From Candidatus Bathyarchaeota archaeon (GTDB lineage: Archaea; Thermoproteota; Bathyarchaeia; Bathyarchaeales; Bathycorpusculaceae), in NCBI GenBank assembly GCA_025059195.1, contig JANXDU010000006.1, positions 1 to 64,000 of the forward strand: a stretch of DNA of 64,000 bases, given 5' to 3'. Below are positions 1 through 64,000 of this stretch, piece after piece. The notes beneath the pieces are model-generated. The model saw nothing but the letters and a program-made list of their open reading frames with translations. It made no database searches and was not told where the DNA came from. A program made the position numbers and the translations under genes. Each line of letters opens with the position of its first letter. Positions within the stretch are counted from its first letter, which is position 1.

Positions 1-492
1 GAATACCTATAAGGGCTTGAAACAACTAAGAATGTTTTGCCTGGTGATCCCCTCACGCGGGGTTGAGAGAATACCTATAAGGGCTTGAAACACTCACTAT
101 GGCGTTTCTCTATCATTTTTTCACCTCAAGTTGCGAGAATACCTATAAGGGCTTGAAACCAGGATTCTTTCAAATATTTCAGCTGTATCTCAACACGGTT
201 GCGAGAATACCTATAAGGGCTTGAAACGACGATTCCATTCTAAACTACGAGAAATCAGGGCTGGTTGCGAGAATACCTATAAGGGCTTGAAACTAAGTTG
301 CCCCACCACGACATTGTGGACGGCAAATTCGTTGCGAGAATACCTATAAGGGCTTGAAACACGGAAGCAAAAGGGCAACCAACGACAAAACAAAAAGTTG
401 CGAGAATACCTATAAGGGCTTGAAACAAGACTGTTCCAATTGCAACTCGCGGGTAGTCTGAAGTTGCGAGAATACCTATAAGGGCTTGAAAC
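1..492 (+). CRISPR. CRISPR array, eight repeats, truncated at the window start
   Basis: A 30-nt repeat beginning GTTGCGAGAATACC and ending GGGCTTGAAAC recurs at 62-91, 130-159, 198-227, 264-293, 331-360, 397-426 and 463-492. Its last 23 nt are at 1-23. Repeats are identical except for one C-to-A change at repeat position 5 in the copy at 62-91. The seven spacers are 36-38 nt and unrelated to each other. The repeat's 3' end (CTTGAAAC) resembles the 8-nt 5' handle of type I-A/I-B/III crRNAs. This suggests transcription on the plus strand with the leader to the left of the window, so 463-492 would be the trailer end. No cas gene is present here. Reading frames across the array, on either strand, are artefacts of the repeat. 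Confidence 0.97.
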
Positions 493-637
493 TCGAGTAT
501 GCCAACTTTTGCCGAGAACAAAAGAGTTTAAAAAGGGTTTAAAATCCCACTGGGGCCCTCTTTCTGGTTTAAGCTCTTGGGAAACCGTTAAATGTGATCA
601 TGTTGTTTTAAATGTGAAGGTGCGTTTGTTGACCATT

Positions 638-1300
638 ATGAAAAGTCAGCTGGCCAAGCTCATTGATTCTACACTTGTTAAGGCTACAGCCACCAAAGAC
701 GAGATAGAAAGGCTTTGTCGGGAAGCCATTCAACACGGTTTTGGATGTGTCATGGTTAACCCGGTTTATGTGGGGCTGGCAGCCTCTTTACTGAAGGGTT
801 CAAATGTTAGGGTTGGCTCCACCGTAGGTTTTCCATTTGGGGTTTCTCTGCCGGACATTAAGGCTTTAGAAGCTGTTAAAGCGGTGGAAGAGGGGGCGTG
901 CGAGCTTGACATGGTCATGAACCTAAGTGCCTTCAAATCCGGCGACTATAAACTGGTTAAGCGGGACATTGAGGCGGTGACAGCTGTTAAACGCATATCA
1001 AGCGACATAATCGTGAAAGTGATAATTGAAACGCCGATTTTAACAAACGAAGAAAAAATAACAGCTTGCAAAATTGTTAAAGAGGCTGGAGCAGACTTTG
1101 TCAAGACTTCTACGGGCTTGTTTGGCAAAGGCGCCACCGTGGAAGACGTCAAACTCATGCGGCAAGTGGTTGGAAGAGACTTTGGGGTTAAAGCTGCTGG
1201 CGGTATAAGAACCTACAAGGATGCCGTTGCCATGATTGAGGCGGGCGCCAACCGCATTGGAACAAGCACCGCCCTCGCAATAATTAAAGGTGCGCCTTAG
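638..1300 (+). CDS. deoC: Deoxyribose-phosphate aldolase
   Basis: A class I aldolase that interconverts 2-deoxyribose 5-phosphate with glyceraldehyde 3-phosphate and acetaldehyde in deoxynucleoside catabolism. From ATG 638 it is 220 residues, the usual archaeal length. The Schiff-base lysine lies in FVKTSTG (Lys156). The second active-site lysine lies in VKAAGGIR (Lys185) and the active-site aspartate in ELDMVMN (Asp91). The frame stays open upstream to 509 but that part is not conserved-looking. ATG 638 has no strong Shine-Dalgarno site. A TTTTAAAT box at 605-612 is placed for a near-leaderless transcript. TTG 626 or 629, behind AAGGTG at 617-622, are alternative starts. The 145 bases between the CRISPR array and this gene are AT-rich and hold nothing else recognisable. 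Confidence 0.95.
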   Translation: MKSQLAKLIDSTLVKATATKDEIERLCREAIQHGFGCVMVNPVYVGLAASLLKGSNVRVGSTVGFPFGVSLPDIKALEAVKAVEEGACELDMVMNLSAFKSGDYKLVKRDIEAVTAVKRISSDIIVKVIIETPILTNEEKITACKIVKEAGADFVKTSTGLFGKGATVEDVKLMRQVVGRDFGVKAAGGIRTYKDAVAMIEAGANRIGTSTALAIIKGAP

Positions 1301-1323
1301 GTTTCAGCCAGACTCATATTATG

Positions 1324-1791
1324 TTATGGGTTGCACCTCTTACCCCATTTTATGAATATTGCAAACATTACAGCTATTGGAAAAAATGCAAGCGACGCGA
1401 AAAAGGCCTGCGGAAACTCTGGCACTGTCACATGTTTTGATATTACTGTAATAACCGCCTCATCAGCAACATATCTTTCAACAATGATATGCAAGGTGTC
1501 CGTTTCACGAGACCAATTGCCCCAGCCCCAAAGCACTATTTTGGAAAAAATATCCTCCATTGATGGGAGGACTACTAATACGGTTGCCCAATCTGACCGT
1601 GAACCCAGTTTTCCCAAAGCTAGTGTTAACTCTATAACGTAACCGTTTGAAGCTTTTATCTTGTCGCCTACACGTAGGAGGTAAGTTCCGTCGCCTTCAT
1701 ACTCTGCTGCTAAAGTTTTCGGCATTAGGGTAAAGCCCAATACAAATACACAAAGGACTATTAACAATTTAACTTTAAGCATTCCTATCAC
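1324..1791 (-). CDS. Small secreted or surface-anchored protein with PEF-type C-terminal tail
   Basis: Family not recognised. The 155-residue product has an N-terminal hydrophobic signal segment (about residues 5-28, ending near LAA). A soluble region of about 90 residues rich in beta-type residues follows. The C-terminal tail has three parts: VPEFPQ, a hydrophobic stretch (about 130-148) and a basic end (KWGKR). That layout matches archaeal CTERM sorting signals recognised by archaeosortases. The same type of tail occurs on the large surface protein at 5451-7424. Inference: exported and either membrane-anchored or processed at the cell surface. It is transcribed convergently with deoC and has no evident operon partner. 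Confidence 0.7.
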   Translation of the reverse strand: MIGMLKVKLLIVLCVFVLGFTLMPKTLAAEYEGDGTYLLRVGDKIKASNGYVIELTLALGKLGSRSDWATVLVVLPSMEDIFSKIVLWGWGNWSRETDTLHIIVERYVADEAVITVISKHVTVPEFPQAFFASLAFFPIAVMFAIFIKWGKRCNP

Positions 1792-1836
1792 TTACACTAA
1801 GTGCAGAAGAAGAATTTAAGCTTTGTGAAATTAAAG

Positions 1837-3786
1837 TTACATCCGTTCAGGCGCCGTTATCCCGACGAGGTTTAAGGAGTTCCTTAAAACTATTCGAACC
1901 GCGTCAACTAGCGCCAATCTAGCGTCGCTCAGTTCGAGCGGCTCTGCCTTAATCACTGGAAAAGCGTTGTAGAAAGTGTTGAATTTGTCGGCTAGGGCGT
2001 TGGCGTAGTCGGCTATAAGATTTGGCTTAAGGGTTTCAACGGCCTCCACAAAGGTTTCCGGAAACTCAGCCAAAGCAAAGACAAGTTCCTGTTCAAGCTT
2101 CTCCTTTAATAGGCGATAGTCTGGTTTTTCTGGTTTTCTTGCGGCTTTGCGTAGTATGCTGCACGCTCGGGCATGAGAATATTGGATATAGGGTGCGCTG
2201 TTCTTTTCAAAGTTCAAGACGCGGTCCCAGTTAAACTCAACGGGTTTAGCTGGATCAACCTCTACAAGCGCATAACGCACTGCCCCAATGCCGACGATTT
2301 CGGCAACCTTCCGCTTTCCCTCATCTGACAATTGAGGCGAGCGTTTTGAAACTTCCTCGTAAGCTCTTCTGGTGGCTTCGTCTAAAACCTCGTCTAGAGT
2401 TATGTAGCGCCCCCGACGGCTTGACATCTTATAGCCCGGCAACGTCACCAAGTTGTAAGCGAAGTGAACTAGGTTTTCAGCGTAATCCTTGAAGCCTAAA
2501 GCGTAAAGGGCAATTTTCAGCTGGAGTTGGGCGAGGGATTGCTCCATGCCTATGACGTTTATGCATTTGTCGGCTTTGTTGAACTTCCAAAGGGTGTAGG
2601 CTATGTCCCTCGTCGTGTAAAGTGTTGTGCCGTCAGCCCGCACAAGCGTCAAGCTTGGCACCTCATAGTCCTTTCTCAAGCCAAGCCTCTCCCGTAGAGC
2701 CAAAACATCGACGACTTTTCCAGCTTCAAACTCCAAAACCCCGCCGAGAAAAGTGACGAAAGGCGTCTGCCTCAATTTCCGAAGGGCTTCCGCCACAAGC
2801 CCACTCCAAACTAGGTCGCTTTCCCAGTCCCAAGAATCATAAAAAACGCCGGCACGGCTTAGAGTTTCCTTAAAACCTTCAAGGCAGAGCTGACTCACTT
2901 CACGTATGAGCCTTTTGGCCCTTTCGTCGCCAGTTTCGTAGGCTTTGTTCAGTTCACTTATGCTTTTCTCGGGATCTGGATCCTCGCCTATTTTTTCGAG
3001 GAGCCTTTCAAAAAGGTCTGGACATTTCTGTTTGAGTTCAAAGGCTACTGACACCCAGTCGTCGAGTTCCCGGCTGATTTTGGCCATTTCTTCATCAGCC
3101 GAAACCATCTTAGCCCTTTCAAGCTCCCTTTTAAGCCTATTTATCTCGACGAGACAGCTGGTAACCGTGTAGATTTTTCCGATAAAATGGTCCGGTTTTT
3201 CCGTGGGTTTTGGCTTGCCCAGTTTCTCGTATCCATAGGCGATTACGGCGGTTTGTCGTCCCACATCATCCACATAATAATGGCGGAAAACAGTATGCCC
3301 CCTCGCAGACAACATACGGGCAAGGGCGTCGCCAAGCATGGGATTTCTAGCTTGCCCAATGTGGATTGGGTGAAGCGGATTCACACTCGTATGTTCAACA
3401 ATTATTTTCTGAGGCTTTTCAACCTTAACCAAGCCATACTCGGCGTCCAGTTTTCGGACAGACTCTATTGTTAGGGCTGAAAACTGTTCAAAGTTAACGT
3501 GAAAGTTTATGTAGCCACCAGCCGCCGAAACCTCTTTGACAAGCTGGAGCCTCGCCTTGTCAACAGCTTGAACAAGCCGCTGCGCTAAGGCTAACGGTTT
3601 TTCACCAGCCTGTTTGGCAAGTTCAAAACATATCGAAGTAGCGAGTTGCCCAAATTCCCAAACTGGAGGCTTCTCAAAGGCAAAATGTTTTATCAAAGCT
3701 TCCTCCATCCGGAGGCTGCCCATAGCCCCTTTTAGTAGGGCTTCGCATTCCTTTCTTAACTCGGCCAACGGGTTTCCTGAAATCAT
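1837..3786 (-). CDS. argS: Arginyl-tRNA synthetase
   Basis: A class I aminoacyl-tRNA synthetase that charges tRNA-Arg in the cytoplasm. The product is 649 residues from ATG 3786; TTG 3789 directly precedes it in frame. An N-terminal Arg_S additional domain (about 1-110) precedes the Rossmann catalytic core. The HIGH-type signature is HIGQ (about 142-145). The KMSKS-type signature is KMSSRRG (about 453-459). The DALR anticodon-binding domain forms the last 120 residues or so and ends in the NLVGITAPERM type of tail usual for the family. The reading frame is intact. The 152-base divergent gap to the next gene holds that gene's promoter. Confidence 0.97.
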   Translation of the reverse strand: MISGNPLAELRKECEALLKGAMGSLRMEEALIKHFAFEKPPVWEFGQLATSICFELAKQAGEKPLALAQRLVQAVDKARLQLVKEVSAAGGYINFHVNFEQFSALTIESVRKLDAEYGLVKVEKPQKIIVEHTSVNPLHPIHIGQARNPMLGDALARMLSARGHTVFRHYYVDDVGRQTAVIAYGYEKLGKPKPTEKPDHFIGKIYTVTSCLVEINRLKRELERAKMVSADEEMAKISRELDDWVSVAFELKQKCPDLFERLLEKIGEDPDPEKSISELNKAYETGDERAKRLIREVSQLCLEGFKETLSRAGVFYDSWDWESDLVWSGLVAEALRKLRQTPFVTFLGGVLEFEAGKVVDVLALRERLGLRKDYEVPSLTLVRADGTTLYTTRDIAYTLWKFNKADKCINVIGMEQSLAQLQLKIALYALGFKDYAENLVHFAYNLVTLPGYKMSSRRGRYITLDEVLDEATRRAYEEVSKRSPQLSDEGKRKVAEIVGIGAVRYALVEVDPAKPVEFNWDRVLNFEKNSAPYIQYSHARACSILRKAARKPEKPDYRLLKEKLEQELVFALAEFPETFVEAVETLKPNLIADYANALADKFNTFYNAFPVIKAEPLELSDARLALVDAVRIVLRNSLNLVGITAPERM

Positions 3787-3892
3787 CAATTTTCGCCTTT
3801 TCCACTCGGCTAACAGTAAATGTGAAAACTATCGTATAAGCTTAACAAACAAGCTGTTTTCACCATGAACTTCGCCTAGTTCTGCTCGATGC

Positions 3893-3902
3893 CTATATAA
3901 AC
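3893..3902 (+). promoter_or_regulatory. TATA-box promoter of the deacetylase-like gene
   Basis: CTATATAAAC lies 40 bases upstream of the TTG start at 3942. A transcript starting about 25 bases downstream of this box would have a short leader. It is one of the clearest archaeal TATA elements in the window. Confidence 0.6.
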
Positions 3903-3941
3903 CAAAAACGGTAGAATCCCGTGGGACGAGGCTGGTAGAGC

Positions 3942-4796
3942 TTGAAGCCGAAAATAGTTTTTTCTGAAAAATGTTTAGAGTATGGATCTTGGCATATTGA
4001 AAGCCCAAAGCGGGTGCAAAGGGCTTACGAGATATTGCGAGAAAAGGGCTACGAGTTTGTTGAGCCGGAGCCAGCAAGCGAAGAAGACCTGCTTAAGGTA
4101 CACAGCGCAGGCTACATCCAACTGCTTAAACACGGAGCCATAGAAGATCCAGACACGCCCGCCTACGAAAACATTTACGAGTACGCAAGGCTTTCAGCCG
4201 GCGCCGCCATCTTAGCCGCAAAGATAAATGGTTTCTCACTGATGAGGCCGCCGGGACATCATGTTGGCAGGAGCGGCGCAGCGCTAGGCGCCTACACGAA
4301 AGGCTTCTGTTACATAAACAACGTAGCGGTAGCCGTAGAACATCTGGACAAGCCCACGTTGATTTTAGACATTGACGGCCACCACGGCAACGGCACCCAG
4401 GAAATTTTTCTGAAAGACCCAAAAGTCGTCTTTATTTCCTTGCATCGGTATCCCCACTATCCCGGAACCGGCGCCTATTCAGAGGCGAACTGTTTAAACT
4501 TTCCATTGCCAGCAGATTGCGGGGAGAATGTTTATTTGAGGACTCTTGAAGAAGCCTTGCGGAACGTGGATATGGAGAGAATTGAAGTTATTGCTGTTTC
4601 AGCTGGTTTTGACGCTTGTGCCGGAGACTTGGCCTCTTTGGGTTTGACGGAGAAAACCTACGGGAGAATAGGGGAAATTTTGGCCTCCTTGGGGAAACCG
4701 ACGTTTTTCGTTTTGGAAGGGGGATACGTCGGCGAGAACGTTGGAAAATCCATAGACGAACTGCTTAAATCTTTCAGCGAACACTTCAAAGGTTAA
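3942..4796 (+). CDS. Histone deacetylase / acetoin-utilisation family zinc amidohydrolase
   Basis: A 284-residue arginase/deacetylase-fold enzyme; members hydrolyse amide bonds of acetyl-lysine, acetylpolyamines or related substrates. The tandem histidines lie in RPPGHHVG (His106-His107). Zinc ligands are visible in DIDGHHGNG (Asp145, His147) and GFDACAGD (Asp224). The transition-state tyrosine is in EGGYVGEN (Tyr262). All catalytic positions are therefore present. The gene starts with TTG at 3942. No acetyltransferase neighbour indicates the substrate. Deacetylation of Alba-type chromatin proteins, of polyamines or of small molecules are all possible; the sequence does not decide. Confidence 0.88.
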   Translation: MKPKIVFSEKCLEYGSWHIESPKRVQRAYEILREKGYEFVEPEPASEEDLLKVHSAGYIQLLKHGAIEDPDTPAYENIYEYARLSAGAAILAAKINGFSLMRPPGHHVGRSGAALGAYTKGFCYINNVAVAVEHLDKPTLILDIDGHHGNGTQEIFLKDPKVVFISLHRYPHYPGTGAYSEANCLNFPLPADCGENVYLRTLEEALRNVDMERIEVIAVSAGFDACAGDLASLGLTEKTYGRIGEILASLGKPTFFVLEGGYVGENVGKSIDELLKSFSEHFKG

Positions 4797-4829
4797 AACT
4801 TATCAACTGGGTAGAACATTTTAGAATCC

Positions 4830-5426
4830 ATGAAACTATATGACGGAAAAGTGGCGGGAGCCCTAATATTTGCTGGCGCCGTCCAGTTTATCCTCGGGAT
4901 GCTGGTGGCAGAATGCCTTTACCCCGGTTACAGTGTTTCAAAAAACTACATAAGCGACTTGGGGGTTGGAGCGACGGCGCCTATCTTCAACTTTTCAGTC
5001 TTTTTGCTTGGTGCAATGGTGCTGGCCAGCGCCTATTTTCTAAGGCAAAGGGTGCAAAGCAGAACCATTTTAGGCTTTTTGAGTTTATGCGGAATTGGAG
5101 CCATGGGTGTCGGAATCTTTCCAGAAAACTCTCCATACATGTTGCACACGGTTTTCGCTTTAATCGCATTTTTATTCGGCGCACTTTCAGCCATAGCTTC
5201 CTACAAGGTTCAGAAACCGCCGCTATCCTATTTTGCAGTGATTTTGGGTTTAACCGCGCTGGTGGCGCTCATTTTATTTGCATATAGTGAAGCGTCTGTA
5301 AATGTAGGCGGCGCCCCTGAAAACGCCTTCTACCTTGGCTTGGGCAAAGGGGGCCTTGAACGCATGATAGCCTATCCAGTGCTGTTGTGGGCTATAGGCT
5401 TCGGCGGATACTTAACGAAGGAATAA
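4830..5426 (+). CDS. DUF998 family integral membrane protein
   Basis: A 198-residue protein with about six hydrophobic membrane segments. It carries the DUF998 signature: a YPGYSVSKNYISDLG motif after the first helix (about 31-45), then a PIFN motif, and near the C-terminus GGLERMIAYPVLLW. The function of the family is unknown; it is loosely described as a membrane protein of bacteria and archaea. It lies 33 bases downstream of the deacetylase-like gene in the same direction and may be cotranscribed. Nothing in the sequence suggests a transport substrate. Confidence 0.85.
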   Translation: MKLYDGKVAGALIFAGAVQFILGMLVAECLYPGYSVSKNYISDLGVGATAPIFNFSVFLLGAMVLASAYFLRQRVQSRTILGFLSLCGIGAMGVGIFPENSPYMLHTVFALIAFLFGALSAIASYKVQKPPLSYFAVILGLTALVALILFAYSEASVNVGGAPENAFYLGLGKGGLERMIAYPVLLWAIGFGGYLTKE

Positions 5427-5450
5427 AAAGGGAAACTGAAAAGAAACTGT

Positions 5451-7424
5451 CTAACGCTTTCTGCAAGCTTTTCTATTCTTGTAAAGCAACGCTGCTAAAG
5501 ACGGGGTAGCCACAGTTACAAACGTTGTATAAAGCACGGCGGAAAACTCGGGGATGATGAAACTTGACAGCATAACCGTGACTTGCCTGTTCCCGTTCAC
5601 GTTTACCGTGGTGGCGTTTCCATAAATTTCATAGGCCACTGCAACATTGTGGGGGCCTTGCAGATACTCGCCAGTAGCATTAATAATGCTGGAAAGCACC
5701 GTTAACCTAACCCACCCGGTTCCATTTGTTCGCCCCTTTGCGGTTTCCTTTCCATCGGCACATACAACGGTTACATTTGCGTTTGGAACATTTTGCCGAA
5801 GAGAATCCACAACGTGGACATCGAGATACCAGTTAACGTATAGCGTTGATTGACCATAAACTTGAAGCTTCACCGTGGCTGTGGAGTTCTCCGCCCAGAG
5901 CACTGAGAAACCATACAAGTAAACAGCTTCAGCTATCGAGTCCGTAGCATTTAACCTAGAAGATCCAGAAATATCCACTTGCTGGGCATAGACTCGATGT
6001 GCACGGATCCTTGAAGAGCCTAACAAAGCCAGTGAAGACAACCGTGAATCAGAAATAATAGTGTCCATGGCGTCTGCAAAGCTAAAGCTCCAACCGTAAA
6101 CTTGAACATTGCTCAATGAAACATTGGGAGCATAACCGCCTGTCCCTACAATAACTGAGCAGTTTTCTAGAAAGTTCCAATAAACGACCAGTTCGGGTTC
6201 AATTCCTTGAACACTGCATTGCGTCTTTAAAGACTGAACACTTAAAGCATTAGCAATTGTGGAATCTGAAACTTGAACCTCCACGTCGTTCGCTGCGTGT
6301 AAATAGTAAATGTTGGCGTTTTCCACAACAACATGGGACTCATCAACTGATCTCAGCAAGGTAATACTGGAAGAACTCAGACGAAGCGCCACATGATTAT
6401 AGAGCGATATTTCCGTAAGAGTGGATTCGGAAACATCGGCGGATGAAGAGCCATACAGTGTTAGGAAAATTAAAGAGCTCAAAACGGGTTGCACACGATT
6501 TATTCGCACTTTACTATTTTCATAAAGCGAAATCCTAAAATGACGGTTATAAGTGTCGATTGCAACGTTATCCACCATCAAACGTGGGTTTCCGCCAACG
6601 GCGTCTCTCAAGGTTATGTTGAACTGGAAGGGGGCTGACTGCATGAAGGCCAAACGTGCATTTTCAATGGTCAAGGTGGCGTTTTCTGTGACAACTATGC
6701 TTCCCCTCATGTAATAGTTGCCAGTAATAGTGTAAACGTCATTGTCTGAAAGCACTAAATCTCCAGAATCAACCTTAATGCTACACCAACTTGTAGACGG
6801 CCAAAAACCAACAAGCGTCTTGTTGTCCCGGTAGCCTACGCGAAAACCCACAGCATCACCTATTTTCAAGCTGAAGTCGTGGGCGTCATCAAAGGAATCC
6901 AATGGATGTGTACATTCGAAATAGTTATAGCTGCCGTCTCCCGTTTCATCGTGATATCCATCCGCTGTTCCCCCGTCGGCCACATCATTAGGCCATGCAT
7001 TGGGCTCGGTTATGTTGTAGAAAACATCGTATGGCGGACCGGTGATCGTGAAGCAGAAAAGCCCGTCGTCACCCCTCTCCGGGACACCGTCATTATCGTT
7101 GTCGAAAAGGAACATGAAAACGTCAAAGTCGGAAAATGTTGCCCCGAAATCGTTGTCAGCTATTTTTGCGGCTAGGTAAAGGTTACCCCCGTCGTTCATA
7201 ACATATATGGTGCCATTGTAGCTTGTCATGTTAAAGTCGATTTTGGCTGCTGCGCTCCACTCTTCGTCTTCGATGACCCCGTCAATTTTTGGAGGTTTAC
7301 GAGCCCAAGCTGAAAGAACAGACTCCTGCGCCATCACCGGAGAAAAATGCATCACCAAAACTACTTGGAGAGCAACAACAAACAAAAGAAACATCAGGAA
7401 AACGGAGGCTATTTTATTTTCCAT
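5451..7424 (-). CDS. Large surface protein: DOMON/CBM9-like domain, beta-helix, Ig-like domain, PEF tail
   Basis: A 657-residue exported protein. A signal peptide spans about 1-33 (ends PVMAQ). Residues about 40-215 start with PKIDGVIEDEEW, typical of the CBM9/DOMON-like beta-sandwich seen in extracellular archaeal proteins. They also hold the acidic runs DNDNDGVPERGDDG, which look calcium-binding. From about 230 to 520 there are short repeated strand motifs with Ser/Asn ladders, like a right-handed beta-helix. A carboxypeptidase-regulatory or Ig-like domain follows (about 535-620). The end is a PEF-type sorting tail: IPEFS, a hydrophobic helix, then KNRKACRKR. It is probably displayed on the cell surface. 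The ligand is not predictable; a carbohydrate or S-layer partner is a guess from the fold. Confidence 0.75.
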   Translation of the reverse strand: MENKIASVFLMFLLFVVALQVVLVMHFSPVMAQESVLSAWARKPPKIDGVIEDEEWSAAAKIDFNMTSYNGTIYVMNDGGNLYLAAKIADNDFGATFSDFDVFMFLFDNDNDGVPERGDDGLFCFTITGPPYDVFYNITEPNAWPNDVADGGTADGYHDETGDGSYNYFECTHPLDSFDDAHDFSLKIGDAVGFRVGYRDNKTLVGFWPSTSWCSIKVDSGDLVLSDNDVYTITGNYYMRGSIVVTENATLTIENARLAFMQSAPFQFNITLRDAVGGNPRLMVDNVAIDTYNRHFRISLYENSKVRINRVQPVLSSLIFLTLYGSSSADVSESTLTEISLYNHVALRLSSSSITLLRSVDESHVVVENANIYYLHAANDVEVQVSDSTIANALSVQSLKTQCSVQGIEPELVVYWNFLENCSVIVGTGGYAPNVSLSNVQVYGWSFSFADAMDTIISDSRLSSLALLGSSRIRAHRVYAQQVDISGSSRLNATDSIAEAVYLYGFSVLWAENSTATVKLQVYGQSTLYVNWYLDVHVVDSLRQNVPNANVTVVCADGKETAKGRTNGTGWVRLTVLSSIINATGEYLQGPHNVAVAYEIYGNATTVNVNGNRQVTVMLSSFIIPEFSAVLYTTFVTVATPSLAALLYKNRKACRKR

Positions 7425-7543
7425 TCAAACTCCTCAAATTATTAGACGCCTACATGCAGCTGGTAAGGCTACATAAGCATTATGAACGCAAAATAAGAAA
7501 TCGAAATCCAAATCTGACAAAGACTTAACAGAAACGTGTGTTT

Positions 7544-8644
7544 TTAAATGAGGCTTAACACTGTTTCCGCAACGAAGTCAACTTGATCGGTTTCTACCCC
7601 GGGGTGAACTGGCAGCGAAAACACTTGTTCTGAAGCTTTCTCTGTTTCCGTAAGATTCAACCGTTTGAACTTGCGGTAGGGTGGCATTGAATGGATTGGC
7701 CATGGATAGTATACTTCGGCGCCTATGCCTTTGCCTCGAAGCTGTTCCACAACAGCGTCCCGCTTGTATCTTGAAGCCTCTTTGAGCCTAACAGTGTAAA
7801 GGTACCAGCTGTTTCTGCAGTTTGGCTGCTCCTTTGGTAATTGTAGGTTTTCTGTTCCCCAGAGTTTCGCTGTAAGCCTTTCGGCGTTTTCCCTTCGTTT
7901 AGCCAAAAACCCCGGAAGCTTTTTTAGTTGAACAAGGCCTATGGCGGCTTCAATTTCGGGCATTCTGTAGTTGTGGCCGACGAGGGTGGACATGTATTTT
8001 TGCTTTTCGCCATGACAACGTATAAGCCTCAATTTTTCAGCTAACTCACTGTCATTTGTTGTTATCATACCGCCTTCGCCGGTGGTCATGTTTTTGCTGG
8101 CGTAAAAGCTCCAACAGGCAACATCAGCATAAGCCCCCACGGGCTTACCATTATACATTGCACCGTGGGCTTGGGCGGCGTCTTCGATAACCTTTAACCC
8201 ATGCTTGTCAGCTATTTCCCGTAGGGGTTTCATGTCCGCTGGTGCACCGTAAAGGTCCACGGCAATTACAGCCTTCGTCCGCCTTGTTATGGCCTTCTCG
8301 AACTCTTCGGGAGAAATCGTATAAGTTTCAGGGTTTATGTCCACGAACACTGGTTTCGCGCCAGCCATGACAACCGTTTCAGCCGTCGCCACAAAAGTGA
8401 AGCTTGGAAGGATTACTTCGTCGCCTCTCTTTGCGCCGGAGGCCACAACAGCCATGTGCAAGGCGGCGGTTCCACTGTTCACGGCGATGGCGTATTTTGC
8501 CCCAACAAGCTTTGCAAATTCTTCCTCGAACCCTTTAACCATCGGCCCAGCGCCAAGTCCATGCGTGAGTATGCCACTCTTTAAAACTTTGATGACAGCT
8601 TCGATTTCCTCCTCTCCGATTTGCGGAGCGTTTATCGGAATCAT
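7544..8644 (-). CDS. DegT/DnrJ/EryC1/StrS-family sugar aminotransferase
   Basis: A 366-residue fold-type I PLP enzyme that aminates keto-sugar nucleotides, as in perosamine, bacillosamine or UDP-amino-sugar synthesis. The cofactor lysine is in SFYASKNMTTGEGG (about residue 187). The aspartate that contacts the pyridine nitrogen is in VIEDAAQAHGA. The C-terminus has the family's VHPGVETDQVDFV region. The length is standard. Neighbouring genes are not sugar-modifying, so the substrate is unknown. A role in glycans of S-layer or surface proteins such as that at 5451-7424 is possible but inferred only from proximity. Confidence 0.9.
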   Translation of the reverse strand: MIPINAPQIGEEEIEAVIKVLKSGILTHGLGAGPMVKGFEEEFAKLVGAKYAIAVNSGTAALHMAVVASGAKRGDEVILPSFTFVATAETVVMAGAKPVFVDINPETYTISPEEFEKAITRRTKAVIAVDLYGAPADMKPLREIADKHGLKVIEDAAQAHGAMYNGKPVGAYADVACWSFYASKNMTTGEGGMITTNDSELAEKLRLIRCHGEKQKYMSTLVGHNYRMPEIEAAIGLVQLKKLPGFLAKRRENAERLTAKLWGTENLQLPKEQPNCRNSWYLYTVRLKEASRYKRDAVVEQLRGKGIGAEVYYPWPIHSMPPYRKFKRLNLTETEKASEQVFSLPVHPGVETDQVDFVAETVLSLI

Positions 8645-8720
8645 GGCCCAGCCTCGCTATTATGCTCACCTCGAAATTATTAAAAACTTGCCTTAAACAA
8701 AGAGCAAAAGAAGAGGCAGA

Positions 8721-9371
8721 TTAGAAAAAGTGATTGTTGCTTAAACTTTTGATTCTCGCCAAAAACTCCTCCCTTTCTTTTTCCACTTCCTCGATTCTCT
8801 TTTTCAGAAAATCCAACTCTTCAGATAATTCCTCAAGCCAACCTTTGATGGCTTTTCTACATTCTTCGGGGGTCATTTCAGCCAAATACCGTGAAACATC
8901 TTGCGGAACGCTTTTTTTCAAGGAATCCAAAGGGCAGTCGATTCTCGGCGGCTTCATGAATGGGAAAAAATGTCGGGTAGTGCGGGGCTCCAACAGACGG
9001 CCGCTGAGACCTGCCGAAATGACTTCCTTGGCGGTTATGGGTATGTCTGTGCCGTTTACGTAACGGTGGACACGCCTACTGCCTATCCGGATTTTCGGGT
9101 TTTCCAAAGCGTCTACAAGCAGCACCGGTATTTTCTTGTAGCCCAGACTTTGGAGGGCAAGCCACCGGTGCATTCCATCCAATATGACGAGGGATTTTTC
9201 GTCGGCTATTATTGGATACTTTAGAACGCCGTCTTTGAGGATTTCTTGCTTCAAAAGCTCCAAGTAGAGCGGAGAGCCTTTCTCATGGGGTTTAAGCGTT
9301 TCGATGGGCAGAAAAACTATCTTGAATTGGGAATTTTCAGCATGACCGTTTTTAACGTTTCTTTGGGACAA
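8721..9371 (-). CDS. SerK-like free L-serine kinase candidate (ParB/sulfiredoxin fold)
   Basis: A 216-residue ParB-type fold protein. Three motifs resemble the ADP-dependent free serine kinase SerK of Thermococcus kodakarensis, as recalled from memory. KPHE holds Glu30, the position of the SerK catalytic glutamate. DGMHRW (65-70) matches DGHHRW. TTRHFFPF with ID further on (131-144) matches the SerK C-terminal TTRHVLPF block. The protein is shorter than SerK, lacking a central insertion, and ends in a coiled coil (about 160-205). The start is TTG 9371 inside the 3' end of trpB2 (20-base overlap), with AGAGGT eight bases upstream. Tight coupling to trpB2 suggests that it makes O-phospho-L-serine for TrpB2. 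The alternative is an uncharacterised ParB-like regulator. Confidence 0.65.
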   Translation of the reverse strand: MSQRNVKNGHAENSQFKIVFLPIETLKPHEKGSPLYLELLKQEILKDGVLKYPIIADEKSLVILDGMHRWLALQSLGYKKIPVLLVDALENPKIRIGSRRVHRYVNGTDIPITAKEVISAGLSGRLLEPRTTRHFFPFMKPPRIDCPLDSLKKSVPQDVSRYLAEMTPEECRKAIKGWLEELSEELDFLKKRIEEVEKEREEFLARIKSLSNNHFF

Positions 9372-10722
9372 TTGTTGGAACCTCTATTTTTTCGGGTTCA
9401 TAGTCCACAAGTTTTCCAGCCAAGAACTGTTCGTAAGCGCCTAAATCCAGCAGACCATGCCCGCTGTAGTTCATGGCGATCACTTTCTTTTCACCCGTTT
9501 CCCGACACCGCAACGCCTCATCTATGACAAATTTTAGACTGTGGGCTGTCTCCGGCGCAATTATGAGGCCTTCAGCCTGTGCCAGAATTTGGGCTGCTTT
9601 GAAAACCTCTGTCTGATGGTAGGCAACCGACCGCATATAGCCCTTTGTTATGAGATACGAGATGGACGGCGCCATTCCATGATACCGTAAGCCTCCTGCA
9701 TGGATGGGTGGACACGCGTAGCCATGGCCGATGGTCAGCATTTTCAGAAGCGGCGTCATTTTCGCCGTGTCGCCAAAATCGTAGGTGTATGTGCCTTTCG
9801 TGGTGTGAGGAACCGCCTTTGACTCGCAGGCGACAAACTCCGTGTCCGTTTTGCCCTTCAGCTTGTCCATCATAAAGGGGTAGCAGAAACCAGCGTAGTT
9901 GGAGCCTCCGCCTATGCAGCCGCAAACCACGTCTGGATACTCGCCTATCATCTCAAACTGTTTTTTGGCTTCCAAACCTATGATGGTTTGGTGTAGAAGC
10001 ACGTGGTTCAGCACTGAACCCAAAGAGTAGCGGGTGTCCTCATGGGTAAGCGTGTCCTCTAGGGCTTCGCTTATAGCTATGCCTAAAGTGCCATGGTGGT
10101 TTGGGTTTTCCCTCAAAAGTTTTCTGCCGAACTCTGTTTGATCGCTGGGCGATGGAAACATTTCTGCGCCATACAATTGAGCTATGATTCTTCTTCCGGG
10201 CTTTTGCATATAGCTCACGCGAACCATGTAAATGCGGCACTTCAACCCAAAAATCATGCACGCATAAGCCAAAGCAGTGCCCCATTGCCCGGCGCCAGTT
10301 TCGGTTACAAGCCGTTTTATGCCCTGTTCCTTGTTGTAGTAGGCTTGGGCTATGGCTGTGTTGGTTTTGTGGCTCCCGGTTGGACTGAAATTCTCGCACT
10401 TAAAATATATTTTCGCCGGAGTTTTCAAGAACCTTTCCAGTCTCCGCGCTCTGTAAAGAGGGGTGGGACGGGGCAACCGCAAGTAGGCGTCTAAAACCTC
10501 CTCTGGGATTTTTATGAAACGTTCCGCTGAAACCTCCTGTCGTATTAGTTCTTTTGCAAATATTCTCTCCAACAGTTTTGGGTCTATAGGTTCAAGTGTT
10601 GCGGGGTCCAGGGGCGGCGGAAGCGGTTCCGGAAGGTCTGCTTGGATGTTGTACCATGCCGTTGGGATTTCATCTGGATCAAGCATGGTGAAGTATTCGC
10701 TTTTATGCACTTTAAAGCTCAT
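9352..10722 (-). CDS. trpB2: Tryptophan synthase beta-like TrpB2 (copy 1)
   Basis: A 456-residue fold-type II PLP enzyme of the TrpB2 branch, with the N-terminal extension (YNIQADLPEPLPPP, about 24-37) and the usual length of about 430-460. The PLP lysine is in SPTGSHKTNT (Lys119) and the phosphate-binding loop is CIGGGSNYAG. It condenses indole with an activated serine to give tryptophan. TrpB2 from Sulfolobus has been reported to prefer O-phosphoserine and to act without TrpA. ATG 10722 follows a GAGGTGA site at 10728-10734. The SerK-like gene overlaps its 3' end. It is divergent from a TrpY-like regulator, so tryptophan-responsive control is likely. No trpA or other trp gene is in the window. 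Confidence 0.92.
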   Translation of the reverse strand: MSFKVHKSEYFTMLDPDEIPTAWYNIQADLPEPLPPPLDPATLEPIDPKLLERIFAKELIRQEVSAERFIKIPEEVLDAYLRLPRPTPLYRARRLERFLKTPAKIYFKCENFSPTGSHKTNTAIAQAYYNKEQGIKRLVTETGAGQWGTALAYACMIFGLKCRIYMVRVSYMQKPGRRIIAQLYGAEMFPSPSDQTEFGRKLLRENPNHHGTLGIAISEALEDTLTHEDTRYSLGSVLNHVLLHQTIIGLEAKKQFEMIGEYPDVVCGCIGGGSNYAGFCYPFMMDKLKGKTDTEFVACESKAVPHTTKGTYTYDFGDTAKMTPLLKMLTIGHGYACPPIHAGGLRYHGMAPSISYLITKGYMRSVAYHQTEVFKAAQILAQAEGLIIAPETAHSLKFVIDEALRCRETGEKKVIAMNYSGHGLLDLGAYEQFLAGKLVDYEPEKIEVPTIVPKKR

Positions 10723-10735
10723 TTATCTTCACCTC

Positions 10736-10808
10736 TGCACTTTTTTGTACGTTTAGGCGCATAATAATTCAATCAACATATTTATACTTTATTGCACAAA
10801 AAAGTACA
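10736..10808. promoter_or_regulatory. Divergent trpB2/regulator promoter with paired GCAC-N6-GTAC motifs
   Basis: The 102-base divergent gap contains GCAC-TTTTTT-GTAC at 10737-10750 and GCAC-AAAAAA-GTAC at 10794-10807. This is the same 14-bp layout twice, 57 bp apart, flanking a TATA-like TTTATACTT at 10781-10789. Extended by one base, the two copies hold TGTACG (10746-10751) and AGTACA (10803-10808). Each is one mismatch from TGTACA, the TRP box bound by TrpY of Methanothermobacter. One copy lies near the trpB2 start and the other between the regulator's TATA box and its start. A shared operator is the simplest reading; this is inference. Confidence 0.55.
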
Positions 10809-10824
10809 TTAGGCGAACGGAAAC

Positions 10825-11328
10825 GTGTGGAACACCATAAAACGCCACATGGAAAACTACCCAGAAAGGCTTAAAGTAGCGCGAATCCTCGTGGAAAACG
10901 GGTTAAGCGTCAAAAACGGGAAAATTTACCTAAACGATATTGAAATCCCAAGGGCACGCATAGCGAAAGCTGCCGGAGTAGATAGGAGAACCGTAAACGA
11001 AACATTAAAAACCATAAAGGTTAACAAGGAACTGCGTCAAATTTTTGAAGGTTTAAGGTCTGCTGGACACTCCTTGAAGGAAATTGCACGCCACTTAGAA
11101 CTGGGTGTTGTAGAAATAACACCGGTGGATGCGCGGACCCCGGGGATACTGGCGAGTTCAGCCATGATACTGGCGAAAAGCGGGTTAAGCATTAGACAGG
11201 CAATTGTGGACGACCCGGAGCTTTCCCCAGAGCCGAAGCTAACGCTCATTGTTGAAAAAAAGATTCCCGGCGAGCTCATCCCAGAATTTTTAAAAGTTAA
11301 GGGCGTCGCCAAAGTTTCCGTTTACTAG
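10825..11328 (+). CDS. TrpY-like transcriptional regulator, HTH plus ACT domain
   Basis: A 167-residue protein. An N-terminal helix-turn-helix (about 30-66; IPRARIAKAAGVDRRTVNET) is followed by an ACT-type ligand-binding domain (about 94-167; GILASSAMILAKSGLSIRQA). This is the architecture of archaeal COG1707 proteins, including the tryptophan-sensing repressor TrpY. It is transcribed divergently from trpB2, with TRP-box-like sequences between them. It probably represses both directions when an amino acid, most likely tryptophan, binds the ACT domain. The start is taken as GTG 10825; ATG 10849 is an in-frame alternative and would leave the HTH intact. The ligand cannot be read from the sequence. 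Confidence 0.75.
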   Translation: MWNTIKRHMENYPERLKVARILVENGLSVKNGKIYLNDIEIPRARIAKAAGVDRRTVNETLKTIKVNKELRQIFEGLRSAGHSLKEIARHLELGVVEITPVDARTPGILASSAMILAKSGLSIRQAIVDDPELSPEPKLTLIVEKKIPGELIPEFLKVKGVAKVSVY

Positions 11329-13178
11329 ACGCGGGGGTTTTCGAAAGCTGTTATTATCCATTTTTCTCCCCGCCTCTCAAGATGCACGGTCACAGTGTCG
11401 CCTTCATCTGTCGCCATGAGCTTGTTCCATTGAAGGGGCGGGAGATCCTTCGGTGTGGCTTCCACCCACTGGTATGTAGCATTGTCTAGGCGGAGAACTA
11501 TGTGGGTTGTACCGTCCTCAACGAACTCGTATCTGCCTAAAACTTTGGCGGTGACCTCTATTTCGGTTGTTACGCCGTAAAGTTTTAGGAATTCGAGTCT
11601 TGTGGCGCGCACAAGCTGTTCGCTGGTCATGCCTTCCACATGCATTTTTATGGCTATTTTGCTTGTTTCCTCCGCGTCAACGATGGCGAATCCAGCTAGG
11701 TAAATGGTTTCGTCTTTTTCGTCGGTGCCTTCCCGCCAATAGATGGGTATATACCATGCGAGGCGATGGTTGCCGGGCGAAATTTGCACCGGATACAGAA
11801 GCGGCATTTCAGCGTAATACAAGCCTGTTGCGGGTTTGGGAAGTCTTCCTTCCACAAGGTCTTCGGCGGTCATACCTGAAATATAGTTGGCTTGCCTAAA
11901 ATCGTAGAAGTATATGCTGCTTCTGGTGGCTTTGAAAACACCGGATAATGTGCGTTTGTTACCGATAGGGTTCACGCAGACTAGGGCAACTACATCGCCT
12001 GTTTCCGGGTCCACTATGTAGCGGGTGTCCTCTGTAATTTCGAAACGTTCACGGCTTGGCGGTATAAACCACAACAAACCACCAGCCCAGTAGTCGAAGC
12101 CTCCGCCTCTTCGAAAGTTTCCCATTTCGTTTATCATTTCCTCAAGCCAGTTTTCATCATAAACTTGGGTTATCCAAAATGGAGTTTGCTGAAGCGTCTC
12201 CGCCCTAAAGTATAGGCTGCCCTCTTCGTCGTAAACCATGGGAGTTTCATAACGTCTAATCAAATCAAAGCCTACATTGTACCGCGTTATAACGTAGGCT
12301 GGCATTTTTGTTTCAAAGTCCCAAGTCACATAGGCTATGCCATAACTTCTGAACATATCTTTCATATAGGAGCCATAGTGGATGTTGCGGTCGAACCATA
12401 AGCCTTCGCCCACTTTAAACTCCTTTCTAACAATCTTTGGAGGGGCAAGGGGCTCCGTGGCGTCTATTATCACGAAGCCTTTCACAAAGTTTTCAGCTAT
12501 GACGTTTGTTGAGCCTATGACGGCAACCCAAACCAGATTGCCTTCAGGAGTCTTTGTTATGTGGCAGCCTAAAACTTGGGTGTTGCTTCCAAACTCTGAC
12601 ATGTGGCGTCTTGCAATAGAAACCGCAAGCTCCTCCGTGACAAGCCTCACCATGCCGTCCGGAATTTCAACGTTGAAAGGCAGTCCAGAACCCATGTGGA
12701 TGAAGCTGTTGAAATATGCGGCGTTAGACACTCTTTGAATCTGCGCAAAAACAATGAAGCTGGAAACAGCTAACAAATAAGCCAAAAACAGAATAACAGC
12801 CAATTTCGCCCTCATTTTTACAGAAAATTGCCATGGCAACTTTCTAGGTCGATGATAATAGTAGTAGCCCTTGTCTGGTTTTTCTTCTGGACCAGCTTGC
12901 TTTACGGTTAAAGCCGACTCTATAAAAGCGACAAAAAGCCTTACAAAAACAAGCAAGTAGATGAATATGCTCAACGGCGGCTGAAGAAACTGAATCAGGA
13001 AAAAGAGAAACAAGCCTAAAAGAAGCGAGACCACCCGCTCAGCTTTTCTCCAGCCAGTTTTCCGCGGAGGCATAGGCATGTACCATACGAACGCCCATAG
13101 AAGAAGAAATATGAACATGTTCAAAGTTTCCACCAATCTATAGCAGTTGCACTCCATCAAGAAAGCTTTTGCCCCCAA
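11325..13178 (-). CDS. Multi-pass membrane protein with large extracytoplasmic domain, unknown function
   Basis: Family not recognised. The 617-residue product has three hydrophobic segments near the N-terminus (about 18-36, 48-68 and 69-90). A basic loop rich in tyrosine and histidine follows (GYYYYHRPRK), then a fourth segment (about 127-147). Some 470 residues predicted to lie outside the membrane come next. Parts of that region (about 185-225 and 500-540) have a helix-then-strand pattern like PepSY domains, and the last 90 residues look like a small beta-barrel. It is convergent with the TrpY-like gene, overlapping it by 4 bases. Because the starting methionine is uncertain, the first segment may be shorter. 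Confidence 0.6.
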   Translation of the reverse strand: MGAKAFLMECNCYRLVETLNMFIFLLLWAFVWYMPMPPRKTGWRKAERVVSLLLGLFLFFLIQFLQPPLSIFIYLLVFVRLFVAFIESALTVKQAGPEEKPDKGYYYYHRPRKLPWQFSVKMRAKLAVILFLAYLLAVSSFIVFAQIQRVSNAAYFNSFIHMGSGLPFNVEIPDGMVRLVTEELAVSIARRHMSEFGSNTQVLGCHITKTPEGNLVWVAVIGSTNVIAENFVKGFVIIDATEPLAPPKIVRKEFKVGEGLWFDRNIHYGSYMKDMFRSYGIAYVTWDFETKMPAYVITRYNVGFDLIRRYETPMVYDEEGSLYFRAETLQQTPFWITQVYDENWLEEMINEMGNFRRGGGFDYWAGGLLWFIPPSRERFEITEDTRYIVDPETGDVVALVCVNPIGNKRTLSGVFKATRSSIYFYDFRQANYISGMTAEDLVEGRLPKPATGLYYAEMPLLYPVQISPGNHRLAWYIPIYWREGTDEKDETIYLAGFAIVDAEETSKIAIKMHVEGMTSEQLVRATRLEFLKLYGVTTEIEVTAKVLGRYEFVEDGTTHIVLRLDNATYQWVEATPKDLPPLQWNKLMATDEGDTVTVHLERRGEKWIITAFENPRV

Positions 13179-13241
13179 GCTAACAAGTTTTATATGGAGT
13201 TGAAACCGTAGGTTAGGGCGTCATGGAAAGGTGAATTGGTT

Positions 13242-14459
13242 ATGGTGGATTTTGCCTTCACCGAAGAACAAGAGCTTTTTCGAAAGGCAGTTCGCGAATG
13301 GTGCAGCAAAGAGCTGCCGCTGGAAAAAGTTAGGGAGATGGATGGCAAAGGCGAAATTCCAAAGGAGATCCTCAAGGGCTTAGCTGATCTAGGGCTTCTG
13401 CTTATGACAGTGCCAGAAGAGCATGGCGGCGCAGGTGCAGACTGGACAACCGCGTGCATCGCGGCTGAAGAGTTGGGCTATGCGGACATAAGCATAGCTG
13501 TTCCAGTGCTTTTCTTGGTGGAAACAGCATGGGGCTTCGTAACAGACAAGTATTGCACTGAACAGGTTAGGGAGGAAGTTATACGGAAAGCCGCCCGAGG
13601 CGAAGCCTTCATAGGCATAGCTTCAACTGAAGCAGGCGGCGGTTCAGACGTTGCTGCAATAAAGTCAACAGCCACAAAAGATGGAAACCGTTGGATTTTG
13701 AACGGCGAGAAAACTTACATAAGCGGCACGGAGGAGGCCAAAAAACTGGGCGGAGGCCATTTTACGCTGGTTAGAACTTCACCCCCGCCTCCTGGAGCAT
13801 CCCACAGGGGCATGACTGCTTTCTTTCTGCCAATAAACGCGCCGGGGGTGGATGTTGGCAAGCGCCTCGATGAAATGGGGCGGATGGCAATCTCAACGGG
13901 CAGCATAGTCATGGATAACGTTAGGCTGCCAGACTCCTACCGCATAGGCGAGGAGGGAAGAGGCTTCTACTTAACCATGGAGGGGTTTGACAACGCACGG
14001 CTGCTTATTGGAGCTACATGCCTAGGCGCAGCTCAAAGAGCCCTAGAGCTTGGAATGCAGTACATTAAGGAGCGCAAAGCCTTCGGAAACCCCATCGGCA
14101 AGTATGAGGGCATCCAGTTTGACTTAGCGGACTTGTGGGCTGAGCTGGAGGCTTTACGGTCGCTTGTTTACAGGACGGCTTGGATGAACGACGAGAAATA
14201 CAAGCATGGACGCTTCACGCCCTTGGAAGTTACAAAGTATATTTCAGCTGTCAAGTTGAAGGTGCCGCCCTTCGCCTTCAAAGTTTTCGAACATGTCATG
14301 CTATGGATGGGAGCTTGGGGCTACACAAAAAACTGCCCCCTAGAAATGGGACTGCGAGGCATAATGTCCTATTATATTGGGGCTGAAGGCACCATGAACA
14401 TCCAAAGAATAGTCATAGCAAGGGAGCTTTTAGGCAGGGAATACATACCCTACAAGTAA
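13242..14459 (+). CDS. Acyl-CoA dehydrogenase
   Basis: A 405-residue FAD enzyme that oxidises the alpha-beta bond of acyl-CoA thioesters. The N-terminal helical domain starts FAFTEEQELFRKAVREW. The FAD-binding middle domain has IASTEAGGGSD and NGEKTYISG. The C-terminal helical domain carries the family's EGT catalytic-glutamate position (about residue 382, GAEGTMNIQR). ATG 13242 is chosen because GGAAAGGTGA at 13225-13234 lies seven bases upstream; TTG 13236 would be too close to it. No electron-transfer flavoprotein or other beta-oxidation gene is adjacent. The substrate chain length is unknown. Confidence 0.9.
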   Translation: MVDFAFTEEQELFRKAVREWCSKELPLEKVREMDGKGEIPKEILKGLADLGLLLMTVPEEHGGAGADWTTACIAAEELGYADISIAVPVLFLVETAWGFVTDKYCTEQVREEVIRKAARGEAFIGIASTEAGGGSDVAAIKSTATKDGNRWILNGEKTYISGTEEAKKLGGGHFTLVRTSPPPPGASHRGMTAFFLPINAPGVDVGKRLDEMGRMAISTGSIVMDNVRLPDSYRIGEEGRGFYLTMEGFDNARLLIGATCLGAAQRALELGMQYIKERKAFGNPIGKYEGIQFDLADLWAELEALRSLVYRTAWMNDEKYKHGRFTPLEVTKYISAVKLKVPPFAFKVFEHVMLWMGAWGYTKNCPLEMGLRGIMSYYIGAEGTMNIQRIVIARELLGREYIPYK

Positions 14460-14468
14460 ACGCCTCCC

Positions 14469-15596
14469 ATGGACAGGGCCGCGTCAATGAGTTACGAAGT
14501 TAAGTGCACGGTTTGCGGGAAACCCACGACAAACCTCCTAAGCTACAAGTGCATTAGCTGCGGAAACCCCCTAGATATCAAAATCCGTAAAGCCTTCAGC
14601 AGGGGGGAAATCCATAGAAAAGATTACAGTGCTTGGCGCTACATTCGATTCTTCCCATACGTGAATGCCAGAGACGTTGTGACGTTGGGCGAGGGTTGGA
14701 CGCCGCTTGTCAAGGTCTCTGGGAACCTTTACTTTAAGCTTGAAAGCCTCAACCCGACAGGTTCTTTTAAGGATAGAGGCTCCACGGTGCTTGTTTCAGC
14801 CATCCATAAAGAGGTTAAAAGGCTTGGAGGTTTTATTGCGGAAGACTCTTCGGGAAACGCTGGTGCGTCTATAGCCGCCTACGCAGCCCGCGCGGGGCTT
14901 AGGGCCAAAATCTACGTTCCAGAAGGCGTTTCTGGACCAAAACTTAACCAAATAATGTTTTACGGTGCAGAAGCCCTCAAAGTTCCGGGCGCCAGAAGTC
15001 GCGTAGCTGAGGAAGCTCAAAAGCCGGAGGGGGGAAAAGTCTACGTGGGGCATATTCTACACCCGGTTTTCCGTGATGGAATAAGAAGCTTAGCCTACGA
15101 AATAGTCGAACAGCTCGGATGGGAAGCTCCCGAACGTATTTACCTTCCAGTTTCAGCTGGAACCCTTCTTTTAGGGGTCCTCATAGGCTTCAAACATTTA
15201 ATGGATTCTGGCGCGATTGACGAAATGCCAAAAATCGTGGCGTGTCAAACAAAGCAAGTTTCGCCTCTATACCATCGTTTTAAAGGCTTACCCTACTGCC
15301 CTCCCGAAAAAGTTGTAACCGTTGCTGACGCGTTGGTCAGCACAAGCCCGCCGCTTTTAGAAATTATGCATCAGGAATTGAAGGCGGCGGGTGGCGACGC
15401 TGTGATGGTTGAGGAAGATGAAATCTTTAAAACCTTTAAAGAGTTGGCAGGCATAGGCTTTTACGTGGAGCCAAGCTCAGCCGTAGCTTACGCCGCCTAC
15501 CAGAAGCAGCTGCGGATAGGCGAGGCGACAAGCGGAGAGAAAACCGTCGTGGTTTTGACGGGGACGGGGCTTAAAACGGCCTTGAAACCAAGCTGA
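14469..15596 (+). CDS. thrC: Threonine synthase
   Basis: A 375-residue fold-type II PLP enzyme that converts O-phosphohomoserine to threonine. An N-terminal zinc ribbon (Cys13, Cys16, Cys28, Cys31) precedes the catalytic domain, as in many archaeal ThrC proteins. The PLP lysine is in PTGSFKDRG (Lys101). The region SSGNAGAS and the C-terminal VVLTGTGLK are typical of the family. It follows the acyl-CoA dehydrogenase gene by nine bases and may be cotranscribed. ATG 14487 is an in-frame alternative start that keeps the zinc ribbon. A cysteate-synthase-like paralogue is a less likely alternative. Confidence 0.88.
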
Positions 15597-15616
15597 AACA
15601 ATTAAATTCTTAGAAA

Positions 15617-15626
15617 AATTTATATT
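15617..15626 (+). promoter_or_regulatory. TATA-box promoter of the thermosome gene
   Basis: AATTTATATT lies 44 bases upstream of the chosen thermosome start at 15670. This fits a transcript with a leader of about 20 bases that contains the GGGAGG site at 15656-15661. Confidence 0.6.
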
Positions 15627-15669
15627 GTAATGCTGTTTCTCATTGAGTCGCATTTGGGAGGTTGTTGGT

Positions 15670-17301
15670 TTGTCATCACCTGCATCTGGAATTCCAGTCC
15701 TAGTGTTAAAAGAAGGCTCCAGCCGCTCAAGGGGAAGAGAAGCCCAACACACCAACATTATGGCAGCCCGAATAATAGCTGAAACAGTGAAAAGCTCCCT
15801 TGGCCCTAAGGGCATGGATAAAATGCTTGTGGACAGTTTCGGCGACGTCACAATAACCAGCGATGGCCGCACAATTTTGGATGAAATGGATGTTCAGCAT
15901 CCGGCGGCTAAAATGATGGTGGAGGTGGCCAAAACCCAAGATAACGAGGCTGGAGACGGGACGACAACGGCGGTTGTTCTGGCTGGAGAACTGTTAGCTA
16001 AGGCTGAGGAGCTTATAGGCAAGAACATTCACCCAACAATCATAATTGACGGTTATAAGAAGGCCATGGATAAAGCCCTTGAAACCCTTGAGAAAATCGC
16101 CATGCCAGTTGATTTGACCTCGACAGAATACATGAAGAAGGCGGCTATGACTTCTATGGCAAGCAAGCTTGTAGCAGAACATAGGGAATATTTAGCGGAA
16201 CTAGCTGTGAAAGCGGTTCTCCAAGTGGCAGAAAAAGAAGACGGTAAATATAGAGTGGACATTGACGACGTGAAAGTGGAGAAAAAACCCGGCGAATCAA
16301 TAAGGGATACGATGCTCGTAAGCGGCATAGTCCTAGACAAGGAAGTCGTCCACTCTGGAATGCCTAAACGGGTGGAAAACGCCAGAATAGCCCTTCTCGA
16401 CGCACCGCTGGAAATCGAAAAAACTGAGTTCGACGCGAAAATCAACATTGAAAGCCCAGAGCAGATGGAAGCCTTCTTAAGACAAGAGGAAGCCATGTTG
16501 AAGGACATGGTGGAAAAACTTGCCGCTGTAGGCGCAAACGTTGTCCTATGCCAAAAAGGCATAGACGACATGGCGCAACACTTCCTAGCAAGAAAAGGAA
16601 TCCTCGCTGTTAGACGAGTTAAAAAGTCTGACATGGAAAAACTTGCTAAAGCCACCGGAGGAAAAATAATAACCAATTTGGATGACATGACCCCCGCGGA
16701 TCTGGGTTATGCAAGCCTAGTGGAAGAACGCAAAATCGGCGACGACAAAATGACCTTTGTAGAGGGATGCAAAAACCCAAAGTCGGTGACTATCCTCATT
16801 AGAGGAGCAACAGAACGCATAGTGGACGAGGCTGAGCGTTCCCTGCACGACGCTATCTGCGTTGTCCGAGATATAGTTGAAGAACCAAAAGTTTTAGCGG
16901 GCGGCGGAGCCCCAGAACTGGAAGTCGCCCGTGTCCTAAAGAAGTACGCTGAAACCCTTCCGGGCAGAGAGCAGTTAGCTGTGAAAAGCTTCGCGGAAGC
17001 TTTAGAGGCTGTTCCGGCAACTCTAGCTGAAAACGCTGGCTTAGACCCAATAGACATATTATCAGAGCTTAGGGCGAGACATGAAAAGGGTGAAACGTGG
17101 GCTGGAATCGAGGTTCACTCTGGAAAAGTGCAGGACATGAGGGAAGCTGGAGTTTACGAACCTATATCAGTTAAAAAGCAAGTGGTGAAATCCGCCACCG
17201 AAGCCGCTTCGATGATCTTGAAAATCGACGACATTATAGCCGCTGGGAAAGCCAAAATGCCCCCAACGCCGTCTAAGGGCCCCTCGGAAGGCGAATTCTA
17301 G
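15670..17301 (+). CDS. thsA: Thermosome subunit (group II chaperonin)
   Basis: A 543-residue subunit of the archaeal chaperonin that folds proteins in an ATP-driven double ring. ATP-binding motifs include [12 protein letters not shown] near the N-terminus and [10 protein letters not shown] (about 92-101). VLAGGGAPE and GLDPIDIL mark the equatorial domain near the C-terminus. TTG 15670 is chosen because GGGAGG lies eight bases upstream; the frame is open to TTG 15643. The tail ([12 protein letters not shown]) is acidic and lacks the GGM repeats seen in some thermosomes. Other subunits are not in the window. rpoK follows in the same direction. Confidence 0.96.
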
Positions 17302-17343
17302 GCGCTGGGGTAATGGGAAACGTCCAAAAAAGAGAAGAAAATT

Positions 17344-17598
17344 TTGATAGGCCCTCCGAAGCTCACCCGATTTGAGAAGGCAAGAGTAGTGGGAGCTAGA
17401 GCCCTCCAAATAGCCATGGGCGCCCCAATTCTTGTCGAACCGCCTAAAAGCTCCGCCAGCCCTATAGACATAGCCCTTCAAGAGCTTGAATCAGGCGTCT
17501 TGCCCATAACAATTAGGCGAACACTTCCAGACGGCACTTATCAAGATATACCTTTGAAGTGGCTTTTAGAAGGCGAAAAGAAAAAATCCGCTTCCTAA
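17344..17598 (+). CDS. rpoK: DNA-directed RNA polymerase subunit K (Rpo6)
   Basis: An 84-residue archaeal homologue of bacterial omega and eukaryotic Rpb6, which helps assemble and stabilise RNA polymerase. The diagnostic core is [20 protein letters not shown], followed by [10 protein letters not shown] and the end IPLKWLLEG. Only a TTG at 17344 can start the frame: an in-frame stop lies at 17311 and the ATG at 17313 is out of frame. It lies 42 bases after the thermosome gene and overlaps the 3' end of the convergent Mut7-C gene by 4 bases. Confidence 0.94.
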
Positions 17599-18077
17599 GA
17601 TTTTTCGGTTTTGCTTAGTTTCTTTGCTGTTTCAAGGGTTTTTCTGATTCGTGCCCAGTGGGCGCCCTGCCAGTATATCTGACCGCATTTTGGACACTCC
17701 CAGAAATCGTTGTAGTGTGCATAAGTGCTTTCTTCAACCTTGCCTGCAACCTTCTCTTTTGGAGCTGGTTTGACTTGGGCGTTGCATTTGGGGCATCGGG
17801 ACTTAGCCATACAAACGTCTAGGCTTATGCCAAATTTTTGAGCTATTTTCGCCAGATTTTCGGCCTCTGTCTGCCCATCCACGTAGAAGGCTTTTACGCC
17901 TTTGGCGGTGGCTTGCTGGTAAAGCTCTAAATCCCTTGTAAGGAGAATTCTACGTTCTTTTTTGGCTATAGCCATAAGCTGTGTGTCGTCTAGCTTGTTG
18001 GAGTATTTCACGTTGTGGCCCAGCATGCGAAGCCAACGGGTGAGTTTCCCAAGCATTCCGTCGGCAATGAACTTCAA
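17595..18077 (-). CDS. Mut7-C RNase-domain protein with zinc ribbon
   Basis: A 160-residue PIN-like nuclease of the Mut7-C family. The N-terminal signature is [18 protein letters not shown], with the conserved Asp6. ILLTRDLEL provides further acidic residues of the PIN-like site. The C-terminal half is a zinc ribbon with CPKCNAQ and CPKCGQIYW. The family is predicted to cleave RNA; a specific substrate is unknown. The gene precedes nothing on its strand but follows pyrC closely (4 bases), at the end of a minus-strand block with the RNA-binding FAU-1 and rtcA genes. Confidence 0.88.
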
Positions 18078-18081
18078 GCCT

Positions 18082-19464
18082 TCAACCCTCGCCTAGGATT
18101 ATTTTGCCGCATCCAGCCTCCGCAACTATTTCGCCCCGGTCCACGACAAGTTGACCGGCTACAAAGGTTTTTACGGGTTTGCCTTTAACACGTTTGCCGT
18201 TGAAAGGGGAAAACTTGGCTTTAGAGTGAAACTTTGAAGCGTCTATGCAGTATTCTTCCCCCATGTCGACAGCCACAAAGTCAGCTTTGCCCCCCTCTTT
18301 AATGGCGCCTCTACCCTTCAGCTTGAAAACTCTCGCTGGATTTTCAGCTAACATTCTAACAACGTCCCCCAAGCTGAGCGCCCCAGAGTTCACGGCGGTA
18401 AGCATAAGCGGAAGTGTTGTTTCAAGCCCGGGTATGCCAACCTTAACCTCCCACACTGATGCAGCGCTTTTCTCCGCAAGCGTGTGAGGAGCATGGTCTG
18501 AACCTACAACGTCAATTAGCCCATTCTTTAGGCTTTTCCATAGAAAATCAACGTGGCTTTTGTCCCTAAGAGGAGGGGCAGTCAACGCCACGGTTCCAAC
18601 ACGTTTTAGGTCGTCGACAGAGAGGAACAAGTGGTGCGGCGTAACCTCACACGTTAAAGCCAAACCCTTCTCCTTAGCTTTGTGAATTATTTCTAAACCT
18701 TGCTTGGTGCTTATGTGGCAAAAATGCACTTTGGCGCTGGTTTTCTCGGCGATTTTTACCAATCGTCTAACAGCGGATGCCTCCGCCCTTTCAGAGTGGG
18801 CTTCAAGAAAAGCCTCAATGTCGTTTCGCCCCTTTCCTTTAAGTTCTTCCTCCATCCTTTTCAGCATGTTTTTGTCTTCAGCGTGCACCGCAATGGGAAC
18901 CCTAGACGCTACAGTTTTAAAGGCATACTTTAACGCGTGGTCGTCGTCTATGTTTAGCCCGCCCACTTGCTCGCCTAGGTAAAGCTTGAAAGCCACAGCG
19001 CCTCCAGCAATTATTTTTTCAATTTCCCGCGGGTCCTTAGGGAACTCCGAGTAGAAACCCACATTAACAAGGATTTTCCCACGTGCGTTTGCCATGCGGT
19101 TTTCAAGGGTTTCCACACTCATGGTTACTGGAGTGTTGTTTGGCATGTCAAGAACTGTTGTGAAGCCGCCCGCGGCGGCCGCTGCTGTTCCAGTGTAAAA
19201 GTCTTCTTTGTAGGCTTTGCCCTCATCCCGCAGATGCACGTGAACATCAATCAAGCCGGGCAAAACTAGAAGCCCGTTAAGGCTTAGCACCGTGTCGGCT
19301 TTGGGCATTTGAGCTTCTTTTCCAACCTTGTGGACGGTGCCGTTTTCAACGGCTATGCAGCACTCTTGCACTGCGCCGTCTATGTAGGCTTTCAAGTCTT
19401 TTAGGACTAGGTCAACGGTCAAAGAAGGTTTGCTCCTGTTTTTGCTTAAAGAAAAGGCGCCCAA
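18082..19464 (-). CDS. pyrC: Dihydroorotase
   Basis: A 460-residue amidohydrolase that cyclises carbamoyl aspartate to dihydroorotate in pyrimidine synthesis. The first metal ligands are in DVHVHLRD (His75, His77). The bridging lysine position is in AVAFKLYLG (Lys160). Further histidines are in AVHAEDK and FCHIST, and the catalytic aspartate in GSDHAPH. A long N-terminus (MGAFSLSKNR) precedes the conserved start at about residue 17, so the true start could be slightly later. It lies 11 bases downstream of the FAU-1 gene. pyrF and carAB are elsewhere in the window. Confidence 0.94.
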   Translation of the reverse strand: MGAFSLSKNRSKPSLTVDLVLKDLKAYIDGAVQECCIAVENGTVHKVGKEAQMPKADTVLSLNGLLVLPGLIDVHVHLRDEGKAYKEDFYTGTAAAAAGGFTTVLDMPNNTPVTMSVETLENRMANARGKILVNVGFYSEFPKDPREIEKIIAGGAVAFKLYLGEQVGGLNIDDDHALKYAFKTVASRVPIAVHAEDKNMLKRMEEELKGKGRNDIEAFLEAHSERAEASAVRRLVKIAEKTSAKVHFCHISTKQGLEIIHKAKEKGLALTCEVTPHHLFLSVDDLKRVGTVALTAPPLRDKSHVDFLWKSLKNGLIDVVGSDHAPHTLAEKSAASVWEVKVGIPGLETTLPLMLTAVNSGALSLGDVVRMLAENPARVFKLKGRGAIKEGGKADFVAVDMGEEYCIDASKFHSKAKFSPFNGKRVKGKPVKTFVAGQLVVDRGEIVAEAGCGKIILGEG

Positions 19465-19475
19465 AGTAGATAAAA

Positions 19476-20876
19476 TTAGCTTTGACAGGGCTTGTTTTTG
19501 AGAATTTCCTCAACCTCAGCTTTAACCCTTTCATAAACCTTTTTTCCAATCAAGCCTTTTTCAAGGGCTTTCTCCAGCTTTTCCACGTCTAAAACTTTGG
19601 TTTCGCCGTCCGGGCGGATGGAAATGTCAACCTCCAAGTCCACATAACGCAAAGCGTTTGGGTAAACCTCTACGGGCGTGTTTATGTTTATGTAGGCGCC
19701 TTTCCACACGCCGTCCCTCGCGTAATAGTTTGTTATTATGTGCCACTCACCCAGCCTTGTTTTGCTTACTGCTTTGTCGCCAGCCTCCTTCGCGGTGCCA
19801 AGCCCATCGTAAAAGCCATTGGCCTTTATTGTTCTACAGTAGCATACTTCGCCATTGTTCAGGGTTTCAAGGACCGCTTGTCCGAGGTGGAAAACTGCAC
19901 CGCTAAGCTTTACGTGCTCCACGTTCACAGTCATGCCTTCCTCTGGGAATTCGGCGGCTATCTGCCCTTTAAAAAGCCGTTTCACCTCCTCTGGGCTTTG
20001 CCCTTTCTCCAAAAGTTTTTCAGCCATCTCCAAGGCTGCTGAAACATTGCCGCCACAGCTCTTGTAGAAGTGATGCCCATCCAACGTTGGCGTGACGGAA
20101 GCCCTTAACATGTCCAGCTTTCTTTTTGACATGCTTGGAAACTCAACGCTCATGAAATAAGAGCCTTCAACCAAAAGGGATGGGGCGAGGGCGGAGGAAG
20201 CTTTTTCAGACAAAATTTTGACTTTTTCAGCAAGCGCCGCCACCTCGCTTTCTAAAGCCTCCTTTGGCTTGTAGGCTGCTGGTTCCCGCCAAATTATGCC
20301 CCAGCCCATGGGCGCCAGCTGCTTTCCTAAAGCGTAAAGCTCAGCCCGTTTGGCAATGTCCCGGATTTTTAGGCTCACGCCTATGCGGCTGTTTTGAACA
20401 AGGATGGCGCAGTTTCCAACAACCTTCAATTGCGCCGTTAAAAATGGAGTTTTTCTTCCAACGGGTTTCCGCTCAACTTGCACAAGGATTTCGCTTTGAC
20501 TTTCGAAAGGCTTTTCTTGCTTAGGAAGAACACCCACAGTTTCGTTCTCAATTTTAACGTAGACGTTTCGCCCATCCTCGCCGACTACACAGCCCTTGTA
20601 TATGCCGTCAACGCTAACCCCCCACGTCCTCGTCACCACGTCGTCGAGGTTCTCATGTAAAACTGTTTTGAAAGCGTTTATAGCCTCCTTCGTGCCTAGG
20701 GCTACAACACCTTGTAGGTCATGTTTATCCCTAATCTTTAAGTCTGGGGGCTCATTATTGTCCATCAAACCGAAACGTGCCTTTATAGTTTGGGATGGCT
20801 GGACAACCTCAAAGCCGTTATCCAACAGTAGTTTTGTTAGGGCTGTGGCGTATACGCCTCTAACCTTTGCCTTCAA
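19476..20876 (-). CDS. FAU-1-type RNA-binding protein / RNase E/G-like protein
   Basis: A 466-residue archaeal protein of the FAU-1 (AU-rich RNA-binding, COG1530) family. An S1-like RNA-binding part in the first half (VSVDGIYKGCVVGEDGRNVYVKI region, about 87-110) is followed by an RNase E/G-like segment. The C-terminal DUF402 domain is about 350-455 and contains TRLGEWHIITNYYARDG. Pyrococcus FAU-1 binds AU-rich RNA and has been linked to pre-5S rRNA processing. The gene lies directly downstream of rtcA (3-base gap), which makes an RNA-processing role plausible. Confidence 0.85.
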   Translation of the reverse strand: MKAKVRGVYATALTKLLLDNGFEVVQPSQTIKARFGLMDNNEPPDLKIRDKHDLQGVVALGTKEAINAFKTVLHENLDDVVTRTWGVSVDGIYKGCVVGEDGRNVYVKIENETVGVLPKQEKPFESQSEILVQVERKPVGRKTPFLTAQLKVVGNCAILVQNSRIGVSLKIRDIAKRAELYALGKQLAPMGWGIIWREPAAYKPKEALESEVAALAEKVKILSEKASSALAPSLLVEGSYFMSVEFPSMSKRKLDMLRASVTPTLDGHHFYKSCGGNVSAALEMAEKLLEKGQSPEEVKRLFKGQIAAEFPEEGMTVNVEHVKLSGAVFHLGQAVLETLNNGEVCYCRTIKANGFYDGLGTAKEAGDKAVSKTRLGEWHIITNYYARDGVWKGAYININTPVEVYPNALRYVDLEVDISIRPDGETKVLDVEKLEKALEKGLIGKKVYERVKAEVEEILKNKPCQS

Positions 20877-20879
20877 GGC

Positions 20880-21938
20880 TCAGCCAACCTTTTCAACCTT
20901 GAAGAGACTGTTAACGTTCTCCACTTTGAACTTGACTCCTAGAAAGGTTTCAGCCAGCCATATGTTTGTTTCCAGATGATCGGACAACTCCCTTGTATAG
21001 TAGATGGAGCGCCCTTTCGCTAAGGCTATGTATGGAATCAGCATATCAGCCAAATGCACATCAACAGTAGCCCTTGAACTAACCTCTATGTAAAGTTTTT
21101 CAGCTGCCTCGGAGCCCACCGCCTCGCTTGTTTTCCCCAGTTCGCCTATAGCATCTGCGCCTAGAACCACGCCCTTGTCGGTTTCAGCCCACAGCACGAG
21201 GGAGCTTCCTTTCTGAAGGGGGTTTGAGCGGTCATTCACTATCTGAATGTCTGCGGTTAAGCCTTTACCACGGAGATAATTCTTGGCGGCTTCCGCCTGC
21301 CTTTCGGCAACCCTTCTGTCAGCTAGGAAGGTGCAAACTGAAACGCCCTTAACAGCTTTAAGTGTGCCGAATTCCTCCAAAAACAGCGGTTTAAGCTCCT
21401 TGCATGGCTCAACGGTTAAAGTGGCTTCGCCCATGCCTTTGGGGTAGTAGCCATACTTGTGGACGGTTATGGCGGCGTTTACACCCATTCGCCTCAGAAC
21501 GGGAAGGAAAACGTTCCGCATGTAATTTATTGTCGGCGAGTTGGAAACGTCCGTCCCACCCTTTGAGATGTGTAATTGAACCGTGTTTTCGGCGAAAAGG
21601 CAGATGGGCAGAACTGTCATAATCAGCATAGGAATGCTTCCAGCCGTGCCAATTTCAGCCTCAAGCCTTCCGCCTTGGATGCGCCTAGGCGTAAACCAAA
21701 GCTCCCTAGAGTTTAAAACTGCGCCTTTAACCTCCGCGTCGCAAAGCTTCGCCGCCGTCAAAACAGCCTCCAAATGCTGCGGCCTCAAACCCGGCTGCGG
21801 CCTATTATGCCTAATGTTAAAAATATGAAGCGGCTCGCCCAGTATGGTGGCCAAGGCTACTGAAAGCCTCAGTATCGTGCCGCTTCCGCTTTTCTGGCTT
21901 CCATCAACTTCAATCAAGGGCAACAGAACCTCTCTCAC
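20880..21938 (-). CDS. rtcA: RNA 3'-terminal phosphate cyclase
   Basis: A 352-residue enzyme that converts an RNA 3'-phosphate to a 2',3'-cyclic phosphate with ATP. Family motifs are present: a GSGTILRLSVAL variant of the usual glycine-rich GGGQILR start, RPQPGLRPQHL, EIGTAGSIPML and GGTDVSNSPTINY. The nucleotidylated histidine is expected in DVHLADMLIPY. In the N-terminal motif KSGSGT replaces the usual run of glycines, a visible but moderate deviation. It is the first gene of the minus-strand block rtcA, FAU-1, pyrC, Mut7-C. RtcB ligase is not in the window. Confidence 0.9.
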   Translation of the reverse strand: MREVLLPLIEVDGSQKSGSGTILRLSVALATILGEPLHIFNIRHNRPQPGLRPQHLEAVLTAAKLCDAEVKGAVLNSRELWFTPRRIQGGRLEAEIGTAGSIPMLIMTVLPICLFAENTVQLHISKGGTDVSNSPTINYMRNVFLPVLRRMGVNAAITVHKYGYYPKGMGEATLTVEPCKELKPLFLEEFGTLKAVKGVSVCTFLADRRVAERQAEAAKNYLRGKGLTADIQIVNDRSNPLQKGSSLVLWAETDKGVVLGADAIGELGKTSEAVGSEAAEKLYIEVSSRATVDVHLADMLIPYIALAKGRSIYYTRELSDHLETNIWLAETFLGVKFKVENVNSLFKVEKVG

Positions 21939-22012
21939 CGACGCCAGTTCTCAGTAAACAATTAATAAATAGGGCTATATGGGTATTAAGATTTGAAGGA
22001 CGTGAACACCGC

Positions 22013-22423
22013 ATGGACGCGGAGAAAGACTACATTGAGAAACTCGCTGAAAAAGTGGAGGAATTGCTCATCGTTTTAAACAATATAGCCGAAGACCTTA
22101 GAATAGTTGCAGCTTCATTGAGGTCCATAGCTGTTTCCAAGCTTGGGCAACCAAAGCCCACGCCGACACCGACGCCTCCGACACCGGAGCAACCTCCAGC
22201 TGAAAAGCCCTTGAGCATAGGGGACGTTAAAATGATTTTTCCAGAAGATTTGGAGGGCCTCCTAAACTTTGAGGATAAAGGCGAATACATCAAAATCACA
22301 CCCCGCCAATACTTAGGCGCGGAAAACTTCGCGAAAATAGCCCAAATAGTGCGGGGGGCGGGCGGCGACTACATAAGCGCTGGAAAAGACAGCCACTTCC
22401 GCATACCAAAAATTAAACCTTAA
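22013..22423 (+). CDS. Conserved archaeal hypothetical protein with coiled coil and proline-rich linker
   Basis: Function not recognised. Of 136 residues, the first 45 or so form an amphipathic coiled coil (EKLAEKVEELLIVLNNIAED). A PTPTPTPPTPEQPP linker follows at about 50-65. The compact C-terminal domain (about 70-136) ends KITPRQYLGAENFAKIAQIV and DSHFRIPK. That C-terminal block reads like a small archaeal domain that I cannot name. The layout suggests an oligomerising stalk joined to a binding head. It is divergent from rtcA; the 74-base gap has a possible TATA-like element around 21972-21980. Confidence 0.7.
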   Translation: MDAEKDYIEKLAEKVEELLIVLNNIAEDLRIVAASLRSIAVSKLGQPKPTPTPTPPTPEQPPAEKPLSIGDVKMIFPEDLEGLLNFEDKGEYIKITPRQYLGAENFAKIAQIVRGAGGDYISAGKDSHFRIPKIKP

Positions 22424-22434
22424 AATTATGCGGT

Positions 22435-22713
22435 TTAATATCTGATTTCGAAATCTTTGAATTCGCCCATGTAATCCTCCCATTTGACTTCTATGCCTGT
22501 AACCTTTGCGCCGGGCGGTCCACGTTTACAGAACTCTATGAGCTGTTTGACAGCTTCTTCCTCACCCTCAAAAACGGCTTCAACTCTGCCGTCTGGAAGG
22601 TTGCGAACCCAGCCCTTCACACCGCGCATCTTAGCTTCCCTACGGGTTTCATGTCTGAAAAACACGCCTTGAACCCGCCCGCTTACAAACACGTGAACCC
22701 TAACCTTCAACAT
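22435..22713 (-). CDS. acyP: Acylphosphatase
   Basis: A 92-residue enzyme that hydrolyses the carboxyl-phosphate bond of acyl phosphates. The phosphate-binding loop [13 protein letters not shown] (about 13-25) holds the catalytic arginine. The catalytic asparagine is in [12 protein letters not shown] (Asn about 39). GGP is here GPPGAKVT, a standard variant. The length and alpha/beta ferredoxin-like pattern match the family. It is convergent with the preceding plus-strand gene. Confidence 0.95.
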
Positions 22714-22855
22714 CCCTCACCCGTCTAAATCAACATTAGGCTTTAGGCGTTCAGCTTTCACTTTAACTTAACTCTCTCCACATAGCGCCCATAACAATGC
22801 GCCACTGGCTTTTTAAAGCGAAAGGGCAAAAGCGAGATTTCAGGAGGCTTTAAGT

Positions 22856-23185
22856 TTGAAGCCAAACCATGGAAAACTTTTGATCTACGCTCCCAAAAGG
22901 GCGTCTCGCAAGGGAAGGCTGAAAGTGGTGAGGATGGCCGCCGAGAAAACCGCAAAAGCATTAAATTTAGACTTTGAAGTTGTGGCGTTTAGGGGTAGAA
23001 CGCCCATATACGTGTACTACAAGAATGGCGCCGAAGACCCCGTGCCCCTTTATTGTGACCGCGAGGGAACAAAAAACCAGGAGGAAGTGTGCAGTGCGCT
23101 GTGGAGCATGATGTTTGTCTTATCGTTTCACCCAAAATATTCAGCTTTAAAGCCGATCAGAAGGGCTTTTATGAGGTTTTCCTAA
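22856..23185 (+). CDS. Unrecognised 109-residue protein
   Basis: No family recognised. The gene is well supported: TTG 22856 follows a perfect AGGAGG (22842-22847) by eight bases, and the frame runs 109 codons. The product is basic at the N-terminus (KLLIYAPKRASRKGRLKVVR). It has alternating strand and helix segments, with LYCDREG in the middle and a short basic C-terminus. No signal peptide or membrane segment is apparent. It overlaps the 3' end of the convergent gene at 23169-23504 by 17 bases. Confidence 0.6.
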   Translation: MKPNHGKLLIYAPKRASRKGRLKVVRMAAEKTAKALNLDFEVVAFRGRTPIYVYYKNGAEDPVPLYCDREGTKNQEEVCSALWSMMFVLSFHPKYSALKPIRRAFMRFS

Positions 23186-23504
23186 ATTTGATGGACTGGT
23201 TTTCAAGGGTTATCTCATAAACTTGGTTAACATCGAAGTCTATGCCTAGGCTTTCATACTCCTCCTCAGTCAAGAAAAGTATTATCTTTGGAATTGCGAA
23301 CTGCGCCTTCGCTGGAAAAATGGGCAGTTGCTGCTGTAAAGCCTGAAAAACCTCTTGCACAACCCTAGCCTCCTCAGTTTGGGGTCTGATGGCAAACTGG
23401 GTCACGGGGCGCTCCTCAACAAGTTCTATGCGTTTCCCAAGGTTACCATCCAAGTCGCGGATAGACTCAATCTTGTTAACTCGAACATGAAACATAGGCA
23501 TCAT
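23169..23504 (-). CDS. Small conserved archaeal protein, possibly arcadin-1-like
   Basis: A 111-residue protein with an N-terminal strand pair (MFHVRVNKIESIRDL, KRIELVEERPVT). A helix with glutamines and a C-terminal block follow (KIILFLTEEEYESLGIDFDV, then VYEITLE). The LTEEEYE-LGI-V-Y-I pattern recalls arcadin-1, encoded near crenactin in Thermoproteales, but I compared from memory only and no crenactin gene is here. It may start at the internal ATG 23495. The 245-base gap to guaAB on its upstream side is described under the findings. Confidence 0.5.
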   Translation of the reverse strand: MMPMFHVRVNKIESIRDLDGNLGKRIELVEERPVTQFAIRPQTEEARVVQEVFQALQQQLPIFPAKAQFAIPKIILFLTEEEYESLGIDFDVNQVYEITLENQSIKFRKTS

Positions 23505-23749
23505 AAAAGAAAAGGCGACACTCCTATTTAGGGCTTAACCCTTTTATAATGAACTGTCTACATGGTGCGCCTACGATTTAAGGCGAAGAGCTTTGTGGAA
23601 CAAAAGGGAATGGACAGCCATTCGCGGAAATCACATAGGCTTAATTGCCGCGGTTTTGCAGCTCTCTTCCTTTTATGCACTCCGCTGAACATGTTGATGT
23701 TGAATAGTATTGTTTAAGTTTAAAGAGCCTTCAATGGAAAACCTAAGCT

Positions 23750-24949
23750 TTATTCCATTTCTATGGTGGCTGGCGGCTTGGGTGTAACATCGTAATAGAC
23801 TGTTGAAACGTTCGGGCATTTCGCCAAGATTTCTTTAGCCGTTTTTTCCAACGTTTTCCATGGTATTTCCGAAACTTCCGCTGTCAGAAAGTCCTTTGTT
23901 TGGACAGCCCTCACGCCTATAACATATGGCTTCTTCTCAGCAGTATCCTCTACTGCATAAAGCACTCTTGTGATGGCGGGGTTTTCGTTGATTATTTTCG
24001 CTTGAAGTGAAACAAGCCTTGAAACCAGTGTTTGGAAGACTTTCCCGTCGGGTGTTTCAGCCTTCAAGCCTACAATTTTGCCGTAGCGCCGTTTTCCGCC
24101 CTCCACGCCCGTAGCTTTGTCCATGAAAATCTTTACGTGCACGTTTCTAGAAGGCACATTTAAGAGCCTTGCCACTGTTTCCCGCACATGAGCTATGGAA
24201 GGCTCTTGAGCTTCTTCGTTATCAATTATGGCGGCGAAGTATTGGCTGGGCTTGTGCTCCGCAAGCAAGCTTTCCACAATGGCCGTCGCTTTTTTCAAAG
24301 TTTCAAGCTTGTCCGGTCGAATTTCGCCCACCACACGCACTGACAGCCCCGGACCCGGGAAAGGCTGCCTCTCGGAAACCTCTGGTGGCAAGCCCAGGTA
24401 CCTAGCTACCATGCGCACTTGCTCCTTGTAAAGCGAAAGGAGCGGCTCGACAACATTGAAGCCAAACTTCTCCATGGGGTTTATGCCAATCTGCTCGAGG
24501 ACGTTGTGCTGGGTTTTCACCCCGCCAACGGTTTCCACAACATCAGCGCGGATTGTCCCTTGCACAAGAACCGTGCAGCCTTCTTTTCGGGCCGTGTCGC
24601 TTAAAACGTTGTAGAAGGTTTCGCGGAACCTTTTGCGTTTTTCCTCAGCGTCCCGCAAGCCTTTCATGGCATTTAAAAAGCGCTCGCGCACATCCACGAT
24701 TTTTACTGGAACGTTGAAGGGCTCTTTTGAAAGAACTTCCGCCACCTTTTCTGGTTCGCCTTCCCTCATGAAGGCGTCGTCCAAAATAACGCAGACAAGG
24801 TTTTCACCTATGGCTTTACGTGTTAAAACGGCGCATGTTGTGCTGTCCACACCGCCTGAAACAGCCACCAAGGCTTTTTTATTGCCTATGGCCTTGCGTA
24901 GGGCTTCAACTTGGGCTTCAACAAACTTTTTTGGATCGAAACTTTCCAT
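23750..24949 (-). CDS. guaAB: GMP synthase, ATP pyrophosphatase subunit
   Basis: This subunit adenylates XMP and aminates it to GMP with ammonia from a separate glutaminase subunit (GuaAa, not in the window). The P-loop is SGGVDSTTC (31-39). QGTIRADVVE, RQPFPGPGLSVRV and the C-terminal KPPATIEME are diagnostic. At 399 residues it is about 90 longer than the two-subunit archaeal enzymes I can recall. The excess lies in the C-terminal dimerisation domain as two insertions, after QYFAAIID and after GKIVGLKA. It follows the gene at 24952-25575 by two bases, so the two are probably cotranscribed. Confidence 0.93.
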   Translation of the reverse strand: MESFDPKKFVEAQVEALRKAIGNKKALVAVSGGVDSTTCAVLTRKAIGENLVCVILDDAFMREGEPEKVAEVLSKEPFNVPVKIVDVRERFLNAMKGLRDAEEKRKRFRETFYNVLSDTARKEGCTVLVQGTIRADVVETVGGVKTQHNVLEQIGINPMEKFGFNVVEPLLSLYKEQVRMVARYLGLPPEVSERQPFPGPGLSVRVVGEIRPDKLETLKKATAIVESLLAEHKPSQYFAAIIDNEEAQEPSIAHVRETVARLLNVPSRNVHVKIFMDKATGVEGGKRRYGKIVGLKAETPDGKVFQTLVSRLVSLQAKIINENPAITRVLYAVEDTAEKKPYVIGVRAVQTKDFLTAEVSEIPWKTLEKTAKEILAKCPNVSTVYYDVTPKPPATIEME

Positions 24950-24951
24950 GA

Positions 24952-25575
24952 TTAAACACTTCCCTTTTGTGCAATGAGCTGGTTCAACGCTTCGCGACTT
25001 AGGTACCAGCCGCCTCTTGGTATCCTTGAAATGCTTAAAACCTTTTTCAAAGTCTCAAGGGAAATGGGAGTTTCAAGCTCGCGGAGGTTTGTAAACCTAA
25101 TGAAGGTGGCTTTCTCGATGCTCCCTAAAAGTTTAAGGTAGCTTTCAAAAGAATCTAGGCATGTGTCTCCGCCATATTTATCCCAAAGCTTTTCAGCATC
25201 ACCAGTCACCCTTTCAATGAAGTCAGCTAACCCCCTAATCTGCATAAAGGGTCTCTTAACATAGAAAAGCAGTTTTTCAGCGTATAAGGGGCCCACAAGA
25301 TTACGCCGCACGAAAGCGTGGACGCTATTGCCGCTTCTACTTCTTTCGCAGATTTTCTCCCACCATTTCATGTCTGAAATCAAGACGAAACCGTAGCGGT
25401 AATCTTCCGACAAATCTTGACCCGTCCGAGGCGGCTGAACACTTTCAGAGTTATAAGTTCCGAAAATAATACTTTCGGTGTAGAACCGTGGAAAAGTTTC
25501 GTCAATTTTCACGGGTAGAAAGCAAATCTGAAAGGCAAAACCGCGTAATTTAATGGAATCTTTAAAATATAGCAT
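24952..25575 (-). CDS. PUA/ASCH-like domain protein, unknown function
   Basis: A 207-residue protein without a certain family. Several segments have the look of a PUA/ASCH/EVE-type fold. They are RRNLVGPLYAEKLLFYVKRP, IRGLADFIERVTGDAEKLWD (adjoining KYGGD), then ATFIRFTNLRELETPISL and a final RIPRGGWYLSREAL. Such folds bind RNA or modified nucleotides. The start shown gives a basic, hydrophobic N-terminus and may be too early. It lies two bases upstream of guaAB. A nucleotide or RNA link to GMP synthesis is only suggested by the neighbourhood. Confidence 0.55.
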   Translation of the reverse strand: MLYFKDSIKLRGFAFQICFLPVKIDETFPRFYTESIIFGTYNSESVQPPRTGQDLSEDYRYGFVLISDMKWWEKICERSRSGNSVHAFVRRNLVGPLYAEKLLFYVKRPFMQIRGLADFIERVTGDAEKLWDKYGGDTCLDSFESYLKLLGSIEKATFIRFTNLRELETPISLETLKKVLSISRIPRGGWYLSREALNQLIAQKGSV

Positions 25576-25681
25576 CTTCCGCTAAGCCAGAAAACCCTTG
25601 TTTACAACCGCTGTGAACGGTTAAAGTTTTTCTACAAACCTTTTATCCTATTACACTTAGCCCAAAATGGAGGCTTTCACC

Positions 25682-26017
25682 ATGAAAACTAGCGACTTAA
25701 AAGCCTTCTCAGACTCCTTAAGGGAGTTAAATGAAAGCTACAGCGACTTCCTATGCTCTATGAAGGACACCATTCGGGAGGCCAAAGCGGTGAAAAAACT
25801 TTGGCATGATGGCCAAAAGCCTTGGCTGATAAAGCTAGGCATAGCCCTCATCGTGTTCCCAGAACCAGTCATAAGCGAAATTCTCGGCTCTCTCTTGATA
25901 GCGGCCGGAACCGTCCATGAGGGGCTCCGCCGCCGCACCCTCCACTTGGAGGATATACCCAAAACATTCAAAAACGTGTTGAGGGAAATTAATTCAGCGC
26001 AGGAAAGGCTTTGTTAA
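25682..26017 (+). CDS. Small hypothetical protein with one hydrophobic segment
   Basis: Family not recognised. ATG 25682 is chosen because GGAGG at 25669-25673 lies eight bases upstream; ATG 25667 is in frame but overlaps that site. The 111-residue product has an amphipathic N-terminal half (SDSLRELNESYSDFLCSMKD). A hydrophobic segment of about 28 residues follows (IKLGIALIVFPEPVIS through LLIAAGTV), then a basic C-terminal helix. It may sit in or on the membrane. A ribbon-helix-helix gene follows 52 bases downstream in the same direction. Confidence 0.55.
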   Translation: MKTSDLKAFSDSLRELNESYSDFLCSMKDTIREAKAVKKLWHDGQKPWLIKLGIALIVFPEPVISEILGSLLIAAGTVHEGLRRRTLHLEDIPKTFKNVLREINSAQERLC

Positions 26018-26069
26018 ACTCTTATATTTAGAGCATGTTATAAGCATAATATATTCGCGGGGTGAAAGC

Positions 26070-26222
26070 TTGAAGCTCGTAACAGTCCTATTACCCGAAG
26101 CCTATTTGGAAGGTTTAGACGAACTTGTTAGGGCGAACATGTATCCGAGCAGGAGCGCCGCCATAAGGTCGGCGGTTAGAGACCTGCTCAAAAAGGAGCT
26201 TTGGGAGAGACGCGAAAGATGA
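26070..26222 (+). CDS. Ribbon-helix-helix (CopG-type) DNA-binding protein
   Basis: A 50-residue protein, read directly from the sequence, with TTG start at 26070 and stop TGA at 26220-26222. GGGGTGA at 26059-26065 serves as ribosome-binding site. The fold is evident: an N-terminal strand KLVTVLLPEAYLEGLDELV, a turn with MYPSRSAAIRSAVRDL, and a second helix ending KKELWERRER. This matches the N-terminal domain of CopG/NikR-type repressors without a ligand domain. It probably dimerises and binds DNA. Its target is unknown; the upstream small gene or its own promoter (AT-rich 26018-26058) are candidates. Confidence 0.8.
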   Translation: MKLVTVLLPEAYLEGLDELVRANMYPSRSAAIRSAVRDLLKKELWERRER

Positions 26223-26249
26223 GGCCCTAAAACCTTTAAGCCTTGCAAT

Positions 26250-27044
26250 CTAACAGCGTGCAGTTAAACATTGCCATGCGAGGTTCCTAATCTTTTCGGC
26301 GGATTCCGCTGGGTTTTCCGCCAATGTTATCGCCCTTCCAACAATAAGGAAGCGGGCGCCAGCGCGCAACGCCGCCTCAATTATTCCGCCCTGAGGGCCT
26401 ATGCCCGGAGAGTAAATTGGAATTTTTCCACCCAACACTTCGTTGATTTCTTTTATTTTTTCTGGGTATGTAGCTCCCACAACGACGCCGTCTGCGCCCC
26501 ATTTAAGGGCTTTTAACGCGAACAAGTAGTATTGGGGCTTGTTGAATCCGGTTTCAGCGTCGACAACGGTTTGCCCATAGCCTTCACCAGCGCCTTTGTG
26601 GCTCATGTATGTCAGCAGAAGCACGCCTTTCTGGTTTTTCTTGGCGATTTCGAAAACTGGTTTTAAGCCTTCCTCCCAACCCACGAAGGGATTTGCTATT
26701 AACGCGTCAAAACCCGCTGTGAAATAGTATTCGGCAATGACCCAGTTTGTTTCGCCTATATCGTTTATTTTTGAATCCACTATCGCCACAAGCCCCTTTT
26801 CACGGGTTTTCCTCAAAAGCCTCTGCAAGCCATCGAAGAGTCCAAGGGGCAGAATCAGATGATGGTTTATTTTTACCGCGCATATGTATGGATGAACAGC
26901 ATCCAGAACCCTTTCTGCCCGCTCAATGAGGAACTGGCGGTTTTCAGGCCTTTCAAATGGAAAGTCTAAGGCTAAAACTATGTTTGTCTGTTTGTTTTTG
27001 GCGATTTCCTCAATTTTTTCGCGATAACCCAAGTCAGCAAACAC
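26250..27044 (-). CDS. pyrF: Orotidine 5'-phosphate decarboxylase
   Basis: A 264-residue TIM-barrel enzyme that decarboxylates OMP to UMP, the last step of de novo pyrimidine synthesis. The catalytic Asp-Lys-Asp array is in IVDSKINDIGETN (Asp90, Lys92, Asp95). Asp27 (VLALDFPF) and Lys58 (AVKIN) complete the active site. Phosphate-binding motifs near the C-terminus are SPGIGPQGG and GARFLIVGRAI. It overlaps the end of the upstream B3/B4 gene by 11 bases, so the two form an operon. Confidence 0.94.
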   Translation of the reverse strand: MFADLGYREKIEEIAKNKQTNIVLALDFPFERPENRQFLIERAERVLDAVHPYICAVKINHHLILPLGLFDGLQRLLRKTREKGLVAIVDSKINDIGETNWVIAEYYFTAGFDALIANPFVGWEEGLKPVFEIAKKNQKGVLLLTYMSHKGAGEGYGQTVVDAETGFNKPQYYLFALKALKWGADGVVVGATYPEKIKEINEVLGGKIPIYSPGIGPQGGIIEAALRAGARFLIVGRAITLAENPAESAEKIRNLAWQCLTARC

Positions 27045-27747
27045 CCAAAACTTGTTTGGGCGTGGGGCTAAAAACCTTTACTGTTTGGGTTTCGCCGCCA
27101 CAAGCCGCCATGATGTAGTCTAAAGCAGTTCTAACAGCCTCCTCCAATTGTTGCACGGTTATTCCCGGTGCTCCATAGCCAACCAACAAAACCCTCTTCG
27201 TTTTTTCGGTTATTTTTGTCTGGTCAGCGTCTTTATGCGGGTAAACACACAACACCCTTTTCGTGTCGGCTAGGACGAGCATGTTGCTTTCAAGGGCTAG
27301 GGGCTTGTCCATGCCGATTCCAGTGAAGGGTTCTCCTTTCTCTGCGAAGCGCACACTGAAGGGTGGGTTAAGCGCGTCCATGTCGAAGCCGCTCATGGGA
27401 ATTACGGTTTTCATGGAAGCCAAATTATAGGCGTCCACGGCCGTTGAAATAGTTGGTAGTTCGCCGCCATGCAAGACACGTCTTAACAGCGCCTCTCCGG
27501 AGGGCCTGGTCTTTGTCGGGTCTATGCCGAGTTTCCAGTAGAAATCCCTGTAGGCACGCACAACTGGGTGTTCCTTAAGCCTTTCAATGTTATATTTGGC
27601 TCTAACTTCAGCGTATACAGCATGTTTGAGTTGTCGGATTTTCTCGTTTTCCCTTTCAACGACCACGTTGTTTATCGTGCCAATACACACGGCTAATGTA
27701 GGAAATGTGGCCGACACTTCAGCGCACCAACAGACTTGGATTTGCAT
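27034..27747 (-). CDS. B3/B4 domain protein (PheRS beta-like, COG3382)
   Basis: A 237-residue stand-alone B3/B4 domain, the fold found as the editing domain of the phenylalanyl-tRNA synthetase beta chain. Typical features are FYWKLGIDPTKTRPSGEALL (about 69-88), then LPTISTAVDAYNLAS and the MSGFDMDAL segment. Members are thought to bind tRNA or hydrolyse mischarged aminoacyl-tRNA; for this protein the activity is unproven. It overlaps pyrF downstream by 11 bases. The promoter would lie in the 59-base divergent gap to the transporter gene. Confidence 0.85.
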   Translation of the reverse strand: MQIQVCWCAEVSATFPTLAVCIGTINNVVVERENEKIRQLKHAVYAEVRAKYNIERLKEHPVVRAYRDFYWKLGIDPTKTRPSGEALLRRVLHGGELPTISTAVDAYNLASMKTVIPMSGFDMDALNPPFSVRFAEKGEPFTGIGMDKPLALESNMLVLADTKRVLCVYPHKDADQTKITEKTKRVLLVGYGAPGITVQQLEEAVRTALDYIMAACGGETQTVKVFSPTPKQVLGVC

Positions 27748-27806
27748 TTTCCCGCCAACCCATTGAAAATTGTTAAATATTCACAAGGGTTTTACGTTTT
27801 CCCTCT

Positions 27807-28703
27807 ATGATAGGCGAGTTTGCAGCCCTCGGAGCAGCCCTGTGCTGGACCTTTTCAGCCGTCTTCTACAAACGGGCTTTAGCTGCAACTTCGCCTATCT
27901 CGGCAAACACCGTGCGATGTATTGGAACAGGCCTGGTCTTAGTTATGTTTTTAGCTGTCTTGGGAAGGATTGGGGTTTTAATTGAACTGCCAACACAAAC
28001 TCTTTTTCTTGCATGCGCCAGCGGTATCATCGGTTTAGGGCTTGGCGACACGCTTTACATGTTAAGCCTAAAAACCATAGGGGTTTCAAGGGCTGTCTCA
28101 ATAACGTGCACTTATCCGCTTTTTAACCTAGTTTGGGCTTACCTTTTGGTTGGCGAAACCATAACCATGCCGGTGGCGGCGGGAGCACTCACAATTGTTT
28201 TGGGGGTTTGGCTGCTAACAAGCGAGAAAACAGACAAAGCCTGCGATGAATTGACCGTAAAACATCGTGCGCGTGGGGCGGCTTTCGCCCTCTCCACAGC
28301 TATAGCTTGGTCTATAAGCATTTCAATGATTAACCTCGCCGTGAAAAACGCCGAAAGCCTTGAGCAAGCCTATGCAGTGAACACTGTTAGGCTTTTAGCG
28401 GTTGCAGCGCTGCTCTCTGTTTATTCGCTGATAAACAAAAGGGGGCTATCTTTCATGAGGGTTGGACGGCGAAACATAGCACTGCTTTGGAGCGGAGGTT
28501 TAATAGCCATCGGTTTAGGTTGGTTCTTTTTAACCTACAGCTTCCTCCTAATACCAGAATCGCAGGCGGTTCCAATATCCTCAACGACGCCTCTGTTTTC
28601 GACGTTGGCCGGCATAACACTTCTCCATGAAAAAACAACAGCAAAAATAGTTTTAGGATCTCTGCTGGTTGTCGCTGGAATATTCATGATTTTCACGGCT
28701 TAG
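27807..28703 (+). CDS. EamA/DMT-superfamily transporter
   Basis: A 298-residue integral membrane protein with ten hydrophobic segments arranged as two EamA repeats (about 1-135 and 150-298). Typical repeat ends are PLFNLVWAYLLVGETITMP and a second near TPLFSTLAGITLLHEKTT. DMT family members export or exchange amino acids, nucleotide sugars or other small metabolites. The substrate cannot be inferred here. It is divergent from the B3/B4-pyrF operon and lies upstream of carA in the same direction, with a 243-base gap. Confidence 0.9.
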   Translation: MIGEFAALGAALCWTFSAVFYKRALAATSPISANTVRCIGTGLVLVMFLAVLGRIGVLIELPTQTLFLACASGIIGLGLGDTLYMLSLKTIGVSRAVSITCTYPLFNLVWAYLLVGETITMPVAAGALTIVLGVWLLTSEKTDKACDELTVKHRARGAAFALSTAIAWSISISMINLAVKNAESLEQAYAVNTVRLLAVAALLSVYSLINKRGLSFMRVGRRNIALLWSGGLIAIGLGWFFLTYSFLLIPESQAVPISSTTPLFSTLAGITLLHEKTTAKIVLGSLLVVAGIFMIFTA

Positions 28704-28747
28704 CAAGCTTTGCAATAGAATTGTGAAAAAGGTTTATATGGTTGAAC

Positions 28748-28796
28748 CTTGAATTCTCGGTGTGGGTCGTGAAGACCCAAATTAGTGAGATTCAAG
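28748..28796 (+). other. Stem-loop structure upstream of carA
   Basis: CTTGAATTCTC (28748-28758) pairs with GAGATTCAAG (28787-28796) in a 10-bp stem with one bulged T. Inside is a second perfect hairpin, GGGTC-GTGAA-GACCC (28764-28778). A TATA-like TTTATATG lies at 28733-28740 and another, TTTTTATAAA, at 28864-28873. The structure could be a terminator-like hairpin after the transporter gene, an operator, or a structured RNA. It lies 45 bases after the transporter stop and about 150 bases before the carA ATG. Confidence 0.4.
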
Positions 28797-28946
28797 AGAT
28801 TTCTGAAAAACAAAAAGGGAACAGCCTTCTTCACATAAAATCGGAGAAAAAATTGCTGAGAAATTTTTATAAACCCAAAATTGAACGCTTTAACCGAAAC
28901 AAAACCAATCTCTTGGGATACGGAGCCGCGGCGGGGATTTGGAAAA

Positions 28947-30056
28947 ATGAGCAGTAGCCACAAATGTAAGAGGGCTGTTCTAGTCCTTGAAGATGGCTCC
29001 TTCTTTTTCGGCGAAGGCTTCGGGGCCGTAGGCGAAGCCCAAGGCGAGCTTGTCTTCAACACGGGAATGACGGGCTATGTGGAAGCCCTAACCGATCCAT
29101 CCTACGCTGGACAAATATTAATGATGACTTACCCGCTCATTGGAAACTATGGCGTATGCAGAGAAGACTTTGAATCCGATGGAATAAAAGTGGAGGGCTT
29201 CGTAGTCAGAGAGGCATGCACAACTCCCAGCAACTGGCGATCCGAAAAGTCTTTGCCAGAATTCCTCGAAGAATACGGAATCCCCGGAATACAAGGCGTC
29301 GACACAAGGATGCTCACGAAAAAATTACGCGTTTATGGAACGATGAAAAGCACCCTTGTCGTCTATGAAGGAAAAGATGAACCAAACATTCAAGAGTTGA
29401 TTGAGAAGACTAGAACGCAGCCAGCCATAACCGAAATTGACATTGTGCCAAAGGTATGTGTTAAAGAGGCAAAAAGGATAGAGGCTGGCCGCAGCCTAGA
29501 CGTAGTTTTAATCGACTGCGGCGTAAAATGGAGCATAATCCACCTACTAAAAAACTTTGCAAACATAATCCTGGTTCCATACAACACGTCAGCAGAGGAA
29601 ATTCTCGAATACGACCCGGACGGAGTGCTAATCTCCAACGGTCCCGGCGACCCAGCGAGGGTTAAGGAAACCATTGAAACAGCAAGGAAACTCGCCGGAA
29701 AAGTTGTTTTATATGGTATCTGCCTCGGCCATCAGATAATTTCGCTAGCTTTAGGCGCAAAAACCTACAAGCTCAAGTTCGGCCATAGAGGGGCAAACCA
29801 GCCTGTTAAGGACTTTGAGACCGGCCGGGTTTTCATATCAACCCAAAATCACGGGTTCGCAGTAGCAAAAGAAACCCTTGAAAAGGCTGGTTTAATTTTA
29901 ACTCAGATAAACTTGAACGACAACACTGTGGAAGGTGTTAAACATAAAGAACTGCCAATAAAAGCTGTTCAATATCATCCTGAAGCTGGCCCCGGCCCCC
30001 ATGACACTTACTTCTTCTTTGAAGATTTTGCCAAAACAATGAGGGAGTATGCGTAA
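28947..30056 (+). CDS. carA: Carbamoyl phosphate synthase small subunit
   Basis: The glutaminase subunit that supplies ammonia to CarB for pyrimidine and arginine synthesis. From ATG 28947 it has 369 residues, the normal length; an in-frame TTG at 28881 would add 22 residues with no family likeness. The class I amidotransferase nucleophile is in GICLGHQ (Cys259), and His-Glu of the triad in [19 protein letters not shown] and [10 protein letters not shown] mark the N-terminal domain. The stop codon overlaps the carB start (TAATG). A TATA box (TTTTTATAAA) lies at 28864-28873. Confidence 0.96.
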
Positions 30057-33000
30057 TGCCGAAGAGAACGGACATCCGTAAAATTTTGATAATTGGTTCA
30101 GGCCCCATTGTGATTGGGCAAGCATGCGAGTTTGACTATTCTGGAAGCCAAGCGTGCAAGGCCTTAAGGGAAGAAGGCTACCAGGTTGTGCTGGTTAACT
30201 CTAACCCGGCCACGATAATGACGGACCCAGAGATGGCGGACAAAATCTACATTGAACCCTTAACTGTTGAGTTCTTGACGGAGATAATTAAGCAGGAGCG
30301 CCCAGACGCTTTACTTCCAACCCTTGGCGGACAGACGGGGCTGAATCTGGCGGCTGAGCTTGCTGAGAGGGGCGTTTTAGACCAGTATGGAGTGGAGCTT
30401 ATAGGGGCGAAGCTTGAAGCTATCAAGCGGGGCGAAGACAGACTCCTATTCAAAGAAACTATGGAAAGTATAGGTATACCCGTCCCGAGAAGCGCACCAG
30501 CCTACTCGATTGAGGAGGCTTTAAAAATCGCTGAAGACTTGGGCTACCCGGTCATCATAAGGCCGGCCTTCACACTGGGAGGAACAGGGGGAGGCATAGC
30601 CTACGATAGGGAGGATCTAATCCGAATAGTTTCTAGGGGTTTATCTTACAGCCGCATAGGCCAAGTTTTGGTGGAGGAGTCTGTTATCGGCTGGAAGGAG
30701 TATGAGCTGGAGGTGATGCGGGACAAAGCCGACAACGTGGTCATAATCTGCCCCATAGAAAACATGGATCCCATGGGCATTCATACTGGAGACAGCATCA
30801 CGGTGGCTCCTGCCCAAACCCTAACAGATAGGGAATATCAAGTTCTTAGGGACGCTGCCATCAAAATTATACGAGCGGTGGGTGTTGAAACAGGCGGCTC
30901 AAACATACAGTTTGCCGTTCACCCGGAAAACGGCCGCTATGTGGCCATAGAGATCAACCCCCGTGTTTCGAGAAGTTCCGCTCTTGCCTCTAAGGCTACT
31001 GGCTTCCCCATCGCCAAGATTGCCGCCAAGCTTGCTGTTGGACTAACCCTTGACGAAATTCCAAACGACATCACGAAGAAGACTCCGGCCTCCTTTGAAC
31101 CCACGATAGATTATGTGGTGGTTAAGATTCCAAGGTGGCCCTTCGACAAGTTCCCAGACGCCGACAAGACCTTGACAACCCAGATGAAGTCCGTCGGCGA
31201 AGTGATGGCCATCGGACGGACCTTCGAGGAAGCCCTCCAAAAGGCGATTAGGTCTCTGGAGATTGGCCGCTATGGGTTGGGCGCCGACGGGAAAGATGAA
31301 CCCATGCCCGACGTTAAAACCTTGAGGGATTATTTACGGATCCCCACCCACAAGCGGATTTTCTACATTAGACACGCCATAAAAAGCGGCATGAGCATAG
31401 ATGAAATCTACAATCTGACAAAAATTGACAGGTGGTTCATCTACAAAATCAAAAACATCGTTGAAATGGAGGAAGAAATCGCAAAATACACCATCAAAAC
31501 CATTCCAAGGGAGGTTTTGCTCAAGGCTAAGCGTTTGGGCTTTTCGGATAGACAAATAGCATACCTCCTCGGCACGGACGAGCTTACCGTGAGGGCTTTG
31601 AGGAAAAAGTTGGGCATCATTCCAACCTACAAGATGGTGGACACGTGCGCGGCGGAGTTTGAGGCTGAAACCCCCTACTACTATTCCACCTACGAGAGTG
31701 AGGACGAAGCTAGAGACGCGGGCAAAAAGAAAATCGTGATATTGGGTTCCGGACCCAACAGGATCGGCCAGGGAATAGAGTTTGACTACTGTTGTGTTCA
31801 CGCGGTTAAAGCCTTGAGGGAGGAGGGCTACGAAGCTATAATGGTGAACTGCAACCCCGAAACCGTTAGCACGGACTTTGACACCGCCGACAAACTCTAC
31901 TTTGAACCCTTAACCTTCGAGGACGTGATGAACGTTATCGAGCGGGAGAAACCCGAAGGCGTCATCGTCCAGTTCGGCGGGCAAACACCGCTTAACTTGG
32001 CTATACCCCTGGAAAGACAGGGGGTTCGAATCCTCGGAACGCCGCCGGACGGCATAGATAAGGCCGAAGATAGAAAGCGTTTTGCGGAAATCGTGGAAAA
32101 GCTTGGGATACCACAGCCTCCAAACGGGACAGCCATGAGCATAGAGGAGGCAAAAGAGGTTGCAAGGAAACTGGGATATCCGGTGCTTATCAGGCCGTCC
32201 TACGTGCTTGGCGGACGAGCCATGGACATAATTTACGACGAGGAGACCTTGTTAAGATTTATGAGCGAAGCTATAGAAGTCTCCATGGAGCATCCGGTTT
32301 TAATTGACAAGTTTTTGGAGGACGCTATTGAAACGGAGATTGACGCGGTCTGCGACGGGGAAACCGTTTACATAGGGGGGGTTATGGAGCACATTGAAGA
32401 GGCTGGTGTGCATTCTGGAGACGCCGCGTGTGTTTTGCCTCCCTTCAGCCTCTCAGAAGAAGTCGTCCAAACAATGATTGATTACACACGTAAGTTGGCT
32501 AAGGAGCTCTCTGTTGTTGGGTTGATAAACGTTCAGTTCGCGGTGAAAAACGGGACGGTTTATGTGCTTGAGGCCAACCCGAGGGCTTCAAGAACCGTGC
32601 CCTTCGTCAGCAAGGCAACCGGTGTCCCACTGGCGAAAGTCGCTGCCAAAGTTATGATTGGCAAAAGGCTGAAAGAGCTGGGCATAACGGGAACCCCAAA
32701 GCTCAGCCACGTGGCCGTTAAGGAGGCTGTTTTCCCCTTTGACAAACTTCCAGGAGTGGACGTGGTGCTTGGGCCAGAGATGAAGTCCACCGGAGAGGTT
32801 ATGGGTATAGACGGCGATTTAGGGATGGCCTACTATAAGGCGGAGGTGGCTGCAGAAACCAAGCTTCCCACAAGCGGAACGGTGTTTATAAGCGTTAGGG
32901 ACGAGGAGAAACTGCGTATCATCCCAATCGCTAAAAAACTTTCCGAACTTGGCTTCAAAATCCTAGCAACTCGCGGAACAGCGGATATCCTATCCGCAAT

Positions 33001-33328
33001 GGGGATTAAAGCTGAAACTGTTCCAAAGGTCAGCAATGGACAACCAAACATTGTTGACTACATAAGGTCTAGAAAAATCAGCCTAATAATCAACGTGCCG
33101 AAAGGAAAAGGACCAAAAGACGATGAATTCCACATTAGAAGGACCGCTGTCGAATGCAAAATACCATACATAACCACTATTGCAGCGGCCCACGCTGCTG
33201 TAATGGCTATTGAACGCGTGAAAAACGGAAGGTTCACCATAAAACCGTTGCAGGAATATCACAAAGCGGCCGGAGAAAGCAAAATGGTTCCTGCCCAACT
33301 GTGGATTAGAAACCTTTCATGGCGTTAA
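30056..33328 (+). CDS. carB: Carbamoyl phosphate synthase large subunit
   Basis: A 1090-residue subunit that makes carbamoyl phosphate from bicarbonate, ammonia and two ATP. It shows the expected internal duplication. Each half has a PreATP-grasp start ([20 protein letters not shown] and [20 protein letters not shown]), followed by an ATP-grasp domain with [12 protein letters not shown] or [12 protein letters not shown]. The oligomerisation domain lies between the halves, and a C-terminal MGS-like allosteric domain covers about 935-1060. The start overlaps the carA stop, indicating translational coupling. Length and motifs are complete. Confidence 0.97.
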
Positions 33329-33425
33329 CGGCTTTTCCCGTTCTCGTTTCATACCCGTCCAGCGGTACAGTTTTATACCCGCATGTTCATGGGTGGAAAA
33401 TAGCGACTGAAGGAAAGGCGTTTAC

Positions 33426-34193
33426 ATGTCCGTGTCGCCTAGTGTTCGCGAAGTTCTTGCGAGGCGAATTGCTGGCGAGATTATCCTATCCAACAAGCCG
33501 GGCGCCACTATGCGGAGGTGGCGGGAGCTTTTCGGCGTTTCGCAGACAACCCTTTCGGATAAAATGATGCTTTCTCCCTCTGTGATAAGCGATTATGAAA
33601 GCGGGCGGCGGAAAAGCCCTGGCACAAAGTTTGTGCGGCGTTTTGTCTGGGCATTGTTGAAGATTGATGAGGAGCGGGGAAGCCGTTTCATCCGTGAATT
33701 CGCTAGGCTTACAAGTTCGCCGAGCATGGCCGTGGTGGATTTGCGGGAGTTCCCCATCCCCGTGCGGGTTGAATATTTATGTAAAGCCATTAAAGGTGAA
33801 GTTGTGGCTTGCGCTAATCTAAACATCAAGGAGGTTTTAGGCTACACCGTCGTGGACAGCCGCAAAACCATTGAAACCCTTTCGGGTTTTGAGTATGCCC
33901 AGCTTTTCGGCGCCACAACCGAGCGGGCGCTTATATTCACAAACATTGGAAACGAGAACTCGCCTATGATGCTTGTGCGCATGAGCAGCTTAAAACCGCG
34001 GGTTGTCGTCTTCCACGGCGTAAAGCCAGATATCCACTCGATTAGGCTGGCGGAATATGATCATATACCACTAATCTATTCGGCGCTGCCAACTGTTGAG
34101 CAACTTGTAAAGTCTCTGCGTAAACTTTACCGCATTGCATTACGGGTCAAGCTTGGCAGAGCCGTTCGCCCCCCTCCGAAAGTTAGCACTTAA
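33426..34193 (+). CDS. Archaeal HTH transcriptional regulator (COG1709-like)
   Basis: A 255-residue protein with an XRE-type helix-turn-helix at about 26-85 (MRRWRELFGVSQTTLSDKM, then LSPSVISDYESGRRKSPGT). The C-terminal domain of about 150 residues is alpha/beta and typical of the archaeal COG1709 group. The ligand and target are unknown. Its 97-base upstream gap contains TTCATACCCG (33348-33357) and TTTATACCCG (33372-33381), a 10-bp repeat with one mismatch, 24 bp apart. The second copy overlaps the probable TATA element. That arrangement would suit autoregulation. It is the first gene after carAB but has its own promoter-like sequence. Confidence 0.8.
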   Translation: MSVSPSVREVLARRIAGEIILSNKPGATMRRWRELFGVSQTTLSDKMMLSPSVISDYESGRRKSPGTKFVRRFVWALLKIDEERGSRFIREFARLTSSPSMAVVDLREFPIPVRVEYLCKAIKGEVVACANLNIKEVLGYTVVDSRKTIETLSGFEYAQLFGATTERALIFTNIGNENSPMMLVRMSSLKPRVVVFHGVKPDIHSIRLAEYDHIPLIYSALPTVEQLVKSLRKLYRIALRVKLGRAVRPPPKVST

Positions 34194-34219
34194 CCACGTG
34201 GACCGGAGGGCTTTTAGTC

Positions 34220-35134
34220 TTGATCAAAGTGGGGTGTTGCGGGTTTCCAACTTCGATGAAGCGTTACTTCGAAAACTACGGTCTAGTCGAATTGAACAGC
34301 ACCTTCTACGAGTATCCGAAGCTGGAAACCGTCCGAGGCTGGCGGGAGAAAGCCCCGGAAAACTTTGAGTTCACAGTTAAAGCTCACCAAGACATAAGCC
34401 ACAAAACCAAAATGCAACTGAACGAAACAAGCAAGCAAGCCTTCGAAACTATGAAACAAATCTGCAAAACATTAAACGCTAAAATACTGCTCATACAGAC
34501 CCCCGGCTCCTTCCGACCAGACAAACTCGGAGAAGCGGAAAAATACTTCGCAAACGTAAACCGAGAAGATTTAACGCTTGTGTGGGAAACCCGAGGACCA
34601 GAATGGGAAAAACCAGAGGTCATGGAAAAACTCAACCAAGTCTTGAAACGCCTAAACGTGGTTCACGTGACAGATCCCTTCAGAACATTGCCGGCCTACA
34701 CGAGCCAAACCGCCTATTTTCGACTACACGGCTTAGGCAAAGAGCCCTACTATTACCAGTACACGGACGAAGAGCTGCGGAAACTGGGCGAAACGGCCAA
34801 AAAGTTTGAGGCAGAGGGCAAAATGGTTTACGTGCTTTTTAACAACCTCTCAATGTTCGAGGACGGCTTACGCTTCATGCAATACCTTTCAACTGGAAAG
34901 TTCCCAAAAATAACGGGCACACCGGGGCTGGAATCTATAAAAAGCGTAATCGAAAAAACACGTTATCCAGCAGCCAAAAGCATGCTCGCCAAAAAAGTTG
35001 GCTGGAGACTCGTGGAAGTCGAGGAGGGCAAGCAAATTAGACTCGGGGAGCTGTTGGCAGAGCTTCCATCAAAAACCTACAAAAACGCAGACGAAATCCT
35101 GAAAGAGTTGAAGGCTGCCAAAAAGTTGGATTAG
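34220..35134 (+). CDS. DUF72 family protein (COG1801)
   Basis: A 304-residue TIM-barrel-like protein of unknown biochemical role. It begins KVGCCGFPTSMKRYFENYG and has the family's EFTVKAHQDISH motif (about 50-61). An LVWETRGPEW segment (about 119-128) and FRLHG and VLFNN motifs follow later. The gene starts with TTG at 34220. It overlaps the convergent uracil-DNA glycosylase gene by 4 bases at the 3' ends. DUF72 genes are widespread and sometimes lie near DNA-repair genes, as here, but no function follows from this. Confidence 0.9.
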   Translation: MIKVGCCGFPTSMKRYFENYGLVELNSTFYEYPKLETVRGWREKAPENFEFTVKAHQDISHKTKMQLNETSKQAFETMKQICKTLNAKILLIQTPGSFRPDKLGEAEKYFANVNREDLTLVWETRGPEWEKPEVMEKLNQVLKRLNVVHVTDPFRTLPAYTSQTAYFRLHGLGKEPYYYQYTDEELRKLGETAKKFEAEGKMVYVLFNNLSMFEDGLRFMQYLSTGKFPKITGTPGLESIKSVIEKTRYPAAKSMLAKKVGWRLVEVEEGKQIRLGELLAELPSKTYKNADEILKELKAAKKLD

Positions 35135-35733
35135 GCGGTTAAGCCCAGCTCGTGGATTTTCACCCTCAACAGTCTAAAGTCCTCCATGAGCAGCTGTTTG
35201 TATTTGGCGCTGTAAAGCCCCGCCGCCGGATGCAAAGTTGGAAAAACGGTTAAAGCCAAGCCTAAAACGTTTGCTTGGTAAAATTTTCCCCTAGCCTCGG
35301 TTACACCCTTAAAGGGTATTCCAGCCTTGGCGAAAATGTAAGCTGTCGAATAATTCCCAAGAGTGATAATAAGCTTTGGCCTAATAGCCATAATTTGCCG
35401 ATCCAAAAACGACGCGCAAGCCTCAATTTCATCGGGGGCTGGCTCACGGTTCCCAGGCGGGCGACACTTCAAAACATTTCCAATAAAGACTTGCCTCCGC
35501 AGTAGACCAGCTTCCACCAACAAACTGTCCAAAAATTTTCCCGCAGCTCCCACAAAAGGTTTGCCCTTGACGTCCTCCCAGTAACCAGGCGCCTCCCCAA
35601 CAAACATAACTTTAGCATTTGAATCGCCTTCGCCTGGAACCGCGTTCTTGCGGCTTCGCCAAAGGCTGCACCGAGTACACGCCTTAACTTCTGAAGCAAC
35701 AGCCTCCAGAATAGCCTCCTTTGACAAATTCAT
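35131..35733 (-). CDS. Type 4 (family 4) uracil-DNA glycosylase
   Basis: A 200-residue iron-sulfur uracil-DNA glycosylase that removes uracil arising from cytosine deamination. Four cluster cysteines are visible: Cys19 and Cys22 (ACTRCSL), Cys90 (KCRPPGNREP) and Cys106 (EACASFL). The catalytic motif GEAPG (46-50) and the DNA-intercalating HPAAGL near the C-terminus are present. Family 4 enzymes are typical of thermophilic archaea and bacteria. The 219-base gap on its upstream side holds only a G-rich hairpin candidate at 35797-35822. Confidence 0.94.
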   Translation of the reverse strand: MNLSKEAILEAVASEVKACTRCSLWRSRKNAVPGEGDSNAKVMFVGEAPGYWEDVKGKPFVGAAGKFLDSLLVEAGLLRRQVFIGNVLKCRPPGNREPAPDEIEACASFLDRQIMAIRPKLIITLGNYSTAYIFAKAGIPFKGVTEARGKFYQANVLGLALTVFPTLHPAAGLYSAKYKQLLMEDFRLLRVKIHELGLTA

Positions 35734-35952
35734 GCCTCTCCAGCCAATCTAGTTGATTACACAAGGAACCCTTTATTAGAATTGCCAATTAAAGAAGGCC
35801 TCTCCAAAATCTAAGAGGGGCCAGGCCCTGTTTTGATTAAAATAGTCAAAATTCATGAAAATCCTAGAGGGGAGGGGGTAGGCACCTTAAGCCGTTTTCC
35901 TTAACCATTTTCGGGATGTCAATTCAGTTGGGCCGTGGACAACAAAATTGAT

Positions 35953-36246
35953 TTATAGCATGCACGTTAAGGCTTCTGCGCCCCGCATTCCGGGTTGGAC
36001 ACCTAGGCTTTTGGCTTTTGTTGTGGCGGCCTTAACCTCAGCGTTTAAAACGTCTTCAAAGGTTTTTACGCCGCTGACCATGGCTGCAGCCACGCCGAGG
36101 CGTTCTGCCGCCTCAATGTTTAGGAAACCACACATAACAAATCCTTTCTCCGTCACCATCAACAGTAATGGAGGCGACTCTGGAAGCTCAACCTTAACGC
36201 CTAAACAGGCCTTGCCGCCGACTTTAACCGAAGTTACAGTGATCAA
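35953..36246 (-). CDS. DUF1805 domain protein
   Basis: A 97-residue protein of the DUF1805 (YunC-like) family. Typical features are KVELPESPPLLLMVTEKGFV, then MCGFLNIEAAERLGVAAAMV, and a conserved internal VKTFEDVLNAEV segment. The family has a known compact fold but no assigned activity. It stands alone, divergent from the CDP-alcohol phosphatidyltransferase gene. Confidence 0.85.
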   Translation of the reverse strand: MITVTSVKVGGKACLGVKVELPESPPLLLMVTEKGFVMCGFLNIEAAERLGVAAAMVSGVKTFEDVLNAEVKAATTKAKSLGVQPGMRGAEALTCML

Positions 36247-36321
36247 AGTTTCACACCGCCCTTTTCCAGAGTTGTTGTAATTCTTAAATAAGGATTACCA
36301 CACAGAAAAAGCGAAAATAAA

Positions 36322-36924
36322 ATGCTCACAAAACTCAAAGCTAAAGTGCAGTCAGCCATAAAAGTCCAAGCAGAAGCCGCCAACAAAATAGGGCTAACAC
36401 CAAACACCATAAGCGCATTAGGCATGGTTTTCGCGTTTCTATCTGCACTAACCTACATGAGTGGACGCCAAAACCTCGCTTTAGCTGTTGCTCTCCTATT
36501 GCTTTCTGGATACTGCGACATGCTTGACGGCGCCGTGGCAAGGCTTTGCCAAAAAACAACACCTTTCGGCGGCTTCTTAGACTCGCTGATGGATAGGTAT
36601 GCAGACGCGGCTATATACGCGGGCATAATGCTAGGTGGGCTGTGTACACTACACTGGGGGTTAGCGGCGCTGTTGGGCTCTTTACTGGTAAGCTACTCTC
36701 GCGCCAGAGCAGAGGCGGCTGGCGTGAAAATTGAAGGCATAGGCTTGGCTGAGAGAGCCGAACGCATAATAATAATCGCGGCGGCAAGCCTCTTTGAAAT
36801 TTTCTGGAAAAACGCCCTAGAAGCCGGCATAATAGCGTTAGCAGTGCTCACAAACCTAACAGTGATCCAGAGAAGCATCCACGTTTACAAAACCATAAAT
36901 AAAAGAGAGATAAGCGAAGCCTAA
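36322..36924 (+). CDS. CDP-alcohol phosphatidyltransferase, probably archaetidylinositol phosphate synthase
   Basis: A 200-residue membrane enzyme with about six helices. The complete family motif D-x2-DG-x2-AR-x8-G-x3-D-x3-D occurs in DMLDGAVARLCQ and GGFLDSLMD (about 72-97). It transfers a phosphoalcohol to CDP-archaeol. Length and similarity to archaeal inositol-phosphate enzymes suggest archaetidylinositol phosphate synthase. Glycerol- or serine-phosphate transfer remains possible. It overlaps the 3' end of the convergent S26e gene by 4 bases. Confidence 0.85.
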   Translation: MLTKLKAKVQSAIKVQAEAANKIGLTPNTISALGMVFAFLSALTYMSGRQNLALAVALLLLSGYCDMLDGAVARLCQKTTPFGGFLDSLMDRYADAAIYAGIMLGGLCTLHWGLAALLGSLLVSYSRARAEAAGVKIEGIGLAERAERIIIIAAASLFEIFWKNALEAGIIALAVLTNLTVIQRSIHVYKTINKREISEA

Positions 36925-37211
36925 ACCCTCTTGCCCATGCGAAGTTTGCGTTCTTCTCTGGCACGAACCTTCACAATACCATAATGCACAGCGCAAGAAA
37001 CACAATAATACTTGGTGTCCACGGGCGCGGAAATAAAAGCCCCCTTTTGGCGAAGCTCCCTAGCCAAAGCTGGATCCACTAGGGTAAATCGACGCGTAAC
37101 CTTTTTGGCTTTATCTCTAGGTATAAGCTGACCACAGTTTGCACAGTGGACAAAGTCGCTCCTTCCCTTTGAACCCTTCGACCTTCCACGGCTTTTCCGC
37201 TTGTACGGCAT
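36921..37211 (-). CDS. rps26e: Small-subunit ribosomal protein S26e
   Basis: A 96-residue ribosomal protein starting MPYKRKSRGRSKG; the frame is open to 37238 but the family start is ATG 37211. The zinc ribbon has CANCGQ and YYCVSCAVHYGIVK, both diagnostic for S26e. It carries strongly basic ends. S26e occurs in TACK/Asgard archaea and eukaryotes but not in Euryarchaeota, so this small gene is good evidence for the lineage. It follows the DUF4438 gene by 48 bases. Confidence 0.95.
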   Translation of the reverse strand: MPYKRKSRGRSKGSKGRSDFVHCANCGQLIPRDKAKKVTRRFTLVDPALARELRQKGAFISAPVDTKYYCVSCAVHYGIVKVRAREERKLRMGKRV

Positions 37212-37259
37212 AACAAACATCTCACTAAGCCTTTTCAACCATGAAGATGCTGTCCTTGC

Positions 37260-38150
37260 TTATATATCTGTCCTCAGCTTAAGCAGGTAGGCAATGTTAG
37301 CCCTTGAATCTATTTTTGGAATTATCTTACCCTTCGAGGACGTGAAAAGCGTTGTGACGCCTGGACCATGCCCGGAGGTTATGCTATTCGTGTGGACAAT
37401 AATGCCCACTGAAACGGCGCCTTTGCGGTATATCCGTCCATAAGAGTGGTCTGCATCCAAAATCGCCACTAAATCGCCAAGCCGCAAGTCGTCAAGTCCA
37501 TATTCGCGACGGGTGGCCTCATCGAAAAGTTGAATGTCGTAGTCGCCAGAATAAGTTTGGTTTGCGCCAAGCCCGGAGCCCATAATCGCCGCTGGAATCA
37601 CGTGGGTTACGGGAACTTCAAGCTTGTCGCCGACTGGTTTAGGGTCTAAAGCCTCTAAGAAGCGGGGGTCCATATTCATGGCTTTTATGTCTGGAAAATC
37701 CAGAAGCTTCAAGCCTACGCCAAAAGCCTTCACGAGAACTTTGTCGCCCAGCATAAACTTCTCAAGAGCCTCGGGCTGAAAATCCACAAGCACATGTTCA
37801 ATCCCGCCGTGCTTGCCGGTAACAACGCCTTTCGCGCCTTTCGCGTCGCCGGAAACAACAACAGCCTCGTTCCCAACACATGAAAGCACATTTAAAGCCG
37901 TGTTTGCGCCTTGGCCATACCGCGGGTCATTCTCCTTGTTCTCTATGCTCACGCCTGGCTCAACGTGGTCTGCCTCCCAGCCGCAAGCCGGGTCGCCCAC
38001 CCGCACATTGTAGGTTATGCCGCCCACGCCTGGCAAAACCATGGGAACCCCTTCGGCTGAAATGTTGTACACGCCCCTTCCATACACGGGGCTGGCTACT
38101 TCGCCAAAGACCGAAATTTTAACAAGCTTGTCAACGTTTGTTCTTAGCAT
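37260..38150 (-). CDS. DUF4438 domain protein
   Basis: A 296-residue protein of the DUF4438 family, seen in archaea and thermophilic bacteria. Motifs include MVLPGVGGITYNVRVGDPAC (about 37-56), GDAKGAKGVVTGKHGG and VIPAAIMGSGLGAN. Near the C-terminus it has DADHSYGRIYRKGAVSVG. The repeated small beta-domains and conserved acidic and histidine residues suggest a metal or ligand site, but no function is known. It is transcribed toward S26e, probably as one unit. Confidence 0.85.
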   Translation of the reverse strand: MLRTNVDKLVKISVFGEVASPVYGRGVYNISAEGVPMVLPGVGGITYNVRVGDPACGWEADHVEPGVSIENKENDPRYGQGANTALNVLSCVGNEAVVVSGDAKGAKGVVTGKHGGIEHVLVDFQPEALEKFMLGDKVLVKAFGVGLKLLDFPDIKAMNMDPRFLEALDPKPVGDKLEVPVTHVIPAAIMGSGLGANQTYSGDYDIQLFDEATRREYGLDDLRLGDLVAILDADHSYGRIYRKGAVSVGIIVHTNSITSGHGPGVTTLFTSSKGKIIPKIDSRANIAYLLKLRTDI

Positions 38151-38310
38151 ACGCCTTTTCCAACCTCGTTAAACTATAGGGGGCTGAGATAATAAGTTTC
38201 TCCCACAAACCGTGAAACACATGAAACATGACAAGTTTTAAATGCCACTTTCTATTTTGAGTTGAGTGAACACGACAGAAGGCTAGAAAAGGGCTAGCGG
38301 TTGGGAAAGG

Positions 38311-38910
38311 ATGGCTGAAATAGGTTTAAGGTCAAAAATGCTTGTAAGAGACGTGATGAGCAGCCCAGTCATAACCGTAGACGAGGAAGCCCCCGTGGTC
38401 CACGTTGCAGAACTAATGGAAAAACACGAATTAGGCTGTATCATAGTGACAAACAAGGAAGGAAAACCTATAGGGATAATAACGGAAAGAGACCTGGTTG
38501 CAAGAGTGCTCGCCAAAAACCTCAAACCAGACACGGTTAAGGCTAAGGACGTGATGACATCGCCTTTGATAACCATAGAACCCGGCGAAACAATAAACGA
38601 GGCTGCCAGAAAAATGAGCAGATTAAACATCAGAAGGCTCGGCGTAGTCTACAAGGGCGAACTGGTAGGGCTTATTTCAAGCAAAGATATTTTGGCAGTG
38701 ATGCCGGAACTCATAGAAACCATACAGGAGAAAGCCCTAATAGAAGGCGAAAACCTAGCTGAAACAGCGCCTGAAGGAGAAACAAGCGAGGAGGAAACCC
38801 TCCTAAGCGGATACTGCGACCGCTGCGGAGGGTGGTCAGACAGCCTAAAAGAGGTGGATGGCGCTTTTCTGTGCGAAGACTGCCGAGCCGAATTAGAAGT
38901 CGAGGAGTAA
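38311..38910 (+). CDS. CBS-pair protein with C-terminal zinc ribbon
   Basis: A 199-residue protein. Two CBS motifs (about 8-65 and 74-130; VRDVMSSPVITVDEEAP and AKDVMTSPLITIEPGE) form one Bateman module. Such modules usually bind adenosine nucleotides. After an acidic linker the last 35 residues form a zinc ribbon (CDRCGGWSD and CEDC). It opens a run of three CBS genes (14- and 23-base gaps) likely to be one operon. A TATA-like GTTTTAAATG lies at 38234-38243. The partner regulated by the sensor is unknown. Confidence 0.88.
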   Translation: MAEIGLRSKMLVRDVMSSPVITVDEEAPVVHVAELMEKHELGCIIVTNKEGKPIGIITERDLVARVLAKNLKPDTVKAKDVMTSPLITIEPGETINEAARKMSRLNIRRLGVVYKGELVGLISSKDILAVMPELIETIQEKALIEGENLAETAPEGETSEEETLLSGYCDRCGGWSDSLKEVDGAFLCEDCRAELEVEE

Positions 38911-38923
38911 AAGGGGAGATCGC

Positions 38924-39712
38924 TTGCGTGTTGGAGAAATAACCAACCAAAAGCACCCGTCCATTTATGAGGATGACCTTGCCACGAAAGCCCGCGCGCT
39001 CATCCGTGACTTCTCTCTAAGAATTCTCCCAGTTGTAAACAACGAAAAAAGGCTTGTAGGAGTGGTTTCTCGAGGCTCAGCGATGACCATATCCTCGTCA
39101 GTTTCACCAATAAAAGTTAAGGGCATAATGGCGAAACCAAAATACACAGCCACCATGGAAGATGACGCCTATCAAACAGTTCGAGAAATGATCCGCTTAG
39201 ATGAATGGTGCATACCAGTCGTAAACACGACCACAGAAAAAATTTTGAAGGGAGTCTTAGGCTTAGAAAACTTCATAGAAAACATCATAAAAACAAGCCC
39301 GGAGAAACTAGCTAAACCAGTCTCCGACATAATGTCAACAAAAGTTATAACATGCACCCCCGAAGACGAAGTGGATAACGTTTGGCTTTTAATGCAAGAA
39401 AAAGCTCTAGGGGGGCTTCCAGTCGTCGCCAACAATAAGCTTGTAGGAATTGTAACGCAGAAAGACCTCCTTGAAAGCGGAGCTTTACTGCCGACCTTCG
39501 AGTCCCCTAAGGGTAGACACAAAGCGTCGACAAAGATTTCAGCAGTTATGAAGACAAACGTGGTAGCGGTTCAGCCTTCAATAAAGGCTATCCGTGTTGC
39601 TAAAACAATGGTTTCGAAGGATATTGGACGCGTTCCAGTGGTTGACAAGGACGGAAAGCTAATAGGCATAGTGGACCGTGAGGATATAGCCAGACTGATT
39701 ATAAAACAATAA
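38924..39712 (+). CDS. Four-CBS-domain protein
   Basis: A 262-residue protein made almost entirely of four CBS repeats (two Bateman modules). Repeat starts are VGEITNQKHPSIYEDD, VKGIMAKPKYTATMED, VSDIMSTKVITCTPED and ISAVMKTNVVAVQPS. No catalytic or DNA-binding domain is present. It probably acts as an energy or nucleotide sensor for a partner protein. The start TTG 38924 has GGGGAG about seven bases upstream. It is the second member of the CBS gene run. Confidence 0.88.
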   Translation: MRVGEITNQKHPSIYEDDLATKARALIRDFSLRILPVVNNEKRLVGVVSRGSAMTISSSVSPIKVKGIMAKPKYTATMEDDAYQTVREMIRLDEWCIPVVNTTTEKILKGVLGLENFIENIIKTSPEKLAKPVSDIMSTKVITCTPEDEVDNVWLLMQEKALGGLPVVANNKLVGIVTQKDLLESGALLPTFESPKGRHKASTKISAVMKTNVVAVQPSIKAIRVAKTMVSKDIGRVPVVDKDGKLIGIVDREDIARLIIKQ

Positions 39713-39735
39713 CGTTGGAAAAAGGGGATGAGGGT

Positions 39736-40644
39736 TTGAGTAGGGAAACTTTTAGACGAACCCTGAGGGGGAAAGGTCCAGTTTCGCTTAAAAGCTCCAC
39801 AACTAAAAAACGGGAGGGCGAAATACTTCACATAGCCAAAAGCCCAGTTATAACAATGGCGCCCACAACACCCATCTACGATGCCGTCAAAATAATGGCG
39901 AAGGAAGGGTTCCGCAGAATACCTATAGCCGATCCTGGAACGAAAGCCCTTGCAGGAATCGTAACAGCCACGGATATCGTCGATTATCTTGGCGGAGGCA
40001 AGAGGTTTGAAATCGTTCAGCAAAAGTTTTCGGGGAACATTTTCAAAGCCATAAACGAACCCGTAAAACTGATAATGACCCAGAAGGTTTTCGCTGTCAA
40101 AACCACCGCAGAGATCAGCGAAGCAGTACAGATAATGAAGGAGAAGAACTTAGGCGGTTTACCAGTCATCGACGAAGAAAACCGTGTTAGGGCTATCATA
40201 ACTGAAAGAGATATAGCCTACATGTTCGCGGGACGCATAAGCGGAGTAAAAGTCGCGGAACTAATGACCAGCCAAGTGGTTACAGCCTTGCCGCAAACAA
40301 CAATTTTTGAGGCGGAGAAAAGCATGATTGCCCATGGTTTTAGGAGGCTTCCAATAGTTGCGGACGGCAAAGTGGTTGGAATAATAACAGCCATGGACAT
40401 AATACGTTTTTTCGGCACGGGCGAAGTTTTCAAACACCTCCAGTCCGGAACAATAACACAAGTGCTAAACACGCCAGTTTTCCAAATCGCCACAAAGAAT
40501 ATTTCAACCGTCGAGCCAAATGCAGATGTAGGACAAGCAGCAGAATTAATGAGGGAGAAAAACCTCGGCGCCCTACCCGTCGTCCAAAATGGTAAGCTTG
40601 TGGGCATAATAACTGAGAGAGACTTTTTCAAGATAATAGAGTAG
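39736..40644 (+). CDS. Four-CBS-domain protein
   Basis: A 302-residue protein with four CBS repeats: ILHIAKSPVITMAP, VKLIMTQKVFAVKTT, VAELMTSQVVTALPQ and a last one around ITQVLNTPVFQIATK. A basic 30-residue N-terminus (RRTLRGKGPVS and TTKKREGE nearby) precedes them. TTG 39736 is chosen because GGGGATGAGGG lies just upstream; TTG 39715 has no such site. As with its neighbour, nucleotide sensing is the likely role and the target is unknown. trm5 follows by 18 bases. Confidence 0.87.
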   Translation: MSRETFRRTLRGKGPVSLKSSTTKKREGEILHIAKSPVITMAPTTPIYDAVKIMAKEGFRRIPIADPGTKALAGIVTATDIVDYLGGGKRFEIVQQKFSGNIFKAINEPVKLIMTQKVFAVKTTAEISEAVQIMKEKNLGGLPVIDEENRVRAIITERDIAYMFAGRISGVKVAELMTSQVVTALPQTTIFEAEKSMIAHGFRRLPIVADGKVVGIITAMDIIRFFGTGEVFKHLQSGTITQVLNTPVFQIATKNISTVEPNADVGQAAELMREKNLGALPVVQNGKLVGIITERDFFKIIE

Positions 40645-40662
40645 TCTGCCAAGGCGTTAACG

Positions 40663-41733
40663 GTGCCTAAAACTGCGCCTTGCCTAAGAACGCTAAAGGT
40701 TTACGGCGAAAAAACCATAACCACAGCCTATAAACTCGGAATAATTGATAAGGAACTGGAAATTCAAAGGGACAACAATCACATCTACATTCCCTTAACC
40801 AGAAACCTTCAACCAGACGAGTTGGAAAAATTTAGGGAAAACGTCCCAACCCTTGAAGTTTCAACATACATTTTTCCAGAAAGGAGAAAACAACCCAAAA
40901 CAATCCATGAAGCCTTAGAGGACAAAATGCCGCCCCACTTGCTGGCTTGTCTCCCCCGCGCCATAGACTTTGTCGGAGACATAGCCATCGTCGAGATTCC
41001 ACCAGAACTCGAAACCTACAAGACGAAGATAGGAAACGCCATACTGCAAACGCACAGGAACGTGCAGACGGTTTTGGCCAAAGTTGGAGCTGTTAAAGGC
41101 GAGTATCGCCTAAGAGAATTTAACATAATTGCCGGCCAGCCCAAAACTGAAACCATCCACAAAGAACACGGATGCCTATTTTACGTGGACTTAGCTAAGG
41201 TCTACTTTTCGCCACGCCTCTCCCACGAACACATGCGAGTGGCATCCGAAGTCAAAGAAGGTGAAACAGTCATAGACATGTTCACCGGTGTTGGGCCCTT
41301 TGCAATACTTATTGCAAAAAAACATGCAAAAGTTAGAGTTTACGCCATAGACATAAATCCAGAAGCTATTGAACTCCTTAAAAGGAATGTTAGGCTGAAC
41401 CGTGTGGATGGAAAAGTTTACCCATTGCTTGGCGATGCGAAACAAGTCGTTAAACAACAGCTCCGCAGCGCAGCAGACCGCTTAATAATGAATCTGCCGG
41501 AAAAAGCCATGGAATTCATCGAAGCTGCATGCGAAGCATTAAAGCCAGAAGGCGGCATCATACACTTTTACAGCTTCGTGAAAGGCTTGAACGGATTAGA
41601 AGACCTTAAAACTCAGTTCATAGCAGAAGTAGAGAAGTGCAAACGAAGTGTTAAGAAAATTCTCTTTTCAAGGTTTATCCGTGAAACGGCGCCCTACGAG
41701 TGGCAGGCAGTATTAGATGCGGAAGTCCGTTAA
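40663..41733 (+). CDS. trm5: tRNA (guanine37-N1)-methyltransferase Trm5
   Basis: A 356-residue SAM-dependent enzyme that methylates G37 next to the anticodon, which prevents frameshifting. An N-terminal D1/D2 region (about 1-150) precedes the Rossmann methyltransferase. Motifs are FSPRLSHEHMRVA, the SAM site DMFTGVGPFAI (about 206-216), VYAIDINPEA, and the catalytic-loop NLPEKA. A long N-terminal extension makes it Trm5b- or Trm5a-like rather than the short archaeal type; the subtype cannot be settled here. The start is GTG 40663. Confidence 0.92.
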   Translation: MPKTAPCLRTLKVYGEKTITTAYKLGIIDKELEIQRDNNHIYIPLTRNLQPDELEKFRENVPTLEVSTYIFPERRKQPKTIHEALEDKMPPHLLACLPRAIDFVGDIAIVEIPPELETYKTKIGNAILQTHRNVQTVLAKVGAVKGEYRLREFNIIAGQPKTETIHKEHGCLFYVDLAKVYFSPRLSHEHMRVASEVKEGETVIDMFTGVGPFAILIAKKHAKVRVYAIDINPEAIELLKRNVRLNRVDGKVYPLLGDAKQVVKQQLRSAADRLIMNLPEKAMEFIEAACEALKPEGGIIHFYSFVKGLNGLEDLKTQFIAEVEKCKRSVKKILFSRFIRETAPYEWQAVLDAEVR

Positions 41734-42155
41734 ACTTCTACGGTTAAAGTTATTTTCACCTTATGCATTGGATTCTGCAGCGCTGCCACAAGCTCCCTTG
41801 AAAGGTCACGTGCAGCTTTATCCGCCCTTATCGCCAAAGTTCTGCCACAAATATAATCGCTTTTCCTAACAACTAAATCCGTGGGATGCGCCAGAACAAG
41901 CCTTGAATCCCCGAAGGCGGATATTGTCTCAATTATCCCACCAACGTCAATTTGGATATTCACTCTTGCACCGTCTCTACGCAGAAGCTCCTTGAAGTTG
42001 GGTTGGAATTCTGGGAAACCTTTGTCGGCTGAAACCGCAATAATACAGTCTCCCCTAACAGAAAGCTCTTTTTTCTTCGTTATTTCAAGCGTAGTTTTAT
42101 GCGTAGCCCTAATGTTTTTATGCCCAAAAGCATTGACGCTTTCCAAAGCCCTCAT
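41730..42155 (-). CDS. DUF371 family protein
   Basis: A 141-residue archaeal DUF371 (COG2090) protein. Characteristic parts are GHKNIRATHKTTLEITK (about 11-27), RGDCIIAVSADKG and LAHPTDLVVRKSDY. The C-terminal RALAIRADKAARDL-like helix is here TLAIRADKAARDLSRELV. Function is unknown. The 3' end overlaps that of trm5 by 4 bases on the opposite strand. Confidence 0.88.
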   Translation of the reverse strand: MRALESVNAFGHKNIRATHKTTLEITKKKELSVRGDCIIAVSADKGFPEFQPNFKELLRRDGARVNIQIDVGGIIETISAFGDSRLVLAHPTDLVVRKSDYICGRTLAIRADKAARDLSRELVAALQNPMHKVKITLTVEV

Positions 42156-42197
42156 AAAACACCCTTTCAGATTGTGGCCTCTCGAACCATTACCATT

Positions 42198-43163
42198 TTA
42201 CTCTAAAACTTCTATTGAATCCACTTTACCATCGCCGTCCAAGTCAAACCCCTGTATAACGGTTGCAAAGGGCTTGTCATCCCTATATTTTTCTAAGGTT
42301 TTCTTCCAAAAGTTTGTTAAAGCCAAAACACATGCCTTCGTGCCAACCGCTTTGTTTCCAGCCAAAACAATAACCCGTCTACTGGAATCCCATGGATTAA
42401 CAATTTTCGCCACAAGCCCAACACTGTCAGCCGTGTAAACTCGCCCAGTTCTCGCGGAAACAAGTCCGCCGAACAAAAAGCCTTGCTCAGACGGTTGCAT
42501 ATTAAACTTTGTTGGCAAATAGTCGTTAAGCTCCTGCGTCAACAAGTTTGTCCCAGGGCCGCCTACAAGAATTAGATTGTTTTTCTCTTCTTTTTCAGCT
42601 TTAACGTCAACATCCAATTTAACGGCGAAGTCTTCAGGCATGCGGGCAAACTGTCCGAGAAAGAAGGCTAAATGGGAAGCGTAATGTCCATCTCTGGCGC
42701 TTGTCTTAAAAGGCCCGTGGGGCAAGGGACTGCCAACAACAATCTTCCCATCAAAAACTCCGTCTTCCCGCAAAAACTCTTTGAAGAACCTTTGAATAGG
42801 CTCACCCACCCATGCTGGAGCAACCCATTCTAAGGTTTTATATCCGCCGGGAACCTCTATGCCAAAGGCCGACGCTGACGCACGGTAATATTTAGCTATT
42901 GCTCCCTTCTTGCTTTCCTGCCTCGCAACGGTTATGGCCCCCGCTTTCGCGAGCTTTCTAATGTGATAGTAGACCTTCTGCTCGTGAACGCCAAGCTCTC
43001 TGGCTATCTGCAGCGGATACATTTCCCTTTCAGAGAGCATAACCAGAATCTTCCAGCTCAACCTACCAACAATCAACTTCAATTTTTGAGGGTCATCAAA
43101 GACTGTTATTTCCTTAACCATGCGCTTTTTTCCGTCGTCTTGAAGCAGCAGCTTTTTAACCAT
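42198..43163 (-). CDS. Winged-helix regulator with S-layer-like domain and C-terminal EF-hand loop
   Basis: A 321-residue protein. An ArsR-like winged helix at about 28-95 (KILVMLSEREMYPLQIAREL, then HEQKVYYHIRKLAKAGAIT) is clear. The rest is unusual for a regulator. It has NNLILVGGPGTNLLTQELND, like the nucleotide/S-layer segment of archaeal surface proteins. It ends in a perfect 12-residue EF-hand calcium loop, DLDGDGKVDSIE. No signal peptide or membrane segment is visible, so it is probably cytoplasmic. Members of this architecture occur in archaea, but the ligand and target are unknown. Confidence 0.7.
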   Translation of the reverse strand: MVKKLLLQDDGKKRMVKEITVFDDPQKLKLIVGRLSWKILVMLSEREMYPLQIARELGVHEQKVYYHIRKLAKAGAITVARQESKKGAIAKYYRASASAFGIEVPGGYKTLEWVAPAWVGEPIQRFFKEFLREDGVFDGKIVVGSPLPHGPFKTSARDGHYASHLAFFLGQFARMPEDFAVKLDVDVKAEKEEKNNLILVGGPGTNLLTQELNDYLPTKFNMQPSEQGFLFGGLVSARTGRVYTADSVGLVAKIVNPWDSSRRVIVLAGNKAVGTKACVLALTNFWKKTLEKYRDDKPFATVIQGFDLDGDGKVDSIEVLE

Positions 43164-43277
43164 CCCAGTTCAATAACCATAAACCCGTCAAACTATTAAA
43201 ATTTTCATCATAAAAGTAGAATAAACATCGACGATCAAAAATGGAAAACTTAACTATCCTCCACGCCACAAATTTTC

Positions 43278-44309
43278 ATGCACACCTCATTAAAAACCGC
43301 AAAGCTGGTTGCCGAAATGATAGGATGCTTCGTCACGGGAATCCTTCCAAGACCAAAAGAGCTCATCGAAGCCACAAGGGTCTACGAAAGAAACAGAATA
43401 AACCAAAAAGCTTTAGAAGAAGCTTTCCTAGAAGGCACAAAAAAAGTTATAGAAGCACAAACTAAGGCCAAATTAAGCTACATCACAGACGGCATGCTAA
43501 AATGGCAAGATCTTCTGAGACCTTTCACAAAAAACCTGGAAGGCTTGAGGGTTGGAGCACTTGCCAGATGGTTTAATAACAATACTTTTTACAGAAGGCC
43601 ATTAGTCTTCGGCGCCCTTCGTCGAACAAGAAGCATAGTGGCGGAAACAACATACATAGGGCTTCTTCCCAAAAACTTACCGTGGAAAGCCATCATGCCA
43701 GCACCCTACACTTTTGCAAGACTTTCAGAAAACAAATTTTACAAAAATGAAAGAGAACTGATGTTTGCATACGCTGAAATTATAAGAGAGGAAATCGAAA
43801 ATTTAGCCGAAGTTGGCTTCAAATACGTTCAGTTAAGCGATCCGGCACTTGTTTATACGCCTTTTAAGGAAAACGTTCCAAAGGATACGCTTTCAGATAT
43901 TAAAGAATCCCTAAAAATAGCCTTCAAAAACGTAAAACTTAGAACTTGTCTTCAAACTTTTTTCGGCGATTTTTCAAAGATTCTGCCAGAAGCGTTAGAC
44001 TTTCCAGTCAGCGACTTAGGAATAGACCTATACGAAACAAACTTGGAAGAACTTAAGGAATATTCTTTCGACAATAAGGGCGTTGCTTTAGGAGTTGTAG
44101 ACGCCCGTAGCTCCCTTTTGGAAAATGAAAGGGAGCTTTTAAATGTTTCAAAAAGTCTGATTGAAGCCATCTATCCCTCAAAAATCGGCGACGTTTTCAT
44201 CTGTCCGAACTGTGATTTAGAGTTTTTACCATGGGAAAGGGCTGAACAAAAATTGAGGGTTATAGAACGCGTTGTGGAAATTCTTAGAAGCGAGGAGGCA
44301 AGCTCATGA
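43278..44309 (+). CDS. MetE-like protein with incomplete zinc site (N-terminal-half-like)
   Basis: A 343-residue TIM-barrel protein related to cobalamin-independent methionine synthase. The order of features (TGILPRPKELIEATRVYERN, then ARWFNNNTFYRRP) resembles the N-terminal half of full MetE. The zinc-ligand positions are changed: RTC replaces H-x-C, Asp (LGIDLYE) stands for Glu, and only CPNCDLEFLPW keeps the last cysteine. It therefore probably does not bind homocysteine by itself. It overlaps the next gene by 4 bases, and the two together equal a full-length MetE (about 727 residues). Confidence 0.72.
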   Translation: MHTSLKTAKLVAEMIGCFVTGILPRPKELIEATRVYERNRINQKALEEAFLEGTKKVIEAQTKAKLSYITDGMLKWQDLLRPFTKNLEGLRVGALARWFNNNTFYRRPLVFGALRRTRSIVAETTYIGLLPKNLPWKAIMPAPYTFARLSENKFYKNERELMFAYAEIIREEIENLAEVGFKYVQLSDPALVYTPFKENVPKDTLSDIKESLKIAFKNVKLRTCLQTFFGDFSKILPEALDFPVSDLGIDLYETNLEELKEYSFDNKGVALGVVDARSSLLENERELLNVSKSLIEAIYPSKIGDVFICPNCDLEFLPWERAEQKLRVIERVVEILRSEEASS

Positions 44310-45460
44310 ACAAGCTTTTCCCAACGCAAGAAATAGGGAGCCTTGCCAAACCCCCGTGGAGAGTAAAAGCCTACAGAGGAGAACCACTCACACAAGAAGA
44401 AATTGCAGAAGCTGTTGAGTGGGGACGAAGACTGGGCATAGAAAACACAGAAGACCTCGTAAAAATCCTAACAAAACATGAAAAAACCCCAGAAGACAGA
44501 AAGGCCATACTTGAATGGGCCGCCTTGTATGCCATACGCTTTTTTGAAACTGCCGGACTGGACATAATTTTCGATGGAGAACAGTGGCGCTCAGAAATGT
44601 ATGAGCACGTTATACGTAATGTTGAAGGCTTCAAGTTTTTAGGCTATGTTAAATCCTTCGATTACAGATATTTCAACAAAGCTGCATGTGTAAATAAACC
44701 AAAATATGTCAAACCTTTCTACGTGGATGAATTTGTCTTCGCCAGAAAAAACACTGAAAAAGTTGTAAAAGTGCCGTTCACCGGGCCTTACACGCTTGTA
44801 GACTGGACTTTTAACGAGTATTATGAGCGCGAAGCTGCAAGCCAAACTAGAGACTTTAAACAGAGGAAAGCTTCAGCGAGGAGAGAATTCCTCTTCGACT
44901 TAGTAAAGGAAGTCGTGAGACCCGAAATAGCCAAATTGATAGAGGCTGGGGCCAAATGGATCCAAATAGACGAGCCCGCAGCGACAACAAATCCTTCAGA
45001 CGAGGAGATGAGGCTTTTTGTGGAAGCCTTCAATGAAACGGTTAAAGGATTTAACTGCACCTTTAGCCTCCACAACTGCTACAGCAACTATAGGGTATTA
45101 GCAAAATACGCATGCCAGCTGCGCAACTGCAACCAATTAGCCCTTGAGTTTGCTAACAGAGACAACTTACAAACGGGGATTGGTGAAATAAGGGTGGGGT
45201 ATAGAGAATTGAGGATTTTTGAGGAGCATGGCTACCGTGGAAATTACGGTTTAGGTGTGATAGATGTGCACACAGACTTTGTTGAGCCTCCAGAACTCGT
45301 GAGAGACAGAATTCTTCACGCCGCAAAAATTGTCGGAGACCCGGATAGAATATTTGTCAGTACCGACTGTGGTTTAAGAACACGGAAATGGAATGTTAGC
45401 TTTGAAAAATTGAAGAACATGGTTTTGGGCGCTGAACTAGCAAGGAAAGCCCTAGGATAA
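44306..45460 (+). CDS. MetE-like core methionine synthase
   Basis: A 384-residue enzyme that transfers a methyl group to homocysteine. All four zinc ligands are recognisable: His and Cys in LHNCYS, Glu in ALEFANR and Cys in STDCGLR. IQIDEPA marks the central barrel motif. It lacks a folate-type N-terminal domain in the same chain. Core synthases of this kind in anaerobic archaea (the MesA, MesB and MesC groups) are thought to take methyl groups from corrinoid proteins. Which group this belongs to, or whether it works as a split MetE with the upstream protein, cannot be settled here. Confidence 0.78.
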   Translation: MNKLFPTQEIGSLAKPPWRVKAYRGEPLTQEEIAEAVEWGRRLGIENTEDLVKILTKHEKTPEDRKAILEWAALYAIRFFETAGLDIIFDGEQWRSEMYEHVIRNVEGFKFLGYVKSFDYRYFNKAACVNKPKYVKPFYVDEFVFARKNTEKVVKVPFTGPYTLVDWTFNEYYEREAASQTRDFKQRKASARREFLFDLVKEVVRPEIAKLIEAGAKWIQIDEPAATTNPSDEEMRLFVEAFNETVKGFNCTFSLHNCYSNYRVLAKYACQLRNCNQLALEFANRDNLQTGIGEIRVGYRELRIFEEHGYRGNYGLGVIDVHTDFVEPPELVRDRILHAAKIVGDPDRIFVSTDCGLRTRKWNVSFEKLKNMVLGAELARKALG

Positions 45461-45636
45461 AACCGTTATAAAAATTTTCTGAATATTGTGAAAATCCAGA
45501 ACCCAAAAAAGACGGAAAGAGATTAAAAAAGGCGGAAATGTTTACAAAAACTTTAGAACTAAAAATTTTTCCATTAAAAATCCTTATTAATTCAAAAAAC
45601 TAAAAATTGGGCAAAAATTAACGAGGCTTAGCTCCA

Positions 45637-47466
45637 ATGTGTGGGATATTCGGCTGCATTTTGAAAGAGGGAAACGCTGCACCAGTGATACATCAAGCAT
45701 TAAAAAGGCTGGAATATCGGGGCTACGACTCAGTTGGCGAAGCCACAATACATGAAGGAAAACTCTACATAAAAAAGGACAGCGGTAAAATAGATGAAGT
45801 CCACAAAATCCACAACCTCGACGACTTGCCCGGAAAAATAGGCATAGGCCACACAAGATGGGCAACCCATGGAGCCCCGTTGCAGGTTAATGCGCACCCC
45901 CACCTGGATTGCGCTGGACAGATAGCTGTGGTTCACAACGGTATAATCGAAAACTTTGCTGAATTAAGGCTTGAACTGGAGAACAAGGGGCATGTTTTCG
46001 TTTCAAAAACAGACACGGAGGTCCTTGCCCACCTTATAGAGGAAGCCCTAAAAAGCAACCCTTTCCTGAACCTTGCAGACGCCGTTCTCGATGCGGTCCG
46101 AAAGGTTGAGGGTTCCTATGCTATTGCGGTTATTTCCCCGAAAGAACCAAATAAAATAATATGCGCCAGAAATGAAAGCCCCCTTGTTTTGGGACTGTCG
46201 GACAGCGCACTCTACTGCGCCTCGGATATTCCAGCCTTTTTACCATTAACCAACAAGACCGTTATAATTGAGGATGGAGAACTTGCAATTTTATCTTCCG
46301 AAGGCTTTGAAATTAGGAAAATTTCAGATTCAAGCCTGGTTGTGCGGGAACCGAAAATCGTTGACTGGACGCCCGAAATGGCTGTTAAGCAAGGCTATCC
46401 CCATTTCATGTTAAAGGAGATTCATGAGCAGCCTGCTTGTCTGCGGAACACTTTGCGGTTGCAAGAGCATTATTTAGATCTGATGGCAACGTTCTTAGAC
46501 CGCGCTAAAGAAGTCTTTTTGGTTGCTTGTGGAACATCCTATCACGCCTGTTTAGCGGCTTCATACATGTTTTCTAAACTCGCCTATCTAGCCACATACC
46601 CAGTAATAGCCTCAGAATTCATGGAACAACACGGCAAATCGGTAAACATTGACAGCACAATTCTGGCGGTAAGCCAATCTGGCGAAACCGCAGACACTAT
46701 CGCGGCGGTGAACGTTGCCCGCCAAAGAGCCGCCACAGTTTTGGGTTTAACAAACGTCATCGGCTCAACGCTAACAAGAATTTCACGAGTCTACATCAGC
46801 CAGCAGTCTGGGCCAGAAATAGGCGTCGCAGCGACAAAAACCTTCACTTCTCAACTCTCAGTCCTCGCGCAGTTGGCCCTAAGACTCGCCAAAAAAAGGG
46901 GCAAAATTTCCCAGGACGAAATGGACTTTATAGAGGCCAAGTTGAAGAAGCTTCCTGACATCGTTGAAACAGTAATCACAACCCAAGAGGAAAAAGTTAA
47001 GGCCATAGCGAAAAAGTACAAAGACTCCAAAGTCTTCTTCTTCTTAGGACGAGGTATAAGCACAGCCACAGCCTACGAGGGAAGGCTTAAGCTCATGGAA
47101 ATAGCCTACGTCCCATCAATAGCTTTTCCGGCAGGTGAAAGCAAACACGGCCCCATAAGCCTTGTGGAAGAAGGCTTCCCGGTGGTTTTTGTTTGCCCAA
47201 AAGATGACACCCATAAAACCGCAATAGGAAACATCATGGAAATGAAGGCTAGAGGAGCCTCTATAATAGCCGTCATAGAGGAGGGAGACGAGGAAGTAAA
47301 GAGGCTTGCCGACGACTACGTGGAAATTCCAAAAGGGGTTCCAGATGTATTATCACCCATACCGTTCGTCATCCCGCTGCAACTCCTAGCATATCATATG
47401 GCTGTGGAAAAGGGATACGACCCAGACAAGCCCAGAAACCTAGCAAAATCGGTGACAGTAAAATAG
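45637..47466 (+). CDS. glmS: Glutamine--fructose-6-phosphate aminotransferase
   Basis: A 609-residue enzyme that makes glucosamine 6-phosphate, the entry to amino-sugar synthesis. The N-terminal glutaminase begins MCGIFGC, with Cys2 as the nucleophile, followed by RLEYRGYDS and GIGHTRWATHG. Two SIS isomerase domains follow (about 285-420 and 455-595), with VACGTSYHA, SQSGETADT and FPAGESKHGP. The C-terminus PRNLAKSVTVK is standard. The 176-base upstream gap is very AT-rich, with TATA-like elements at about 45466-45473, but no other gene. It is probably used for surface glycans. Confidence 0.96.
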   Translation: MCGIFGCILKEGNAAPVIHQALKRLEYRGYDSVGEATIHEGKLYIKKDSGKIDEVHKIHNLDDLPGKIGIGHTRWATHGAPLQVNAHPHLDCAGQIAVVHNGIIENFAELRLELENKGHVFVSKTDTEVLAHLIEEALKSNPFLNLADAVLDAVRKVEGSYAIAVISPKEPNKIICARNESPLVLGLSDSALYCASDIPAFLPLTNKTVIIEDGELAILSSEGFEIRKISDSSLVVREPKIVDWTPEMAVKQGYPHFMLKEIHEQPACLRNTLRLQEHYLDLMATFLDRAKEVFLVACGTSYHACLAASYMFSKLAYLATYPVIASEFMEQHGKSVNIDSTILAVSQSGETADTIAAVNVARQRAATVLGLTNVIGSTLTRISRVYISQQSGPEIGVAATKTFTSQLSVLAQLALRLAKKRGKISQDEMDFIEAKLKKLPDIVETVITTQEEKVKAIAKKYKDSKVFFFLGRGISTATAYEGRLKLMEIAYVPSIAFPAGESKHGPISLVEEGFPVVFVCPKDDTHKTAIGNIMEMKARGASIIAVIEEGDEEVKRLADDYVEIPKGVPDVLSPIPFVIPLQLLAYHMAVEKGYDPDKPRNLAKSVTVK

Positions 47467-47523
47467 AGGATTCTGGCTTTAGTATGCAAATGTATTAAAT
47501 GCCCTTTCTGCAATACCCTTAGT

Positions 47524-48246
47524 TTGGTGGGCTGTTTGGAAAGAGAATGGGAAAGACTCATTGAAAACCTAATACGAGAGGGGGTTCTCCGCACTCCCAA
47601 AGTGATAAAAGCGCTACGCTCTGTACCTAGGGCAAAGTTTCTACCTAAAAACATGCATCAATATAGCGCAGTGGACACACCTCTTCCAATTGGTTTTGGG
47701 CAGACAGTTTCAGCGCCACATAGCTTCAGCGAGCCTTTGCGCTGAGCTAGGCGAAACATGGTAGCCATCATGAATGAAGCCCTCCAATTGGAAGCAGGCC
47801 AAAAAGTCCTAGAGGTGGGGGCAGGCTCAGGGTGGCATGCAGCCACTATAGCTGAAATAGTGGCGCCCAGCGATGCCCCCCGAAGCGAATGGGGACACGT
47901 TTATACGGTGGAGATAATTGAAGGTTTAGCTGAGTTCGCCAGAAAAAACATCATGCGAGCGGGCTACGGAGACCGCGTAACAATAATATGCGCCGACGGT
48001 TCCATGGGATATCCAGAAAAAGCGCCGTACGACAGAATCCTAGTGACAGCAGCTGCACCAGACATCCCTCAACCATTAATTGATCAACTGAAACCCGGCG
48101 GGATAATGCTTATCCCTGTTGGAAGCGTTCACTTTTTCCAAAGCTTAATAAAAGCTACAAAGAGCGCCAACGGGAAAATTGGCCGAGAAAACCTTGGGGG
48201 AGTCGCTTTTGTGCCTCTAACTGGGCGTTATGGACACAAATTTTAA
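47524..48246 (+). CDS. pcm: Protein-L-isoaspartate O-methyltransferase, interrupted by an intron
   Basis: A SAM enzyme that repairs isoaspartyl residues in damaged proteins. The gene is split by 36 bases (47720-47755). Exon 1, 47524-47719, encodes up to FGQTVSAPH. Exon 2, 47756-48246, continues [15 protein letters not shown] and holds the SAM motif [13 protein letters not shown]. Joined, they give 228 residues colinear with known archaeal Pcm proteins, whose sequence at this point is SAPHMVAIM. Without removal, the frame meets TGA at 47743-47745 and yields 73 residues. TTG 47536 behind GGTGG is an alternative start. The predicted product needs RNA splicing; an ATG at 47758 would make a truncated protein without the N-terminal substrate-binding part. 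Confidence 0.88.
47720..47755 (+). other. Candidate archaeal bulge-helix-bulge intron in pcm, 36 nt
   Basis: The RNA can form a bulge-helix-bulge splice motif. The central helix is CGCC (47714-47717) with GGCG (47750-47753). The 5' bulge is ACA (47718-47720) and the 3' bulge AAA (47754-47756), three bases each on opposite strands. The inner helix is TAGCT (47721-47725) with AGCTA (47745-47749), continued by CAGCG/CGCTG after one bulged T, with an 8-nt loop. The outer helix is weak (G47713-C47757, then A-T and C-G after a bulged A). Cutting after the second base of each bulge removes 47720-47755 and gives CAC-ATG-GTA (His-Met-Val), the conserved sequence. A TGA lies in frame inside. Confidence 0.85.
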
Positions 48247-48264
48247 TTAAAACTTCTTAGCGAC

Positions 48265-49914
48265 TTAGTTTTTCACCAACAAGTTAGTGACAGCTGCAAC
48301 CACTGCGAGTTCTAAAGTTGCGATGGCAAGAAAAACGGTTAGAGTAAACAAAGCGCTTGAAAAGCCAAGGGCGACGCACACCATCATTGGTGTTAAACAC
48401 AAGACTACCCCGGGGATAAGCACCATTACAAAAGTTGATAAACTAGCGTAGATGTTGCCAGGTGACAGCTCTATTTTCCAAAACCTTTCAGCGAGTAAAA
48501 GCAACTCAAACATGCAGCCAGCAGTCACAGAGACCGCCTGCACCAGTCCGAACGCTACTGCAGAAAAAATCTCTCTTCTTAAATATAGTGTGAAAGCCGC
48601 TAGCGCAACCACGCAGCTAACATATGTTAATGTGGACAAAAACGTTTTTGCGGCGATCACTGTTCTCCGCTTTAACGGCAGACTTCGCGTGTAGGCTGAC
48701 GCCAACGTTTCAACTGAAAACAATGTGGGAGCCACTATAAGCGACATCAACGAAATCCCGGCCAGAAAACCGAGAACCATCGGCAAGTCTATTCTCACAA
48801 GCCCTAACGATATGAGAATAATTACTGCTTGTAGGGCGGGCAGCATCAGAATGCTTGCATAAGAAGGAGACCGAGAAGCCACTCTTAGATCTTTAATTAT
48901 TACCCCTAAATAGGGAGACTTAGGCCGAATAACCAGATCCCGAACAAAAGCTTTAGAAGCAATTATAACTCCGCCAGAGCCTATGCGTCGGATCGTTGAA
49001 CCCGTATAGTTTAGTCCAAGATAAGCCAGAGCCGTATATAAAAATGTGGAAACTGCCAAAGCAGCGGCGTGCATCAAGCTGATTTTATGTGGGAATGTTG
49101 CAAAAGCCGTTGTGAAGCCTAACGAGAATGGATAAACCAAAGCCAGCGCGAAAGTTTGAATAACAGACATCTGCGTTAGGGAGTAGGCTAAAACTTGCAA
49201 AATTTGTGTTGCGAAGTTCATGGCTAGGTAGATTCCAAAAGAGGGAAGAATCCATATAAGCATGTAGATAAACCGCATAATGGTTCTATACTTGGAGCCA
49301 CCCCCGCCAGCAACAATTCTTGAATAAAAAAGTTTTGACAAGCCTATCGTTAAGGCCATAGCAAAAATCTCGGTTAAAACGACTGTGAACAAAGCAGCTA
49401 AGCCTCCAAAAAATGAACGAACAACTATGGAAAACGCCGCTGGGAAAACTGCCAAAGCCGTTATCAACGGCATATCAAAAATCCTTAAGAAAGAAAAAAG
49501 CGCAATTTTGGAGACGTCGCCTCGCGAAATCGGAAAACTACTCAAAATTTCGAAGGCTTTTGTTGCCATAAGTGAAGTTGTGGTTTGAAGCCCAAGCACC
49601 ACCAACAAGAAAAACAGAGAAGCGAGGAAAACTGAAACACAGCCAACAATAGCCAGCTCTTCCACCAGTTTTAATCCCATAACAAAGTATGACCAGTAAC
49701 CTAGAGGCATAACGGCTAAAACAGCCACAAAAATCGTTACGAGAATTTTGCTAACTAACATGTTCATTTCTACTTGCCTTGCCACTTTTCGGATTTTGTC
49801 GCTATCCATTTGAGGCAAGGGAGCGCCTAAACGAAGGGAAAAGATGGATTGGAAACATATCTCTCTATAAACCGTGCCGGAAATTTTCCACAGCTTAAAA
49901 AATTTTTCCGCCAC
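48265..49914 (-). CDS. ABC-2-type exporter permease, large
   Basis: A 549-residue integral membrane protein with about twelve hydrophobic segments, encoded one base after its ATPase gene. It resembles large ABC-2-type permeases with an internal repeat, in which residues about 60-300 and 330-549 have similar helix patterns. The start is GTG 49914; a later in-frame start (near MDSDKIRKVARQVEMNM) is possible and would remove about 35 residues. The substrate is unknown. The pair probably exports a lipid, peptide or drug-like molecule. Confidence 0.8.
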   Translation of the reverse strand: MAEKFFKLWKISGTVYREICFQSIFSLRLGAPLPQMDSDKIRKVARQVEMNMLVSKILVTIFVAVLAVMPLGYWSYFVMGLKLVEELAIVGCVSVFLASLFFLLVVLGLQTTTSLMATKAFEILSSFPISRGDVSKIALFSFLRIFDMPLITALAVFPAAFSIVVRSFFGGLAALFTVVLTEIFAMALTIGLSKLFYSRIVAGGGGSKYRTIMRFIYMLIWILPSFGIYLAMNFATQILQVLAYSLTQMSVIQTFALALVYPFSLGFTTAFATFPHKISLMHAAALAVSTFLYTALAYLGLNYTGSTIRRIGSGGVIIASKAFVRDLVIRPKSPYLGVIIKDLRVASRSPSYASILMLPALQAVIILISLGLVRIDLPMVLGFLAGISLMSLIVAPTLFSVETLASAYTRSLPLKRRTVIAAKTFLSTLTYVSCVVALAAFTLYLRREIFSAVAFGLVQAVSVTAGCMFELLLLAERFWKIELSPGNIYASLSTFVMVLIPGVVLCLTPMMVCVALGFSSALFTLTVFLAIATLELAVVAAVTNLLVKN

Positions 49915-49915
49915 T

Positions 49916-50686
49916 TCACCCTTCCTCTAAAGCCACGATTAGGTCCCTTATCCCAGCCTCCTGCTGGGTAACCTTGAGGAAAATGTCCTCTAAAGAGACT
50001 TCCGCGCTTCGAATAAGCTGTCTAAGCTCGCTTACAGTTCCTTCACCCACAAGTTTGCCTTTGTGGATTATTCCGACTCTATGGCAGATTTTTTCGGCAA
50101 CTTCCATTATGTGCGTTGAAAAAACGACAGCCCCGCCTTTGCGGGCATGGTGAACTATAAGCTCTTTTAAGATTCTAGAGGAGCGAGCATCTAACCCTAT
50201 TAGGGGTTCGTCTAATATTAAAAGCGGTGGCTCATGTAAAAGGGCAGAAATAACGGACACTTTACGTTTTGTTCCCATAGAAAGCGTTGCGATTGGAGTA
50301 TCAAAATATTCGGTAAGCTCAAAAGCCAAGACGAGTTTAGAAAGCCTCGGATTGACTTCTCCGCTTAAACCCCTTACAGAAGCAATAAACTCAAAAAATT
50401 CTCGCGGAGTGAGAGACTCTAAAAGAATGGACTCCTCTGGAACATAGCCAATCAGCTTTTTAACCTCAATCTCTTCGGAGATGGGCTTTCCAAAGATTTC
50501 AACCTTACCATAACTGGGCTCAAGTATTCCGGCTAAAACCTTCAACGTGCTGCTTTTTCCAGCCCCGTTTGGGCCAAGTAAACCATAGATTTCTCCACGG
50601 TTGATTTTAAAACTTAAACCATCCACAGCCTTGAAAGAACCGTACATTACGCATAAACCATCAACATTGACAGCGAGCTCACTCAT
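49916..50686 (-). CDS. ABC transporter ATP-binding protein
   Basis: A nucleotide-binding subunit of about 256 residues for the adjacent ABC-2 permease. Walker A is GPNGAGKSST, the signature TLSMGTKRKV is a variant of LSGGQ, and Walker B LLILDEPLIGLD. The H-loop is in FSTHIMEVAE. ATG 50686 (MSELAV) is preferred over the upstream TTG 50710. The pair forms a two-gene operon. The 154-base upstream gap is AT-rich with TATA-like elements and nothing else recognised. Confidence 0.93.
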   Translation of the reverse strand: MSELAVNVDGLCVMYGSFKAVDGLSFKINRGEIYGLLGPNGAGKSSTLKVLAGILEPSYGKVEIFGKPISEEIEVKKLIGYVPEESILLESLTPREFFEFIASVRGLSGEVNPRLSKLVLAFELTEYFDTPIATLSMGTKRKVSVISALLHEPPLLILDEPLIGLDARSSRILKELIVHHARKGGAVVFSTHIMEVAEKICHRVGIIHKGKLVGEGTVSELRQLIRSAEVSLEDIFLKVTQQEAGIRDLIVALEEG

Positions 50687-50840
50687 GTTTTTCCCAAAGC
50701 CTTTCAACAACTATGATGCTGAATCTCAATTTTACATTTTACATTTTCTATATTAACAGCCTTCACTTTTATAAAGTTAAAGTTGTGAAAGCGGGCTGCT
50801 GGAAATTATGCGGAAAATTTCCACGAACTCTGGCTTAGTT

Positions 50841-52139
50841 TTAGCCAATTTCAAGTTTTTCTTTATACGCCGCTAAGTCTAGAAAGCCGTGTCCGCTTAT
50901 ATTCATGCAGATTACTTTTTCGACTCCGGCTTTCTCAGCTTTTATAGCCTCGTCTATTCCGGCGCGGATAGCGTAACTGGACTCTGGGGCTGGCAGCCAT
51001 CCTTCGCTTTGAAGGAAAATCTTTGCCGCTTCAAAAACGGCTTTCTCGTCTATGGGGTAAGCCACTGCTTTCACCAGCCCGTGATTTCTTAGTAGGCTTA
51101 TTATAGGGGCTGCTGCGTGATACCTCAAGCCATCGGCTTTTATTGGAGGCATTTCAACCTTATGCCCCAAAGTATAAACTTTCAATAGCGGTGTGTATTC
51201 AGCTACGTCGCAAAAATCGTAACGATATTCGCCCTTGACAAGGTTGGGTGCTGCCATTGATTGGGCAGCCAAAAACTCGCATTCTCTTTTTCCCCTTAAA
51301 ACCTCACCTATAAAAGGTAGGGCTATACCTCCAAAGTTTGAGCCCCCTCCGAGGCAGCCAATTATTAGGTCTGGTTTTTCATCAATGAGGTCAAACTGTT
51401 TTATGGTTTCCAGCCCAATTATAGACTGGTGCATCAACACGTGGTTAAGAACAGAACCAAGACAATAGACAGCATCCACGTGGTTTTCAGCGTACTCGAG
51501 ACCTTCTGAAATCGCCACACCCAGCGAGCCAGGATGCTCCGGATTTTTTGAGAGAACCTCTCTGCCAATCTTTGTCTGTTGACTTGGTGAAGCGTAAACT
51601 TTCGCGCCCAAAAGCTTCATAAAAGTTCTTCTATCCGTCTTCCAGTTGTAAACAGATTTAACCCAGAAAACCACACAGTCTAAACCCAAAAGCCGCGCAG
51701 CATATGAAAGAGCTGTTCCCCACTGTCCAGCTCCAGTCTCGGTTACTAACGTTGTTTTTCCCTCTTTCACGGCGTAATAAGCTTGAGCAACCGCCGTGTT
51801 AGTTTTGTGGGAACCCGTCGGAGACAGATCCTCCCGCTTATAGTAAAGCCTAACCCTCTTTAACCCCAAGCGTTTTTCCAATCTTACTGCACGATATAGA
51901 GGCCTCGGCCTCCCCATATGAATGTAAAGCTCAAGAATTTCGTCTGGAATTGGAATCCAACGCTCGCTTGACATTTCTTGTCTTAAACATTCCTTCACCA
52001 TGGTCCTAGCCAAAAACTCAATTCGCGGCGGACCAGTTTCCGGCTCTTTCGGGGGTGGAAGCGGTTCAGGTAGGTCTGGCAAGATGTTGTACCATTTTGT
52101 TGGAAGCTCGTCAACTTGAATCGTAATTTGGCTACGCAT
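50841..52139 (-). CDS. trpB2: Tryptophan synthase beta-like TrpB2 (copy 2)
   Basis: A second TrpB2-branch enzyme of 432 residues. The PLP lysine is in SPTGSHKTNT (Lys112), and the phosphate loop is GCLGGGSNFGG. It has the same N-terminal region (YNILPDLPEPLPPP) as copy 1 but differs in many loop positions. ATG 52139 is chosen because GGGGGAGGAG lies just upstream; an in-frame ATG at 52181 would add 14 residues. It lies 68 bases downstream of the FEN1 gene and has no TRP-box-like sequence in front. Two TrpB2 copies with separate contexts suggest distinct regulation or indole salvage versus synthesis. Confidence 0.9.
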   Translation of the reverse strand: MRSQITIQVDELPTKWYNILPDLPEPLPPPKEPETGPPRIEFLARTMVKECLRQEMSSERWIPIPDEILELYIHMGRPRPLYRAVRLEKRLGLKRVRLYYKREDLSPTGSHKTNTAVAQAYYAVKEGKTTLVTETGAGQWGTALSYAARLLGLDCVVFWVKSVYNWKTDRRTFMKLLGAKVYASPSQQTKIGREVLSKNPEHPGSLGVAISEGLEYAENHVDAVYCLGSVLNHVLMHQSIIGLETIKQFDLIDEKPDLIIGCLGGGSNFGGIALPFIGEVLRGKRECEFLAAQSMAAPNLVKGEYRYDFCDVAEYTPLLKVYTLGHKVEMPPIKADGLRYHAAAPIISLLRNHGLVKAVAYPIDEKAVFEAAKIFLQSEGWLPAPESSYAIRAGIDEAIKAEKAGVEKVICMNISGHGFLDLAAYKEKLEIG

Positions 52140-52207
52140 CTTCTCCTCCCCCATCAAAATACTATATTCCGGCCGGCACATGAAGGTTAAAAGTTTCTAT
52201 TTCAAGT

Positions 52208-53248
52208 TTATCTAAACCATTTTTCAAGCGTTGTCTTCCCTTTGAGTCTGGACATTCCTTTCTGCATTTTTTCTAAAGCTTTTCTGACCCGCTCCTCGGA
52301 AAATTCCCTTTCGCCGCACAAAAAATCCACAACGCCTTCAACATCTGGTTCTTTCCATTCTATTCGGTAGTTATCAGTGACCTTGGGGTGCATAAAAATC
52401 TCCTTAATTTGTCGAGGGTTCACTGGAAACTCTGCGTCTTTAATGTAAGGTAAAGCATTCTCTATGCTGCCATGCTCTTTTATAAGTTTCAGAGCGGTTT
52501 TAGGACCAAGCCCCTTTATTCCTTCAGGGTTAAAGTCCGTCCCAACCAATATTCCTACATCAATAAGTTGTTCAAGAGTAATGCCACACTCTTTCAGAAC
52601 ACGATCCAACTCAACGATTTCCGGCACAACTTCAACATAAACATTTTTACCCGGAAGCTTTCTCCGTCCAGAAATTGTAACATTTCTTACAAGTCTGGGG
52701 GCCCCAAAAAGTAAGCTGTCATAATCCTGGCTTGCGCAGTAGTCTGCATCTCCCCGCTTAACGATATGAGCTGCCTGGGCTTCGCCTTCGCTGGGAGCTT
52801 GAATCCACGGTATCCCCAACAAATTTAACAAGCGTTTACTGTCTTCAGCCATATAGTCTTTGAGGCTGGCTGTGGCCTGCGCGTACATCCGTGCCTCTTC
52901 AATCTTTCCCTCCTTCAAAGCTTGCTCATACTTCACTAAAGCCTCTTCTTTGGCTTTCATACGCCTTTTTATTTCAGTTTCTTTTAAAGCCGGTGGGGTC
53001 CCGTCAAAGACGTATATAGGCTTGATTCCCAATTCCACAAGGTTGCTTGTCCTATAGAGTAAACCGCTTAGATGGCTTGTAACCCGCCCACTGCTATCCT
53101 TTAAAGGAGTGCCATCGGGTTGCCGTATTATCGCCAAAAACTGGTAAAGCGCATTATAAGCATCAATCGCAATGGATTTGCCGCTTAAATCCTCCAGCCT
53201 AATGGGGGTTTTAGGAACCAGATCACGAAGGTTGACGCCCAAATTCAA
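52208..53248 (-). CDS. fen: Flap endonuclease 1
   Basis: A 346-residue structure-specific nuclease that removes Okazaki flaps. The N domain begins MNLGVNLRDLV and has AIDAYNALYQF. The catalytic acidic residues are in YVFDGTPP, APSEGEAQAA, ASQDYDSL and GTDFNPEG. A helix-hairpin-helix is in IKGLGPKTALKL. The C-terminal PCNA-binding box is TTLEKWF. Length and motifs are complete. It is transcribed in the same direction as trpB2 copy 2. Confidence 0.97.
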   Translation of the reverse strand: MNLGVNLRDLVPKTPIRLEDLSGKSIAIDAYNALYQFLAIIRQPDGTPLKDSSGRVTSHLSGLLYRTSNLVELGIKPIYVFDGTPPALKETEIKRRMKAKEEALVKYEQALKEGKIEEARMYAQATASLKDYMAEDSKRLLNLLGIPWIQAPSEGEAQAAHIVKRGDADYCASQDYDSLLFGAPRLVRNVTISGRRKLPGKNVYVEVVPEIVELDRVLKECGITLEQLIDVGILVGTDFNPEGIKGLGPKTALKLIKEHGSIENALPYIKDAEFPVNPRQIKEIFMHPKVTDNYRIEWKEPDVEGVVDFLCGEREFSEERVRKALEKMQKGMSRLKGKTTLEKWFR

Positions 53249-53295
53249 ATACGCCTAGTTTTTAAAAAGCACAGTTGAACAATAAAAGCTTTGCA

Positions 53296-53958
53296 TTAAG
53301 CGGATATTTCGATTCCCGGGATCTTTACCCGTTCATATACTTCATCTGCTATTTTAGTAACAACTGTAACCCAAGCAAGGTAGATTATGGCCACTACAAG
53401 AAATGTTTCCACGTATCGAAAATGCCAGGATGAAATTCTAAGCCCCACAGAAGTTAAGTCCTTGACGCCTATAACAAGCAAAGCCGCCGTGCTTTTTGTC
53501 AATGAACAAAACTCGTTGCTCCACGCAGGTATAACTAGCCTCAAAGCTTGTGGGAGTATAACGTAAAAAATTGCTTTGATTTTTGAAAGCCCCAGAGAAA
53601 GGGCGGCCATCATCTGGTCTTCCGAGATAACTGCTATGGCTCCCTTGATATACCCCTTCTGGTAGGCTGCGCTGTTTAAAGCGAAAACAACCAATCCTAC
53701 CGCAAACGCATCAAAAGTGGTTTCAAGTAGGGAGGGAATCGAGAAATAGAAGAAAAATAACTGAACTATGATTGGGCTCCCCCTGAAAAACTCGGTATAA
53801 GCACCAATAAGTATGGAAACAACTCTCCCTCCATACAAATCTCCAAGAGCTAAAAGGGTGCCAAGGGCAAGCCCCGCAAATGCACCAAACAATGTGACCT
53901 CTACCGTAACAATAAATCCTTGCAGAATGTCCCACAAATATCTTAGCAGAAATTCCAT
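53296..53958 (-). CDS. Polar amino acid ABC transporter permease (distal)
   Basis: A 220-residue inner-membrane permease of the HisM/GlnP type with five helices. The EAA-like loop reads AALSLGLSKIKAIFYVILPQ (about 117-136). GSPIIVQLFFFYF and NSAAYQKGYIKGAI are typical of the family. It directly follows the ATPase gene (no gap). The set of substrate-binding protein, two permeases and one ATPase encodes a complete uptake system. Confidence 0.92.
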   Translation of the reverse strand: MEFLLRYLWDILQGFIVTVEVTLFGAFAGLALGTLLALGDLYGGRVVSILIGAYTEFFRGSPIIVQLFFFYFSIPSLLETTFDAFAVGLVVFALNSAAYQKGYIKGAIAVISEDQMMAALSLGLSKIKAIFYVILPQALRLVIPAWSNEFCSLTKSTAALLVIGVKDLTSVGLRISSWHFRYVETFLVVAIIYLAWVTVVTKIADEVYERVKIPGIEISA

Positions 53959-54711
53959 CTATTCCCTTCTCGTTCGCTTAATAAGTCGCATCATGAATTT
54001 TTTTGCTCTTTCAGTTGAAGGATTGGTGAAAAAATGTTCGGGTGTTCCAGTTTCAACTATTGTTCCCTCGTCGAAGAATATCATTTCATCGGCAACTTCC
54101 TGAGCGAACGGCATTTCATGGCTGACTATGAGCATCGTTGTTCCTTTTTTCGCCAGGTCTCTCAAAGTGTCTATTACTTCACCCGTTAACTCTGGATCTA
54201 AGGCTGATGTAGGCTCATCAAGTAGTATGATGTCCGGATTTCTTGCTAAAGCCCTTGCTATTCCCACACGTTGCTGTTGCCCACCCGAAAGTTGGGCAGG
54301 ATAATAGTTTGCCCATTTTTCCATTTTAACCTCCTCGAGAGCGCTCATGGCCCTTTTTCTCGCCTCATCTTTTGGCAGTTTTAGCACGTGTCTTAACGCT
54401 AACTCAACGTTTCCCAGAGCTGTCAAATGATGAAAAAGGTAGATGTGCTGGAAAACAAAACCTATTCTTGCCCTTGCCTTGTTTAAGTCAACACCAGGCT
54501 TTGTTAGGCACTCTCCTCTTAGGAAGACATCACCCTTTGTGGGAGTGGTTAGCATAGCCAAGCATCTGAGGAGCGTGCTTTTCCCCGAACCGCTTGGTCC
54601 GAAGATTAACTTTATTTCACCTTCCCTAATCTGGAGAGAAACATCCCTTACCGCCACAATATCCTTGTAAATTTTCCAAAGATTCTTGCATTCCATTACT
54701 ATTTCCGTCAT
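53959..54711 (-). CDS. Polar amino acid ABC transporter ATP-binding protein
   Basis: A 250-residue GlnQ/HisP-like ATPase. Walker A is GPSGSGKSTLLR, the Q-loop FVFQHIYLFHH, the signature LSGGQQQR, and Walker B IILLDEPTSALD. The frame is open to 54753, but ATG 54711 gives the standard start and overlaps the upstream permease stop by 4 bases (ATGA-type coupling). It lies between the two permease genes. Confidence 0.95.
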   Translation of the reverse strand: MTEIVMECKNLWKIYKDIVAVRDVSLQIREGEIKLIFGPSGSGKSTLLRCLAMLTTPTKGDVFLRGECLTKPGVDLNKARARIGFVFQHIYLFHHLTALGNVELALRHVLKLPKDEARKRAMSALEEVKMEKWANYYPAQLSGGQQQRVGIARALARNPDIILLDEPTSALDPELTGEVIDTLRDLAKKGTTMLIVSHEMPFAQEVADEMIFFDEGTIVETGTPEHFFTNPSTERAKKFMMRLIKRTRRE

Positions 54712-55370
54712 CTTCGCTCCAATCCTAGTTGTTTCTTTTTCCGACTTCCCCACCGGTCAAGGAAAGTTGCTATTGGAAAAGTTAACAAAATATAGAGAAA
54801 AGCCGAGATGACGTATGGAGTGAACGTGTCCATTGTTGCCTTCCTAATCCAAACAGCGTAGGCCATAATATCAACCACACCAATGAGGTAGGCATAAGAT
54901 GAATCCTTAATGAGGAGGGCGTATTCGCTTCCAAGCCCAGGCGTAGAATAAATGATCACTTGGGGCAGCATTACGTAGAGAACAGATTTAACCTTCGAAA
55001 GCCCAAGGGACATGGCAGCCATCATCTGTTCGTCGCCTATACCCCGTATAGCCCCCCTGAAAATTTGGGACTGATTCGCGGCGCTCCTCAACCCTAGAAC
55101 AAAATTTGCTGTAAAGAAAACATTTTTGAAAGGAAAAGGGAAATACAGTCCAACGCCAAAGTAGAACATAAGCAGAAGCACCAGTTCTGGAACTCCTCTG
55201 AAAAACTTTTCAAAAGCATCAATAAGTATTTGGGCGCTTTTTGTTCCATAAACACGCAAAAAAGACAAAGGCAACCCGACAAAGATTCCTATGAAAAAAG
55301 AGACGATGGAAACTGTTATTGTTGAAGTTACCCCATTTAATATAAGCGCTAACTGTTGGAGGGCGTCCAA
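54708..55370 (-). CDS. Polar amino acid ABC transporter permease (proximal)
   Basis: A 220-residue HisQ-like permease with five membrane helices. The EAA-like loop is AAMSLGLSKVKSVLYVMLPQ (about 118-137), close in sequence to the second permease. GVPELVLLLMFYFGVG and NQSQIFRGAIRG are standard. The two permeases would form the heterodimeric channel. It is the second gene of the four-gene operon and ends inside the ATPase start. Confidence 0.92.
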   Translation of the reverse strand: MDALQQLALILNGVTSTITVSIVSFFIGIFVGLPLSFLRVYGTKSAQILIDAFEKFFRGVPELVLLLMFYFGVGLYFPFPFKNVFFTANFVLGLRSAANQSQIFRGAIRGIGDEQMMAAMSLGLSKVKSVLYVMLPQVIIYSTPGLGSEYALLIKDSSYAYLIGVVDIMAYAVWIRKATMDTFTPYVISAFLYILLTFPIATFLDRWGSRKKKQLGLERR

Positions 55371-55388
55371 CGCTTATCACATTAGAGT

Positions 55389-56219
55389 TTAGTCACACTT
55401 CCATTTTTGCTTTAACTGGTCTAATCTCGCGGAAGCTATTAGTTCAGAGAGCACTCCATTGATTTTCGCAACAAGTATATCCGCTTTCTTATGCGCCACA
55501 AAAGCCACTGGGTAATAAGGTCTCCTATAAATGACCACTAGGGGTTCTTCACCCTTCTGTTCAGCCTCAAGCATCCAATTAGAGGTTATTGGAGTTTCTG
55601 CATAAACGCAATCAATGGAACCTATTTTCATAGCTTCAAGAGCATCAAGAAAGTTGTCATAAGAACGTAAAGCGCCGGGTGCAACTTCCTGCAATTCTTG
55701 CTCTTGAGTCGTCCCCGACTGTGTGCCACACTTTAAATTTAAGGTAATTAAACTTGAAAGGGAAGTCAACTCGGTTATCCCTAACTGTTCAGCCTTGCTT
55801 TTCAACATGATGACCTGCCCCTCTGTAATGCTGTGAGGTATAGTGAACTGAACCACTTCAAGCCTTTCAGAGGTCACCGAAAAACCACTTACGCCCAGAT
55901 CTATGTCCATCGCTTGAACCGCCGGTATTATGGCGTCGAAACGCATGTTGATCCATTCGACCGTTAGGTTCAGCTCGTCTGCAATCATTTCCATCAACTC
56001 GATTTCGAAGCCAACGATCCTTCCGTTCTCGTCTAAAAACTCGTAAGGTGGCCATCCTGGTTCAGTGCCGATCCTAATTTTACCTGTTTTAGTAACCCTC
56101 TCCCAAACAGGATCTTCTGGGCCCCAAGTTTGCGGAAGCACATGTGGACTCAAGTATAACCCTGCAATGAACGCTACAACTACTACTATACCCATTACTA
56201 TGGCAGCAGCGTATTTCAA
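55389..56219 (-). CDS. Amino acid ABC transporter substrate-binding protein
   Basis: A 276-residue SBP_bac_3-type protein. TTG 56219 is chosen because GGAAGGTGATGG ends four bases upstream; the frame is open far beyond but overlaps the opposite gene. The N-terminus is a hydrophobic anchor (about 4-22) without a lipobox cysteine, so it is probably a membrane-tethered protein. Ligand-binding motifs are KIRIGTEPGWPPYEF, FDAIIPAVQAMDIDLG and LKCGTQSGTTQEQEL. The arginine that usually holds the ligand carboxylate is expected near SERLEVVQFT. First gene of the uptake operon. Confidence 0.9.
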   Translation of the reverse strand: MKYAAAIVMGIVVVVAFIAGLYLSPHVLPQTWGPEDPVWERVTKTGKIRIGTEPGWPPYEFLDENGRIVGFEIELMEMIADELNLTVEWINMRFDAIIPAVQAMDIDLGVSGFSVTSERLEVVQFTIPHSITEGQVIMLKSKAEQLGITELTSLSSLITLNLKCGTQSGTTQEQELQEVAPGALRSYDNFLDALEAMKIGSIDCVYAETPITSNWMLEAEQKGEEPLVVIYRRPYYPVAFVAHKKADILVAKINGVLSELIASARLDQLKQKWKCD

Positions 56220-56370
56220 TTTTCCATCACCTTCCAATCTTTGACTTACCGTTTTAGACTTATATGCTACATATTTAAGCTTAATGGTTAGCCGTGGGAA
56301 TTCAAAAACCATATAAAATATAAGGAGGCTTAACAATTTACAACCAACAAACATGCCAGAGAGGAATAAA

Positions 56371-56559
56371 ATGACTGAAAAAGCTGCAACGATAACGTTG
56401 GTCACGTGCACCAGTTGTAGTAAACCCATACCGCCAGGGGGAGAAGCCACAAAGTTTCTTTGCCCGAACTGTGGAGAAATATTGATAAGGCGCTGCAAAA
56501 AATGTAGAAACTTTGGGCGTCCGTACAAATGTCCAAAATGTGGTTTTATTGGTCCATGA
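56371..56559 (+). CDS. Archaeal Zn-ribbon RNA-binding protein (COG2888/HVO_2753-like)
   Basis: A 62-residue protein with two treble zinc-ribbon cysteine pairs: CTSC and CPNC, then CKKC and CPKC. It ends KCGFIGP. The family is predicted to act with the ribosome and commonly precedes the aEF-1 beta gene in archaea, as it does here. ATG 56371 has AGAGAGGA upstream; ATG 56353 is in frame but overlaps that site. A TATA-like CCATATAAAA lies at 56309-56318. Its TGA overlaps an out-of-frame ATG, and the aEF-1 beta frame begins 18 bases later. Confidence 0.85.
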
Positions 56560-56577
56560 TAAAAGGTGGGATAATCC

Positions 56578-56853
56578 ACGGGAAGTGTTATAATCACATA
56601 TAAGATATTTCCAACAGATATTACTGTAAACTTTGATGATTTAAAGAGGAAGATTGAAGCGTCTTTACCAGAGTTTGCTACAATTCACGGTTATGGTGAA
56701 GAGCCTATAGCCTTTGGCTTAAACGCTCTATTATGCGCAATTAAAATCCCCGAGGATAAAACGGGTGTTTTGGAAGAGCTTGAGAAGAAGTTTGAGCAGA
56801 TAAGCGAAATAAGCCAGGTGCAAACGTTGATGGTTAGAAGGATAAGCAGATGA
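56578..56853 (+). CDS. aef1b: Translation elongation factor aEF-1 beta, with non-standard (ACG) start
   Basis: A 91-codon frame ending TGA 56851-56853 encodes the nucleotide-exchange factor for aEF-1 alpha. It reads GSVIITYKIFPTDITVNFDD, then a LKRKIEASLP segment. The C-terminal GYGEEPIAFGLNALLCAIKIP and QVQTLMVRRISR are typical. The family length (about 88-92) is met only with a start at ACG 56578. AAGGTGGG (56563-56570) lies 7 to 9 bases upstream. The frame contains no ATG, GTG or TTG before codon 66, and a TAA at 56572 closes it upstream. Either ACG initiates, or there is a sequence error or RNA-level change. Confidence 0.85.
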   Translation, partial: TGSVIITYKIFPTDITVNFDDLKRKIEASLPEFATIHGYGEEPIAFGLNALLCAIKIPEDKTGVLEELEKKFEQISEISQVQTLMVRRISR

Positions 56854-56922
56854 GTTAAAAACTTTAATATGGGAATTATATGTGTTACGAAACAGAACAA
56901 CTTCGTCACGGAAGGGTTCTAA

Positions 56923-59106
56923 GTGGGCGAAAAAGTGAGTGAAGTTCAACTACGCGTTGGAGACGCTAGACAAAGGGATGTAGGAAGGGGCATAGCCCGC
57001 GTAGACCAGAAAACAATGCAAAAACTGGGCATAAGCGCAGGCGACGTCATAGAAATAGTGGGCAAAAGAACTACGTCAGCCATAGCTTGGCCGGCGTACA
57101 GCGAAGACCAAAACCGCGATATCATACGCATAGACGGGTTCACACGGAAAAATGCAGGAGTAGCCATAAATGAGTATGTCGTGGTAAGGCCTGCAAAAGT
57201 TAAGGAAGCCTTAAACGTGACGCTTGCACCTGTGGATATGCGCTTAAACGTGGACGAAGACTTCACAAACTTTGTTAAAAACCGTTTGATGGAGAGAACC
57301 CTTGTTGAGGGGGACACAACCCTTGTTATGATGCTTGGGCACGCCATACCATTTGTGGTGACAAAAACCCGCCCCCACGGTATAGTCAAAATCACAACGG
57401 AAACAAAGCTAACCATTCTAAGCGAACCAGCACCCGAAGGAAAAGGCGTACCTAGAACCACATACGAAGACATTGGAGGATTACATGAGGAAATTCAAAG
57501 AGTGAGAGAAATGGTGGAATTGCCACTGAGGCATCCAGAGCTTTTCCAAAGGCTAGGCATAGAACCGCCAAAAGGAGTGCTACTCCACGGGCCGCCGGGA
57601 TGTGGCAAAACATTGTTAGCTAGAGCTGTGGCAAACGAGTCGGAAGCCAACTTCTTCTCTATTAACGGGCCTGAAATAATGAGCAAGTTCTATGGCGAAT
57701 CAGAAGCCAGGCTTAGAGAAATCTTCCAGCAAGCCCAGCAAAACGCGCCAAGCATAATATTTATCGACGAGTTAGACGCCATAGCCCCAAAAAGAGAGGA
57801 GGTAACAGGCGAAGTTGAAAGACGTGTTGTGGCGCAACTCCTCGCTTTAATGGACGGCCTATCTGGAAGGGGAAATGTCATAGTTATAGGTGCGACGAAC
57901 AGGCCGGGCGCTTTGGACCCCGCGCTTCGTAGACCCGGAAGATTTGATAGAGAAATAGAGATAGGCGTACCGGACAAGCAAGGAAGATATGAGATCCTTC
58001 AAATTCACACGCGAGGAATGCCGCTGGCTGAAGACGTAGACCTCAAAAAGCTCGCCGAAATGACCCATGGATATACCGGCGCTGATTTGGCAGCCCTCTG
58101 CAGAGAAACAGCCATGAAAGCTTTAAGGCGATATCTTCCCCAAATAAACCTTGAGGAAGAACGGATACCGCCTGAAGTCTTGGAAAAAATGGAAGTGACA
58201 ATGGAGGACTTCTTGAACGCCTACAAGGAAGTAACACCCACAGCTATGCGAGAAGTGTACATTGAAGTGCCAACGGTCCATTGGGATGACATAGGAGGAC
58301 TAGAAGAAGTCAAACAAGAGCTAAAGGAGGCTGTTGAATGGCCCTTAAAGAACCCAGAAATTTTTAAGAGAATGGGGATAAAGCCACCAAAGGGAATACT
58401 ATTATATGGTCCTCCTGGTTGCGGTAAGACTCTCCTAGCCAGAGCCGTCGCAACAGAAAGCGAAGCCAACTTCATAACGGTTAAGGGCCCAGAAGTGTTT
58501 TCAAAATGGGTGGGAGAATCTGAGAAAGCCATAAGAGAAGTTTTCAGAAAGGCTAGAATGGCAGCTCCGGCTGTGATATTCTTTGACGAGATAGATTCCC
58601 TAGTGCCCCGTAGAGGACTGGGATTTGCTGATAGCGGTGTAACGGAACGAGTGATAAGCCAGCTATTAACAGAGATGGACGGCATAGTAACGTTAGAGGA
58701 CGTTGTAGTAATAGCCGCAACAAACAGACCAGATATGGTTGACCCAGCAGTGCTTCGCCCAGGAAGGTTTGATAGGCTTATATACGTGCCAGAACCCGAC
58801 GAGAAAGGCCGCCTTCAAATATTCAAACTATATACAAAAAACATGCCGCTGGCAAAAGATGTAAACTTGGAAGCCCTTGCAACTATGACCAAATACTATT
58901 CAGGCGCAGATATAGAAGCTGTATGCAGAGAAGCCGCTATGCAAGCTTTAAGAAGGGATATAAACGCAAGCGAGGTTACCATGAAGGACTTTGAAGAGGC
59001 TTTAAAGAGGATAGGTCCTTCAATCACACCGGATATGGAGAAATGGTACAAAAGTTTCATGCAGCAAGTTAGACAAGTACAGAAACCGGCCACACCAGTG
59101 GCTTAG
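56923..59106 (+). CDS. cdc48: CDC48/VCP-type AAA+ ATPase
   Basis: A 727-residue unfoldase that extracts and feeds proteins to the proteasome. An N-terminal double-psi barrel/CDC48 domain 2 region (about 1-190) precedes two AAA+ modules. Walker A motifs are [18 protein letters not shown] (about 224-241) and [18 protein letters not shown] (about 499-516). Walker B motifs are [12 protein letters not shown] and [12 protein letters not shown]. The end (QKPATPVA) lacks a HbYX proteasome-docking motif. GTG 56923 follows GGAAGGG with a 6-base gap. It lies 69 bases after aEF-1 beta and belongs to the translation/quality-control cluster. Confidence 0.96.
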
Positions 59107-59117
59107 AGGAAAAGGCC

Positions 59118-59345
59118 ATGCCGATGAAAATATGGAAACCTCATCCAGCATACTACGTTATATTGGAGATTCTAAGGAAAAAGGGCGCCTCAACTGATGT
59201 GGAGCTTTTCGAATACTTATCCGAAGAATATAAGGATATGGGCTTCAGAGACTTCAACCAGCTTTTAATGCGACTTGAAATTGCTGGGAAGATACGTACC
59301 ACGTCGCTTGCTCGTGGAAAGAAAAGGGTTGAACTCGTATCGTGA
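59118..59345 (+). CDS. Small winged-helix-like hypothetical protein
   Basis: Family not recognised. The 75-residue product has three helices and a beta-hairpin pattern consistent with a winged helix (AYYVILEILRKKGASTDVEL, then LMRLEIAGKIRTTSLARGKK). The gene begins ATG 59118, 11 bases after cdc48 and on the same strand, so it is probably cotranscribed. The similarity to a DNA-binding fold is from the helix and wing pattern only. The next gene starts 29 bases later. Confidence 0.6.
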   Translation: MPMKIWKPHPAYYVILEILRKKGASTDVELFEYLSEEYKDMGFRDFNQLLMRLEIAGKIRTTSLARGKKRVELVS

Positions 59346-59374
59346 CTTGCCCTAGAGGCCTAAAGTGCTAATTG

Positions 59375-60598
59375 ATGGAAAAGTTTTCAGACGTGGTAGT
59401 TGTCGGAGGAGGGCCCAGTGGCTCCTTCTGCGCTTTAAACATGGCTAAAAAGGCAGTTAGCGTAATTGTTTTTGAGGAGCATGACGAAATTGGAACCCCT
59501 TGCCATTGTGCCGGACATTTGAGCATCACTGGACTAAAAAACCTTGGGCTTTACCCCTTGCCAAAAAGAGTTATTGAAAACGTTTTTTATGGAGTGAAAA
59601 TCCACTCGCCAAATGGTTCAGAATTTACCATACGATTTTCTTTACCGACCACATGTGTCGTTAACCGCGCATTATTTGACAAGCATCTTTCAGATTTAGC
59701 CAAGAAATCGGGAATCCGCTATTTTTTAGGTTCAAAAGTTGACTCATTGACGCTTGATGGAAGCCTTGCAAAATTACTTATTTCAAAAACTAGTGGAGAG
59801 ACTTTCAAGTTTTCCAGTAGGATAGTTGTAGATGCTGAAGGCACATCCTACAAAATTTTGAGACAAGCTGGTTTAACCCCACCGGAGAAAGGCTTTGTCT
59901 ATTGCGTTAACGCCGAAGTTGAAAACGTCAATAACCTTGAGCCCGATAAAGTCGAAGTTTTTCTCGGAAATACATATGCACCAGGCTTTTATGCTTGGCT
60001 TATCCCGAAAGAAAAAGACGTGGCGAAAATTGGACTTGGCGCTAAAGCTGGCAATCCTAAAACGCTTCTTCGAAAACTTATGCACAAGCATCCGGCAGCT
60101 TCAAAAAAATTGAAAAAGGCGAAAATTCTGCAGGAAACTTTCCATCCGATACCATTAGGCGGGCCGATAAAAAGAGCATACGCGCATGGTTTTCTTGTTG
60201 TTGGCGATGCAGCAGCCCAAGTTAAACCCACCACAGGAGGGGGAATTATACTCGGGTTGAATTGTGCAAGGATTGCGGCGGATGTTGCAGTGGAAGCTAT
60301 AAACACAAAAGATTTCTCGCCAAAGTTTTTGAGGGTATATCAAAAACGTTTAATGAAACTTTTGGGCTTTGACATAAAGGTAATGCGGGAAATTAGGAAA
60401 ATTTTGGACAGAATCCACGACAAAGAGTTAGACAACTTTATAAGTTTATGCAGAAGAAATTTCGGAGAAGAGGACTTTCAAGACTTAATAGAGACGGATT
60501 TTCAGGGACGCGCACTTCTTAGAGCTGTAAAAAAACCAAGAATAACGGCTGCAATTGCATACTTTCTATTGCTTAGCCTTAAAAGCATTTTAAAGTAA
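59375..60598 (+). CDS. Geranylgeranyl-reductase family FAD-dependent oxidoreductase
   Basis: A 407-residue flavoprotein. The Rossmann dinucleotide motif VVVGGGPSGSFCA (about 7-19) is followed by a CHCAGHLS segment and the later GDAAAQVKPTTGGGI motif. Archaeal homologues saturate the isoprenoid chains of archaeal membrane lipids (digeranylgeranylglycerophospholipid reductase); that role is likely but not certain. ATG 59375 is used; TTG 59372 is one codon earlier. The gene lies within the translation-linked operon, so an unrelated housekeeping role is also possible. Confidence 0.82.
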   Translation: MEKFSDVVVVGGGPSGSFCALNMAKKAVSVIVFEEHDEIGTPCHCAGHLSITGLKNLGLYPLPKRVIENVFYGVKIHSPNGSEFTIRFSLPTTCVVNRALFDKHLSDLAKKSGIRYFLGSKVDSLTLDGSLAKLLISKTSGETFKFSSRIVVDAEGTSYKILRQAGLTPPEKGFVYCVNAEVENVNNLEPDKVEVFLGNTYAPGFYAWLIPKEKDVAKIGLGAKAGNPKTLLRKLMHKHPAASKKLKKAKILQETFHPIPLGGPIKRAYAHGFLVVGDAAAQVKPTTGGGIILGLNCARIAADVAVEAINTKDFSPKFLRVYQKRLMKLLGFDIKVMREIRKILDRIHDKELDNFISLCRRNFGEEDFQDLIETDFQGRALLRAVKKPRITAAIAYFLLLSLKSILK

Positions 60599-60626
60599 AA
60601 GCAGAACGTCTAGGATTGGATGGAAA

Positions 60627-60989
60627 GTGAACACGTTCCATTATAAACAAGTAATAGTAATGCGTGTCGACTTAAAGATGAGTAAGGGTAAGATAGCTGC
60701 CCAAGCAGGCCATGCAGCGGTTTCAGCAGCCGAGGAAGCACGAAAACATAAAAGAGAATGGTTTAAAGCTTGGCTAAATGAGGGCCAGTGCAAAGTTGTT
60801 GTCAAGGTTAAAAGCGAAAAAGAGCTTCTGGAGCTGGAGAAACAGGCAAAGGGTTTGGGGATTCCCTGTGCATTAATAAGCGACCGGGGACTCACCGAGG
60901 TTCCCCCTGGAACAATAACATGTCTAGGAATAGGCCCAGCCCCGGTGGAACAAGTAGACAAGATAACGGGGAAGCTCCCACTTTTATGA
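60627..60989 (+). CDS. pth2: Peptidyl-tRNA hydrolase, archaeal type
   Basis: A 120-residue enzyme that frees tRNA from drop-off peptidyl-tRNA. The family signature reads MRVDLKMSKGKIAAQAGHAA (about 12-31), with VSAAEEA after it. LISDRGLTEVPPGTITCLGI is also diagnostic. The start is GTG 60627; the frame before it is not conserved. The truD gene follows after 15 bases, a pairing common in archaea. Confidence 0.95.
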   Translation: MNTFHYKQVIVMRVDLKMSKGKIAAQAGHAAVSAAEEARKHKREWFKAWLNEGQCKVVVKVKSEKELLELEKQAKGLGIPCALISDRGLTEVPPGTITCLGIGPAPVEQVDKITGKLPLL

Positions 60990-61004
60990 CCTTGAGGGCT
61001 TAGC

Positions 61005-62384
61005 TTGCGTGTATCGAGACTAGAAAAGAGTTTGGGGATCGAGGTTTACGCCACTCGCACTCCTGGAATCGGAGGGGTCATTCGCCGTTTTTCAGAGGAC
61101 TTTATAGTAGAAGAAGTTCTCGTTGACGGGGCAAAAGCTGATGTTCTTCCAAAGGTGGAAACACAAACAGAAAAAGTAAACCCGTTTTCTACATACCGTT
61201 ATCTGCTATGCGTTTTAGTTAAACGCGGCTGGGACACTTTTCAAGCAGTAAAGGCCATTGCGCGGCAGTTAGGCATAAGTGAGAAAAGAATAAGCATCGC
61301 TGGAATAAAGGACGCTAACGCTGTTACCGCACAACACATCACAATTGAAAGAGCAACGGCGGAAGATGTTCAAAAGATACGGGTTAAGGACCTAGAAGTT
61401 CGGCCACTACGTTATTTTCATGTCAAGCTTTCACCATATCACCTTCTTGGAAACCATTTTAGGATTACAACACGTGCAATAAATTATAGTGAAACAGCTA
61501 TACGAAAGCGAATTTCAAACGTTATCGCAGAAATCCAGACTGTGGGGGGTGTGCCAAACTTTTTTGGACACCAACGTTTTGGGACTATACGTCCAATAAC
61601 ACATCTTGTTGGAAAAGCCCTTGTTAAAGGTGATTTCCGCAAGGCGGCGCTGCTTTTTCTTGCAAAACCAAGCCCCAACGAGCACCCACAGTCCAGAATA
61701 GCCCGAGAAGAGTTGTGGAAAACACAAAATTTTAAAAAGGCTTTGGAAGCCTTCCCAAAAAACCTACACTATGAACGGCTAATGCTGAAACACTTGGCAA
61801 AAAAGCCAGAGGATTTTATTGGAGCTTTTAGAAGACTGCCGACAAAACTGCGGGTATTATTCCCTCAGGCTTATCAGGCTTACCTTTTCAACAAAATCTT
61901 AAGCAGAAGGGTAGCACAAGGATTACCACTGAACAAAGCTGAAGTTGGAGACTACGTCATAGAAGTTGAGCCTTTAGGAAGGCCCAACGCCTCGAAATAT
62001 AAGGTCGTAAGTGAGGAAACAGCCTCTGAAATTAACAGGGCAATGGAAACGGGAAAAATGATTTTGGCTCTTCCACTGGCAGGCTTTAAGCAAGCACTTT
62101 CTCAAGGCGTCCAAGGGGAAAACGAAAAAGCTGTTTTAGAAGAAGAAGGTGTTTCCTTAAAGGACTTCAAAATAAAAAAATTCCCAGAACTAAGCCTTAA
62201 AGGTGAACTTCGTGCGGCTATATCACGAGTTAAAGAGTTTTCTCTCCATGAAATATCGGGAGATGAGACAACCCCACGTAAAAATAAGGTTGTTATGAGT
62301 TTCATGCTTTACCGAGGTTCCTACGCCACGGTAGTTTTAAGGGAATTTATGAAGCCTCGAAATCCCATTAAGGCGGGCTTTTAG
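61005..62384 (+). CDS. truD: tRNA pseudouridine synthase D
   Basis: A 459-residue TruD enzyme that makes pseudouridine at tRNA position 13. The catalytic aspartate is in AGIKDANAVTAQ (Asp103). GVPNFFGHQRFG, FPQAYQAYLFNKIL and the central insertion (about 200-300) are typical of archaeal and eukaryotic TruD. The start is TTG 61005. It overlaps the 3' end of the convergent DHH gene by 17 bases and is the last gene of its operon. Confidence 0.95.
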   Translation: MRVSRLEKSLGIEVYATRTPGIGGVIRRFSEDFIVEEVLVDGAKADVLPKVETQTEKVNPFSTYRYLLCVLVKRGWDTFQAVKAIARQLGISEKRISIAGIKDANAVTAQHITIERATAEDVQKIRVKDLEVRPLRYFHVKLSPYHLLGNHFRITTRAINYSETAIRKRISNVIAEIQTVGGVPNFFGHQRFGTIRPITHLVGKALVKGDFRKAALLFLAKPSPNEHPQSRIAREELWKTQNFKKALEAFPKNLHYERLMLKHLAKKPEDFIGAFRRLPTKLRVLFPQAYQAYLFNKILSRRVAQGLPLNKAEVGDYVIEVEPLGRPNASKYKVVSEETASEINRAMETGKMILALPLAGFKQALSQGVQGENEKAVLEEEGVSLKDFKIKKFPELSLKGELRAAISRVKEFSLHEISGDETTPRKNKVVMSFMLYRGSYATVVLREFMKPRNPIKAGF

Positions 62385-63564
62385 CCCTCGCTTGCCGCAG
62401 CGTTTGTTCAGCATTTTCCAAAAGCTTCAACTTTTTGTCCACGGGCAAGATCACGTTTGCAGCATATTGATGGCCGTCAGCCATTCCAAACGGCTCAGAT
62501 GCTTTATCCAATAAATCCACTGCCCCAAGTATTTTTCCATCGTCTATGAGGCTCTGCATTATTTTGGGAACTCTCATTGAGACTTTCACAAACTTCTCTT
62601 TGAGTCTCCCCCACTTTGGAATATCCTGCGGCACGTTAACGAAGCCCAAGATATATTTGTCGGGTTTTATTAGGCGCGTTTGATAAGATAGGAAAGAGCA
62701 GAACTGTCCAATCACTTTTGTGCCCATGCCTTGATACATGTCTCCAGCGTCGAACCACTGGATATGTTCTGTTTCCTTGAGCCCTTCACGGTAAAGCCTT
62801 CCAAGAAGCTTTCGGTTAACTTCCTTTCGTTTCCCCTCCAAGATATTTACTTTCTCTTCGATGGTTTTGTCTATTCCCTCCAAACACGCCTTTATTCCAA
62901 TCTCTGGGCCATTCTCATAATAGCCCACTGCCCCGAGAATTTGAAGCTTCGAGAATAAAACGCCCACGTTGATTCCGAAGCGGGGGATATCGAAGCTTTT
63001 TCCCTTTTTACGGATTACTCCTTTCTCCAACGCCTCATGTAGAATCATCTCGTTTACAGACTTAAAACCATCGGGAATTTCGCTACTTCCCACGATAGCC
63101 AAATATCCCAAATCGATGTTTTTTTCATTCAATTCCTTAGCAAAAAGATAGCAGCAAGCGGCGCCTGAAAAATCAGTTTCACCCTTAAAACCAAAATGTT
63201 CTAGGTTTAAATCCAAAACTAACGGGTCCTTTGAAGGTTTTGGGTCGTGGTGATCAAGTATTATGGTAAGGTTTTTGCCGGAATTTAGCTTTGATATTAA
63301 GTCCGCGTGGGATGAACCTATGTCAACATAAAAAATGATAATATCCTTCCGTGAATGTAAGTCAGCTATGACCTCTGTGTAAACTTTTTCTAAACAAAAG
63401 GTTTCAGTATTTATCCCTTCGCGCTCCAATGCCTTCTTTGTTATCGCCGCGGAGCATAAACCATCGGCGTCGTCATGATGTACTATAATTGCCTTTTTCG
63501 CTGTCTCTTTTCTAAGCTGCATTATTGCTTGTTTGGCTTTTTGCTTAAAGTCTTGTAAAGACAT
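62368..63564 (-). CDS. DHH-family phosphoesterase, archaeal RecJ-like
   Basis: A 398-residue protein with DHH and DHHA1 domains. The DHH-type acidic metal site is in VHHDDADGLCS (about 28-38), IIFYVDIGSSH and LDHHDPKPS. The C-terminal DHHA1 part has QTLRQARAKS and GHQ-type residues in MADGHQYAAN. Archaeal relatives (GAN/RecJ-like) act at the replisome or in RNA turnover; others degrade cyclic dinucleotides. The sequence does not separate these. ATG 63564 is used; ATG 63576 is in frame and would overlap the upstream stop. Confidence 0.86.
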   Translation of the reverse strand: MSLQDFKQKAKQAIMQLRKETAKKAIIVHHDDADGLCSAAITKKALEREGINTETFCLEKVYTEVIADLHSRKDIIIFYVDIGSSHADLISKLNSGKNLTIILDHHDPKPSKDPLVLDLNLEHFGFKGETDFSGAACCYLFAKELNEKNIDLGYLAIVGSSEIPDGFKSVNEMILHEALEKGVIRKKGKSFDIPRFGINVGVLFSKLQILGAVGYYENGPEIGIKACLEGIDKTIEEKVNILEGKRKEVNRKLLGRLYREGLKETEHIQWFDAGDMYQGMGTKVIGQFCSFLSYQTRLIKPDKYILGFVNVPQDIPKWGRLKEKFVKVSMRVPKIMQSLIDDGKILGAVDLLDKASEPFGMADGHQYAANVILPVDKKLKLLENAEQTLRQARAKSPP

Positions 63565-63572
63565 AAGCCTAA

Positions 63573-64000
63573 TCAACCTATTGTCTTTAAAAGATCCGAA
63601 CGGGTTATTATTCCCACAATTTTTCTCCCTCTCGCAACCAAAACCCCCTGTCGCCGCTCGAGTAATGGACGAATCACACTTATCCCCGTGTCCTCAGCAA
63701 CCACAGGCAACGGTGGCCCCATAACGTTTTCAACCTTTTCATTAGCTATGTTTGAGCCCAGTTTCCGTATTATGTCCTCTTCAGTTATTGTACCCACAAC
63801 TTTTTGACCGTCAAGCACTGGCAGTTGGGATATAGCGTGACGCACCATTATTTCGCTTATTTTTAAAACACTGTCGTTGGGCTTCGCGAAAATGACACCG
63901 GGGGTCATTATGTCCCTACACTTTTTCTCCGTGCCCTCTGTTAAAACTTCTAAAATTTTATTGATTGTTGAAAGTCTAGGGTTGACTTTTCCCCGTTCTA
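63573..64000 (-). CDS. XRE-type HTH regulator with CBS pair (partial, cut by window end)
   Basis: The reading frame continues through the right end of the window, so the true start is outside. The visible upstream residues (GKVNPRLSTINKILEVLTEG) are the last helix and tail of an XRE-type helix-turn-helix. Two CBS repeats follow (CRDIMTPGVIFAKPNDS and VENVMGPPLPVVAED), ending ITRSDLLKTIG. This is the COG3620-like architecture of archaeal regulators in which a nucleotide-binding CBS module controls DNA binding. An internal ATG at 63908 is not the start. It lies upstream of the DHH gene and is probably cotranscribed with it. Confidence 0.82.
   Translation of the reverse strand, partial: ERGKVNPRLSTINKILEVLTEGTEKKCRDIMTPGVIFAKPNDSVLKISEIMVRHAISQLPVLDGQKVVGTITEEDIIRKLGSNIANEKVENVMGPPLPVVAEDTGISVIRPLLERRQGVLVARGRKIVGIITRSDLLKTIG

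Follow-up and report, generated by a model that had tools for sequence, protein, structure and literature searches.

Positions 47524–48246 on the plus strand of the window (the whole stretch of 64,000 nucleotides that was analysed) hold the reading frame of pcm, the gene of the protein-repair enzyme isoaspartyl methyltransferase (PCM), which is broken by 36 nucleotides (Table 1). The frame starts near 47524, where TTG is the earliest possible and putative start codon. The upstream open reading frame (47524–47745) is ended by an in-frame TGA, and the downstream one (47758–48246) has ATG as its first codon. With ^ marking the splice sites, the junction context reads ...TCA GCG CCA C^ATAGCTTCAGCGAGCCTTTGCGCTGAGCTAGGCGAA^AC ATG GTA.... 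Without the 36 nucleotides the frame reads SAPH-MVAIM again, exon 1 ending in ...GQTVSAPH. The spliced product of 228 amino acids displays a nearly full-length match to PF01135 (PCMT; E = 4.6e-67), and alignment with the solved structure of P. furiosus PIMT (1jg1) is free of gaps at the junction, with an identical junction stretch. The initial annotation had placed an interruption of 36 nucleotides, TGA included, at this motif, and was correct to the base.

Table 1. Features of the interrupted pcm gene and of the predicted bulge-helix-bulge (BHB) motif, in window coordinates.
Feature	Position	Strand	Basis
pcm exon 1 (65 codons and first base C of the His codon)	47524–47719	+	ORF, PF01135, 1jg1 alignment
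Central helix, 5′ strand CGCC in exon 1, partner of 47750–47753	47714–47717	+	pairing in all 96 sequences, two of them with a compensatory A-U pair
Bulge 1 ACA, predicted cut AC^A between 47719 and 47720	47718–47720	+	junction fixed by His restoration
Predicted 36-nt BHB intron ATAGCTTCAGCGAGCCTTTGCGCTGAGCTAGGCGAA	47720–47755	+	96 distinct sequences of pcm interrupted at this base
Inner helix, 5′ strand TAGCT-(T)-CAGCG	47721–47731	+	covarying pairs
Inner helix, 3′ strand CGCTG-AGCTA	47740–47749	+	covarying pairs
In-frame TGA ending the unspliced reading	47743–47745	+	sequence, ORF list
Central helix, 3′ strand GGCG (intron end)	47750–47753	+	conserved pairing, covariation
Bulge 2 AAA, predicted cut AA^A between 47755 and 47756	47754–47756	+	conserved architecture, RNAalifold
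pcm exon 2 (AC of the His codon, then ATG, through stop)	47756–48246	+	ORF, PF01135, 1jg1 alignment, coding evidence

Both exons are under strong purifying selection (dN/dS of 0.02–0.11 for exon 1 and 0.02–0.06 for exon 2, between congeners or a family member), which identifies pcm as a working gene; the insert thus breaks up the coding frame of a gene for a functional protein. An intact second pcm accompanied by decay of the interrupted copy, which the initial annotation had named as a finding that would speak against an intron, was looked for and not found: the host genome holds no second full copy, its remaining PF01135 matches being partial methyltransferase matches.

For comparison, pcm was gathered from genome contigs and from 189 class-level genomes, and duplicates were removed before counting. 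An insert at exactly the same base is present in 96 distinct pcm sequences, and 47 are free of it. Among the inspected species-level genomes, 83 carry the intron and 24 lack it, the former spanning 11 families (our codes f1–f7, f9, f10, f15 and f16). The nearest named records of the host are Candidatus Bathyarchaeota, and the three other genomes of the host genus that were examined display the same interruption, with inserts of 31 or 35 nucleotides. Across the 96 sequences the insert measures 20–48 nucleotides (mode 31). Its length modulo 3 is 1 in 42 cases, 0 in 28 and 2 in 26, hence 68 inserts are not multiples of three. Readthrough is blocked in all 28 in-frame inserts and the remainder shift the frame, so that full-length PCM cannot be made from an unspliced message in any of the species. 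The insert is a single hairpin and has nothing of the ribozyme core, hundreds of nucleotides in size, of group I and group II introns.

All 96 sequences share one architecture, namely GC[G/A]CC[A/T]C, one bulge base, an inner hairpin, GG[C/T]G, two bulge bases, and ACATGR. A signal of the type cut by EndA, i.e. a 4-bp central helix flanked by a 3-nt bulge on each strand, is present in every one of them. The helices (CGCC/GGCG and TAGCT/AGCTA), bulges (ACA and AAA) and cut points of the initial annotation are all there as described, and the inner helix is extended by CAGCG/CGCTG past a single bulged T. The central helix pairs throughout, with a compensatory change from G-C to A-U in L030 (and its copy L128) and in L162, where the Ala codon GCA is matched by an intron end GGTG. 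Of the 480 cells of the first five inner pairs, 466 remain paired, versus 364 expected when the arms are shuffled between species (maximum 382), and 13–57% are kept when the arms are slid. Unguided RNAalifold analysis of 28 diverse sequences recovered the BHB core, with compensatory (double) changes at 9 of 12 pairs. A formal covariation count found 94.9% of cells paired, with a score of 0.618 versus 0.237 for shuffled and at most 0.144 for slid arms.

In the window sequence taken by itself the folding energy of the region is unremarkable (z = −0.95), and a slipped fold that pairs GUUUC with GAAAC is favoured over the BHB by about 1 kcal/mol (−21.0 vs −20.0). The significance of the motif hence derives from the comparison of 96 homologous sequences and not from the window alone; in the light of this comparison a chance origin is untenable. 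The full pair set of the slipped fold is kept in 32 of the 96 sequences versus 90 for the eight tested core pairs of the BHB, and the comparative analysis (pairing conservation, RNAalifold and covariation) sets the slipped fold aside. As a separate observation, exon base −10 (window position 47710) and intron base −2 (47754) pair in 93 of 96 sequences, in T-A and A-T forms, despite the BHB placing intron base −2 in a bulge. This pair belongs to the slipped helix, and may possibly reflect a competing helix or a single-clade effect.

The outer exon-exon helix is nearly missing, with one fixed G-C pair and a second pair in 34 of 96 sequences. The canonical hBHBh′ outer helix is therefore lacking, and the motif represents a relaxed (HBh′-like) form. 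In relaxed motifs that are cut by loop-bearing (alpha-beta)2 enzymes the outer helix is dispensable (PMC2738675, PMC12397907).

The protein itself demands the junction. A cut between the second and third base of each bulge, as is typical of EndA, followed by joining of C to AC, restores His in 96 of 96 sequences. Reading on into the unspliced insert replaces this His in 40 of them (by Leu in 27, Gln in 11 and Arg in 2). In species such as L048 (GCGCCTC^TT...GAA^ACATGG) no alternative nearby junction makes a His codon before the ATG. Moreover, the codons of the central helix are frozen in intron-bearing genes only: the Ala codon is GCG in 94 of 96 intron-bearing versus 21 of 47 intronless sequences (p = 1.3e-13, a descriptive value, as species are not independent), and the Pro codon is CCA or CCT only with the intron, while all four CCN codons are used in intronless genes.

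The host genome encodes both an endonuclease and a ligase, in the form of two EndA-family genes and RtcB. One EndA subunit (185 amino acids) is closest to EndA of Sulfolobus, Aeropyrum and Pyrobaculum, and has kept the His of the catalytic segment. Its residues K39-P40-K41 align with K44-P45-R46 of Aeropyrum, which constitute the crenarchaea-specific loop that has been tied to broad substrate recognition (PMC12397907). The other subunit (184 amino acids) is devoid of the catalytic-segment His, as expected of a non-catalytic partner. These features suggest an (alpha-beta)2-like enzyme. Introns in tRNA genes are predicted in the host genome as well (ARAGORN). Furthermore, a genome scan recovered a BHB intron of 33 nucleotides in the host cbf5 gene (L285; C3:1571–1603, minus strand), which lies in phase 1 in the codon of the catalytic Asp (GHGGTL^DPNVTG), displays a 4-bp outer helix (GGGA/TCCC), and occupies the position of proven crenarchaeal cbf5 introns (PMC2738675). 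Because splicing at this position is proven elsewhere, such splicing should work in the host cell. Among 30 Bathyarchaeia loci inspected, the host and 9 others (L286–L291, L302, L307 and L308) carry a cbf5 BHB intron of 18–36 nucleotides at the classical position. In the literature searched, the cbf5 intron is described from Desulfurococcales and Sulfolobales only (PMC2738675).

Taken together, we consider it very probable that the pcm insert is a genuine archaeal pre-mRNA intron of the tRNA-intron type, removed by EndA and joined by RtcB; comparison lends strong support to the BHB intron with exact splice sites that the initial annotation had proposed for this mRNA. In the proposed mechanism, the junctions of the transcript would fold into the relaxed BHB, in which exon 1 pairs over 4 bp with the end of the intron, a 3-nt bulge lies on each side of this helix, and the intron forms a hairpin. 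A two-subunit EndA would cut behind the second base of each bulge, and RtcB would then join C to AC, creating the His codon CAC, so that full-length isoaspartyl methyltransferase could be translated. The excised intron would probably form a small circle or be degraded. As its sequence drifts freely apart from the pairing, the intron is most likely a tolerated passenger and not a regulator.

Splicing might, on the other hand, be real and also serve as a regulated switch for the repair enzyme, which we regard as unlikely. Unspliced forms are never readable to full length and the intron is retained in many lineages, as would suit a switch. However, an unproductive unspliced message is a consequence of any intron and hence no evidence of one. 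Beyond the pairing itself, neither the length of the intron nor its loop and stem sequences are conserved, and close relatives keep pcm without the intron. The initial annotation had proposed an on/off switch on the grounds of an in-frame stop and an insert length divisible by three, which finds no support, given the 68 of 96 inserts of other lengths and the 31 or 35 nucleotides found in the congeners. It is similarly doubtful that the intron is more than a passenger and splicing-dependent expression of PCM a conserved regulatory step, for example by a temperature-dependent splicing efficiency that arises because the relaxed BHB is marginal and competes with GUUUC/GAAAC. If true, such a step would help to explain why the intron is retained in much of a class and the varying pair of exon −10 and intron −2.

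Translational bypassing or frameshifting, in which the ribosome would skip the hairpin on an uncut RNA and resume at AC-ATG, is far less probable still. A hairpin does interrupt the frame in every case, and cbf5 introns were formerly mistaken for frameshifting (PMC2738675). However, insert length modulo 3 varies freely, the conserved element is the EndA signal (the 4-bp helix with its two 3-nt bulges) and not a set of take-off and landing codons, and the point of resumption would fall within the His codon. The cbf5 BHB intron of the host, located where splicing has been proven in other archaea, speaks against bypassing as well. Just as improbable is a split gene with exon 2 translated separately from the ATG at 47758 and two polypeptides assembling. 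An ATG begins exon 2 in every species, but the same Met is part of the family motif in intronless genes too. The upstream piece would bear 2 to 31 unrelated tail codons and would lose the conserved His in 40 of 96 sequences, and the conserved pairing across the junction would be left without purpose. A pseudogene or a sequencing or assembly error, for which the stop and the broken frame would speak as customary signs of decay, is refuted by the selection on both exons and by the fact that 96 distinct sequences, taken from independent assemblies, share the break.

The cbf5 pre-mRNA intron of Desulfurococcales and Sulfolobales was reportedly described by Watanabe in 2002. The pcm intron differs from it in gene and in lineage (Bathyarchaeia), and is a predicted one; it is a separate intron in another gene and at another site, and the host carries both. 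The two are alike in being short BHB introns (19–44 nucleotides in cbf5 versus 20–48 in pcm) with an often unconventional BHB, a cut between bulge bases 2 and 3 and lineage-specific losses (Yokobori 2009, PMC2738675), and in lying in phase 1 within the codon of a conserved active-site residue. With the BHB introns of archaeal tRNA and rRNA the pcm intron shares the structural signal and presumably the enzymes. In contrast to these, its host RNA is an mRNA, so that exon codons form part of the splicing signal. The BHB intron in HVO_1309 of Haloferax (PMC7714728) likewise represents processing of an mRNA by EndA at a BHB, but is situated in the untranslated 5′ leader, whereas the pcm intron interrupts the reading frame.

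For two decades a BHB intron has been accepted in a single archaeal protein-coding gene, cbf5 (PMC7714728, 2020). In the literature covered, cbf5 provides the only confirmed case in a coding gene, next to the 5′-UTR intron of HVO_1309 (PMC7714728, PMC2738675); for other genes, Yokobori et al. refer to predictions that were unconfirmed (PMC2738675). A prior report of a pcm intron did not turn up in the literature searched, which excluded most subscription papers and all preprints, in line with the initial annotation, which knew of none. Hence, pcm is apparently the second archaeal gene with a BHB intron in its coding sequence after cbf5, with probable priority. While the class of mechanism was already known, the host gene, the lineage and the unusually wide distribution are new.

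Occurrence in 11 families of Bathyarchaeia indicates that archaeal pre-mRNA splicing is not an oddity of one gene. With more than 80 species concerned, nature has provided an experiment on how such introns are gained, are precisely lost and co-evolve with a relaxed EndA. That the pcm and cbf5 introns share phase 1, and that each falls into a codon within a highly conserved segment, bears on the question of intron gain. On the practical side, gene finders applied to genomes of Bathyarchaeia will yield split or truncated models of pcm (and cbf5).

Genome-wide scanning covered 1.363 of the 1.370 Mb of the host genome. BHB shapes that join two open frames numbered 144, versus 146 in a non-pairing control, and a further scan for BHB motifs in genes likewise displayed no excess (73 versus 81 in the control); blind scanning alone thus cannot find such introns. 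The sole additional real case to stand out was cbf5. A candidate at C8:40210–40244, at the end of a gene resembling oxaloacetate decarboxylase/pyruvate carboxylase, was rejected, as a relative (L316) displays a conserved coding C-terminus (WVLAWRQSLAE) followed by a natural stop. This site (G000; L315 and L316) does hold a strong hairpin in the last codons, with stem differences that are compensatory between the two species while WVLAWRQSLAE is kept. A second candidate, C15:860–887, was rejected because the downstream gene's own ATG sits within the supposed intron.

In a quickly built maximum-likelihood tree, which covers 142 spliced proteins, the intron trait needs at least 10 changes, versus 39 when shuffled. 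The intron-bearing sequences and the intronless ones nested among them all lie on one side of a branch with weak support (48), the other side of which holds intronless Desulfurococcales, Pyrodictiaceae, Brockarchaeota and Hydrothermarchaeota. This distribution suggests that the intron is old within Bathyarchaeia, probably with one gain followed by several precise losses; transfers may possibly have contributed. Exact losses are seen in L015 and L016, which are intronless at 84–85% protein identity and miss exactly the insert stretch. In one genus (g5, family f1) most genomes, many of them more than 90% complete, gave no pcm match at the threshold used, which may point to a possible loss of the enzyme. 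Finally, the intronless pcm of L197 (G079:C22:134700–135736) displays a frame break near residue 112, distant from the intron site, which may be due to a sequencing error, to decay or to another interruption.
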